Source of the DNA: Pomacea canaliculata
Lineage: Eukaryota; Mollusca; Gastropoda; Architaenioglossa; Ampullariidae
DNA: 64,000 bases
Assembly: GCF_003073045.1 (NCBI RefSeq)
Contig: NC_037593.1
Coordinates: 4,827,525 to 4,891,524 of the forward strand
Reading direction: 5' to 3'
In this document: one piece after another, positions 1-64,000 of the stretch
Position numbering within the stretch: the first letter of the stretch is position 1
Layout: each line of letters opens with the position of its first letter
Program-made: the position numbers and the translations under genes
Notes under the pieces: generated by a model
Database searches by the model: none
The model's input: only the letters and a program-made list of their open reading frames with translations
What the model was told of the DNA's origin: nothing

Positions 1-908
1 AATGAGATGTCAATAGGTACAGGGTTGTCATCATTCACCAACACAGTGGTGAAGGGGCCATCAAGGACAGATGCACTGGAGCATGAAGAATTACAGGGAC
101 AGAGCCGTAGTCCCAAAGACAAACTTTCCACAGAGGCAGCAAGTCCTGGAGGCTCACTGGTGCCAGAGCTTGGTGCTAACACTTGCACTAAGTCTGAACG
201 GGAATGAGCAAGTCTACATGCACGCACTTTCCTCCCACCACGTACTCCACGCACAGTTTTCTTATTAATTAGACCAAGTTTTCTGCAATACGACAGCAAG
301 TTAATATCCAATGCACCAGACACATTTTTGGCAAGGACTTTTAAGACAGAAGCAGAGTAGTGTAATTGACTCATGAAAGGTGGCTAAAAGGAACACAATT
401 GTGAGAGAGACAAAAACTGCTGCTACTAAGCGCATTGAACACCACTGACCCACCACTAACTGACGATGTTTCAAACATAACAAACAGTTTGGTACTCAAT
501 GTGATCACACAAACATGCGGCAATCCTGTTAATCACAAACCCCAGAACTAAAGCGGCACCACGAGAAGCGAAAACGTGACAGCAGCATCAAAACAAGAGC
601 AGGACGACATAAACCACGTATCGATGACAACAGTCAATAATCATAACCAACATAAGTGAAACGTATAGATCCAACATCTAGGTTGCAGCAATATCAACAA
701 TAAAAACTAAGGTCCACAATTCAGAAAAAGTGAAAAACGCAATGCTCAGCAGTATTGGAAAAGTGACAATTGCACAGGCAATCCAGGAGATTCACAGATC
801 TAAAATACGGCAAGATGGCGCAGACGTTAGAATGGAAATAAAACGCTCCAGATAATTGATAGAAGTCGCAAAGACACAGCAACTAATACAGAGAGATAGA
901 AAATGAAA
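1..908. other. No gene seen; AT-rich unique-looking sequence
   Basis: I see no open frame with recognisable protein content, no splice-supported exon and no clear repeat in this stretch. The short open frames are unremarkable. It leads into the LINE fragment that follows. Confidence 0.5.
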
Positions 909-1200
909 TCACAAAGTCACTGAGCACTGGTACACAAAATCTGACACAGATAAACGGGCAAAGACGAATATTACCGAAGAGCTGACACTAGGCAGGTAGT
1001 TAAAATAAAGGGACATCACTCTCAAGGGATCATCATGATCAAGGGAAAACTCGTCGAGGAGTCTTCGAGCTAGTATATGTGGCTGGATAGTGTTAAAGGC
1101 CGAAGAGAAATCAGCGAATAATAGTCGAGCATGGGCTTGAGGATTCTCCAGGTGTTTGATAGGCTCGCCTGAATCGCGAATCATAACAGTCGCCTTCTCG
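909..1200 (-). mobile_element. LINE reverse transcriptase fragment
   Basis: The minus-strand frame ending at 909 contains ARLLFADFSSAFNTIQPHIL, the conserved reverse transcriptase block around the first catalytic aspartate (FADFSSAF) of CR1/Rex1/Jockey-like non-LTR retrotransposons. The upstream HLENPQAHA also fits the family. Only this short block is legible: the palm motif with the catalytic Asp-Asp pair is not seen, and downstream residues stop resembling the family after about residue 65. It is a dead 5'- and 3'-truncated copy with no recognisable tail. The precise clade needs a protein search. Confidence 0.75.
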
Positions 1201-2098
1201 TACCCTTTCCACCTCCGAAATATCTTTTGTCACTCATCTTAATGAAGCAACGGTCTCTTTGAATTGGTCTTTTTCCCTTCGATAGCTTATGTCCTACAAT
1301 GGTTTTACGTGAATTTTGTTTAGCGAGTTCCCGTTGTGCACGGCTGCTGGCTGCATTGCTGTCCTGTGTGACAATTCACGACCTCCATGATTTGTAAGTT
1401 CTTGGTGGATGAAGTCTAGCCGAGATGACAACTGTCCCATGGCGATAAATGTTGGTATCTGCCGATTGTTTGGTTGTGTTCGCTTTCGCGCCCACAGAAT
1501 GAAAGTCCATCTCAACAACGTAAGATCATGTCGTGTAGCTAACACAAATGTGCAGCGTTCACAGAGCTGGTTTTGCCTATTTTAATTCACTCAAACACAA
1601 ACTATTAAATAGCAACTGAAAACAAAACAACGATCGTTCCAAATAAAAATACAACTTCACGAAGGTCATGAAACATCGTCTACTGCCACTAGCTGGCTGC
1701 TGCACTTACTAAGTAAAAATGTGGACTACCAAAAGCGGGTGCAGCAAGAAGTGGACTAGGTGCTTGAGGGACGAGAATCAAAACACGTCTTGTTTGTAAT
1801 GCAGCACATCCCGCAGTTGTTATTCAGGGTTGCGTTTGATGACTCTTTGGAATCTGCAGGACTCACATTCTAAAGTCACATCACTTGACCATCCGCACTG
1901 GTCGCTGTACCATAAATGTAAGTCACCCTCTTTGCAGTTAGCACACACGGCATAACGTAACAGTTTATTAATTTCCTGCATATTCATGGAGAATTTCTCA
2001 AGTGGACCCTTACCCTTTTATATTCGTATGTCCTGAAACGCCGTCAGATGAATTGGAGGAGAATGATGGCCCGGGAGTATTCAAGTCCTCTGCTTGAC

Positions 2099-2230
2099 TT
2101 ATGGCCGCATTCTTTTCTTTGGCCCATCTGGCCTTTGCAGCGTTTCTAGCTCCTTCCAATCTCGTTTTCCAATACCCTTTCTTCCCTTTTGTTTTTTCGC
2201 TACTCGATCTGTCTGTTTTGTTTTCGCCAT
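2099..2230 (-). other. Small basic ORF beginning like a histone H3 tail (doubtful gene)
   Basis: A 43-residue frame starts MAKTKQTDRVAKKQKGRKG and ends in a basic stretch. The first seven residues resemble the histone H3 N-terminus (MARTKQT), but nothing after them follows H3. The frame is open a further 34 codons upstream. There is no splice or promoter evidence, and the neighbourhood is repeat-rich, so it may be a fragment of a repeat-encoded basic protein or chance. Confidence 0.15.
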
Positions 2231-2472
2231 TTTTTTTTTTACTGTTAAGAAGAGTTTGGCTTCAATGACGTTGGCCTCGATATCATGTGACGAGGCTAAG
2301 CCAATGAGAAAACACGTGTCTAGCGTGACCAATGTGGAGGTTCATTAGAGCAGAGACTTCTTATCTCAATTCGTTAGGGTCACGTGTATTTATGGACTGA
2401 TGTCTGTATGCCGAGACTCACTCTCGGCTTCTTGCGAAGTGATCCGCGGTCAGTCTCGGCGAACCATAGGTT

Positions 2473-2524
2473 GATAAGATAAGACTTTATTTGTCCCAGG
2501 GGGCAATTCTGGTGCAGCTCAATT
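2473..2524 (-). mobile_element. 3' tail of a LINE family (copy 1)
   Basis: Read on the minus strand this is GAGCTGCACCAGAATTG, then a GGGACAAATAAAG-type end and a short TTATC repeat. That is the layout of a non-LTR retrotransposon 3' terminus ending in a polyadenylation-like motif and a microsatellite tail. The same tail occurs in opposite orientation at 57393-57446. The body of the element upstream (2525-2761) is AT- and lysine-rich in translation and not recognisable. Confidence 0.6.
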
Positions 2525-2951
2525 AAAATTAAAATTCATACACAATTGCATGCACAAAACTATTAAGCACCACCTCATCATTGCTGCAAACTTTGCACGT
2601 CTCCTTCTCGCTCGTTTTCCACCTCCGAAATATTTTTTTCGTTTTGTGTTCAGTGTTGTTGCTAGTTTTGAAAAAGCATTTGCGTCTGCCGTTAGCATTT
2701 GTTTTATCCTTCCTGGTTTCTTCAGCTTCATCTCTGCTGATTTCCTTTGTTTCTTTAACATTTCTATTTTCGCCTTTAAGAAGAAGTTGTTGCTTCAGGG
2801 AATGTAGCTTTCAGACTCTGCCTTTCAGCACTACTGTCATCTGTGAGGTACACCTGAGGTCCTCTATTACCTCTTCCAAAAAAAGCATCAGATGGCAAAA
2901 GTTTTTTATACAGTAACAAAGCATCTGTTATTACTTCTGTTGCTTCAGAAG

Positions 2952-2952
2952 A

Positions 2953-3023
<71 letters not shown>

Positions 3024-3035
3024 ATGATGATGATG
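2952..3035. repeat. (AAT)n microsatellite
   Basis: About twenty-three AAT units followed by a few ATG units. The run is pure enough to be length-polymorphic. Confidence 0.95.
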
Positions 3036-5332
3036 AGCTACCTCAAACCGCTTACCAAAAGCCAAATACAAAAGAACTAGCTTGTAACAAACAAATCTTT
3101 ACATGAGACGTAACTTGTCTCCATATCGTCGCGTTTACACCTGAGATTCATTGTCTTTGGCGATTTCCACCTCAGCTTCTTTATCAGGACCTCCTTGCTC
3201 TTTGTGTACATACCTAGTATTTTCTAGATCTTCCTCGCAGACCACCGTCTGGATTCCATCTGATATTTGCTGCATGTGTTGCTGAAAAGTCGTTGCAGCC
3301 TTCGACGTAGAGAAAGTCAACAAAACAATCCCATGATCATAATAGAACAGTCAAAGGGCTCTTCAGCTTTCTTTGGGCATGATCCGTCGATTTGACGACA
3401 GAGATTTCGAATCTTTGTACACTAGGTGGATGTAGGTTCTTTTTACATTCGTGGTCATAATAGCCTGGCATACAGGTCTAGACCTCAACTTACTTGTGGA
3501 TCATCCCAAGCATTATTGTTGTTGGGCGATCTTCGTTTCAGCTTGATAACTTGACCAATTAATTGTCTTCCAGGGAAAGAAGTTGTATTAGTGGTTGTGA
3601 TATCGGTATGGTAAAGATTTCTGTCATCCAGTAACACATCGATTCCGACGTCTGACTCATCTGATCATCCCAGTTGATGTTGATGCTGGCACGTACACAC
3701 TGTCGCCCTACATATACATATAAATATGCATATATGCTATTGCTATGCATATACTAATCTTTAGTGCATATATATGTCACGACACCGCTAGCGTCTCTCG
3801 TTCACACTCTGTCGAGCACACCAGTGGCGTCAGACAATTGCACGTTCTTTCTCTCCAATAGAACAAAATGATTTTCCTGTACGAGTCTGCCTACGTTTAT
3901 TAATAAAAAATAATTTTAAAAACCTCATTATGCAAAATCACAGTCACAAAAGCTCTGAATTTCTTCTGCTCCAGTCAAGCACACTGTCTCTGCAATGGTT
4001 CTGCCCTTCGACTAACACAATCACAAAACTCCACTGATTCTCTTACACACTAGTAAAGCACATTGTCTCTACAATGTCTCTCTCCTCGACTACATACCCT
4101 CAAAAGAAAATGCACTCAATCTCCTACACACTACTAAGGCGCATTGGCCCTCTACTCCGAATTACACAGTCACAAAAATCAACTGTGTCTTAGCATCTAG
4201 TATTACAGCTCACTGTCTTGGCAATGGCCTTTCCTTTTACTAACACAATCTCTCACACACTAGTGAGGCACACTGTCTAGGCAATGGCTCTCTACTTACC
4301 ATCCACCTCTCTCCGATTCCCGCACATTGTCCCGGCAATTACTTCTCGCTTCAATTAGAAACACAATCCTCCTACCCTCCATTAAGCGTCCAGTTTAATT
4401 GATTTACTCATCTTTTTTGTTTATAAGGACCAACTTGCTAACAATAATCACTTTAAAGGCTTTATATTGCTCCCACCTAAGCTACAAGCACCTGTGAGGA
4501 CCGTAAGTGTAAACAAAAAAGTACACACTGACAATTATCGGTCACAATATTTTTCCACACAAAGTACAAAAACCTAAGCCTTAAAAAGTAAGGCGATTTT
4601 AACTTAAACACAACATGAATAGAAGCATGAACCGCAATGATAAACCTAAAGCTGGTTATTTTAGAGAAACTTGGAGCAAGCAAGAAGTGCAACGTCGTTT
4701 TTAACTTAATGAAGAATGAATAAAATAACGATAAAAAGTATGGAACATTTATGATCACAGCACAGAACTGGATATAAAATGTGCAACTAGCGGTTCCAGG
4801 TTGTAGCTAATAATAATAATCATCATCATCGTTGAGCTATCTCAAAGCTCTTAACAAACATAAAATACAAAAGAAGGACAAACATCTTGCGGCTCTCTCG
4901 CTGCAATTAACGGTGCCTGCATGGATGAAATGTTCACAGACCAAGATGCTGATCTAGTTCACTTGAAATGTACAGGTCGTAAAGGTGTTGTTTCTTCCAC
5001 AGCTAACACAGAAAAACATCAGCCACTAATACATAGTCATGACTAGGAAAGTCATTAGTCATTAATAAAGCTTCAAAGCAGTCACCTGAACGTTAGCCAG
5101 CGCTTTGATAAGTTAAACGTTGTTTGCACGATTTATTGAAACAACGCTCGTCGTATTAGCATAATCTGTGAAAAGCAGGATGTCTGTAAATACACATTCG
5201 AGTAATCCGGGTTTTCAGTGTAGAAACCATAACATGTAACAATAGACAACAGCCAGCGGAATTTGTGGCAAAACTTTCCAGCGTCGCGGTAAATGGTGCG
5301 AGTGATGAGAATGATGCTGGTACTCTGTACAC

Positions 5333-5389
5333 GTAGTAGTAGTAGTAGTAGTAGTAGTTGTTGTAGTTGTAGTTGTTGTTGTTATAGTA
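5333..5389. repeat. GTA/GTT trinucleotide tract
   Basis: Tandem GTA units grade into GTT units, giving spurious threonine- or tyrosine/asparagine-rich frames on the minus strand. Confidence 0.9.
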
Positions 5390-7217
5390 CACATACAAAA
5401 TAATAAGAACACACACGCGGCCGCGCGCATCATAGCATGCAAAGATTATGTCTGTAGAAGGACAAAAATGGAAGATGAAACATGAAGCCAGTAGTTGTTC
5501 TCAGTTCTCTCAATCCAGTTGAAAAACTGAAAGTGAGGCTGTAGATCTTCATTTCCACACCACAGTTCGGTCGTAGGATTGACTAGGGTACTACCGTAAA
5601 ATAGTATAAACAAGTAATTTATGTTGTAAAAACGTATAGTAATAGCAACACGTTATTAAGGATGTTCTAGGCCTGTTTCAGATTCCTGCTGAAGGTATCT
5701 GCGGTCCAGCTGGCCTGTCTTCATGGTAAGGCATGAATTATATGAACAGTTCACTTGGAAGCGCTGAAGAAACAAATGTGTTTTTTTTTATTTTGTTTGC
5801 TGTTAAAAGGAAATTTTTCCTCCATGCTTTTTCTATTTCACAGGTTTGGAAGGAAATGTTGATATTTATTTCTTTTTCTGCTTTCTTAGAACCTGATGTG
5901 TCTCAACAGTCAAGTGTGTGACGTGCTGCGTATGAGGCGATTTACAGTTGCATATTTGATTATTGCCAAGTTAACGTGTTGTTTAATACTAATAATACAG
6001 TGAACTTTTATAGCGCCGTATTCCAGTCCTAGGGGCAGACAAGGTGCTTTGCAGGAAAAAAAGATGCAGAGAGACAGACACACATGCAGGGAAGAACGTA
6101 ACATGACATAGAAAGCCCTATGAGGTGAAAGATGTGTAGCCAGAAGCTACTCCCAATTTATTATAAAAATTGACTGTCAATTCAGGTTGCAAATTCTTCT
6201 GTCTCAACCACAGGTCCAGTCACAGACTGTGTCTAATAGGTAGAAGAAATGTTTGCTGTTGCTACTCATTTGGTTGCCTGTTGAATGCCTATTTGAAAAA
6301 CCGTCATGGCGAGGCAAGCAGTCGATGGTGGAAAGTTGCTGTGAGGTGGTGTGTAGATGAAAAAGGTTTAGTGCAGACAAAGAACGAACATTCATCAGTG
6401 GTAAATGTCCACACAAAGCACAGATCAAGAAGAGATTTAACTCCACGAACAAGTCCCAGGTCAGAAAGAGCAGTCCCTTGAGTTCAGGACATCACTACTT
6501 GTGTCTGGGTGTGTAGGTGCACACCATGTAGTACAAGTTTAGTTTGTCTTTTCTTTTCTTTCTTCGTCTGGCCAGACATCTTTCTTCTTTCCCGGAGTAT
6601 TTGGTTAGTATTATCTATGTCTTGTGGTTTAAGCAAAGAAACAATTCTCGACACTGGGGTCGTCAGCAGCATGAGGGCAAGAGGTCACGACGACTGTTCA
6701 CACTGGTGTATTATGACATCAGGCATTGTGCGTGTCACACCAGTAGGTGAAGTAGTATTGTTTCCGAGGTGATTTAGATCTGGGTGTCGCCTGATGGGAT
6801 CGCAGCTTTTGTTGTTATTTTATTCCCGGAGTTTGGAACTAGGTAGGAAGGATAAAGAACTGCTGCGATTATGTTTAGGTGTCGGGGGGAAAATAAACGA
6901 TACAAGTGTGTTGATTATGACTTGTTGTTTTGTTGTTTCCGAGTGTGTGGTTGAGAATGTTGTACGTGTGGAAAGCACAGCGAGTTTTCGTGTACTCGGG
7001 TCGTGGTAGCGCGTCACGGGGCCTATCGGCGGTGCGTGAAATTAAACGAAGTTAACGAGATTTTTTTCCGGTTTGTGTTCACAACCCCACCGTGTGACAT
7101 TTGTTCGGGACCTCCCTACCCTACAGACCCCAGCAGACCCCTCAACTCCCACCCTTCGATATCCCCTCCCCGTTAACTGCACAGTTCTCCATCCCTCACC
7201 ACTCCCCTTCTCCCATG

Positions 7218-7252
7218 TTTTTTGTTGTTGTTGTTGTTGTTGTTGTTGTTTT
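7218..7252. repeat. (TTG)n microsatellite
   Basis: About ten TTG units, producing poly-Q and poly-C pseudo-frames on the two strands. Confidence 0.9.
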
Positions 7253-7844
7253 CTTTGCATGAAAAGGGGATGGGGAGGCTGCCTCCTTAAATACAGTGCA
7301 CCCTTGACGTCGAGACTGCCTATGCATTGCTCATGTATACAAATTATTTTAATTCTTATTACACGTGTTTCTCGTTAAAAAGTTGAGCCGTATGATCATG
7401 ACCATCTGTATGTTGATTACAAGTATGAATTTGTAATGCCATTCTGCTGTATAATATGGTCTTTCTTTGTCATCTTAAGAAATGTTGTGCATCTTTAGAC
7501 CAGCAGATTAACATGTGTCATGCTTCAGCACTTGTTATGACTCTCTTCAAAGATGCGATGCATGGACAGTTGGACTATATTGAAAGGTGTGTCGGTGTTA
7601 ATGCCTCGGTCCAGTGAAATAGGACTGAGCAAAAAGTTGGACTTCTCTGATCGCCATCTTCATACCCCGCGATCAGCACTTGTGGTACCTGAGACAGACC
7701 GGGCCTCGTGACATCATCGCTCCGGGCCATCAAGTCAACATCTCGTGAATATGGCCGGCCTCCTGCATCTTCTGATGGCCTGAAAAGATCTCCAATATCA
7801 AAATCTAAAAACCAAAATCCCACTAGCCGACATCATGAAGCACG

Positions 7845-8093
7845 TGGGGCTGGACGGGACACACCCTGAGCAAACCAGCTGACACCATTGCCAGGCAGGC
7901 ACTTGACTGGAACTTTAAAGGGAAGAGCAGAGTTGGGAGGCCAAAGAAAACCTGGAAAAAAGCAGTAGACAGCGAGGCAAAGGATGCCGCAACCACATGG
8001 ACCCAACTGAGGGGAAGGACTGCCCAAAACCCAGTCCACTGGAGAGGTGTTGTTGTGGCTGTTCTCCTCGAGAAGTCACAAGGAATAAACTGA
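7845..8093 (+). mobile_element. LINE 3' coding end (C-terminus of the reverse transcriptase ORF)
   Basis: The plus-strand frame from 7845 to the stop at 8091-8093 reads WGWTGHTLSKPADTIARQAL, then GRPKKTWKKAVDSEAKD and TWTQLRGRTAQNPVHWR. This is the characteristic C-terminal tail (GH.LR.P...I.RQAL.W, GRP..TW, AQ...W) of a non-LTR retrotransposon family common in molluscs and other marine animals. The polymerase domain itself is not present upstream, so this is a strongly 5'-truncated copy, as is typical of LINE insertions. The 82 codons are open, which suggests a fairly young insertion. The end of the frame and the 3' tail lie in a 122-bp tandem duplication. Confidence 0.8.
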
Positions 8094-8285
8094 GCTGCAT
8101 CCTCCGACCACAGGCAACCCTTTGGTCACTGGTGGCGCATCTTGCTTGCCGTCAGTGTGTTCTAGACGTTGTTGTTGTGGTTGTTCTCCTCGAGAAGTCA
8201 CAAGGAATAAACTGAGCTGCATCCTCCGACCACAGGCAACCCTTTGGTCACTGATGGCGCATCTTGCTTGCCGTCAGTGTGTTCT
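8049..8285. repeat. 122-bp direct tandem duplication over the LINE 3' end
   Basis: Two nearly identical copies at an offset of 122 bases (for example 8061 against 8183), each running from the GTTGTTGTGG motif through the ATAAACTGAGCTGCATCC motif to CGTCAGTGTGTTCT. The first copy contains the end of the LINE frame. The second copy is followed by unrelated sequence. Confidence 0.9.
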
Positions 8286-8299
8286 GCCGCATTATCATT

Positions 8300-11200
8300 C
8301 AAATACAGAGACCGTTCAGTCCATCTACACGCGAGACTTGTTTGTCACATACAGTGGTCATTCTGTCTCATCGCTTCTCTCCACGTCATCTTGCGACGGT
8401 CTCGTGCTCGGACATCCACAGACTATTTTGATGTCACCTATCAGTTGGTCCTTGGTCTTCGGCAGGCGAGGTCTCAGGGCTACCAGCTCGGTCTGTTCTC
8501 ATGGTTACCACATGTTCACGGTTACTACAGCAGCCGCATTTTAAATCTTGGCTGCCCCGACAAAACATTTATAAACCTTCACAAGGACGCATGGTAGTTT
8601 CTCTGGTACAATGTCACAGCTAATCTTTATTGAACTGGTATGAAGATGCACTATAGTTATGCCTTAAATATTTTTACTTTCTTCTAAATGTTTGCTATGA
8701 TTGATGATCAATATGTGAATGAAGCTATGACGTGTAATATCTGTTCATGGGTTGTATGGATGTTTGGGATGCTAGCTGTGTTGGCCGTGAGATTGCTGTC
8801 TCTATTCTCCTTCTCTTGTTCATTTTCATCAATCTCTCCTTTTCTTCTACTTTCCTCTGTCTATCTGTGTCTGTCCCTTTCACAGCTACCGGAATATCCG
8901 AACAGGGCGACCCGGTACACTAACATCAATCATTTGTTACCCTCGCGACATCAAATATAAAAGATACATTGGTGCGATAACGACATGTGGGTTCCTTGCA
9001 AATAATAGTAAAACCTGTGGACAAGCGAGTGTATTATAAGACCCAGACAGTTTTTATTTACCACGTACAACACATCAGTGGAAACATCTTTGTACCACGT
9101 GTTTAGCGACCTACAGCTCTGAGCACTTTGGCGATCTTGTGTTTAAAGATCACAAAAACCACGGGTTTGAAGGCAAACGTACGAGGATTGGAATTTTGAT
9201 CAACATGCGAACGTTTGCTAAAACAATGTCAGTACATAAGATGACTGAGGGTTTGATTCTTCAGTAAAAAAACTTTCTTACCTGGAGAAATATGGACAAA
9301 TATGGTCATTTTTGGCAGTCTTTTTTTTAACTTAATTGTCTTTAAAAAAAACAAACTTTTATTCCCATTTTGGTAAAAATTTTGCGTAGTTCTGTCTCCG
9401 CAGCTGCTGATCTTAGTCTATAACAGCGACTTTCACAACAAAGGGAAATAAGGCACATCAATTGTAGTCCCTGAACAATGACATGTTCCAAAATCACGAT
9501 TGACTCGAAAGGACATACTTATTCAGAACATAAGCGACTGCGTCATCTAATTCGAACAAATGAAAATCAAGACTTTCATCTTTAACAAAAAATGCTAGTA
9601 TTCGTATTTCTAATTAGCCACGTATTAGAATAAATGCCGGGGCAGCTTACAGTGGATGCTAAAGTCCAGAGAAGTGGAGCAAAGCGGTGCATCAGATGGA
9701 CATGTGTGGCCCCATGTGGTCGAGCAGCTCCAAAAATGGAGAGAAAATGTGCGGAGGTGCAATAATAGTGATGCAAATCTGATTGAAGTAGTTATTAGAA
9801 AAAATAGTACAAAGGTAACTGAAGACGCTTGTAAAGGAAACTCATGTCAGAAATGACTGGCGAGCGTTCCTCTCTCGCTCTCTTTCTACGCCTGTGTGTG
9901 GGTGTGTGTTCATGAAGGTGCATTTAATGTTTACATGTACTCTAAAAGTGTGTGTGCTTCTGACTTTTGTGTGTTTTTAAAGTGCTAAGGGGTATGCGGG
10001 ATGCTGGGAAAAGACGCTTTATAAATATGCTTCTGGGAACTTCGTGCATAATCTGTGAGAAATTCCTGCCTTTATATCGTGTACAACCCTTCCTTCACCC
10101 TTGACATCACAACTGCTTTCTTCAAGTAGAGAATATCTCTATTCCAGAATTCATAAATAAATAAAAACAAAACACAAGAAGACGTTTATGTACTCTGACT
10201 TACCTAGGACTTCCTGCTCTTCTTGGGGATGCGATGCTGTCCCTGCTTCTCTCTCCTCTTTATACACAGGCTGCATGTTATTATTTGTGATTAAATTTAA
10301 TGATTGTATCAGCTTTACCTATCACTTTTAATAGCTCGTGACATGCCATTTCTGATTTTCTTCGCCTTGTCTGTGTCGATGTGCTCAAGGATAGGATAAT
10401 ATAATAATATTCCTCAAGCGAGGTCGCAAAAAGAGAGGCCAGAAAGATTGGCGGGTGGAGAGGGGTGAATATCCTCTCCTTGCCATGCTCCTCTGCTAAA
10501 GGGATCCCCCTTAAGTGGAGGGATGCATCGCAACTATTGACAGGTAGTCACATCCACTTGTCTTAAAATTAAAGCGAAAGTGTCCATACCTCTAGCCTCC
10601 AAATAAAAAAATTAAATCAAAATCTATCATTAATAATAAATCTGCTAACTACGAGAATGTAATTATTTGCCATGATATTACTAATATCAGTAATAAATAA
10701 AAGTACCAACATTTGTTTATTATTAAGATGGTTTTATGTTTCTGCCTTTATGGTGGCAGCAACAAAGACAAATAAATTGTCCATGCTGTGAAGACGTCTC
10801 ACCAAAGAGTAGGAGACAAAATGTAGTGTTGGTATTAAAAGACAAACTTACAGGTAGGACGATCCGGTCACAAAACCAGTAGCTGAGGGACTCACGAGTC
10901 TTTGTGAAGTCGAGCAAAGTTTACTACGGGTGGTTGCGAGCTGGGGGCAGGGGAGGAAGAGTAAGTCTACTCTGGGACTCTGTAATCTCATTAATTTAGT
11001 CGCCGCTCAATTGATGGTTCAAGCACCTGTCGCGTCTTTAAGCCCGCGGTAACTGAAGCATTTACTGAGGTGGAATGAAAAGTGACAGGTAAAATTATAG
11101 CGATGATGGGAGGCGGGGGTGCGGAGCAAGACGAGGAATTAAAGATCTATCTCGGAGGTTGATAAAAAAATATATATATATTACCCGACTGCCCCCTTCC

Positions 11201-13265
11201 CCTATTTATTACCCCGTCTCAGGAAAAAGTCCAAAGGCCAAACAAATTATTCATAACCCTCAGGATACACTTAGAAAAAAGTGTACAATGCATTAATGCA
11301 AAACATTTAAAAATACGCAGCATATCTGTAAAACGAGCCACGTGAGAACAATATAGAAAAAAAAATGCCGATAAGTAGATTAGATGCTTACTGCATAAAC
11401 AATAACATTAATATAATACTTATTCTCTTTGAGGTTGGCGATTATTCTTCGTTTAAAGTTCGTCAGGTTTTTTCTTTTTTTCTTTTGTGGCGCTACCAGA
11501 TAAACATAACAACGTTTTTGATTTTGGAGACTTCCATTATAATCTGGGACTAAATTACATCTTTCTGTTTTGAAAAACACTCATAATAATATGTAATGGT
11601 ATTCATCCCCAGTGTCGTTCAGACGACAATTTTCGCATGACCGTTCACAGCTTGGCACTTTATTGTCTCGTCCATTTTGAACAGGCAGGCTGTTACTTGT
11701 TGTTCTGAACTTAATACAAGAGATTGCGAGGCTGTACGACAGAACAAAAACATCCATTTCACAAGCAAAGGACTTCTTAAACATTCTATAATTATAATAG
11801 AGATTGATAGAGGATCTTGAAGGATTCCATCTTCCCCTGGGCAGCTAAAGCCCCTTAGACGAGACTTTTTGGCGATGACTTTTCCGTCAGACTCTTATCT
11901 CTCTCTCTGTTGATGTCATTGTCATCATCATTACATTCGGTCTTTTTGCAACCATTATGCTTGCTTATACTACACACATGGTGTGTACTTATGCTACATA
12001 CGTGGTCACTGATCTCATTCTCTCTCTCTTCATTCTCACACACACGTTTCTCTCTCTCACACACACACACAGAGAGAATACTATTAGTAAGCGTGACGAA
12101 GCGTTACTGATTCGTCTGTACACTTAGCAGTGAAATTCAGCTTTTCCACATCAAAAAAGTGCGTGATTTGTAAAACATCTCACGTATGCGTGCTGTCATG
12201 TTATTTGTCCGATGGCGAAGATGTTCTGGTCAGACTAGATACACCTTATCATCTCATTTCTGTGTTAAGTGTTCAGGAATGCGTAAAATGACACTCAGAA
12301 ACTGGCGTGTGATTTTGTGGCTTGTAATAATCCACTTATCTTTAAGGGATCTGTGGGCTCTTGAGATGTCCTTTCATGAGAAAGGACTAATATACGCAAT
12401 ATAATAAATAAAGATCGGAGCTCTCCGCTTGTTAAGATGCTTGTAAGGCAGTGATGCAGGAAGATGCTCGGTCATTGAGGTGGGGGAGGGGTGGGGACAA
12501 CCTCAATGCTGACAGTGAACATATGTACCCGAATTCAGAGTGTAGCAGAGAAAGTATACAAAAGACAATGAAAAATAAAATAATTCCGAAGCATAGACAT
12601 TAACATACACCGATGAGAACCCCGCACTCAAAACTGCGGTCAGCTGTCGAGGAGTACAGTAATCAGAAAATGAGTAGGGATGATGATGATGATTAGGAGT
12701 TGTCAACTTTTCGTGAAGTTTTTATTATTATTTATTTAAGCAATCACACACGGGCAGTTTTAACCCCGACAGTAAGTTCAAAGCTGTTCCTCCACAGACT
12801 TGCCATCCCCCAGTTCTGTTCTCGAGCTTCGAACCTTTCAAACCTCCCCACAGGTACAGATCGGGCCATAAACAAACAAGAGACAAACAGCGACGACAAA
12901 ACTCTGCGCATGCGTGTCGGGTCAGATTAAATGGAGGACTGATGATGAATGATACTTCCCCTGCCAAGGTCGAACTCATCTCGACAAAAATTCGGTGAAG
13001 TTGAGTTAGCATCCCTAATCTGTGTCTGAGATGGCTTTTTTTTTTCTCCTCCCTAGACGCGTAATGGTGTAAACGCATGCTTTGTTTTTGTTACAGTCTC
13101 TCTCTCTCCCCGCTGGGTGTTACTAAACAACTAGGTTGGTATTCACATGAGGCAGGCAGGTTGTGTAACAGGCCGGACACACACAGAGTCGGTCTTGGCC
13201 TATATTTACACCGCCACCGCAGACAACCGCCGGGAATTCATATCGCGCTGCTAACCCAGTTAACA
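8300..13265. other. Gene-poor stretch
   Basis: No coding exon, RNA gene or complete transposon could be supported on either strand. Minor features are a (CT)n/(CA)n tract at 12018-12074 and AT-rich patches. The open frames here lack recognisable family motifs or consistent splice sites. Confidence 0.45.
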
Positions 13266-13622
13266 GGAACTCGAACCATGACCTCTGCCCTGTGTGCCGC
13301 AGCGCGCGTGCGCCAAAGACACTCGCCAGGAATGAGGCCCCAGTCGGTAACTGGGTTATTCACGTTACCATTGCAGGCGCATGAATACCGGGGATTGATT
13401 GATTTCATTATGTATTTAGTGCTTCTGCTTATTAAGGGTAGGAAGAACCTGAGAGGATGCTATTAATAATGAGGAGGGACTTTCCATGCCTGGCAACCAT
13501 TCAGCTATCATCCTCTGCGAGTTTCACAGGTGGGATGACTTGCGGACTCGATGTGAATAGCAGCTGAACTTGGCGGCAAACGGTTCGGTGTGGAGCTGGC
13601 AGCTGTGACGCGATAAATTAAC

Positions 13623-15463
13623 ATGGCGGTTGTCGTTATGCTGATGTTGATGCAAAGCAAACGCGGTCTCCGCCGCAGCAGGATTATTCGCGACAGGACC
13701 AACCCCCTCGACACCTTCGACGACGTGGAGATGTACAGCAAATTCCGATTCCGTCGTCACGACATTCTAAGCATGGTTGATGAAATCAAAGACGAGCTGG
13801 AGATGGCGAACCGAGGATACACTGTGCTGCCATGCATCCAGGTGTGTGTGGCTCTGCGTTTCTACGCCACGGGGTCATTTCAGAGTGCATGTGCAGACCT
13901 GGCAGGTATTTCTCAGCCGACGGCAAGCAGGATCATCAAGCGAGTGACGAGAGCCTTGCTGAAGCATGTACAGCAGTGGATTATATTCCCCGACCAGAAA
14001 GGAAGCAGACAGGCAGAAGAGCAAGTTCTATAACATCGGGGGATTCCCCAATGTCGTTGGGTGTCTCGATGCCACCCATATAAGGATCCAAGCTCCGAGA
14101 AACAATGAACACGAGTATCTCAACCGAAAAAATTATCATTCACTAAATGTTCAGGTGAAACGTTTTAATATTTTCGTTGGTGTTTTAAAAGCTTTTTTTT
14201 AAAAAAACAAAAACAAAAAAAACAACAAAGTTTTTCTTTTAAAACTGGTTGAAGGAAATGACTCGGATCTAAAATCCTCCATTGTTATTGACAGCATCAA
14301 CATTGCCCCAAAACATTCACCATGTTTTTTCAGACATAAACAAGAGAAATGAAAAAAAAAATTAGCTCCCGAGCAACACTGGTCATTATATACATAAAGT
14401 TTTTACCACACACATATGAAAATTAATTTTGAAAACATAGATTCCAATCAGACGTTTTGAATCAGTCTTTGTAGAGTTTCCTCCCTTGGAGATTGTAACG
14501 ATTGTAGCTACGTTCATGATTGTAGCACTGACAAGCTAGCAGCTCAAGGCTGTAGCTGCTACCCCTGCACGTTTCCCCCTACTCCTGTCTTTTTACTAAT
14601 GCTAGTTTGCTCGGCTCCCACTTAACCTCCTCTCAGCTGTCGAATTAGTATGTAGGTGGAGGTGGGGGTGAGCGCAACGGTTTCGACTGCTTTCACTTGT
14701 ACACTTGTACACACATCCCTTTAACGTTCTCAGAGACGAGAACGCAGTCATCTACATCGTTATTTGTCAACAGTTTATCTGTAACGCCGACATGCTGTTC
14801 ATCGACGTGGTAGCCAAATGGCCGGGCAGTGTGCACGATGCCCGCATTCTTCGCCAGTCTCGTTTCTTCTCTGCCTTTGAAGCCAGCCCCAGACCAGTGG
14901 ACGGCACCATGCTGGCAGACAGCGCCTATATGATGCGCGAGTGGCTGATGACACCTTACGAAAACCCAGCCACCTAGAGCAGTGGCGATACAACGTGGCA
15001 CACAGCTCCACACGACGCCCAGCAACGAAAGCTATCAGTGAGTGTTAGTCCATCAAGTACAAATCATTATTGGTAAACAGACAAGTTTGAGCTTTTAAGC
15101 ACTTTAGGTTTCTGCAGTCAGTATGGTTATGAAGGTTGTTATGTTTATTATGTTTATGCAGGGTTTGCGAAGAAAAGATGGCATTGTCTCCGTGGACTGC
15201 GGTTAGAACCGGAGAAGGCCTGCCAGGTGACAGTGGTGTGTCTCATGCTCAGCAACCGGGCCCGCTTCCTCAACTTGCCAGATCCTCATGATGATGCTGA
15301 GGATCAAAACGATGAGCATGATGATCAAGATGAAGATGAACTCAAATATGACTTGCTTCAGGATAAAGTAGCTACACAGGATCTTTCGAATGAGAGGACA
15401 AAGGTTGAAGAAGGTGAAACTGCAAGGAACAGTGTTGCTTATCGATTCTTCTGGGGTTTGTAA
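13623..15463 (+). pseudogene. HARBI1-like PIF/Harbinger transposase, broken
   Basis: Three exons are legible: 13623-14154, 14774-15037 and 15162-15463, joined by GT/AG introns. The product follows vertebrate HARBI1 and Harbinger transposases from end to end: FDDVEMYSKFRFRRHDI near the start, a helix-turn-helix-like block (GSFQSACADLAGISQPTASR), the first DDE-site aspartate in GGFPNVVGCLDATHI, EYLNRKNYHSLNVQ, the second aspartate in VVAKWPGSVHDARIL, EWLMTPYENP, WRYNVAHSSTR and KKRWHCLRGLRLEPEKAC. An unusual acidic tail follows (DDAEDQNDEHDDQDEDELKYD). The frame changes by one base twice, once near 14020-14030 (between SRQAE and SKFYNIGG) and once near 14965-14975 (between PYENP and SHLEQW). 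As it stands it cannot make a full transposase unless these are assembly errors. No terminal inverted repeats were identified. The intact Myb/SANT-like gene to the right lies convergent to it. Confidence 0.85.
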
Positions 15464-16647
15464 CATTAACTCTGCAGTTTTTGTGGTTAATGCCAATGGA
15501 CTTACATGACCACAGAAACTGCATTACACAGTATTTACTCCTTATGGTGTTCAGTGAGTCTGTGCACTAGGGCAAGCCCTTTCGGATTTACAACTCTACC
15601 ATAAACATCAAAGACAACATAAGCAATGCCATGGCACTTATTATGTATACCTCATTTCTTTTAAACAATTCTTGTGAGACATTTTGATTGTTTTACTTTT
15701 AAGTGGAGCAATGAAGAAGACTATCCAGCAATAACATTATAGCAGAGGTATAGGCGTTCAATGCCTAGCATTTTTTTGACTGAGGCATATTCTCATTGTT
15801 TGCACGAATGTCTTCAAATTAAACATAACAAATTACTACAGCAACAGGAGCTTGAGAGATAAAAAAAAATAACAAAGAAAGAAATTTACTTCAATTGTTA
15901 CGTTTCTTTAAAAATAAAACTTTGCTACATGACCCCTCTTTCCAAAAGGGTTACTGATTCACCAAGAGAAAATATGAATGCTAAGAAATATCTGGGCACG
16001 TAAGTTATGACAGTTCAATGAGCTGTGAGCAAGACAAACACCAAATATAAACCTTATAAAAACATGATTTATCCAGTGCATCTTGGTGATGTGTGACAGG
16101 ATTTTTTTAAGTGAAAAAGTTTGCATGGCCAAGTTATCATGATGTAAGTACATAGAGTTTTTAATCCCAAGAGTATGAAAGAATGTGAATCATGAGTGAT
16201 GGAAGAATAGTCAACCATTTACTGGATTACGTAAGTTAATCTGCACTTTGGGTCAATAAAATATTATCATTGCAGCTATATCTAGTATTTTGTACATTAA
16301 TGAGAAAAATTGGGTCTGAATGTGACATATTTGCTTGCCAATTGTTTTAGATCATGCATAAAAATTCACTTCCTTAGTTTTAAAAAAGACAATAAGTTAC
16401 CAGTCTAAATGAGATTAAAAATCATAAAAAAGCATTGTGAACAGTTCTACAACAGGCTCTGATTGGGTATTGTCACATTAACGAATGGCAAAAAGCACTG
16501 ATAAATTTGGCCCCCATTTTCTACAATAGTCAAAAATGTGATCTCCAAAATGGGTTAACAATAGCACATAGCTAGCTGACATATCCGTTTATTTCTCAAA
16601 ACGTTTGCAAGTAGCTATGCAAGAGCATGTGCCTAATCAATGTAAAA

Positions 16648-16690
16648 TCTTGCTTATTTCCCTCTCGTAAATAAAGAATTGTCATTGTCA
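16648..16690 (+). mobile_element. 3' tail of the ATTGTC-ending LINE family
   Basis: TTGCTTATTTCCCTCTCG, then AATAAAGAATTGTCATTGTC, matches the 3' terminus of the LINE at 54570-55980, which ends TTGCTTATTTTACCCCTCG...AATAAAGAATTGTC with more ATTGTC units. Only the last about forty bases of this copy are recognisable, so it is a very short truncated insertion or the tail borrowed by a SINE. Confidence 0.65.
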
Positions 16691-16872
16691 AACAGCAAAG
16701 GTAGTCTGCTAACCCACTGGTCTTTGAAGAGTGAGGTATTAGAGATTGCACTTATCTTGAGGGCCATCCCTTTTGTAATGGTGGTGCCTGTCTCCTCCTG
16801 TCTCCTTGCTTTTCCTTCCCCAGACACTTACTTTACAGCAGGGTCTTCTAAGGAAAGTACATTTGCATCACA

Positions 16873-16928
16873 TGGATATCAAACCAGCCATTTAGGATGC
16901 TGGTGTTCTAACCACTTGGTCATTCAAC
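16873..16928 (-). mobile_element. tRNA-derived SINE head
   Basis: On the minus strand it reads ATGACCAAGTGGTTAGAACA (A-box-like), and about thirty bases later GGTTTGATATCC (B-box-like, consensus GGTTCGANTCC). Spacing fits an internal RNA polymerase III promoter of a tRNA-like sequence, but the cloverleaf is degenerate, so a SINE or tRNA pseudogene is more likely than a working tRNA. The 3' body would run left toward 16700. Confidence 0.4.
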
Positions 16929-17109
16929 TTCCATTAATCAATATGCAGCTCATGTAAATGTCCTCTGTGCCCATGTACATTTCTCAGTTTCTATATTGCT
17001 TCATTGTGAACAAAATAATTCACTCCTGGACATTCATACCTTAACATTTCATTGTCAAAACGCAGTCACAAATGGAACAAAAATAATTTTTTATATAGAA
17101 AATATAATG

Positions 17110-20100
17110 TCAAGTGTACTGGCAGGTGTCTAGGTTTGACTGGTTTCCTTTAAGCCTTTCAATCTCTAGCTTTAGCTTTTCGGCTTTGAGCTTGTTAAGT
17201 TCAACAATCGACTTGTTCCGTTCAATTTCTGATTTAAGGAATTCTTCCATGAGGGAACTTTCTGCAAATGGATACTGTAGCACACTCTTCTTCTCATTTT
17301 TTTTACCTGCAAACATCAGAACTACATTTCATCCATCCAAGATATGTTGCGAAATATGAAAATTATGAACCCACAAAATTTGTAGACTTCTGTCAAGATT
17401 TAAACTAACAATATATTTCGTAGTATAAATGCAAACCATATTTTCAAGTACACTATTTTAAGGCCATATAATTTTGTATCAATACTGCGTAAATGTTCAC
17501 CAATATGTAACCAATACATAAATGATATGTATATAAGACTGTATGCCTGTATATCAATCATATGTATATAAGACTGTGTGAGTGTATGCCTGTTAACTGC
17601 AAAGAATATTATGAAAAGTTGTTTTATCTTAAGCAGAGGTTCAAAGATTTATTACAGTCATGGCATCCAACAGTTCATGAATCTTTCCAAGATTCCTTTT
17701 GCCAAGAAGTAGTGGTAATGTAACTAGGCACTAGGATTATGTCAAATATTATACTCGTGAAGATGATTTTAAATTATCATCTACAAGACTTGATGACTGA
17801 GCATTGATGGTTTTCTATGATTTTTATCATCAAATTTTGTCACTTTTCTAAGTTCTTCTGGCTTGTGCATGCAAACAACATTCAACTAAGCAGTATAGTT
17901 TACACCTCCGCCTTGGACTGTAACTATGGACTGGGGTAGATAGCTGCCTTCAAGGTTGCTTTACCTCTGGTCCATGGCTACAGTTCCCGGGGGCTCCCTA
18001 AGTTCGTAGCTATGGACCAGCTGCATGTCAGGGATTTTTAGTTACTGACCGACCTTTTAGGGTCTGCACAGATTTACACCTGGAATACACTGCTTTGCTT
18101 CCAGTGCACAGCTACATCCACAGTAGCATTACCTCCAATCCATAGCTACGGTCCCTGGAGGGCAGTGGAAGGTGTAATCCTTGTTGACCAAGGCCCAACT
18201 GATCCAGTACAGTTAGTGTAGTGGTTATCATCACAAAGTGTCACGGGCCGAGGTGAGACCACAGATGAAATCCTTCATCTAGAAGGCATTAGTGTTTGAT
18301 TATAAACGCATTTTTTATTGTGGGATTTTATGTATGTTTTAAGTTAATATTTTGACTGGGATGTTTATAATGAGCTTACTGATCACAAAGTTAAAAACTT
18401 TTTGAAATTTTACCACAATTATTTTATTACAGTAATGTTATTCACATTCTTACACTAAGATTTAGCCCCAGGATAATGTGAGATGGTCTTGTTTCTTAAT
18501 TATGATAGGCCTAAGAGGGAAAGTAACTTTCAGATTATGTGTAATATTGCAGTCTCCATTATAGTCATTCCTGTGATGAAATTGTCTCCATCCTAAACAA
18601 CTGACTGTGAGTTTCTTCCAAGCGAATGCTTCTCTTTTGTCAAGTTCACCAGTCGGGGCAAATTATGCAAGAAGGCAAGATCCACTTATAACACTTATAC
18701 ATAACAGTGACATGCTACATGCATTTTGTATTGTGTAGGAGGACCTTTTGCATTGAGAGATTAATAATCTCATTTTCATTACTAACCATCAGAATGACAA
18801 TTTCTCCAAGTTGTATAATTCACTTATAATGTGTTAATAGTTAAATATGTCTTCTTCCCACACGTATCAAACATTCATGATCTAAAAATTGACTATTTTA
18901 TTTGTGTAATCAATGCATTACAAACCTTTCGAAATCTGTGAAACATCATGTTCCAAGTCCAGAACTCTTTCTGTGAAGCTTGGGGTCAATGGAATGTCTG
19001 CAAGGAAAAGTTATTATAAAAATGAGTTGAATTCTTTTAAATACTATATGATGATTAGATGTTAATCTAATTATGTGAGGCTATTGCTACTTCTGTGTCA
19101 CATTTGTTGATCGTACTAAATATCCATATATGCACATGCCTGTGAAACCAGAATAAAGTTACAAACTTTACTTCTTGCCAGTAATTAAAAAAATGTTAAT
19201 ACAGAATGGACTTTCCTATGATACTCTCTCCTAAGAAGTTAAGCCCACAAGCAAAAAGTCATGATGGAAAAACCTAAAAGCATTACAAACCCTCTTGTGG
19301 CTGTGGAATATTTTCTTCATGGACTGGTGCATTGTTTTTTGCAAGCAACACTAAAGGTTCAGCTGCACAAACAATAAAAAGTGTAAGTACATAAACAAGG
19401 ATATTTAATTTTGAAATCTAAAGAGCAAAACTAACATAGTGCTTGACTGCACTTTACAAGAGATATGGAAGAGCCTTGGATCATGTGTATTTGGGAGTAG
19501 TCTTGAATTGTCATTGTACCTATGTACATAAATTCAAACAATGTTTAACATTTGACGGTACTCACTCAACAAAATGGCCATATAAATAGTTGGTTCAAGA
19601 TCATGTTTGATTTAGCTCCTTTGTGAATCACCATATAATATTCCAGGAATGCTTCAGTTAAAAAAATAGTTCTTATAATTTATTTTCACTTTCCTTTGGA
19701 TTCTAGGTCACACCACAATGAATATAAATCATTATTGCATTTCATAGATTACTTCGTTAACTAGTACAGCTCTTTCCTATGATGCTGAATCATTTAACAG
19801 AGAAATGACTCGCAATTAAATGAACCAACTGTAGCCCCATCTGCTGATTGGTGGTAGGACGCAAGCCCTGTCTGACTAATCTGAGGTAGTTTAAAAATAA
19901 AGAATGCCCACTCGACAACCTTAATAACAATGAACAGGAGCCACTGAAGTGTGACATCCACCTGTAAAATATTTCCAAGCACCATAAGCTGAAACTGGAA
20001 TTCTAGTATATCTATAATCATCTTACAGATAAAGCTAAATGAAATGGCAAGTTGGACTTAAATAATAGATACTGATATTTTGATTTTTTCTGTGAAAAAT

Positions 20101-22784
20101 TTTGGGTTTCAAACAAACTGTTTAGTTACAATCAAGTCTAAAACACCGGTTCATGGTTGTTCAAAGGCTGCAATGTTTACTAATCTTTCTAGAAGGAAAA
20201 CAAACTGACTCATATTTGTGATGCAGGAAACAGCATGTGATGAAACATTTTCTGTCTCACCAGCCTTCTCCACTTTGCTCAGCTCTTTCTGGTTCAAAAT
20301 TGTTTGGCATGATCCCAAGATCCATGGTGCCAGCAGTCTGATGACCGCCTTAGGAGACAAAGAGTGAAAGCAGGTGCCAGATCGTTTGATGATGCCAACC
20401 AAAACATGGTGACCTAACTGTACCACCCAGGAACTGTGTTTCAGATGCAACCTTAAGTAAACGATTATTTTGCAACCCAAAATTTTGAATGAAAATGGTC
20501 CCAAACATCAGTATCTATCCTTTAACTCCTAATTACTATTTCACTTGGCCTTTTCCTTTAAGTCTAATGGTAGTAAACTTGCCAGAAAAAGATTCCTTTA
20601 TCTCCAGTATCATTAACTAGTAGCCTCACACTGATGTCCAAGGGTAAGGAAAATAACACTTGACAACACATACCTGAACAATTCATCTTTGTTTGCAGAA
20701 TAAAGGTCTCTGTTCCTTCAACTGGGAGAAACCAAATGATCAACTTATCTAAAAGCTGTTCTATGTAACCTTTCGGTGGTTACAAGTTAACATTATAAGG
20801 TACCAAAATTTAAGAATATTTTATCCTTTCACTCTCTAGAGGCAACAAAATCATAGTATATTCAATTCCATATTTGAACTAATGTACAAGATCCACACTC
20901 CACACACACAAATACATTTCTGTATACACTTACATGCAGGTCTTACAAGCTTTATCAAGCTGGCAATCTCTTTATAATTCAAGTATGACTAAAACTACTT
21001 TCCAAAGTCTGTACACCTAAGAAACGTCACAGCTAGTGGGCATGCTGGCATAAATTCATTTACTCTGAGATTGATCCTTAACCACTACAAAGACAGAAAA
21101 ACTGGTATAACTAAACTGTCAGAAAAATCAAAACACCTCATGACAACACTGGGATATATATCAAATAAATGATATAAGGTCATGTGTCAAGCCTGGTGGC
21201 CTAAATATTAAACTTTTTCAGTATATAAAGCTGCTATAGAGCCTTGAGGGAGAAAAAATTTATAAAACTCATAAATTATTCATGACAAATCTGTCACTGC
21301 AACACACTGTCACTACTGCTGCTTGCTAAGAGAAATGCCTCATGCATTAGAGGAATTCCTCACCAGTATTTTGTATACATGCCTTGAATTCTTCATAATT
21401 AAATTTTTCTGTTCCATTGCAAAATATCTAATCCAAAGAATGAACACGATAGATTCTTGTATTTTTCAATTAACTATGTGTGTGTGTGTATAAAGAAATA
21501 ATTATACATTGCTAATCTGTGCAAAATGCATCTTTCAATGAGAAGGCTGGTAACAGATTTTTACTTAGTCATGCAATGCTAAATTCTCATTGCACTGTGG
21601 ATATTATAATTACATCTGACAAAATTCACTTTCATATGTGCAGTAGCTCTGATATCAAACCAATGGACACTGCCTGGCCAGGGGAGGCCATCAATGCTTG
21701 TTTTTGGTTGCTACAGAGTTATCTAATTACCTCTTTTTTAAATGTAATTAAAAATTTTCTTGTGTTAAGAAAGGTATAAAGCATTACTTTGTAAATTTAA
21801 TATAATATCTCGATATTTTATAGTATTATTAATAAGTTGTTTAAATAAGCTGCACTTCTGTGGTTTAATCTTGCTCAGATGAACTGTAAAATATGTATGC
21901 CATATACTATATTTAATCATTCAAAAATGGTTCTTTGCTCTGTAACTGAAAGATATGCCATCATTCACTATTCCCTATCTTTAATATAGTGTTAATATAC
22001 ATTTATGAGCAAATGCTTCAAAGCAAAATAATGTACTATACTGAGATACAGGTAACATACACTGAATCAAACAAAAATACTCACCATTTATGCCATCTAT
22101 GAGGGCAGAGTCTTCACCAATTATCTCCAGAATCATGTTATCATATTCACTTTCTTTCACTGCACCCCCACCTAAGGTCTTTTGTTTGTGCCTGCGGCTC
22201 TGGGCATCAGATTTAAGGAACCCCCACTTTTCTCTTACATTCTGCGCTGTCCGTATGTCAACACCACAAGTTGCGGTCAATCGGTCAGCTATCTTCTGCC
22301 ATGTCACCGCTTTTTTCTTATTGGAGGTTTCATTTGTCTGTGGGCACATAATGCACTCTCTTTCCAGCTTCACCTAATGACAATAAGAAGTTTATCAAGT
22401 TGTATATGTCCTTAAAAAATAAAGTAAACAAAGAAGCGCAATATAAATCGCAATAACACACAACTAAAATAGAAAAGGGGCTGAAAATCTATTAAATGAT
22501 ATATGCATAAATATCTCCCAACATAAAAAGAAATATAGATAGCTAAAAGTAAAAAAAGCATAAGAAAAGAACTCAAATACAACTTTTTAAAACAAAAAAT
22601 AATACAATTTGATATCAGTCATAATTACTCATTTACTGCATGTTTGTTTATAGTACACGAAATCGCACACCTCTTCCAAAAGCATCCAAATTTCCCGGCT
22701 CGTCCAGTTAGCTCTTCTCTGTTTTTTGGATGGATTCGATGAGGATAATTCCTCTCCCTCTGAAACAGTTCGTTTGGGATCCAT
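17110..22784 (-). CDS. Myb/SANT-like DNA-binding protein, six exons, intact
   Basis: Minus-strand exons 22659-22784, 22085-22373, 20674-20721, 19291-19362, 18926-18997 and 17110-17306 join in frame to 267 codons plus a stop. The start is the ATG at 22782-22784 (MDPKRTVSEGEEL). Residues about 27-100 form a Myb/SANT-like (zeste/MADF-type) trihelix domain: NWTSREIWMLLEEV, then KKKAVTWQKIADRLTATCGV, then TAQNVREKWGFLKSDAQSRR. An acidic linker follows. The last exon is a charged coiled coil (MEEFLKSEIERNKSIVELNK...LEIERLKG). The donor of exon 1 is the least certain junction (GTGTAC at 22658, or GTGTGC twelve bases earlier). All other introns are GT/AG with matching phases. Such proteins accompany PIF/Harbinger transposases and carry them to DNA; vertebrate NAIF1 plays this role for HARBI1. 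The transposase fossil at 13.6-15.5 kb is convergent with it. It may be the second gene of that transposon or a domesticated host gene. A MITE lies in its last intron, and exons 1-2 have a copy at 26.3-27.0 kb. Confidence 0.75.
17903..18174. mobile_element. MITE with TA target duplication in the Myb/SANT gene intron
   Basis: The ends are inverted repeats (CACCTCCGCC...ACTATGGACTGG against the complement of CCAATCCATAGCTACGG...GGAAGGTG) and are flanked by TA on both sides. Inside, short sub-repeats of the TCCATGGCTACAGT / TAGCTATGGACC type recur in both orientations. The TA duplication suggests a mariner-like parent; no coding sequence is present. Confidence 0.6.
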
Positions 22785-23211
22785 GACGACTGTGCAAACA
22801 GATGAATGATGCCACAAACGTGAGTTGAGCAATGAAACAGTCGTCCACTAGGAAATCCGGAAGACCAGTTATTTGGGGGCATTCTGAGCATGCGCAATGA
22901 CAGGATTTTCCCCTACATCCGGTCGTGTTTCTAAAATTAAACGGCCTTTGAACTCGTCTATGGGCCAATGGTCTGCGACTCGTAGGCGGGGTTTTCAGGG
23001 CAGTTAATTAGTTGTTTTGTTTGTTTTAAACAGGCCTTTACGGCAAATCTTCACCATACATATGTTATGACCCTTGTCTACACCGCAGATATTTGGACTT
23101 TCACGTGCAGTTACTTAGATAACTTTTGACTAATGCGACAACCCGAATTCCATGTACAAATAGTGATGTAAAGAAAGTAGAAATATATAATGTCCGTGCA
23201 CTGTCTGCCCT

Positions 23212-23760
23212 AAAACCTCCTTGTGGGAGATTTTAAAAATGGTTTCGCCCGCGTGAGGGAAGGTATGAGTACACGCGATGCCGACAACTAGAGGTCACTG
23301 GCCCCCAGTTAGTACATCGACAGGTGGGCGGGGTACAGGTACACAAACACTGCCGACTGCCCCAAGCATATAAAACGTCTGTCTCACCTGACTAGTTCTT
23401 GGGTCTGAGAAACAGCTTCTATCTGAACATACTGTCGTGTTTAGGACTGACTAATGAATGGTTTCTCCATGAAATAAACAAAGAGAAAGATAAAGGAAAA
23501 TGAGAAGGATGCATGGACAGCGAAAACGATACAATCATACAGATAACTAAAACTAAAAACAATTGATGTTTATTGCTCTAATCTATCTTTCTGTACATCT
23601 TTCTTTACTCATCAGAGGGGATAATAATATTTAGCATTTTCAGCTCATTCCCCATGATGACTGACCTGAAGTACACCTCCATTTGAGTGCAATATTCGTA
23701 CTTTTACAAATGGCCAACAATTCACGACTGCAACATATAGTGCCCACACAGACTTTTCTT
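23212..23760 (+). repeat. Left arm of the outer inverted repeat
   Basis: It pairs with 27995-28968. It holds a sub-repeat (TTCTATCTGAACATACTGTC, then TTAGGACTGA) that also occurs in the arms of the inner element, so the two elements are relatives. Confidence 0.7.
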
Positions 23761-23839
23761 CGCTTATCTAACCCGACAATTATGCCGGGTGGAGGTAATC
23801 GGTGCTTGCTCGTCTTCCTGAGACAACACAACTGAAAAC

Positions 23840-25790
23840 TAGACTAGAAGAAGACTTTTACAATCAAAAGACTTAGGACCAGTTTAGCACCCATGATTTT
23901 GTTTGTGTTTCTCCCTTGTGAGAAGAGAGAGAGAGAACAAGAAAGGAGACAAAGACAAACCCCAAATGACACAAAGGAAAAGGCAATGGAATGTTTAAAC
24001 TTGGTTTTTATTCCTCTCGTTTATTTATTTATTTTTTTTTTTCATTTCCACTGGTGACCGACATACGGCATTGCATCTGGGTTTGGGTACAGTGCTTGTT
24101 CTTTTTGAACGACCCAAGTGGGCATCAGTTCACGCCTGTTACAAAGTACCCATTCGCCTTCTGCACAAGCGGTTTTTTCTCCAGATATTTCCTGTCTTTC
24201 CAAAGTCCAGCAAAGTCTATCATTTTCCAATATCGCGTGTATGTGCTATTGCGTATAGCTGGATTTTGAGGACAAGCCGCCTGTCCATTCAGTCGTGAAC
24301 TCCGGGGAATGAGCATGCGAATGTGGTCAGAGGTTGCGATTCCCGCTGCCTCGGGCTGTTCACACTCTCGACACCTCTACCAACTCGCGCCGACATAAAC
24401 GTGTACGCGCACACTTACACTAAATTGCTCATTACACTTTAATTGACTCAGACCCCCCAGCGTACCTGGTATCTGGTTTTATTAAGCAGTTAATATACAT
24501 CTTGTCAAGTCTCACTTTTCGTCGATTTACTTTACAAGGCGTCACTTAAATGCCCACGCAGACTATACCCAGACGTTTAGAACTGCCCGGAAGTTTCGAT
24601 CCACTACACTGCTACGTCCAACCACTCTGTAGCTAACCCATGATAGACAGGTGGTTACTCTGACTTATTCCAGCCCCAAACTACCCACCCCCTCTTTACC
24701 CCCTCTCACTAGTAATGCTATCTGCGACTACGGCGCCATCCCGTCTGGCTTCCTATTCTCTACTTATGTCCAACGGGTGGCAATGATAGGTGGCGCTGTT
24801 GTCCTGTTTCAGGTGTGCCGCGGACTTCTATAATTAACGGGCGTAGACTGACCGATGCTCTCCCCTTCTCTGAGAGCTCCCCTGAAGTGAAGACTACCAT
24901 CCCGCATTCCAACCTGACGTAAGCGGTCCGCGGTTCACAGGCCTACTGATTCCAGGTGAGATAAACGGTGGTGAGACTTCTTGGCCTTTTGTCCACCCGA
25001 CGGTCCAGTGCCGCCAAAGGCCGCCTACCCTGTCTCGACATAACTCACCGCTAACACATTCCCACAATTACCCGTTTACCTTCTGACAGTCTGCTTACCA
25101 GTGCGTCCGCCTGTTTCGTGGAGAGAACAGAAGCGAGACACCAACGCTATAGCATGAAAAAACACGTTAACTGATGAAGATCTGGAAATGAATAATATAA
25201 TTTCAATTGCTAAATCCAACCATCATTGATAAATGAGATAATATTTTACCATCAATGATCGCACTTTTAAAACTGAAATTGTTCTTACCACGGTACAGCT
25301 CAACATCGACAAAAGTTTTGTCTCTATAGACATGTTCGTTACAGTCTAAAGCCCCGGATGTTATTGCACATTTACAGATTATTTCCCAGAAGTGAATGAG
25401 TAGCTTCTACAGAAGTGCAGATCGAGTGTGGTAAGAAAATGGTGTAGTAAAAAGGACATCAAATTCATGAGATGGACACGACTGTCATTTTCCAGATTCA
25501 GAGTGTAAGAAACAAAGTAAACATAACAACTGGAAACTAAAATAATACCACTACAGTGTGAACACTACCGTACATGCACGTCGCACTCAAAATTTGGGTG
25601 GAATACACACATAGTACATGTACATGTAAGCACGGACTACAAGCCGAATAGTGATATCACTGCTTACGAGGAGAGAGGGATTAGAGATACAGAGAAAGAC
25701 GAAAAAGCAGTAAAAATGGAGTTTGAAAATTCAGTTGTTTTTTATGTTTCTGTTATTTGCACTGCTCATCATTCTCTCCTTTATATATTC
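23840..25790. other. Unrecognised spacer inside the outer inverted repeat
   Basis: No open frame with family motifs, no splice-supported exon and no known repeat was recognised. GC content is somewhat higher around 24.3-25.1 kb than in the flanks. A short inverted motif (ACCATCATTGAT / ATCAATGAT region) lies near 25217-25260. Confidence 0.4.
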
Positions 25791-25792
25791 TA

Positions 25793-27568
25793 GTTTTGTT
25801 TTTTGGTAGAGAATGCATTCAGTCCTAACCCTGACAGTATGTTCAGTTGAAAACCGTTTCTCTTCATCTTCGTAAACGCCAACAGCAAGTACCCGGGTGA
25901 GAAAGACGTTTTATTGCGTGTGACAGTTCAGACAGAAGTCGTTTCGCCCCAGCGGTCAGACCCTGCGGCAAGTTCTGGTCGGGTGGGGAAGACGTTTTAT
26001 TGCCAGGCTACTCGGCGGTGCCTGTGATGTCCACCCCGCCTTTTGTCCGGGTAGTAATTGGAGACGACTGGCGGCCAGCAGTCCGCACCACGTGTACTCC
26101 TACCTTCCTTCTGACGGCCAGTAACATTCGCTACCATCCGGCCGGTAAACTTCGGCCTTTAATCATTCAAAAATGGTTCTGTGCTTTGTAATTGAAAGAT
26201 ATGCCATCATTCACTATTCCTATCTTTAATATAGTGTTAGTATACATTTATAAGCAAATGCTTCGAGGCAAAATAATGTATTATACTGAGATACAGGTAA
26301 CATACACTGAATCAAACAAAAAATAATACTCACCATTTATGCCATCTTCGAGGGCAGGGTCTTCACCAATTATCTGCAGAATCATGTTATCATATTCAAT
26401 TTCTATCCCAGCAGCTGCACCTATAGTCCTTTGTAAGTACCTGCGAGTTTGGGCATCAGATTTAAGGATCCCCCACTTTTCTCTTACATTTTGTGCTGTC
26501 CGTTTGTCAACACCACAAGTTGCGGTCAATCGGTCAGCTATCTTCTGCCAAGTCTCAGCTTTTTTCTTACCGTTGTTTTCATTAGACCGTGGGGTCAAAA
26601 GGCACTCTCTTTCCAGCTTCACCTAATGACAATAAGAAGTTTATCGAGTTGTGTATGTCCGTGAAAAAAAATAAGTAAACAAAGAAGTGCAATATAAATC
26701 GCAATAACACACAACAAAAATGGAAAAGGGGCTGGAAATCTATAAAATGATATATGCATAAATATCTCCCAACTTAAAAAAGAAATACAGAGTATAACTA
26801 TATATATCTGTAAGTACGAAAAGCATAAGAAAAGAACTCAAATACAACTTTTTAAAACAAAAAATAATACAGTTTGATAGCAGTCATAATTACTCATTTA
26901 CTGCAGGTTTGTTTAAGTACACGAAATCGCACACCTCTTTCAAAAGCATCCAAATTTCCCGGCTCGTCCAGTTAGCTCTTCTCTGTTTTTTGGATGGATT
27001 CGATGAGATAATTCCTCTCCCTCTGAAACAGTTCGTTTGGGCTCCATGGCGACTGTGCGGACAACTGAATGATGCCACAAACGTGAGTTGAGCAATGAAA
27101 CGGTCGTCCACTAGGAAATCCGGAAGACCAGTTATTTGGGGGCCTTTTGAGCATGCGCAATGACAGGATTTTCCCCTACATCCGGTCGTTTCTAAAATCA
27201 AACGACCTATGACCTCGTCTATGGGCCAATGGTCTGCGATTCGTACGTGTGGTTTTCAGTACACGGGGTGCGGACTGCTGGCGGCGAGTCGTCTCCAATC
27301 TACTACCCGGACAAAAGGAGGGGTGGACATCACAGGCACCGCCGACCGGCCTGGCAATAAAACTGTCTTCCCACCCGACCAGACCTTGCCGTAGGGTCTG
27401 ACCGCTGAGGTGAAACGACTTCTATCTGAACTGTCACACGCAATAAAACGTCTTTCTCAGCCGGGTACTTGCTGTTGGTGTTTAGAAAGCTGAAGTGAAA
27501 CGGTTTCCAACTGAACATACTGTCAGGGTTAGGACTGAATGCATTCTCCACAAACAAGCAAAATGTTT
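25793..27568. mobile_element. Gene-capturing inverted-repeat element carrying a Myb/SANT gene fragment
   Basis: The left arm 25793-26103 and right arm 27256-27568 are inverted copies, about 300 bp each. Paired landmarks are GAATGCATTCAGTCCTAACC at 25811 with its complement ending near 27542, GACGTTTTATTGC near 25909 with GCAATAAAACGTC near 27441, and CCGGGTAGTA...GGAGACGACT near 26047 with its complement near 27290-27310. The interior (26104-27255) is almost wholly a copy of bases 21904-22997, that is the promoter side, exon 1, intron 1, exon 2 and part of intron 2 of the neighbouring Myb/SANT gene, in the same orientation. The arms contain tandem sub-repeats (GAGAAAGACGTTTTATTGC-type). No transposase is encoded, so it would be a non-autonomous, Pack-type element. 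Confidence 0.75.
26334..27047 (-). pseudogene. Captured copy of Myb/SANT-like gene exons 1 and 2
   Basis: This is a near-identical copy of the first two coding exons of the gene at 17.1-22.8 kb. Exon 2 (26334-26622) has the same length (289 bases), the same splice sites and an open frame (KKKAETWQKIADRLTATCGV, TAQNVREKWGILKSDAQTRR). Exon 1 (about 26923-27047) is one base shorter than its source: in the copy the stretch after EEL lacks a base near 27006, so the start codon at 27045-27047 no longer reads into the Myb domain. The four downstream exons are absent. The fragment lies between the inverted arms of the inner element. Without the coiled-coil half, any product would be a DNA-binding domain alone, but the frame shift in exon 1 argues for a pseudogene. 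Confidence 0.8.
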
Positions 27569-27994
27569 CTAACATCTTTATTTCTCACTAACTTATTAAC
27601 TGCCACGTTACTGTCGTGAACATGTTGTTGAACCATACCACCTGAGGCATTCATACTTTCATACATCCTCTCGCACCCACTGCCTCGTGCCCCTGGATGC
27701 ACACGTCTTTGGTGATGTGCTGAAGATTTAGAACCTTGTGGGTCGATTCTACCAGAGTAACATGATCGGTGTGATATGAATGTTTTTGACATGCGTGACC
27801 TTGCATCTGACATCACACTGTTCCCGTCGGTTAGGGGAAACTGTTCTGCTTGAAGATGTGACAGACTGGCGCTTCAAGAAGTCAACGACTAACACTAACC
27901 CTAACCCACCTAACCGTGGCAACCGTTTCCTCAAAAAATTTTCAGTAACATGTCCCAAATGGAGCGAAGAAATACCGTGGGGGCACTATATGTT

Positions 27995-28968
27995 GCAGTC
28001 GTGAATTGTTGGCCATTTGTAAAAGTACGAATATTGCACTCAAACGGAGGTGTACTTCAGGTCAGTCATCATGGGGAATGAAGCGAAAAAAATGTTAAAT
28101 GTTACCATCCCCTCTTATGAGTAAAGAAAGATGTACAGAAAGATAAAGAGATGAAAACAATAAACATCAACTGGTTTTAAATTCATGCAGTTATCTGTAT
28201 GATTGTGTCATTTCCACTGTCCATCCTTCTCAATTTTATTTTTCTTTCTCTTTGTTTATTTCATGGAGAAACCATTCGTAACTCAGTCCTAACCACGACA
28301 GTATGTTCAGATAGAAGCCGTTTCTCCTCACCATTCTGAAAGCCTACACTGGCCTACAGCAAGAACTAGTCAGGTGAGACAGACGTTGTATTGCTGTGTC
28401 AGTCGGCGGTGTTTGTGTACCTGTACCCCGCCCACCTGTCGATGTACTAACTGGGGTACGTGACCCCTACCTGTGGGTGTAGCAAGATAGGACCTCTCCT
28501 CAAGATCAGAAGTTCCTCGAGGTATGCAGACGCTGTGTTTTGTAGTGTTGCTGAATGGATTAGCAGACATTTTCGTGGTATTTTTTTATCAAAACCAAAA
28601 ATAAAGCGTGAGTTGTATGTGTTTAGCTTTTTTCATGTTATTTTTATTTAAATTTGACTTGTAGTTACTCCTTAGCAGACGATCAAACACCAACTCGCGC
28701 AGTGATATCAAAGAAAAATAGTCCCACTATACATATTTCTTTGCAAGCTGTAATTATTTGAAACTAAAAGTTTTACGTGTTTCTCTACTGTTAACTTTAA
28801 TTTTGTAGTATGCACAGACCATTGGTTCTCGCTGAGAGCTCGGTTCTGTCCTTACAACACCTTGAGGGAACTTCTGATCTTGAGGAGAGGTCCTATCTTG
28901 CTACATGGGCACTTCGTATACTCCTACCTTTCCTCACGCAGCGAAACCATTTTAAAAACGCCCACAAG
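27995..28968 (-). repeat. Right arm of the outer inverted repeat
   Basis: Inverted partner of 23212-23760, split by the 428-bp MITE at 28478-28905. Removing the MITE and one TGGG duplicate restores a continuous arm of about the same length as the left one. Confidence 0.7.
28478..28905. mobile_element. 428-bp MITE with long perfect terminal inverted repeats
   Basis: The ends begin TGTAGCAAGATAGGACCTCT and match each other as perfect inverted repeats for about 39 bases (28478-28516 and 28867-28905). It is flanked by TGGG on both sides (28474-28477 and 28906-28909), a 4-bp target duplication. The interior is AT-rich and non-coding. It interrupts the right arm of the outer inverted repeat, so it is younger than that element. 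The perfect ends suggest recent movement. The family is not identified. Confidence 0.8.
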
Positions 28969-29229
28969 AACATCGGCCTTTGATATGTGCTCATGTCAAC
29001 ATACGGCAGGGATATCAAGAATAGATGTGTTTCACTATTTCTTTAAGTTTGACTGGAATCTCATCCCGACGATGCACTTGTTAGCTCGTGGCCCCTGTCT
29101 ATCGCGGGGCCTTGAGTTGTTGCTCCTACTCGCCCCCACTCCACCACCCCACCCCACTCACTTTAGCACCGGCTCTGATGCACACAACACTTGGAACACA
29201 ACTCTTCTGTGCACAGTCTCTAAAACATG

Positions 29230-29235
29230 TTTATT
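29230..29235 (-). terminator. Polyadenylation signal of the 29-31 kb chitin-binding gene
   Basis: AATAAA on the minus strand, about 150 bases past the stop codon, in a context (TTTATTTTCGATT on the plus strand) shared with the signal of the neighbouring paralogue at 32874. Confidence 0.55.
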
Positions 29236-29387
29236 TTCGATTGATATGACGGATTGTAAATTTCTGATTTCATTAGATTAAATGAACTGATTTTTACATT
29301 CTGTCAAATTCTTATTAAACGTTGTTCAATGTTAGTGCGTTGGTTGCTTCCGATATATATATCTTGTCTTTAAATCAATCAAAATCC

Positions 29388-31469
29388 TCAAACTGCTGAA
29401 TTCTCATCCGGCTTAGAAGGCCAGACGCGTTCACTTCCTGTTCCGCAAGGAGGCTTTACCAAGAAGGGCCAATCACAGTTGTTCTTCTCGGGGTTAAAGA
29501 TCAGACCTGCAACAGAAACTTTGATCAGTATAAAATAATCTTACCACCACGACAAAGATTTGGCAGAAGGTGAAGACAGTTTGATGGACCACTCACAGTT
29601 TTGTCGAAGGTGGATCAAACAACGACTCTCGCGCCCTAATACATTGAAAATACAACAAATGCTTGTGTTCCTAAAAGGAGCCATGTTCTCGAAGGAGGTG
29701 TTACTGAGGTTACTAAAGGACTGCAAAATGTTTGGATTAGCGGTTGTGGAAAACATGCAATGATGGGGGCTGGATCACCGGTTGTTCCAGAGATTGGCGA
29801 CAGGTAAGAACTGTGTGCACTCCTTTGTGAGGACTGTCTTTTAACTGGTGGCCACTAGTGCGCAGTTCTGAGCTACGAGACAGGAATGTCTGTGTAAACC
29901 ACAGGTGATCTTACATGCCTGGATTAGGTCGTCCCTCAATCTGCATTACACGAAACTTGGCATCCTTAGTTCATCAAGTCTGTCCATGTACCCAAGGTGG
30001 GCATAACTTTGCTGCTCTATGATACCCGTTCCCAAGCAGGGTACGTCTTTCATCCGTGATCAAACTACCTTTCCAAATCCCAAACTACAGGCATGCCGGA
30101 CGAATCCATCATTAACGACAAGAACGATTGTTTGTCAATGTAGCTGAAGAAGGTTCTTATGGGACCAAACAACTGGTTAGACTCGTGGACCGCTTTAAAA
30201 ACCGAAAGCTCTGAACAACCATATATATATATTAGTGATCGAAAAAAACAAACACACACTGGCCAAGAGAATGGGTCTATCTCTAGTTATATGTTGTCGT
30301 CATCACCGATTGATCAAAACGAAAATTCTTCGACTGAGTTTCAGTTACAGGTATATGTTCCCTTCACTGAATGCTCTTTAAAAGAAATCTGGATCCACTT
30401 ACTCGCAGCACATTTGGTGTATCCATAGAACTCCTCGTGCAGGCACGTGTAAAACTGTTGACACCGGCTCGAAAAGTCTGGGTAGTTGCCATCGATGATG
30501 CCAGTGCAATTGGGAGCCGTGCCACACGGAGGCTTTACCAAGGACTTGCTGCAGACAAAAGAATAAAAAACCTCCAACATAGAAAATAGGACATGAACGA
30601 CGTGGAAGCAGAGCATCATACCAACGACTTGCAGACACAGAACAACATCACTCTAACAACTTGCAGACAGAGAATCCAACTACATCCAGCGACTTGTAGA
30701 AACAGACCCAACACTCCAATGACTTGTCTTAGTCTTTGCTATTTCCATTAAGTCTCTCTGTCCGAGGTAGGCTTATCTCCAGACCCCGTTTCTCTAACTG
30801 CCTTGTAAGTGAGCTAAGTAATGGCTCGTATGACGATAATAATAATATTTTCCAGAAGCCATCTTTCTAACAAATTTTAAGCTCTTGAAAAATGCATTTT
30901 AATGTAAAGTGGCCATATTAAAAAAAAAATCAACTAACCAACAACACAAAAAACCCAAGCAATTGCATGACTTGACTCCGGATGTTGTAAACAGGTGAAC
31001 ACTACTCACTAGTCGCACCACATCTGCTTCTCGTTGACCACCAGCTTGCCAGGACAAGGCAACATCCGGGTCGTCTCGTTCTCGCACCTGTAGAAGTGGG
31101 TGCAGTCGCCGATGTACAGGCCATCGTCCAGGCCCGTGCAGTCGTAGAACGTGTCGTCTGGCTTACCATCCTTAGGAACACCTGTGTCATAAACGATTTG
31201 CTTCTCTGAGCCTTTATTTCTGTGAGCGTTCACGTCGGTTATTTTAATATGTGAACGTTAGAGACAGCAGCGACTGATACAAGGGGGAGTTTTTACACGT
31301 GATCTATTGTAAATGGAAAGTTTTAGGTGTAAATGTGCTTTGCAAAATTATTATTATTACAGTTAACAAAGATTCTCACTAGAGACACAACAAGATCTCA
31401 CTACTGACCCTCAGTGCGGTGTACAACGTTCACGATGCAGACGAACAAGATGGCTGCCGCTGCGTTCAT
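29388..31469 (-). CDS. Secreted chitin-binding protein with two CBM14 (peritrophin-A) domains, paralogue 1
   Basis: Four minus-strand exons, 31409-31469, 31010-31205, 30403-30548 and 29388-29506, with GT/AG introns in phases 1, 2, 1, give 173 residues. Exon 1 encodes a start and hydrophobic signal peptide (MNAAAAILFVCIVNVVHRTE). Exon 2 plus the start of exon 3 encode the first CBM14 domain (cysteines 43, 55, 61, 71, 84, 94); the rest encodes the second (100, 115, 121, 132, 145, 155). The aromatic positions typical of chitin binding are kept (CTHFYRC, CQQFYTC, NNCDWP). The motif LVKPPCGT occurs at the end of both domains. The predicted role is extracellular chitin binding, for example in mucus, gut lining or shell matrix; tissue cannot be told from sequence. 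A TATA box lies about 105 bases upstream of the ATG. It is the last of three tandem paralogues on this strand. Confidence 0.85.
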
Positions 31470-31572
31470 TGCTGGAAGTTGTTCTCTTTTTGATGTTTCT
31501 AATCGTTGAAAACTGCCTGAGTAGATTTTCACATGGTCTATCAGAATTGTCATTCGAAAGAAAAACTGGCCG

Positions 31573-31579
31573 TTTTATA
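31573..31579 (-). promoter_or_regulatory. TATA box of the 29-31 kb chitin-binding gene
   Basis: TATAAAA on the minus strand, about 105 bases upstream of the start codon. This would place transcription start near 31545 and leave a 5' leader of about 75 bases. Confidence 0.5.
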
Positions 31580-31589
31580 GCACAACCTT

Positions 31590-32860
31590 CGAAGGCAGGA
31601 CAACGGCTTTTCCTCCCGTTTGTTTGTGGGGATCCACTGGCGCGGACTTCAGGTTCACATTTCGGGAAAAGGTTGCAAAAGTTGGGTGAACTCATTCAAG
31701 CTTGCATATTCCTCTGAAATGTTTGTGTTTTGTACAGAAATAACCTGGCATCGATGGGTTCTAGAAACTTCGGAATGTCATGACGACTTCAGGAAAGAAT
31801 ATGACAGTTAACCTAGTGGTGTGCATGTTGTCTTACTGGTGTGTAATAACTGTTGTCATCGCAGACGACTTCTTGACGAGGATTCGTCACGTGGGCAGAC
31901 TTATTGTACCTTTCATGAAGCCAAACTGTTGTTTGTTTCATGAGCGACGTCTAGCGGCGAGACAACAGAAAGGGAGGTAACTGTGTTTGAACTGGTGTGT
32001 TGACGAGATAATCCTTGCCGGAAGCTGCTCTTTAAAGGATGAAGTCGGATGGAATCTCTTTCTCTCCATCCTTCTCTCTTCCTCTCACATATTCTCTCTC
32101 CTTCTCTCTTTCCCTCTCCCTTTCTGTCTCACACACATATCCTCGCTCTCTCCTTCTCTCTCACAGCTATGCACACTAAAACGGATATACATGCATGCAG
32201 TCACACGCATATACACACACCCCAACACACAGAGACACGAACACGCACATACACACAAGCACGCAGACATACAAGAACGCGCGCGTGCACACACAAAACT
32301 GTCGGTCTGTGTGTGTTTTCTTTTTTAAAGTGCCACGAGCCTGTCCTTAGGACCGGAATACAGAGCTACACAAATTCAGTGTATTATGCACATACCGAAA
32401 AAGAAGAAAGATGCAAGTACCCATCTGCTTACTGTCGAGACTAGACTGTTCTCTCTCAATAATCTACTGGCCGCCATGCGTGCAGCGAGGTTGTAGAAGA
32501 ATTCATGAAGAAAGAATTCATCCTTGCTTTAGTATTATTGTTCTTCACGTCCTCTAACACACTGACAGAGCGTCTGCATGTGAATTTACCCGATGGTTTT
32601 ATCTGCCTTCTTCGTTCTTCTTTCTTTCGGTCATGGCAAAAGTCACACCTTCTCTCTCCTTACCTCGCTTTTCCCGTAGCTCCTACCTCCCCTCCAAGCT
32701 GTCTTGATGAAAAGTGCGATGTCACCAAGGTGACTGTTGTATCATAACTTAAAGAAGTGTTCAAAGCTGCTACAACATACCTTTCTGTTCAAATCTTTCA
32801 AACACTCTGACACCACACTTCTCCATAACTACCACTCTCTCTCTCTCTCTGCAGTTTTGC
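31590..32860. other. Intergenic spacer between chitin-binding paralogues 1 and 2
   Basis: It contains pyrimidine-rich (CT)n and (CA)n low-complexity sequence at about 32050-32310. No gene is seen; the long plus-strand frames here come from the low-complexity tract. Confidence 0.55.
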
Positions 32861-32873
32861 TTCGGTTTTGTTA

Positions 32874-32879
32874 TTTATT
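32874..32879 (-). terminator. Polyadenylation signal of the 33-36 kb chitin-binding gene
   Basis: AATAAA on the minus strand, about 90 bases after the stop codon, in the same TTTATTTTCGATT context as in paralogue 1. Confidence 0.55.
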
Positions 32880-32967
32880 TTCGATTCATCGATTTCATCA
32901 TAAAACATTTGGCACGAGACACGGAGTCAGGGGACATGGTCCAGCCGGCCGCGGGCGCTCAATCACT

Positions 32968-35910
32968 CTACCCCACCACAGTGGCAGTGACCTCTGCCCA
33001 GGGTCCCGCTGGAGTGATATCATTCGGGTAGACACCCGTGAAAGACCCACACGGTGACTGGATGTGGCCGTAGAAGTCACAGATTTGCAGTGGTTCGTTG
33101 AAGTATGTATCTGTCAACAACAGAGCAAAACACTACATAGAAAAGTCCAAGCTAAGAAAGTAAAATACAAAAAGCACATGAACATGTTGTAAACCTAAAC
33201 GCTTGTGACAGCCATTGGTGCGAAATTAAAACATCCCTAATTGTAATCTTAACTCATGTCCTTAATCTCGTAAAAAATAACAGATTGCATCCTTCATTAG
33301 TTGCCCACAGAACTCATCAAATCGACGATCAAGCTTACTTTAAAGCATCCTCTCAAAGAAAAGAACGATTTCGCGGGCCAGAGAGAGAGAAGAGGTGGGA
33401 AACACTGGGGTCATTGTAAAAAACTGAATAAAAGGCGAACGTACTTCTGGGGCAGTACATGCGGCCGTAGAAGGAGCCCAGGTAGCAGATGAAATAAGAC
33501 CTGCACGCATCGCTGTGGTCGGCGTATCGGCCATCATGGAGGCCGGTGCAGTCCACGGGGCTGTTGCAGGCCGTTGTGCTGGCTCCTGGACTGAGCCTAC
33601 CACAGGGTTACAACATCGTTTTCAGGTGCGTGTGAGCACATCAGGGTGCATGCGAGTTTATACGGGTACACGACTCTTTGTATGATGTCTCTAATAAATT
33701 ACAAATGCAATTAAAGAGCTGCACGCGACTGTCTTCTAATCTACTTACAACGACTGGGCTGTCCGTGACACAAGAGCTAGACCTCTAGCTGCCACATGCC
33801 AGCACCACCTAGGATATGTACCTGCATGCATACACACTACCTCCTACTACTCACCGAACGTGTCTTCGTGCCAACGGTATGTTGCTGCGTTCCTAATCCC
33901 TGTAAATACCTGCATGCCAACACTAATCCTTGTAAATACCCGGATAATAATACTAATCCCTGTAAATACCCACATGCCAACACTAATCCCTGTAAATACC
34001 CGCATGCCAACACTAATCCCTGTAAATACCCGCATGCCAACACTACTCCCTGTGTGTGCCTGCATTACTCACGGTATACATTTGTCGGTGTCGTAGTCAT
34101 ACATCATGCCTTCGTGGCAACGGGTGACCACCGGCTGGTGGTTGACGCAGACCACCTTCCCCCAGCACCCAGCCTCCTTGAAGCCCTCCGGAAAGCCGTC
34201 ACATGACACGTAGTGCGGAGCCTCGTCCACTAGAGCTGTACAACCATTCACATCTTACACTGTAGAGCTGTACAGCCACTCACTGCTTATGCTACAAAGC
34301 TGTACATCCATTCACCACTTATACCACAGCTCTGTAAGACATTGTAAGATATTACAGAACTGTGCAACCATCCTGCTTATTAATACGGAGCCTTGAATCC
34401 ACTATACCACAGAGCTTAATAAATATGCTGTGCCGCCTCTGAATCTTTTCAGCTGATAGGCTGAGCTCTGGAGTCGACGGAGACAAAGAATACAAAGACA
34501 ATATCGAACTCGCTAACACTCAGTAATGACACGCGCTCGTTACTAACTTGTGGAGCTACATTGATGTCTTCAGTGCTTTTCGCGAACAGTCTGGCCAGTC
34601 TGAAAACCTTCCTCGGAGGGGCAAAGCAACCATTGACAGGTCTGAGCAAATTAATCTTAGACCACCGATGAAAGCCTTCTTGGTTGATTGGTTTTTAATT
34701 CAGAAGGAACCCCAGACTAGCTGAATGACTTTTGGACCAGGAATGATCGTCAGAGTAAGACATGTCTGAACACACTACATTCGCCACTCACAAAGTTCCA
34801 CCATTTCGTAAGTTAGTGAGTGAGCATGAGTGAGTGGCAATATCGGATGTTATGTCTGTGAGTGTACAAGTCTGGGTCTGGATGTCCATGCTGTCCCAGT
34901 TTCTCCCTCGTCTAAAGTCAGACACGGTGTTGGCCGATAAGGGAGGTCGAGGCATTCTGACCTGCCTCAGATCCCACGTGTCCACCATTTTGACTCATTT
35001 TTTTTTTCTTCTAATCAGCACATTAGGAAAAATAAGCCCACATCGTCAAAAGTTAAAAAAAAAACGAAAAGAAATGGCCTGATTGATGAGTATCCTAAAA
35101 ACACGCATAAAACTGTCAAAGGACAGCAAAACAGTTGCTGGTCGTCCGGAATCATTTCATGCTGACTTACTTACTTACTTACTGTAAGTCCAATCAGCGT
35201 TTCCAATATTGGGAATTAAAATTCAGAAGTGCTTCCGCAAAGTGAACTAAACGATCAAACTCTGACTTTCTCCAATGTCGAAGGGTCTCATCGTTTGTCT
35301 AAAAATCAACAGGTGAAGTATTACAAGAATTGTGAATAAGCTTTAGAAATACTTTTTTGACCGGGGAGATGGATATTTTTTTTCCCGTCGAAGCAGAGAA
35401 AACACGTTTGGTAAAATTTGTAATAAGGACAAGTCTCCAGTCCAGCGACGAGACAAGAACCGTTGGGATGAAACATGAATTCGTTGGCGCCATTTGTTTC
35501 TGCACTGCGCATGTGCTCGTCTTTTCCAGAGTTAGAGTGGTCTGTCAGGTGGACATTGTAATTAACTTGGACATGAAGGGCCTTATATTCATCCTTAAAA
35601 TATTTCAGAGCATCCATATCCTTAAAGCAAACCTTCGTTTTAATTTTTCCCATCTTGGCCGAACTGCTTAATAAAGTATCAACCAGCTCTGCTGACCTTT
35701 AGGTATGAAAGAACAAAGTTTTAAAACATGTTTAAGGTTTAGACTAGACTACAGCTGGAATGCTACATTCCAACTTACACTACCAACAGTTACAAAATGC
35801 ACTGTTGAGTGAAGATTGTATTGTACACGTGTGGTTTCCATTGTTCACAAGAGCAAACCCTGCCTACCTGCAGCAAACTGGACGAGAACCAAGAGCAGGA
35901 ATTTCTCCAT
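32968..35910 (-). CDS. Secreted chitin-binding protein with two CBM14 domains, paralogue 2
   Basis: Minus-strand exons 35868-35910, 34073-34235, 33445-33590 and 32968-33110, with GT/AG introns in phases 1, 2, 1, encode 164 residues. The 14-codon first exon (MEKFLLLVLVQFAA) is a signal peptide; it is too short to stand out alone but its splice phase fits exactly. Domain 1 uses cysteines 26, 38, 44, 54, 67, 77 and domain 2 uses 83, 98, 104, 115, 128, 138, the same spacing as the other two paralogues. Domain 1 is diverged (CWGKVVC in place of the usual aromatic C..FY.C), while domain 2 keeps the aromatic core (CRSYFICYLGSFYGRMYC). A 27-residue tail follows the last cysteine. The first intron is about 1.6 kb and the second starts directly in a 30-bp minisatellite. 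The role is inferred to be extracellular chitin binding. Confidence 0.85.
33896..34072. repeat. 30-bp minisatellite abutting a splice donor
   Basis: Five clear units at 33901, 33931, 33961, 33991 and 34021 (TGTAAATACCCGCATGCCAA followed by CACTAATCCC, with variants) and a degenerate sixth unit at 34051 that runs to the splice donor of the chitin-binding exon 34073-34235. On the transcribed strand every unit contains TATTTACAGG, which resembles a splice acceptor. Confidence 0.95.
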
Positions 35911-36233
35911 TCTGGCTTTCTTCTATTGTGTGGAGACCTCCGCCACGTACCACGAGCTACTTATCAATGCGCCGTCCTCCCAGGTGATGTGGACGATAAG
36001 AGGTTTTCTTCTCGTGATATACAGGAGAAAAAACAAAAGTGGTCGAGATTTTTTACAGTTTTTGATCTTATCTTCCATGACCTGTCACAAACTAATGGTG
36101 ATTCTCTCTCTCCGTGTATGTGTGTGTGCGTGTATTTGTGTGTATATATATAATTGTGTGCGTATGTGTGTGCATATGTGAGTGTGTGTGTGTGTGTGTG
36201 TGCGCGCGCGCGTGTGTGTTTGTATGTTTATAT

Positions 36234-36785
36234 CAGTGGCGTAGGAAGATGCTAAGCTTTAAAGGGATTGTAAAGACAAAATAAAACTGCTTAGAATCTC
36301 TTAAAGAGTAGGAGCAGTTTGAGTCTCGTCTATTTTCGTGTCTGTTCATGAAGAAAAGTTGAATGTTGTATAGGATGTTGTGTTTAATAAGAGAAATTAC
36401 ACCGGACTCTTTCGTCTCTCTCGTCCTCCGATGGCGTCAAGTCGATCCCAGTGTCAGCTGATGACAGGATATGGTTGGACATTGGTCATAGCCAACGTGA
36501 TTGTGATCACTAATAAATATCACTATTTCAACTAACCACGCATTACCGATCACTTGAGTTCAAATCCTAACAATGACGACACTTCCTGTCCCTCGCTGAC
36601 GTCACCACACGCCACAGCCTTATCACCGCCATCACAGCCTTTACTCTACCTTTAAGTAGTGCAGGCAGGTGGGGGGGGGGGGGGGCAGGACAAACTCGGT
36701 CTTGACAGTGAACGATGTTCACATTCTTCTTCCCTCAGTATCTTTTTTTGAGGGTGAGGCTACTCTCTTTGTTCCTACGCCACTG
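36234..36785. mobile_element. MITE with perfect 14-bp terminal inverted repeats
   Basis: It starts CAGTGGCGTAGGAA and ends with the exact complement, TTCCTACGCCACTG. The flanks are TG/TA-rich microsatellite, so the target duplication cannot be read with confidence. The interior has no coding sequence and includes a run of 15 G at 36671-36685. The ends resemble those of hAT-like elements. It lies between chitin-binding paralogues 2 and 3. Confidence 0.65.
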
Positions 36786-36889
36786 TGTATGTATATGTGC
36801 GTGTGTGTATGTGTCTATAAAAGTAAGTGCGTGCGTATATACATACATATGAATGTGTGGGCGTGCGCATGAGCAAGTGTATGTGTAGT

Positions 36890-37092
36890 CAGGGCCGCCG
36901 AGAGCCAGCCCGGGCCCCGGGACAGACCTCTCCGGGCCCCTTGTACTTGTAATCGTAAATTATTTTCCCAGTATATAATGTAGGTTTACAATTCGAATCT
37001 CAATAAGAAGAAGAAACAATCCACTGACCAAGGCGGGCCCCTTGACAGCCGCGGGTACACCAGACCCCCTGTCCCCCCTCTCGTCAGGCCTG
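36890..37092. mobile_element. hAT-type MITE with perfect 8-bp target duplication
   Basis: Imperfect inverted ends (CAGGGCCGCCGAGAG and CTCTCGTCAGGCCTG) are flanked by TGTGTAGT on both sides (36882-36889 and 37093-37100). An 8-bp duplication is the signature of hAT transposition. The interior is GC-rich and short, with CGGGCCCCG-type palindromes and no coding sequence. Confidence 0.75.
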
Positions 37093-37550
37093 TGTGTAGT
37101 TGTAGTTTGCATGTGTGTGTGAGAGTGTGTGTGTGTGGGTGCGTATTGTGTTTGGTGTGCATCATGTGGGTTATCCTTTTTTGTGTGCGTTGTATGTGTA
37201 CGTGGGCATTCATCTGTGTAAATGGCGAGCATGTGTGAGAGAGTGCATGTGCGCGTGTTTCAATCTCAAAATGGATGTGATTGTGTGTGTGTTAGGGATA
37301 GCTGAGGGCGCGTGCGCTTATTTCCTGCTCAGGTAATTGTTATAATTTCATATGATTCAGAAAAGTTACACAATGATCTCCAATCCAGCCATGGTGTAGT
37401 CTCAATTTCTAGAATGTATTCGCACGTGTGCTTTATGCAGAAGACAAGAATATTCAACGTACAAACAAACACTCCAAACTTCCATCATCGTCAACACTAC
37501 CATCGCTGCTTCCACTCCCCACATTGAGAGACAAGTAACATCGTCCTCGA

Positions 37551-37556
37551 TTTATT
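37551..37556 (-). terminator. Polyadenylation signal of the 38-40 kb chitin-binding gene
   Basis: AATAAA on the minus strand, about 130 bases after the stop codon of the gene. Confidence 0.5.
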
Positions 37557-37681
37557 TTAAAGGTGTATTATTTCTTCACCAACAGACCTCTGAGAGAACG
37601 CATGTTCTGCCACGACTACTAAGAATCACAAATAATAAAAAAATAGTTAAAACATTTTAAAATCAACAGCAAGATGTCGGT

Positions 37682-40162
37682 CTACGCGGTCTTGGTGCCG
37701 CACGGGAAGACGACGTTGGAGGCCCAGTTGCAGATCTGATTCTGCTGGTCGAACACCAGACCTGGACACATTAATAAACACCGGAAGTCGTAGTGCAGGA
37801 CTAGCAAAGCTCGAGTAACTTGCATCCAGACCATAAATATATCAATATATCACCAACACATTTTCTGCTACAATGTTAATCTATTCATCTTCATCATCAT
37901 CGTCGTCGTCGTCGCTGTTTTCCGAAATGACGGCGGTGAAAGCATCAAGTTCGTCATCATGAGCATATCCACATACACACAACTCAACGCACGTGTATTA
38001 AAGCTTGTACTTATACTTATACGCCCAAAATATTACAAGATGGGTGACTGCGGGTGAACCTGACAGTGTTCTGTCTTGGCCCTATGTGTGTGTGAATAAG
38101 ACTTTGTCAGATACTAAAGGTTCACCCCTGACAGGCCGGTCGCCATGGGATACCTACCTCCGGGGCAATAGTTGTGACCATAGAAGATCTGACGGAAACA
38201 GGTGTAGTATGACTGGCATCCGTTGGTGACGTCAGCGTACTTTCCATCTGCAAGTGTCTCGCAGATGTTGTAGTGAGTACAGCTGGTTGTTGCTGTTGCT
38301 CTGCAAGGTCATGAATTGACTGAGAGGCCTGCAAGACTAACCACAAACTTTCTGAGGGACCGCAGCTAGGGCGAACTGCGCTACACCTCTTGGCACGACG
38401 AGGCTTGGATTTGATTTGATTTGAAAGGAAAAAAATATTTGCTCCGCGTGGTAATAGAGGAGAGAATGATAGGTTCACTGTTGTTGCCATGTAAGCAACC
38501 ACGACTAGAAAAGTCAAACCAGCTAAACAGGGCTAATTAAAAGACAAATCACGGCTTTAACTACCGATAATTAACCAGTAAAATGGATCAGTAAACAATA
38601 GAAAACGGCAACATTAAAAATGAAACAATTAAGGGAAATTATAGCTCCTTGAAGGAGGTGTTGTGGTCTCAAAAGACACCAGTGGGGGAATGATAATGGA
38701 ATGACAAGCAAATGAGAGGACGAGAGAAAGAAAACAAGAAAAGAAACTACAAATTAAAGAAAGGAAAGAAAAAATGAAAGGAAGGAATATGGAAATCAAG
38801 AAAAAAGAATAAAAAACGAAAACAGACAGAATGCGAAAGAAAACAGAATGAAAGGAAGAAAGGCAACTAAGAAAGAAAAAAAGCAAGCAAGAAAACATGT
38901 AAGAAGAAGAATAAGAAAAAAAAAGTCTCACGGGTCACATCTGCGCGCGTCTCGGTTGAACACTTCTGCATCCGTGCACAGAGTTTTGACCAGTTGGTGT
39001 GAACGGCACTCAGCGTAACCGTCACACCCGATTTCAACTATTCCGTCACTCTGACCGGTGCAATCGAACGTGGACAGGTGAACATTGTAGCCATACACCA
39101 CCTGCTCACATTCTGTTAAAAAAATAAATAAAAAGACTTCTCAAAACAAAATGATTATCGTCGTAGCAGACAGATGTGATGTCGTCATACCACATATCGA
39201 CGGCGTGGTAGCGCCGGCTGTTTGTCAGTTTGATTATTGACGATCTTTAATCTCACTTCTGAGAATAATTATTGCAGATTGTTGGTTAAAAATTACCTTT
39301 GACAGTGACAGGTATATCTTAACAACGTTAAACGGTGGTTCGAACTAAACTTCCTTGACGCAGAGAGAGAGAGAGAGAAAGAAAGAAAAGAAGAATGTGG
39401 AAGTTTTAATTGTCAGAACACTTTACTTTATAATGCGTTACATTTGTGTGTAAGTTCATGTGTTCGTCTTGAGCTTGTTTGGAGAGATAAGAGTGATAAG
39501 AAAGATTGACTGGGCGTATGTTGCTTTTTTAAGTGCAACGTTTGAACAGTTTTTAACCTTCATGTACATAAAATCTTTGTGTGACGTTTACAGGACATAT
39601 GTACCGGGGGTCGGTCGATGTTTAGAGTAAGGTTGAGCAGAAGTGGTCGTTTTGCAGGATTTTTTGGTCTTTTTTTTTTTTCCGCAGAGTCTATCAGAGA
39701 TCTCTTCCACAAAAAATGGCGTTCATTCTATAAATAACATTTATCCGTGACAAAAAGGGATATTTAAAAATAAAACTGTAGCTGTGTGCTATCAGTCAAT
39801 TTGAAATAAGTTTATAAATTTTTAAAAGAGAAACGCAGATCTCTTATGTTTAAGAATTATTGTAGATGTTGCAAATATAAGAGTAACAATCACAAATATG
39901 GACAAAAGAGAGAGTAAGCCGCCATTGCTGCTTGGCCATTATGCTGGGATGCTATTTTTGTCGAAATAGTTTTTTTTTTTTGTTTAGCTGTTGACGACGT
40001 CGAAGTTCAACGTTAACAAACAGCCTAATCCGCACGTGCGTAAACAAACAAAAAAAAAAGTCTCCCACCCAGCTAATGCAGGGGAGTCAACATGTGCCGA
40101 CACTCACCTATGACCCTGGCTGTACAGACGAACAAGAAGGCGACGACCAGTTTAGTCAACAT
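37682..40162 (-). CDS. Secreted chitin-binding protein with two CBM14 domains, paralogue 3
   Basis: Minus-strand exons 40108-40162, 38932-39112, 38158-38300 and 37682-37761, with GT/AG introns in phases 1, 2, 1, encode 152 residues. Exon 1 encodes the signal peptide (MLTKLVVAFLFVCTARVI). Domain 1 has cysteines 36, 48, 54, 64, 77, 86 (FDCTGQSDGIVEIGC, YAECRSHQLV); domain 2 has 92, 107, 113, 124, 137, 147 (DGKYADVTNGCQSYYTC, GLVFDQQNQICNW). Domain 2 carries the full CBM14 signature with aromatic residues at the binding face; domain 1 is less aromatic. The protein ends five residues after the last cysteine, so it lacks the tails seen in the other two copies. It is the first of the tandem trio in transcription order. 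The second intron holds a purine-rich tract at about 38690-38925. Chitin binding is inferred from the family. Confidence 0.85.
38690..38925. repeat. Purine-rich (GAAA-type) tract in an intron
   Basis: Long run of A/G with GAAAG and AAGAAA repeats. It creates an artificial phenylalanine/serine-rich frame on the minus strand. Confidence 0.8.
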
Positions 40163-43100
40163 GCTTGGAACTTGCCAGTACGTTGCGTGATGTGTAGTTT
40201 TTCCCTAAAGTACTGTTAATAAAATAACCGATAAAAGCGACCCAGTACCGTGCCCTAGATGTTCAGTTTTGTACGCATGTGGGTATTTATCAGGAAAAGT
40301 TATCTTGGGGACCAGACGCTCACTGCTCTGTGGTGCAGGACTGTCTAGGCCACTCCAGGGGCTGGTGACCATGGGAAATGACATCTGTTCTCGCGATCTG
40401 TCAACAGATGATGCGCGCGATGGTGAGGTCTCGGATCAAAAAAAACTATGAGCATGCACATGTCTTTGCAGAATAATTGACGAACTTGATGAACCTCACG
40501 TCGGAGAATACAAAGAAATCAGTAATGACACAGTCACTTAACGTTTAAAGCAGGAGTGGAGAACCTTTCTTCCTACAAGGGTCATTTTGATATTTAAAAC
40601 ATCATTCATGGGTCATACAAAATTCTCAACTTAAAAAATGAGTCTGCTATATTTGGTGAAGCCATAATTTCACCACAGTATTAACACTTTTGCAATTCAT
40701 ACAATTCCTGCCTGCCTGTCCTTCCAGACAGCACAATCCCCATTTCTGTAATTAGGTGAATGAAAAACATGTTTTGGAACTATGATGCTTTTCCTGCATC
40801 TTTAACCGTGTGTATTTAGGTTCATTTAATATAAATTTGTCGCTACGAAAAAACAAAAAACATCAGCTCCTATATTTAGTCACACCTGCTGCTGCCTTAG
40901 CCGGACCAGGCCAAACCAGATGATTTCGTGGGTTGGAAGTTCCCCACCCTTGGTTTCAACCAAGGATGGGCTGTATATTGTAGGTGGGTAGCATTTCAGC
41001 TATTAATAGACAATGCACTTGTTCATTCTTTGATAACCTCAGATGGGTTTTTATGATGAATCTGTGTGCAATTCTGATAGGCTGTTACTGAAGGATCCTG
41101 GTTCATCACGATCGACACTTTGACTTATCTAAAACAGATATCCATCCCACCAACCCCTGCTCTCTCTTCTTACACCAAGTTCTTTTCCAGTATTAAACAT
41201 ATTATTTTGTGGGCATGCATGGCTGTGTGCTTATGCAAGCTTACAATAATGCATCATGACACCCATCTTCTCAGAACTAACATGTCCACACTGCGAGAAG
41301 TTTTTAACGCACAGCATTACAAATCATGTTCAAAATGACTTTTTTTTTTTTGTGTGTTCATGCTGCACAGGTATGTCTTGGGCCATCTTCTAAATTCTTA
41401 ACATTAATTTTAGATTTCATTCAAACAGCTTTCCCGGGCACACACTTGCACACATGAACCTACATAATCCTTTAAGGGAAAAAACTCCACTTTGTAAAAA
41501 TGTATTCATAAATGATGTACACAAAACTGCACGCTGCTTCAGTAATCTTTAAACACGTCGACCTGAATCACTACGCAGGAAGCAAACTCCAAACAGTAGC
41601 ACAGGTAACCAACAAGGTACCATCTGTTCTGTGAGGTAAACTCTTTCTACACCTGGTGTACAAACAAACAGCTGAATACACCAACAACATGCTAGTAAAA
41701 CAGAGTGTTCGGTGCCATTGTGGTATAGTACAAAACATCATCCTACAGATACACACTTGCTTCACATTAAATAAGACATAACTCATTTTCCACTCTGTGA
41801 CTCTCAAACATCAACATGCCAATGGTTACTCATATGCCATAATGAACCATACACCTGCTGTTTCAGACATTGGAAATCACACCAAAATACATACCAATGA
41901 TACAAATGATGCTTGGAAAATTTTTTTTGTAAAATTCTGCATGCCAGAACACAAGTGATCACGCTGAGAGTGCAGAGAGGAAAAGCGTCCATTTGTCCTG
42001 TAGGTTCCTGGTACTATACATGTGTACACATTAGAACACACATAATTATAATTTACTTTTAACTAGTTTTAAATCGGTCTCCTTTGTAGCAAGCCTAGCT
42101 TTGCCTATGGTATTAGGTTCAATGGGTATCCTGATTAATCTTATTATTAGCTAGTGTGAGGAGACAGCATTATTGTGATTATGATAAAACAATTGTGGAT
42201 GAGTAATTTCAAAATATTTTGTACTATATCACACACCTCTACAATATTAGTTTCTTCTGCTGGAGAAATCGAGCTTAATTAAGACTGGCCATTCAGAAGG
42301 GGCACTCGGTGCTGGGGAGGGAAGAAAGAGAGAAAGAAATAAGCGAAAGAACACTAATCTTGTCCTCTCATTGCTGATAAACAAATCCTCCTACCTGCAT
42401 TTTAAGCAGAATGATTGCACCAACATTCTTGAGTAGGTATTTAACACACACACACTCATGCAAAAACACAAGCTTACATACTTTATATGCTGCCAAAGAA
42501 AAAACAGCAGTTAGCGTGTTCCCTGCTAATACTTGCTCATTCTTGTTTTTATCTTGTAAAATGTTTTATGGTTTGAAAAGAATGAGAAAAACCGGCACTA
42601 TTATGTCTCAAGATCAGATATGATGAAAATGATTCTGCTATATAAAGCCATGTTAATGAAAAGCAGCCCAAAGGACTGCAATTCAAGCTGTGTACACTAC
42701 ATAAAGTTCTTCCTTAAAGCCACAGTTTTACAATAATGTCTCTTCTTCCCCTTCTGAACTACATGTGCACATTATTATTACTACTATTGTAATAACATAT
42801 TCAATTTGACTGTGTATTATTTATAAACATTATATGACTAAAAACAATTCTATATGCAGTTCTGACCAGTCACAAACAAGTTTAATTTTTAATATGTTGA
42901 AAGAGAAAATGAGCAATGAAGGGGAAAAAAGGGACTGAAAGAGCCAGTGCTGTATTTATATCTGTAGGAGTTTTACCAGTTTTAATCCTCCATGATACAG
43001 ACTCTCTCTCTCTCACACACACAGGTATATAACACATATAGCCACAAGCACATGAACTGCATGCACACCCTGTGTACACACCAAGCAAGAACCATGTTGC

Positions 43101-44200
43101 TATGCTTCTCAAACTGTGGCCTTCTCCCTCCCATTGTAAAATTAGCTACAGATGTTCATAACATGTTATGTTAACTGACCAGTTACCACAGATGCCAGTC
43201 TGTGATAAGAACAAACAGTCAGCACTGCTTTTGCATTTACTAAAAGTACAGACCATCTTTTTTTCTAGAATACTTTGTGTGTACATATGCAGTGTCAGTC
43301 AACATATGTATGAACAAGTAATAACATGCAAACAAGTCTGTACATCCACAAGCACTTGTGCACATTAATGCAGGCACTTTTGCATATATAGCAGCAATGT
43401 ATTTTTCCAGTAAATGTGTAATTCCTTAAAAAAACCACCTTATTTAACAAAAATAAGTGAAGACATCCCAGTTCCCTTCATTATTATACATATGTGGTGT
43501 AGTCCTCACTTAAGATATTTCAGACTAAACATAACTCTAATGGGGGAAAAAATTCAAAAACCTTCTAAAGGATTTCTATTTTAATCAGTCAATTCATGCA
43601 CAATTTGGAAGACACCTAACTGGTTACCGATCAGGCAACATGTATTCCTGTCAGCCATTTGTCTACCATCAACATCTACAAATTATTACCATTTAGGGTA
43701 CATATCCTTTGCAACTGTTGACACACTCACAGTGCAGTTTCTGCCCCCACAGCGACAATGCTTTGTCTTTGGTGTGCATTAGTGTGTGGTAATAGAGTCT
43801 TGCACAAAAAGCAGTTTGAAGCAAGCATTGTTTTATCAGAAACTTATCTGCAACAATAATTGTGACTATCCAGAATCTATCAAGAAAAAAATCTTGAGAA
43901 TTTTTTATATCGCTAGCTGAAGGATTTAATTCATTTACAAAATATGTTTCAGACACAAAAGTTAAAGAAGAAAAACACTCGAAGAACTTCATGATGGTTG
44001 ACTGGCCGTGCTTTGTTATGATGGTCTGGGTGCAGGGACAATGGTTGCAAAATCAGGTTTCTTATTCCTACCAACAACCAAAACATCCACAAATATTGTT
44101 GCCTCTATTTCAGGGTTGAAGTTACACTAACATGTGCGACTGTATTTTCTGAACAAGAACAAACAATAATTGGCCAGGAAACAAATTACTAAGATACAGT
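40163..44200. other. Intergenic spacer upstream of the chitin-binding trio
   Basis: It holds one hAT-like MITE (40551-40952) and, nearer NAA25, sequence that could be the distal 3' untranslated region of that gene. No exon with recognisable coding content was found. The open frames here (for example 43693-43992) lack family motifs. Confidence 0.5.
40551..40952. mobile_element. hAT-like non-autonomous element
   Basis: The ends CAGGAGTGGAGAACC and TTCCCCACCCTTG are imperfect inverted repeats. The flanking octamers GTTTAAAG (40543-40550) and GTTTCAAC (40953-40960) agree at six of eight positions, as expected of an old 8-bp hAT target duplication. The left interior (ACCTTTCTTCCTACAAGGGT, then ATATTTAAAACATCATTC) resembles a hAT MITE type I know from several distant animal genomes, though I cannot confirm the family without a search. 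No coding sequence is present. Confidence 0.65.
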
Positions 44201-44206
44201 TTGTGT

Positions 44207-44212
44207 TTTATT
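44207..44212 (-). terminator. Possible NAA25 polyadenylation signal
   Basis: AATAAA on the minus strand about 760 bases past the NAA25 stop codon. I did not exclude more distal signals. Confidence 0.3.
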
Positions 44213-44971
44213 TTAAAAGGTTAAAGCTGGTACATGTTTCTGACATGTCTACAACTCAATGATTTGACTCTAAATAAATGGACACTGAAGAGGTACCTAG
44301 ACTTTAACAATCCTATGGAAAACACAACCTCCAACAAGCACTGCTGCAACAATGTGCATTTGGAGGCAAGGGAGGAATTCCAGAAAGGAGGCAGAAGATG
44401 GTTGAGATAGAAAATGGATGATCACATGGTGATCTCGACACTCACTCTGATGAGAGCTTGGGCTGGTAAGAGCTCACGGGATCATTCTTTTTCATTATAC
44501 CAAAAAAAAAACAACAACAAAAAAAAAAATTTACTCATATTAATACATCAGATTCCTGGTGTAAAATTATTATCTGTACACTTTAACCCCACTGAAAATG
44601 ACGGACTACCTCATAAATCTGAAATCAGGAAGCATCTTGGGAAAAAAAATTGTGCTGATGAATGCAGATGAGCCTTAGTGCACTTTCTTTACTCTTCATT
44701 CCCTCATTTGCACACGCATGTGCCTAAACATGTGCGCACACAAACACACACATTCCTTCAGAGTCAGAGCTAAAAAAAAGTCCTTCAGGTCTCAAATGGG
44801 TGCTGACAGAAAAGTTGGTACCATCTGAAACAAAAAGTCAGTCCAGAAATTCTGTCACGTTCATCATAAACAGGTTGCCTTGTGATGAGACGAAGGAGGA
44901 TAATATAAGGGAAGGATCACGGGTGGCAGGCAAAGCCCACAACTCTGATCTCATCCACTGCTGTCCTACAG

Positions 44972-47900
44972 TTAGATGTGACAGGTGTGCAAGTACTGCA
45001 ACTTATTATGCAGCAGTTCACAGATTTCATGTGAGGACTGCTGAAAGCTGCGTTCCACTTTACTCCACACAGCTTTCTCGCAAAGCTTTTCTTCCTGTAA
45101 CATAATATAGCAATGTTAGCATTTCCGCATCTATATGAAATACTAGCAATTATTATAAAATGAAGTATAATACTGAATAATATTTAAGTAATGAAATCTT
45201 ACAACAGCAATGAAGTTTGCCATAAACAAGGAAAAAAAAATGTCATCATCAGAGATTGGAGGTGGGGGAAAGAAATGGATGTATTTTGTGTGTGTGTGCA
45301 TACAGATGAGCATAAAACAAATGGTAATATTGAAAGCAAAGTACTTAGTTTTATACCTCTCATGTCAGACTATAAATGACAAGTGTCATTTTGCTGTGTC
45401 CTAGACTGTCAATGGCAAGTGTCATATGTGTGAAATAGACAAATACATTTGTCATGCTGCTGTCATGCTGTAAATAACAGTCATACCTCTGTGTCTGTAA
45501 GAGACTCTGTCAGAGACAGGGCACTCAGGTCAAGTGCCATGAAGACAGGATCAAACTGTGTGGCTGCATGATGCAGGGATTTGGCAGCAGCTTGCAGCTC
45601 CTCAATAAGTGCTGTGAACTTGTCAAACACTGCCGGCTGCTGTCAACCAAAACAATCAAACAAGAATAACCTTCCTGCACTAGGAAAATAAAATCATTTC
45701 CATGTTATGAAGCTTAACTTCATATGATGCCACAGTCCTGTAAAATTTAGTTCTACACAAAAATGGGCTACTTATACATTTAATGGTGTTGCCTGCAATG
45801 CCAGTAAAAAAAAAACTTCACTTACTTATTCAGTGTCAAATATTCAATTTTCAAATAAAATATTATGCAAGATGTGCAAAAGCATCAGTTTAAAAAAAAA
45901 AACCAAACAAAGTAAGTACAACTTTATTATAATGTCAAAGTTCACTCTAAGCAAACTGCTGTTAGAGTAATGCTCATTATAGCAAAAACCAGTTTTACAG
46001 TTTACTGTAAATATACACTAATCAGTTGCCTATTTAATGACACACTACTAATTATCCTACGAAATAAGCAGTACTCTGTAGTAATGATCATAGAACTAAT
46101 AATCATACTAAGTCACACAGGTATTAAGAACATCACCTGCAGATAGGTTTGAGTAGTAAACAGAGCTCAGCTGTGTAATCAAATAATAATATCCATATAA
46201 TAAGCAAAGAGAACAATACAATTACACAACTGGATAGTAATCAAGGGAATAATCGCAATAAAAATGAAAAGAAGAAGGAACGTGGGGACATGACAAGACT
46301 GAATAGTACTAATCTGCACACATTGCTAATCAAACCAACAAGGTATCTAACCATAAAAAAAAAAAAATTACAAGTAAATCCTTGCAACAAAAGTTTGCCC
46401 GCAACAAGGCCAACGTGCTTACCTCTGGAGCTTTCTGTCCCTTCTTCTTTCGTGTCTGCTTGGACCAAGCAGCCTTGAGGGGCTTTAGTAGGTGACTGCA
46501 TACCCCCATCAAAGTTGATATGTATGATATAGACTGGATAAAAATAAACAAAGGATATGTAAGTACCAATTGCACGTATTCATGCAAGCACACGGATGTG
46601 TGTACTGTAAATTTCGGTCAATTGAGTGCACCTGTACATAAGCAGCACCCACTAATTTTTTTTATATAAAAAATCTCTACATTTCTCACAAATAAGCATA
46701 CAACTTGAAAGCTGCAATGTAGGCATTTCGTCTTGTGTTTGGCATGATGAGGGTAAGTGCTTTAGCAAACAATTTGAATGTTTCAAATGTACGTGGCTTT
46801 TGATTTTAAAAAGTGAACAGTTAACATTGTAACAACATTAACAGTTAACATTTTAACATGGAAATCCTCGAAAAATTAATCAGAGTCTGAAATATCCAGG
46901 AAAATCTGCAACGCTGTTTAGGCTGCAGGGTTGAAAACTGGGGGAAAAAAGTTGTGATTTATAGTCCAAAATTTATGGCAATGAAAGCTGTCAGTGGGGA
47001 CCACGTCCTGCTTTTGGGTAAACAGCAGAGAAGTGTAGGTACTTACCTCTGTGCTCATGACCAAGTGTTCAAAGAGAGCCACATTGATAGAGGCATGGCC
47101 ATCCTCTTCTTTCACAAGGCTGCACTTGGACCGCTCCACCAGAGCTGGGAAAGGAAAGACACCATACAGAGAGTGGTCAACAAATCACAAATTTAATCAA
47201 AATTTCCTAGTATGAATTTGAACTCTTTTTATTTGTTTACTTATTTGCCACTTCAGTATTTTCTAGTTCACTGCTCTGTCATTTATCTTCACTTGTAATA
47301 AGGTGGATGAAAAGGAAACAGCTGAACTTTTAAAAAAAATAAATATAAAAGAAAAAAATGTGAATTTGTTCAAAAGTAAGCTTAAGCCAAGATTTAAAAG
47401 TCTAGAAAATGTTTGACATAACATGGTGCTTACTCTGCAAGATGTCCGTCACTGGTGTCTTCAGAATTTCACTATCTTTGTTGTCTGGGTTGCCTGTTGA
47501 CAGTACATAGTTTGGAAAAGATTATTTCAAGTGACTTGTTAAAAGGAAAAGCATTCAATTTTGTGCCGAGTGTGTTTGTGAATACATGGATGGACATTTC
47601 TGTTGCAGAAGAAAGAGAATATATCTTGAATTAAATACTATTAATAAAGTTATTTTATCAAGAAATGTAAGAAACCTAAATTGTTAACATCTGATAACAC
47701 TAATAATTATGACTGTGCAAGAATCTGCACAATCCAAGTTCTTTCCTTTTAATCTTTTATTGAAAAGGATTGTTCTCATGCAGTGCCATGATGTGTCAGC
47801 CATGAAAATTTCTTCTCAAATATTTTCAAAGTGAGCTTTCATGTGTGTTAACATTAAAAAAATATGAAAGTTCCCCAATTAACCTTGATACCTACTTAGC

Positions 47901-50900
47901 CCATTGTCTTGCAGGTCATAAATTATAAGGAAGCATTCAACCACCCGAGCGAATAGTATGTGATGTTTTCCCTCAAGGTAGGCTGACAGACGTGTCCTGA
48001 ATGGTCCTTGCAAAGAATACTGGAAAACACAAAAAAATTTTGATAATAAATTCATCTCTAATCTACACTATTTTTCAAAATTCATTCCTATCACTATTGG
48101 TCTGTCTGATCACTATTGCTTGTTTACAGTTTAACCATCTCTTGGCCTGGTGACATGGAACTGTCAGTGATTCAGTGTCTACAGCATGTGAGGGAACACA
48201 ACCTCTTCTTCAGTCTTCTATTTTCCCTGGTAAATTAACTGTGTCACCCTAATTCTTTATGCAGAGTTTTCCCTTTGGGAAAATTATAGAAAAATTATAA
48301 TAAATGTTCCAAGTAGCTATTCTTTCAGTTACATACCCTCTGTGATATTTTCAAAAAGCTTGTTTTCCACAATGGATTAGTTTATTAGCCAATGACTACT
48401 TTAAAACTCACAATTCTGGGATCAGCAAACTCTTTGCTGCAAGCATCTGTGTGGTTGACAAATCTGGGCAGAAGTTCTCGGACAACACGTGCCATACCCG
48501 CCAGATTTGGCGCATCATTGGTGCCATTAGTGAGGTCTGGCTGGTGACTGTCCCCATGAGCTGTGCCATTACGGGTACTCTGAGTGGCCTCCCTGCCAGC
48601 CATGACTGCCGCCACGAGTATGCGCAATATCAGATCTCTGCAGTGTAGCCAGGCTATCTGAATGGTAAAAGACTATTTTTTAAAAGCTGTTGCCTTTGTT
48701 CAGAAAGTGTCTTTTTCATTTTATCTGCATCCCCTTTTTTGTCTTCATGACCACCTCACCCCTTTCCCAGTGTATGTGTTCATGCAATTGCATGAGCATA
48801 CATGCAAATGTGCCTGTTAGAAAGAAGAGGAAAATGATAAAATTATAAATTATAAAACATAAATGTTTATACTTGCAGCTTTTGTACTTACCTCTTCTTT
48901 GAAGGACATCTCCTGATCCCTTATCCTGAATCTGGACAAAAATTACAGAACTGTTAATGGCTTCTAACACAACTTCAAAAACCAATACAAGTTCCTTTAG
49001 CTACATATACTGTTCTTGCCTTTTTTTTCCGTCTATTATACTTTGGGCATTACATCTTGTTAAGGGCTAAAGACAAGTGAGTCTTGATGCAATCAAAGAC
49101 AGCAACAGTTGACACACTCTGTTTAAAATAACTCTCATTCAGCTGTCAAGAGAGTAATGTAAAGGATATGACGGAAATCTAAATATAGTTATTTTAAGAT
49201 GTTTAGAATACTCATGAAGGAAAGACGAGGCTGTTGACAGTACTAATAGAAACCAATCTACGCTGAATCTTCATTATTTATGCTGGATTATTTTCTTCTA
49301 TTTGTTTTATTTTCTTTTTTATTTGCAAACCCATCCTTCCACCCACTTTAAAGCATTTGAATGGAGCTATTTCTATCAATTCCCCTATGGAGCTCTTAGA
49401 CAAATTCCACATTTTACTTACTGAGAGGGAGGGTCCCAGCAGGTCATTACGCTGAAATCACGATTATCACTCAGCTCACTCAGCACAAATCTCTCTGTGG
49501 ATCAAAACCAAGAAGCCAAATTAAAGCTCACATTTCTTAATCTTAACCTCAGCTACAACTTCATCTACACAGAGGCATTCCACCCTCCCTCCACTTTCCT
49601 GAAAAAAAAAAAGGTTATTCAATGCAATCAACACACATATGCAGAGTTTAATATTTTACACCTTATTCAAAACACCTTTCCAACACATTCTTTCAGCTCA
49701 CAAAAGATAGATAAGCAGAGGAAGGAAATGTCAGGTGGAAAAAAGAAAGAGAGAAAGAGGAAGGAAGAAAGTGGACATTCCCCAGTGTTTATAGCAATAG
49801 TTCAGTGTATGGGTTCCACAGTAAATGACATCCATTCACATCATCATGTATAATTCTATATCTTTCTAAATAATATCTTTACTTAACTTTTTTAATTAAA
49901 ACAAGAGGCACCGAGGATATTTTATTTTTCCATTCGCATAAAATAAATAGCGCTTTGCTTACAAAATGATTAAATCTAATACTTTTTCACTTAATATCTT
50001 TTTCACTCAAAAAATCTGATTTTTTTTTCAGACTTACAGAAAAGTGAAGCGTATATTCTGAAATAGAGACAGGCATGCAGCACTCACCTTTACTGGGATC
50101 AACTTCAATGTAGGTTAACATTTGCTCTGTTCCAGTGTGGCTATTAGTCTCCAGAATCAAGTCAAGCAGCAGCCGCTCAGTTGCTGCACTTTTATACTGA
50201 AATGATCTCTGCAACTTTTCACGGAAGTCAACAAACTCCCGAATCTAGAAAAGTAAAACACAAGAAACATAGCTCAAAATATTTCTGTCCAGCAGCTAGA
50301 ACTTGGGGTTTGTCAGCTGTTCTGTCATCACAACAATGAATTCACAATGTGATCAATATGAGATGGGTGCACCCCTTCACCTGAGGTTTATTTCATTGGC
50401 TATGAGATTAATCCACGTTAAAGTACTTAGGTTTTGTTTCATTTTAGTTGCTTAAAATATACTTTGTTTTTGCAGAATTCAAATAATTTAAAAAATGTAG
50501 CATGATTGATAAAATAAACTTAAAGCTCATTTGTACATCAAAACTTTTTTCTCTTAAGTTTAAAAATTCTGTATATACCTCTACAATTAATTAGAGATAA
50601 GCTAATCTTACCTTTCCAAAAGATCCATACTTGTATGATGCCAACAAGTATTCTGTGGTCTAAATGTTCAAAGAAAAACAGCTTTAACAAAAGTCTTAAT
50701 AAAGTCACCTCTGATAAATAAATAAATGAAAAACTAGCTTAAGTATAAATCCACACACTAGACTTACATACAACATAACCACTGTTAAACCTGCTCTTTT
50801 GTTTTTTGGTAGAAGGAAACACAAGGTCAAATATTTTATTTATTTCACATTACAACAATGCTGTCACACATCTTTTCTCATGGCTCTATCAGTCTTTGTG

Positions 50901-53900
50901 CATATTTGTGTGACAGAGAGAGGGTGTGGGGGTAGATAAAGTATGAGCGTTTGCATGCCTATGTCTGTGCACACAAATGGAAGAGGATGAAAATATGGAG
51001 AATGAGATAGAAGAGCATGTTTAATAATAACTTACCTCTTTATGATTGACGGAGAAAAAACGCAGCATTGTTCCAAACATAGCACAAGGCAGCCAGAAAA
51101 TGCCCAAGGCGACCCACATGATTGGATACAAAATATCTGTAGTGTGACGGAGATTTTACATACATTTAGACTAGTAAGCTTTTTTTCCTAAAGACAACCA
51201 TAACTATGATGCACTAAGTACATTACATACGTAAGACCTTATAATCAAATTCAAGTTAATACCTAAAATTCATGCAGATTTCTGGAACAAGTAACTTCTC
51301 GTCACAGTTGTCTCTCACAACATTCAAAGCTATGGAAAAAATTTGAGAGTTAAGTAATGTAGCCATCAGATTTTAGAAAAAAATAGTTTAAATTGCTTGA
51401 GATTTTTTTTTTTATCAGTAGTGTGTTTCTAAACTTCGGCTCTAAAAGAATATCATCTAAAAATATTTGAATTAAGCCTAAATATACTGAGAAAAGTCAC
51501 AAAAATTCCCAGAAATTATTCCCACAGAAATTTTGTTAGCCTAAACAAAGTGAAAGTTAGTTTACCAAATGCATAGCTGTTATTAGTTTGTTACACAAAT
51601 GCGTGCTGAAATTCTAATTTATTTTAGAAAAGCACACCTGGACTGGTCTAAATAAGATCTTCAGACATCACTGAAGACTACAGCCACTGCAACAGCTTTA
51701 GTATATGCTGATGAGGGGATTTCCCAATCAGCAAGCAACATTTATTGAAGTCTTGACTAGTAAGAAATGCACTGATCCACGAGTTATGAGTTTGCTCACA
51801 TTTTAAGAACAAGTAGCTTTTCATGACCTAAGCCCACCAATTTAAAATTAATTTTTCACTTGGGTTAGTCTTTAAATGATAGAAGCATTTACAATAAAAC
51901 AATCTTATATTTATTCTCCTTACCCTAATGAATCATTCATAATGTGTTTCATGTCCATTCCATTCCACAAGGGGGGGCAAGGCCCAAAGGCACCTGAAAA
52001 AAGACATTATACTGTCCCCATAATGCTACAGTATGAATTAGACTGCTACAGATGATCTGCAATATCTTTTTTTCTTTTCTTTTGTAAACTTAATTGACAC
52101 TGACTTTAAAAGACTATTTCCTGTCCATTTAGTTCAATATTATGGCCAACATTTTTGGTATCATCTGAATTTTTCCTTTTTCCTTTTGTGGGGTTCTTGT
52201 TTTAATGTTTATCTTTTTTAAGGAGTAAAAGATAACAAGGTGACTCCAAGAACTTTCAGTTAAAACTTAAAAGGAAAAAAAAAGAAAAGAAAAATATGCA
52301 AATGTGAAAACAGCCTCTACATGGATTTGATCTGTGAAACTCATGGCTACACTAAAAGAGAAAAGTCTTACCCATCTCAACATATAAGCGCATGAGAAGC
52401 AACTTGAACTGAAAGTTTGCTGGACTGCGACGAACTCCCAATTCCAATTGCACCACAGCCTGCCAAAGATATCGTTCTTGCCCTACCATATATATTGTCA
52501 CATACATTTACACACAGCCAACACATTCATGCACACAGACACAAACACACCGAAAGCTCAGTCTTTTCTCTTTATGAAGCAAAAATAAAATTAACAGAAA
52601 TATTGCTATACACTAGTTTTCTAGGATGTCTCTGTAGTGACAGGAGTAAAGGGCAGTATTAAACACTGAAAACACATTTGTTTAAAAATTCGTTGATCTT
52701 TTGTACTCATTTTCTTATAGTTTTACATTAAGGCAATTCAGTTTTACGTAGTATCTGATTAGATATATGTACTCGTTGACATTTAATGTGTTTTGTATAA
52801 TAGCCTATTATCATTATTTTTTGCTAGCCAATGTTTTTAAAGTCATTTCTTATTACCACTGATCAGTGCTGAGAGTGTGACCTGCAATAGTTGTGATGCT
52901 GTGTGATACAAGCCATTTCTTATTATTTAGTAATGTATCATCTCACTTGAATTAATAAATCATTCAAAAGAGATAGAACCTCCCTGTAGGAACATAAACA
53001 AATGATACAATTCAAGCATGATAACATGCATATATGGAAATTATTTGTCATCAAAACATTTGTTGTCTCACATTTTGAGAAGGGATGGTGATGGGGAGAA
53101 GGATTCTCACCTGTTCGCTGCCAAAGATCGACCAATAGATAAGCAGCAAATAATAAGTAGGGATCAGAAGGCTGAAGGTCTGTAGACAAAAGGTCTTTAC
53201 CTGAAAATGTAAACAGAGCTTCTGTAACCAGCTATAAATAATTGGCCAAGAATCTGTTAAATTTGATCCACCATGTCATAAGATTTTTAAAACACTTATC
53301 TGTTTTAAATCCACTGTTTCCCAGTGCTGTTTCATAAATCATTGCACAAAATGACACGTTTCGATAACCTAAGAAAGCAACTCTTTTCAAAATGACAGAA
53401 TAAAGAAACAAAGACAAGCTTAGTGATTTAATAATTTTAAATCAGTAACTACCCTCATCCTTCTTCACAGACAACTATAAATTAAATTGAGCAATAAATA
53501 AACCATGTCTTTCAAATAGAAATAAAGGTGTTGCAGTCAGTCAATAACAGTCTTACCAAACTCCAATCCTTTACGATAACGTAGTATGAGATCTTTTGAT
53601 ACATTCAACAATTCTTCAACAGACTGTCTGGCATAGACACCCGCACATCGTGACAATTGCAGCACTGTAATGTGCCTACATATATGCTTGGGCTGAAATA
53701 TAAAAAAATACTATTTATGGTACAATTCCTTTCTTTGAATATTTACCAAATGAATTATACCATGATAAATGGCATTTCCTCTTCGTACTGTCCCAGAATG
53801 CTATATGGAGAAAAACAAAGAAAGGTGGGGTGTGTGGTAAACAACATGAAGAAAATTTAATATACCTCAGTTCCAGCCGGGCAGCATAACGCAAGGCCAC

Positions 53901-56900
53901 AGTAAGCTGAGTTATTGAGAAACAGAGGCAGGGAAGGCTGGCCGAGCTATACTGCAGGCAACATGCTGTGCTGCAGACACAGTGCCTACTGTCTCTAGGG
54001 AACAGTGCGTTAGCCAACGTAGAATCTGAATGCCAGCCTATTGCCTTAATGTCTTACAGGGCTACATTCCATAAGAATCCAAGGCTAGTTATCACAGCTT
54101 GAACCTCATGGCCACTGAGCCAATAAATCTGCTCTGGGAGAGAAATTCACATCAGTTAGATGAATGATAGACTTATGCAGCTGCAAAGTCAGTGATGTAA
54201 TGTCTACCCTATCTTCTGTCATGGAAGAAAAACAATATAAAGGAAGCCATTAAGGTAAATACGCAAGGCAACAAATGCAACTACATGAACACAATGAACA
54301 CGTATGCACACACAGAAAGAAAGAAAACCTGTTAGCAAAGGTGACTAAAGCAAATCAACTTCCACCCCTTCCTGTTGCCTTGATGGCACATTAATTTAGG
54401 GTGGGTTAAGCCACCGGCCAATGACTGTGCAGCTGTGAACGAAGCACCATGCATAGAAGGAAACAGCACTGCTTTTCAGGATGAACATATTGTGAATGCT
54501 GTTCAATACATATACCTTCTACTCCAAATTATCTAAATGAAGAAGTGCACTAGACCAGTGGTTCTCAAAACCCTTAGAAAAACACATCCACAAACACCTA
54601 CAAGAGCACCTTCTAAGGTATGAACTCCTCCATACAAACCAATCCGGCTTTAGGCCCCATCACTCTTGCCACACTGCACTTACATCTATGGTGGAACAAT
54701 GGCTAAATAATATTAATGATAATCTTTTCTCTGCCGCCTTATTTGTTGACTTTGCCAAAGCCTTTGATGTCATAGATCACAATCTGCTTATCAGAAAACT
54801 AACTCTATGTAGGAACTCCTTATCTCCTTTCTTGACAATCGAACTCAGAGAGTTGCTGTAAACAACCAACTGTCTGATCCCCTTGAAGTTAAATTCGGTG
54901 TCCCTCAAGGTCAGTACTAGGACCCCTGCTTTTCTCCATATACATAAACGATCTTCCTCTCCATATATCCCAATCCTGTGATGTTTGCAGACGACACCAC
55001 CAATACACGCTTCGCTTCCATCCTACAGCTGAGCGCCGACGAGCTCCAACTGAGTCCCTCACCCCCAGAAAACTGAAGTCATGCTTCTAACAACCAGACA
55101 GAAAAGACAATAGCTACCCCATTTCCTACTATCCAAATCGGCGCTCAGTCAATAACTGAAGTACAGGTCCATAAACTTATGTTACCATTGACAACAACTT
55201 ATCGTGGTCCCAACATATTTCCACCACAAGTAAAACATCTCCAAAAAAGTCTACCAGCTGTCCAGAATCAAACATTTCCTTGACACTCACACAAGAAAAC
55301 TCTTCTACACCACCACATCCAATCAGTCATTGACTATGCCTCTACCCTCTGGGACTCCGCTAGTGGATCCTCCATGAAACCTCTAGCTAGTGTTCAGAGG
55401 CGAGCAATCAAAGCCGTCCTGCTAAAACCGAAATTAGACCACGTGACTTCACCTCTCTACGTCCTTCCTCTTAAAAAGACTCAAATTTAACAAATGCATT
55501 TTCATGTATAAAATACTGACGGGTAAACTATCGCCAAGACTCTCTCTACTATTTTCCTCCAATAACTCTAGAACCTTCCCAAAACTGAATATTCCCTTTC
55601 TAGACTAGACCTCTTCAAATCAAGTCTGCAATTCTCAGGAGTGCGCTATGGAACAGCCTCCCTCTCCATCTCAAACAATTGCACTCCTGACCTGCTTTCG
55701 ACGCCATCTATCTCAATACGTTCAAGATATATAGATAAGCCCTCTAGATTCCTACCAACTCCAGGTGTGAATATATGCTAATCTCTTCTTTAACCATCAC
55801 TATGTACATATCCACCCTTCTCTGTGCTTATTATCTTTTTATATTTAATGCTTAATTAATTCATTTATATAGTTAATTTCCTTCCCTGAAAAGGGCGAGG
55901 GCTAAGTGGAAAAAAGCGCTCATTTGCTTATTTTACCCCTCGTTAATAAAGAATTGTCATTGTCATTGTCATTGTCAGTGTGGTCCGCGGGCATAAGTCA
56001 GGTGGTCATCGGCTGACAGTCGTCATAAGTCAGCAAAGTGATGTTTAAAGTGATGCATTCCTCGCATTAACATTTTAATTACAAATAACGAGGTATACGT
56101 AGTTTTATGTCAACTTATTACTATACTACTGTCACAAAAGGACATTTAGTTTTGAATTGTAATGAAACAAATGCGGTAATTTAAATTTGAAATTCATAGT
56201 GCAGAGTGATTTTTAAGCCTTGGTGGTCCGCCATATTTTTTACTTAAGTAAAGTTGTCCGCGGTCCAAAATACTTTGAGAACCACTGCACTAGACAACAC
56301 TTGGACATCCACAGTCCAGACTGGAGGGGGAGGGTACCAACAAACCACACTGCATTGCTACACCGCTCTCTCTCTCTTAGGAAGAATGTAGTGGTGCCGT
56401 GGAACCGCTGTCACTCAGTGTAAAGGGTCTAGGCATTAATGTTTATTTTCTCGTCACAATTCAGTTTTGACCACCTATACCATGTCCTTGGTAGAAGGAG
56501 TGGCAAACTTCACAAGGTAATACAGAACAGGACAGGCAGTTGGTACTGCAAACATGTTACATAGCAAGAGACTTCACTGGCCACACTCGGTTATCCAAGA
56601 TACAGCAGAAACAAGGTAGTTGGCACACATCAAGTCTGACCAATTGGGAGCGGACAGCTGGAATTGAGGTAGCAAGTTGGGATAACCCCATCTGGGACAA
56701 TACAAAGAAGATTGAATCCTAGTGTTTAACATTTACTTGGTACTACATAGTGACCATGCAACAAGATAGTGAGACCTATGACATACCGGAACATTGGTAA
56801 ACATATCTATCATTATTAATCCACTCCCCAAAAAACCCCAAAATACTAATAATTTGCAAACGTCTAGTATTTTCTACCAGTTCTTGACTCCCAAGAAGAT

Positions 56901-59900
56901 AATAAGCCAGGAAATATTTATCTGAATTAAAATGGTTCTAGTTTTTAGATTCCTCATAACCAACCATCCTTATTCGTCACCATGACAGAATGTTTAGCTA
57001 CAAACTGTTGTGCTTTTTCATTAACATCGTAAAAAACAGTTGAAATAAGAAAGCTACCAACAACCCCTTCACAGCTTCACCCAACAAATGAAAGTCCAGG
57101 CTTAAGTCATTCTTAAATACTGTAACACAAGTAATGCACTCACTTCACTTGCATAAGTGGGAGATTTGTCAGACAGCTCCAATGAGTCTGTAAACTTGTC
57201 TATAAGCTGAAGATAGAAACAGTCGAAATTATGTGTTAATTATATATTAATTACATGTTCATTATACTGATGATGGTAGATGGACAATGTACCACAACAC
57301 CCTTCCCCCTCCAGCAGCAAAAGTCATTCATTTCAACAGTTTAGTGCTGGCTCTGTTGCTCAAAAACTGACATCATTAATTATCACCATTTTGATTGAGC
57401 TGCACCAGAATTGGCCTCTGGGACAAATAAAGTTTTATCTTATCTTAAATACAACTTTATTCATCTACAAGGAGAATTCAAGATAGTGCTCGTACTAGAT
57501 AATACATACCTATACATGTTGTAATAACCTCTCTCTCTGTCTCACACACACACATTCCCAGCAACAGTGGATACAGTTGGTGACCTTAGATCACCTCAGG
57601 CTAGTACAAGATCACAGTCAGTAAAGTTTATGAAGTTTATGAAGTAAATGGCATGTGGAATAAATGAATTGCGGTGATTGGTTCTGCACACAGCCATTGC
57701 ATGTCTACAGCCAGACTGCAAGAATGAAAACGCTCATGCCAACACATGATCAGAAATACAGAGGATGTGAGGTGCCTTCCTAAGGATTTGCTGATGACAG
57801 TATGTGTCCCACTGATCCCACTGACGGGTCTTATTTCTGATAACCTAGTGTCTTTACAGTCAGATCTGGTTCATGCTCTCACAAACTGAACTTCTACCGA
57901 AGAATGTAATTTCTGTCTATAGATCATAGTAAAATTAGATGCAGGTCATACTTAACTGGAGCAAAGATACTGCGGAAAGAAGACCTTTAGAAGGAAAATC
58001 ACATTTTCATAGCTATAACAAGTTTATAATAAGCATACTACTCACAGCTTGCAGCTCTTCAGGAGTTAGAAGACAAAAATACATTTTGAGATCTGCTGCA
58101 CAGCATGGCTTGCTGCCAAACAGTTCAAAATACTGCTGGAAAAGTTCACTTGGTGGACCTGCAAAATTTGCATACTAATATGTAACACATAAAAAGACAC
58201 ACCCACTCAGCTGTAGATACTTGATTTTATTCACATTTACATTAATATGTCAAATTTGTGACAAAATCTGTCACAGAGCATCTTGTAAAGAATGTATTAT
58301 CACCTCAGGAAAGAAATTATGTTTGGCAAGATCTTACCATAAACCATAAGCTACTGTCCAAACATATAACTGCTCAACAACTGTAAACATATGTACACTC
58401 ATTCGATATGGGTATATCAATGCAAATGAAATATACAGCTATGAAGACATTCGCAACTGAACTGTGGGAACTGTAAGGAAAGAGTTAATAAGTTGCTGTG
58501 TATGCCTAAGAAAGAAATGAAAATTTTCATGTACATTTTTTTCCCCTTCTTTTCTCTTTCTTACTGGACAAACAAAAAAACTGGTGAACAGGTTTTGCTG
58601 TGTCCTATAGCTGTTCCTCATCTGACCAGTGGACCACATCACAATCAATGGTTAAAGAGCAAATGTAGCCTATTACCTTCTATGGCCATGTCGTCTACCA
58701 ATTCCAAACAATAAATAACAAAACAAGATAAAAATAAAGTATCAAACCATGACATACCAGCCAATTTCAGCAGTTCAGATCTCCTCTCCTGTAGGATTCG
58801 AACCAGCTCCATTTGGGCAAGATATGGACCTCTCAGCAATATTCCTCCTTTGTTCTGTTTTGTTTGCTGGTTAATGAATTCCATCACTTCCTCTAAGCTA
58901 CAGTCCACCTTGTCTGTTCTGTCCCCATCACTGAGTTGCATTTCCAGACAGACACCAATCCACATGGATCCCCCAACACACACACACACACATATATGCA
59001 CACAGATATTAAGATGGAGTTTCCCTTTGTTCACCACATTACCATCCATGATACATTAACAATCTGAACTTATATCCTACAAGAGTACATAACACCTGTT
59101 TACATAAAAGAGAAAAAAGTTTCATCCTCATATATGCTAATACACCTATACCTCCCTTTAATACCTAAACTATTCTTGATATGGTCTTAAGATGGCCTTT
59201 CAAATTTTAGGAGAAGAACTACCTGCCCAAGAATCAAGAATCCAAGAATCAAGACCCTGACATACGAAAAAAGGAAAAAGTTTACATCAAGCTGGCATTC
59301 AGTTGTATTAACAGTAATAAGATATTTTAGCACATTACACTGCACTAAATCCTCATACTGGACATGGCTGCATGTTACACCAGTCTAGAATACATTCTAT
59401 TGCAGAAATATCAAGCCAGTTTAATACCAGAAAGAGTATTACTCTACAATGAACAGTGATCTGGAGATGTTCAAGCTAACTGCTTGTGAAAAGATGTCTT
59501 ACCCCTCTTTGCTACATGAAGGCTGGGCATATCCTGTATCTATGAGTTGAAAAACTGTGTTCAAATACTTCAGCCAGTGCTTCCAGTGGTCTGGACTGCA
59601 ACAATATATATAAACACAAGGATCTTAATCTTTCCTGACAATTAAATCTGTAATAATGTATTTATTCGATAATTTTAATTAAGCATCACAACTACCTGGA
59701 AGTTGTTCACTTAACATTCAACAGCAGCCCTGAACTTTGTCATGATAAGAGGTCACCTTACTTTTCTTTGAGAAGATTTCTGTATAAAACGTTGGCTTTT
59801 TCCCAGTTTCCAAGCTTGCAATGAAGTTCTGCAAGCTTTGTGGCACGTTGATTTAACTCACTGACAACTCGTTCTGTGCAGCATTAAAAAATAAACATTA

Positions 59901-62900
59901 GCTTGCAAATAAGACCCTTTTACCAGCTTGACCTGCACTAGGCAAGTAGATGCAAAAGTGAGGTAGCTAGTGTATGCGTACATGCATGTGAACATGAAAA
60001 CGTGTCCGAGAGCAGCATTTTGTCTCGTAGGGGAAAAAATATGATAGATGTATAATCAACGGAATTTTATACATTCCAGGAAGTCTCTTATTTCCCACCC
60101 CATTACCCCTCAAACTTTATTGAAATTTTTACAATGCCTGACTGGTTCCCCTTCCCTCCAAAAAATATTGCAATGACTAGATAGCCATAAAGAAAATGTT
60201 TATAATATCCGGTGCCAAAAAAAAACTTGCTTACCATCCTATTAAAAGAAAAGCCTGCTTACCACCAAGGGGTCCTTCTAACAACTCAACAGCTTCTTGC
60301 CACTTCTCCTGCAGCTCAAGGACCATCAAGTACAACAGCACCTCTGCTCAAATGGACATATAAGAGATCAAGATACAGTCACTCAACTAAAGGCAATCAA
60401 TGAAAGCAACAATTACTTAATAGAGGACTAAGCTGAGTAGACTATCCATCTTTTTCTGGTGATTCCAAATTACCTTCCCTAAACATGGAAGTCTCATCTG
60501 CAGGATCTACAAGCTCCTTTTTTTCTTTAAAAAAAAAAAATTCGTTTAAAATCTGTTCTGATGAAGATTTGGAAATGAACCTCTCCACACCTGAATGGAA
60601 CCCATTTTTTACCACCCTTGAAAGGTTTGGCCTTTTAAGAAAAAAACCAAATCAAGGGAAAAAGGAAAACATTAAAAATTTTATGTGAACTTGGAAATCT
60701 CAAAGACTTGTAGCAGAGATTTACCTGCTTCTGCATCAATCTTGCCTTCTTCAATGTATTTTTTGGTCATACGCTCAGCCAGAGGTAGGTACATGGTCTT
60801 GGCAAGCTTACTATCACTGTGAGCCTGTAAGGTCATTCAGGACAAAAAGGTAATTTGTGGTTATGTAAAATCAAAAAGGAAAAAAAAATCCCGTTAAAAT
60901 TTTACAGATTTATTACATGACTAGTTTTATTTAAAATAACCTGGGAGTAAGTGCTTAATTCTTGACATTAGCAGATATGCATGCACAAACATTCTCCTCT
61001 TGGGGTAGCCAACATCCCTAAAATACTTATTAAAAACATAAATAAAATATAATAAATGGAAAACTAGCCTGCATGACGTTTGACATTACTGCCCAGAAGT
61101 AGTAAGGGTTTTTCTGTGGCCGCAGCTTGTGCAATGCCATTGCTGTTTGATGTTGTTTTTTATAGTTTCCCAGTCTTACATGCGCCATAAAGAGAGCAGA
61201 CAGAACTTCTTCATTGTCTGGTCGAGCCTTATAGGCATTCTCATACATGTCTGCTATGGCCTCCACTGGAAAATATTGAACCCTCTGTTATATTTTCTAT
61301 TTTATAAGTAGGCTTCAAACTTCCACCTACCAGGTCATCATGTTCACCTTTTCAAAATCCCATTTATATATGGCTTGCTCTTCATTCAGTAAAACATGAC
61401 TCAGAACACATGGAAAAGGACTATCTCTGGGGTCTTCATTTTAAAAACAGTTCCAATACCTTGAGTTAGTTAAAAAAAAATTGGGACAAGAAAGATTAAC
61501 AGTGACTTTGATACTTTTATTATCAAGCTATTTAAGCTATTTAAGAATGGCAAAAGGGAAAGATCATAAAACTCTTTACTTCAATATTTACTAAAATAAC
61601 TTTTAAAAAGGCATCCTAAACTCTCTCCTCACATTTGTGCACCTCCCTATAGCAGATAGACATAGCCTGAAGAGTGGGTTCATCAACTGGGTGCTGTTCA
61701 TGTACCTCTTGTAGCAAAACTGAGCTTTCATCTTGCCGCCCTAACCTCAGCAGTGCTAAAGCTTTAAGCACCTGCAGAAGGAATATGAAAGAAAGGTAGA
61801 GGTAAGGAGTTACATGGCATAACCACAGGTTAGTGGGAAAAAACTAAAACATTGGCCAATGACACAAATAAAATACCTTTGTCATTGTCCTACATGTAAA
61901 AAAAACAAAACAGAACCATATGACAATGACAAGCGCAGGGTTACTATGGGTTCTAGATAAAAGAAATTGCTGATATGCTGAACTACAATACAAGTACTAA
62001 CAGAACCATAAGAAATAAAGCATTACACTTTTCTGTCTGCATGTAATAGAATAAACAAACAAAACATGTAACTTAACAAATAATTTTACAAAAATTAAAC
62101 AACCAATGTAAATAGTCCCACGAAATACTGAGTGCAGTGGTTCTTTATTTCTAAGTTGCAGCATGCAGGACAATTGAACTCAAAGAAACATTTCTGTGTT
62201 TTCCAACCATAATCCCAAGCCTTCAACCAGTCACTTTCTAGTAGAAGTTCTACTCCACATTAAAGCGTATGCATCAAAAGGCACAGGAAAAGGATGTCAG
62301 CCTAAAAAGCCTCAGTTTCAAGTAATATCCCATACCCCCACACACACACACAGACAGAGGACATGAAGTTTTGTATTACCAGCATTGCTATACTATCATC
62401 ACCATTTTACAGTGGAACCTCAGCTAACGATCACAATCCATTCTGGAAAGTTGGTCGGTACCCGAAATGTTCGGTATCCGAAACAATTTTCCCCATAAGA
62501 AATAAAGGAAATAAATTTCATTGGTTCCCAGCCCCTGTTGACTTGCTAATATATGAAAGTTACAAACTATAAAGCAGCACTTGTCCCTGGGGTTTTCTTC
62601 TGCAAATCTTCATCGATTGTCAGCGCCTTCTCACAAATGAATGACTCACTGATGCTAGCACCTTCTATTTCTCCTTTATATACACAAGCAACAACTTTTC
62701 TACTTCTTCCATTATTTGAGGCCTTCGTTTTGTTAAAGTACTTACTCCTTTTGAAACATTAGCTTCTTTAAGTCGAGACTGTCGACTTTGACATGCCGTA
62801 TTTGGCAGCGATACCCGACACATGCATGCCTCCTTCATACTTTGAAATCATTTTCTCTTTCAAGTGAATTGTTGGGCGCTTCCTTTTCATTCCCTTGCTA

Positions 62901-63313
62901 CTAATGCTCTTAATCTTCTTTGGAGCCATGATTGAGGGCTATATTATTAAAATAAAGCACAAAAATCACTAAATAAAAGGTGCACAGATAAAGATAACGA
63001 ACGACCAATTGTAACTGCGTTTCAAGCGGGAGTAATGCTTGGTCTGAGATGTTGGTCAGTCCTTTGTGAGTGACTTGACTGTTCGGTATCTGAATTTTGT
63101 TTGGTATCCGGTGCAAATTTTTAATGAAATTTTTGGTTGTTATCCGAAATGCTCGCTATCAAAGGCGTTGGCTAGCCGAGGTTCCACTGTACTACAATCC
63201 ATCTTTAATTACAACTTATTCAATTACCTTTGCACATTGAAAATCCTTCTGCTTTTTAAGCACTTTATCTGCTTCCTGGATAGCCTTGCGATTGTTGCCG
63301 TTGTCTAAACAAT
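44972..63313 (-). CDS. NAA25: N-alpha-acetyltransferase 25, NatB auxiliary subunit (5' end outside window)
   Basis: This is the Mdm20/NAA25 TPR-type scaffold that anchors the NAA20 catalytic subunit of NatB to ribosomes for co-translational acetylation of Met-Asp/Glu/Asn/Gln N-termini. Exons in order: 63228-63313, 61633-61771, 61069-61265, 60725-60824, 60263-60343, 59762-59873, 59503-59595, 58758-58930, 58046-58158, 57144-57206, 53557-53692, 53111-53200, 52372-52476, 51924-51993, 51036-51136, 50612-50659, 50088-50244, 49422-49494, 48892-48925, 48412-48657, 47896-48019, 47434-47493, 47047-47144, 46423-46533, 45487-45639, 44972-45094. They give about 960 residues; human NAA25 has 972, so only the first about 20 are missing. 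Diagnostic stretches: LDNGNNRKAIQEADKVLKKQ, KNPYYFWAVMSNVMQ, KTMYLPLAERM, GPYLAQMELVRIL, NFQFKLLLMRLYVEMG, TEYLLASYKYGSFGK, TERLLLDLILETN and the basic tract SKQTRKKKGQK. Phases agree at every junction except in exon 51036-51136. The intron after 61069 appears to start with GC. Confidence 0.92.
46604..46660. repeat. Dispersed-repeat fragment in an NAA25 intron
   Basis: ACTGTAAATTTCGGTCAATT followed by GTGCACC and ATAAGCAGCACCCACTAA looks like a piece of a widespread TIR-element family whose copies carry ATAAGCCGCACC motifs. Only this end is recognisable, and the family name is not certain. Confidence 0.25.
51036..51136 (-). other. NAA25 exon with a one-base frame conflict
   Basis: Entering in the phase set by the previous exon, the first part reads GYFVSNHVGRLGHFLAAL, which matches human NAA25 (GYLLTRYAESLGQYAAA). 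The last part matches only one frame over (MLRFFSVNHKE, human ALRFFHSNQKD), which is also the phase that the next exon (TTEYLLASYKYGSFGK) needs. The switch lies close to a T-run near 51055-51060. In one frame throughout, a stop codon falls just before the donor. An assembly indel is the simplest reading; a real lesion cannot be excluded. Confidence 0.7.
54556..56287. mobile_element. hAT element with perfect 8-bp target duplication, interrupted by a LINE
   Basis: It begins CAGTGGTTCTCAAA and ends with TTTGAGAACCACTG, a perfect inverted pair. CACTAGAC flanks it on both sides (54548-54555 and 56288-56295). The part right of the LINE (55981-56287) shows GTGGTCCGCGGGC and TTGTCCGCGGTCC motifs typical of non-autonomous hAT copies. 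Almost all of the left half is replaced by the inserted LINE. The whole nest sits in the NAA25 intron between exons 57144-57206 and 53557-53692. No transposase remains. Confidence 0.85.
54570..55980 (+). mobile_element. 5'-truncated LINE (CR1/Jockey-like) with ATTGTC tail
   Basis: The plus-strand frame from about 54571 gives LEKHIHKHLQEHLLRYELLH, NQSGFRPHHSCHTALTSMVE and ALFVDFAKAFDVIDHNLL, the reverse transcriptase fingers and first catalytic aspartate. GVPQG (about 54899) and the catalytic FADD block (MFADDTT near 54980) are still readable but in other frames, so the copy has several frameshifts. The 3' end is AATAAAGAATTGTC followed by more ATTGTC units to 55980. It lies in the same orientation as the 16648-16690 tail of the same family. 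It is inserted just inside the left end of the hAT element. Confidence 0.85.
57393..57446 (+). mobile_element. 3' tail of a LINE family (copy 2)
   Basis: GATTGAGCTGCACCAGAATT, then GGGACAAATAAAGTTTTATC and a TTATC repeat. It is the same terminus as that at 2473-2524, in opposite orientation. No coding part is recognisable upstream, so it is a very short truncated copy in an NAA25 intron. Confidence 0.6.
61063..61068 (-). other. Non-canonical GC splice donor in NAA25
   Basis: The exon ends ...SNVMQ with CAG, and the intron starts GCTAGT. The next exon (AHSDSKLAKTMYLPLAERM) starts at its only nearby acceptor in phase 0, which requires this GC donor. The nearby GT, four bases on, would put the next exon out of frame. 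Confidence 0.6.
62410..63189 (-). mobile_element. Internally deleted pogo/Tigger-like element
   Basis: The ends CAGTGGAACCTCAGCTAACG and its near-complement GGCTAGCCGAGGTTCCACTG are flanked by TA on both sides, the Tc1/mariner-superfamily target. On the minus strand it still encodes the start of a pogo/Tigger transposase. At 780 bp it is far shorter than a full element (over 2 kb), so most of the transposase has been lost. It lies in the first NAA25 intron seen in the window. Confidence 0.85.
62768..62929 (-). pseudogene. N-terminal remnant of a Tigger/pogo transposase
   Basis: The 53-codon frame MAPKKIKSISSKGMKRKRPT, then HLKEKMISKYEGGMHVSGIA and KYGMSKSTVST, is the CENP-B-like N-terminal helix-turn-helix of pogo-family transposases. 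It stops right after STVST, where the family continues with a second DNA-binding helix region. The DDE catalytic domain is absent from the element. A relict, not a working gene. Confidence 0.75.
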
Positions 63314-64000
63314 CTGAAAACAAAAAAAATTCTATTAATATAAAAAATGAAATATTTTATAAAATACTCTAAATAAATAAAATGAGCATTAAATGCCAGA
63401 TATCCATCATAATTGAGTTGTAAAGATATCCTGGCATGTCTCAAAACATAAATTTATATTGGTGGAAAAGTGTATATCTGTTTTCTATTAGCTCTACTAT
63501 GAGCACCCCTACCCCCACCACCCGAAGATTAAATGTTTTGTGCTAAAGCCACAGATATATCCGCTTGTATATACACAAAGGTGAACTTGCCTAGCATGAA
63601 ACAAGTCCTCGAGTTAAATACACACTTTGTTTTCAACAAAAATTTATGGAAAACTATCTACATTAAAAGAAAAAATGTATATTTACAGTCAGAATTGTAT
63701 TCACCTTTGGTAAATCAGGGACACACAGACAAAAAAAAAAAAACAAAAACAAACGAAGAACATGATGATAATATTGTGCCAATGCTGAAACTTGTCAAAT
63801 CATATAACCTCTGTCAGCCGCCCATTTTGAATGATGTTTATGTCTCAAAATGTCAACCAGTAAATATATTCAGCAGTCAGCAATGACAATTCAAATTAGA
63901 TAACAGCATTGTAATAACAATGCAGAAAATAGATAAAGTGTACATAAGGCTTACATAATTATGTATTTACAAGAAACTGTGCAGAGAAATCAGATTATAG
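63314..64000. other. NAA25 intron running off the window
   Basis: AT-rich sequence with no exon that could encode the expected N-terminal about 20 residues, and no CpG-rich promoter-like segment. The first coding exon and promoter should lie beyond 64000. Confidence 0.6.

Follow-up and report, generated by a model that had tools for sequence, protein, structure and literature searches.

A Myb/SANT gene fragment between two opposed Kolobok-like transposons of Pomacea canaliculata: a probable product of break repair

How did the first half of a Myb/SANT-like gene come to lie, a second time, between two inverted arms only a few kilobases from the gene itself? The question is raised by positions 25793-27568 of a 64,000-nucleotide stretch of the Pomacea canaliculata genome (contig NC_037593.1, positions 4,827,525 to 4,891,524 of the forward strand), which we call the window and whose own numbering we use throughout. 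An earlier note, made from the letters of the DNA alone, had read this segment as a single inverted-repeat element of the Pack-MULE type, ending at the two arms and carrying a captured fragment of the neighbouring gene.

The source of the fragment is the 5' half of the Myb/SANT gene (21912-22998), whose coding strand is the minus strand; it was delimited by alignment, a profile match and a genome search. It contains an upstream stretch, exon 1 (approximately 22676-22784), intron 1, exon 2 (22086-22373) and part of intron 2. The copy (26158-27259, minus strand, in direct orientation relative to the source) starts at the TTTAA of the element to its left and contains each of these parts, intron 2 being represented by its beginning. 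It comprises 1,102 bp made from 1,087 bp of source, aligns at 90.1% identity over 1,107 columns including gaps (1488 bits, far beyond chance), and is identical at 997 of 1,082 gap-free bases (92.1%). Because the introns and the upstream sequence are present in the copy, it was made from DNA. A search of the whole genome (440,159,624 bases) with 21800-23219 gave two matches, the source and the copy (two candidates, both scored), which are spaced 4.2 kb apart, start to start. These results bear out much of the earlier reading: a near-identical copy of its segment 21904-22997 does lie between the arms, with borders now placed as above, the introns do point to DNA rather than RNA, and a piece of the neighbouring gene was indeed captured at the DNA level in a transposon setting.

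The arms of about 300 bp are present as well. The left arm (25794-26098, plus strand) and the right arm (27563-27258, minus strand) align at 91.5% identity over 307 columns; gap-free, 281 of 304 bases are identical, and the gapped alignment scores 426 bits, far beyond chance. With the left arm and its tail as query, and with 40 out of 601 genome candidates scored, there were at least 41 matches, of which 39 lie beyond the window, so the arms do recur elsewhere in the genome, as the earlier note had asked to be checked. Element counts for the family to which they belong are lower bounds too (40 of 901 candidates scored).

Complete copies of this family are 4,395 bp long and lie elsewhere in the 440-Mb genome. 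In the first three full copies examined (L058, L059 and L060), the arm forms the right-hand end of a longer repeat. Two of these, L058:1330-5724 and L060:1127-5520, share 98.9% identity across 4,404 columns, have the ends TTAAAGGCCGAAG...CTTCGGCCTTTAA, and are flanked by TTAA on both sides; the flanks of L059 are CTAA and TTAC. A script run on 30 loci, plus strand only, printed 11 rows for the right-end flank, and as L007 and L012 are one place, these represent 10 distinct places, of which 8 show TTAA and 2 show TTGA. The superfamily Kolobok is marked by a TTAA target and AG...CT ends (PMC9587614, PMC6004289); the family studied here has TTAA as its target site, and its termini AGGCCGAAG...CTTCGGCCT begin with 5'-RR and end with YY-3', as in Kolobok. 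L058 contains an open frame of 574 aa whose profile match is to PF20700 'Mutator-like transposase' (E 9.6e-09), and a CITH stretch can be made out in it by eye. A Kolobok transposase is a DDE enzyme with a C/DxxH motif, and MuDR and Kolobok are among the superfamilies said to share that motif (PMC9587614). By target and ends we regard the family as Kolobok-like; the membership of its transposase in the superfamily is putative. Self-comparison of L058, L059 and L060 showed inverted end repeats and no direct ones. A search for host fragments in other family members, in which nine complete or near-complete elements (L058-L060, L069-L071 and L072-L074, a small and non-random sample) were compared with the L058 element, revealed mainly family sequence, and the one long insert examined (L072:3559-6095) was another high-copy repeat (at least 51 matches; 40 of 317 candidates scored). 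Among the matches listed, outward-facing family termini approximately 170-185 bp apart were seen on contigs C1, C4 and C6 (for example, C1:3241104-3241276); these are apparently MITEs of the family. Chance matches to the terminus pattern are frequent, with 357 genome matches at one mismatch or fewer compared with 123 for the control.

Alignment to the complete copies showed that each arm is only part of the right end of a longer element. The left arm belongs to TE1 (23205-26162, plus strand), an old, internally rearranged Kolobok-like element that matches positions 20-71, 278-962, 3580-3755 and 3939-4395 of the L058 element, with a short match at 255-282. Its outermost 19 bp or so on the left are degenerate, and the left border is probably near 23205; its right terminus, CTTCGGCCTTTAA at 26162, is an exact match to the family terminus (C4:4853673-4853686). 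TE1 also contains another repeat (24292-25172, right border approximate), of which separate copies are found, for example at C2:655504-656906. The right arm belongs to TE2 (27258-28983, minus strand), an inverted Kolobok-like element with its left terminus at about 28983; read in reverse, it matches positions 3-71, 281-448, 2500-2893 and 4011-4306 of the L058 element. Its right end is shorter than that of TE1 by about 60 bp, and its left end contains a small inverted-repeat insertion (28478-28914) whose ends (28478-28523 and 28859-28905) are 95.7% complementary over 47 columns.

The order is thus source, 206 bp, TE1 (left to right), gene copy and TE2 (right to left). TE1 and TE2 stand tail to tail, with the family right ends facing inward onto the copy and the left ends outside; the outer flanks are CTAA (left, in the degenerate terminus) and TTGA (right), each one change away from TTAA. 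Since each arm is the right end of a different element and points inward, 25793-27568 cannot be a transposon that ends at the arms. The bounds given to it fall elsewhere in the structure, as 25793 lies in the interior of TE1, and at 27563 TE2 has lost internal sequence that the complete copies possess. No target duplication was seen by eye in the 30 bases around 25793 and 27563, and none is expected because both are interior points. The case cautions that where arms surround a gene fragment, an element does not necessarily end at them.

The junctions are short and precise. At the left junction, TE1 ends GGCCTTTAA and the copy continues TCATTC, while the source reads TATTTAATCATTC; TTTAA (5 bp) is common to both. 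The copy starts exactly at the terminal TTAA of TE1 and at TTTAA in the source, where the TTAA at 21913-21916 abuts the point that the TE1 right terminus occupies in the copy. At the right junction, the copy ends ..TTTTCAG and TE2 continues TACACG, so that the copy ends within the shortened tail of TE2 on a 2-bp overlap (AG). A motif scan found another TTAA in the source (23004-23007) that starts 6 bp past the end of the copied stretch; a TTAA starts within the next 6 bp at 4.3% of window positions. The similarity between source and copy stops at the transposon borders on both sides, and the source flanks 21701-21911 and 22999-23204 had no convincing match in the neighbouring stretches (14 comparisons, 40 shuffles each). 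One of the 14 rose above its shuffles (22999-23204 against 23765-25792, plus strand, 27 compared with a maximum of 25) and is taken as chance. For 22999-23204 against 28984-30500, the local scores on the two strands were 19 and 26, with shuffled maxima of 34 and 26. Sister-chromatid transposition of one element, like an exchange between two direct copies of a transposon, predicts 22999-23204 beyond the copy, and both were rejected on this alignment, which does not rise above shuffles.

TE1 and TE2 appear to be sisters. In IQ-TREE trees, they were nearest relatives in the left region (14 rows, bootstrap/SH-aLRT 95/98) and in the right region (34 rows, 96/94), and the idea that TE2 is an unrelated later insertion was rejected because they are sisters in both. 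A quick FastTree run joined them in the right region (0.95) and kept them apart when given a shorter left region of 25 rows, where the neighbour of TE1 had 0.25 support; our call of sisterhood leans on the longer left region over this shorter one. Right-region identity is the same between TE1 and L014 (90.8% of 261 sites) as between TE1 and TE2 (90.8% of 305). TE1 and TE2 differ at 78 of 844 sites (55/540 in the left region and 23/304 in the arms), compared with 44 of 686 sites between the non-coding part of the gene copy and its source (Fisher P 0.046 combined, 0.020 for the left region alone and 0.50 for the arms alone). A pair that has diverged more than the non-coding copy is what would be expected if the pair came first, and this comparison of sequences weakly suggests that the pair may be older than the capture.

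Opposed pairs of this kind are also found elsewhere. A genome pattern search for two family termini on one TTAA found four places, two of them exact and the others with 2 and 3 mismatches. Because this pattern equals its own reverse complement, every place is hit on both strands; a reversed version of the pattern, used as the control, had 2 hits per strand. By alignment to L058, one exact place (C7:1553644-1553665) is a tail-to-tail pair and the other (C8:27795259-27795280) a head-to-head pair. Both (L074 and L078) have a single common TTAA and palindromic centres. Therefore, pairs of the proposed starting type exist in this genome.

The gene that was copied has a transposon connection of its own. 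The source encodes a Myb/SANT-like domain (PF13873 Myb_DNA-bind_5, E 2.8e-07), and pieces of a Harbinger-type transposase lie approximately 7 kb away, at 13623-14977 (PF13359, E 3.2e-13 for 14705-14977). When 22 rows of exon 2 (Myb) matches were compared by eye with 62 transposase rows, 10 of the 22 had a Harbinger-type transposase match no more than 10 kb away on the other strand, with the two facing each other, and the gene and transposase in the window are one of these 10 pairs. This supports the Harbinger-type link that had been suggested for the gene. Two Harbinger-type elements, on C2 (L075/L063) and C6 (L076/L077), are 99.0-99.5% identical in the end parts fetched; they have the ends GGGCCGTAGTCTCATCG and GGGGCCATAGTCTCATCG and contain a transposase and a Myb gene facing each other. 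When such clear ends were sought beside the Myb gene in the window, no matching ends were found, and the source was not placed in a bounded element.

The copy itself is most likely a dead fragment. A 1-bp deletion in its exon 1 throws off the reading frame after 14 codons; exon 2 stays open, with no stops and no indels. A role as a repressor, which had been considered for the copy, is unlikely because of the frameshift in exon 1. Exon 2 has changed more than its surroundings: source and copy (22086-22373 and 26335-26622) differ at 39 of 288 sites compared with 44 of 686 non-coding sites (P 0.0006), and exon 1 differs at 2 of 108. As synonymous and non-synonymous sites are both raised (dN 0.145, dS 0.183), selection at the protein level alone is insufficient to explain this excess. 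The differences are clustered, with 16 in 60 columns (matched by 3 of 2,000 random placements), and when polarised by four paralogues, 23 fall to the copy, 7 to the source and 9 are ambiguous. No gene-conversion donor was found among the four paralogues compared, as not one of them resembles the copy more than it does the source.

We propose that a gap at a broken opposed pair was filled by copying the neighbouring Myb/SANT gene, which we consider, with moderate confidence, to be the best explanation of this locus. Two sister Kolobok-like copies would have stood tail to tail about 200 bp upstream of the gene, probably joined at one common TTAA that formed the middle of a palindrome. A break there or close by may have removed about 60 bp of the TE2 tail while leaving the TE1 tail intact to its TTAA. 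The TE1 end could then have annealed to TTTAA in the neighbouring gene (5 bp in common), been extended by about 1.1 kb of copying, and rejoined TE2 on the 2-bp overlap. The outcome would be a direct, single-copy duplicate of the first half of the gene, forming a filler between inward-facing tails, and the filler would have turned the palindrome into an interrupted, presumably more stable, inverted repeat. We favour break repair because one event explains the short range, the two microhomologies, the single copy and the truncated tail. Such features are familiar from other cases. Of 281 unique Pack-TIRs in animals, 160 have their source no more than 15 kb away, in most of these cases no more than 5 kb, and the microhomology, where present, has a median of 2 bp (PMC8277862); all 39 of the inspected human/hominid duplications with a donor within 5 kb bear the marks of break repair (PMC2671141); and inverted repeats have been described as break sites (PMC3855049). 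Several observations count against this proposal. The left junction lies exactly at TTAA, as insertion by a transposase would also require, and the second TTAA, 6 bp past the other end of the copied stretch, is left to chance (the 4.3% given above). The breakpoints of Tan et al. are biased to the element interior, and here one is at the very terminus (PMC8277862). The age difference is weak (P 0.50 for the arms alone), and sisterhood is absent in the short left region of FastTree, with L014 equally similar to TE1.

The main competitor, which we consider rather unlikely, is that the block moved as a composite transposon, in which TE1, the gene piece and TE2 travelled together, by means of the outer pair of left ends, to a TTAA some 200 bp distant. 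TE1 and TE2 would first have inserted in opposite orientations at the TTAA sites 21913 and 23004, flanking the 5' half of the gene, and the donor would later have lost both elements by exact excision or have come from a haplotype that lacked them; a small deletion at a later time would account for the 2-bp joint at TE2. This version makes good use of the TTAA at the TE1 terminus in the source and of the other 6 bp past the far end of the copied stretch, of the outer CTAA and TTGA, each a single change from TTAA, and of the fact that no convincing further copy of 22999-23204 lies beyond TE2. It requires, however, that the block hopped a very short distance, that both elements excised exactly or the donor was polymorphic, that two left ends were used, and that about 60 bp of TE2 were later lost together with the TTAA and 5 bp on the gene side; and a second copy of the block was not seen (40 of 633 candidates scored, and the genome search with the source). 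More doubtful in our view is alternative transposition during replication, in which the ends of two nearby elements insert together into a nearby unreplicated TTAA, and re-replication runs through TE1 into the sequence flanking it, which is the gene from its TTAA onward, and through most of TE2, before it aborts and the broken ends are joined. This would explain an exact TTAA border on one side with a ragged end and a truncated TE2 on the other, as well as the small microhomology joint and the empty TTAA at 21913, and it resembles the maize P1-rr-T22 insertion, where two re-replicated fragments were joined on a 4-bp microhomology (PMC4270019). However, maize uses one 5' and one 3' end (PMC4270019), both outer ends here are left ends, and the deletion partner is not visible in one genome. 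It is possible, as a tentative broader hypothesis, that opposed Kolobok-like pairs act in animals as composite transposons or as sites of alternative transposition, and that the block of TE1, gene and TE2 (23205-28983) either was transposed as a single unit by its two left ends or re-replicated the gene lying between the two tails. If true, opposed-pair transposition would extend the maize mechanism to a TTAA transposon of P. canaliculata.

Two simpler readings fare worse. An ordinary tandem or segmental duplication of the gene region, with TE1 and TE2 inserted afterwards, would fit the similar divergence of the copy and the elements, and the right end of TE1 could have inserted at a TTAA; we regard it as improbable since the similarity stops at the transposon borders on both sides, and the source flanks 21701-21911 and 22999-23204 are without a convincing match in the stretches tried. 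As for one Pack-MULE-like inverted-repeat element, its inverted arms and its captured fragment are real, but the arms run on into TE1 and TE2, the family termini face inward, the target is TTAA, and in the complete copies L058 and L060 the arm lies within the right end. We have rejected the single element on this last ground and give it hardly any weight.

In sum, this locus, probably formed by break repair at the opposed pair, is a good case of a known kind of event and not a new kind of mobile element. Plant Pack-MULEs resemble the locus in that a gene fragment with introns lies in a transposon context. They differ in their host, here an animal, and in the target: MULE target duplications are about 9 bp, and as the target here is TTAA, the Pack-MULE-type layout suggested by the earlier note does not apply. 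Pack-type capture in animals has been published, with 370 Pack-TIRs in 100 genomes (PMC8277862); neither words beginning 'mollus' nor 'Kolobok' occur in the main text of that paper. Gene capture by Kolobok is named in no title among the matches listed for 'Kolobok' with 'captur', which is not proof of absence.

Pack-TIRs by definition have 100-5,000 bp of filler that separates two pieces of a single TIR family, with a source identity of at least 90% and a length ratio of 80-120% (PMC8277862), and the filler here lies within these limits (1,102 compared with 1,087 bp; 90.1% gapped, 92.1% gap-free). They are also defined by the absence of a transposon within 100 bp of the source; considering the TE1/TE2 family only, the nearest is the left end of TE1, about 206 bp away, and the source gene itself seems to be part of a Harbinger-type pair, which bears on this point. 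A Pack-TIR is one split element with a left and a right outer end, and here both outer ends are left. Like the single-copy Pack-TIRs of animals, our case is a DNA-level copy of nearby sequence between pieces of TIR transposons, with a short distance, a single copy and microhomology at the joints (here 2 and 5 bp), and gap filling is proposed here as for most of them; unlike them, the filler lies between opposed tails and starts at the very terminus (PMC8277862). The locus is also like the repair-mediated proximal duplications of Pace et al. (2009), which have a donor within 5 kb, microhomology, a deletion at the joint and a repeat as acceptor; the human linked duplications comprise 824 cases of up to 619 bp, and ours is about 1.1 kb at an opposed transposon pair (PMC2671141). 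In the maize Composite Insertions of Zhang et al. (2014), termini likewise flank a duplication that starts at a transposon end and has a microhomology joint, but one 5' and one 3' end are used, not two outer left ends (PMC4270019). The carrier elements share a TTAA target and 5'-AG..CT-3' (RR..YY) ends with Kolobok, including the KolobokP of molluscs; KolobokP has long terminal direct repeats (approximately 450 or 660 bp), whereas the TE1/TE2 family has inverted repeats only, and direct ones are lacking in L058, L059 and L060 (PMC9587614, PMC6004289).

We believe that the locus is a clean case of transposon-linked gene-fragment duplication in P. canaliculata. Its carrier arrangement, an opposed sister pair, is of a type that also occurs in this genome in uninterrupted form, and this makes it testable whether DNA breaks at opposed pairs and fragments of nearby genes accumulate there. 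The kind of event is already known; what sets this case apart from the published Pack-TIRs is an opposed-pair carrier with a filler that starts at the terminus.
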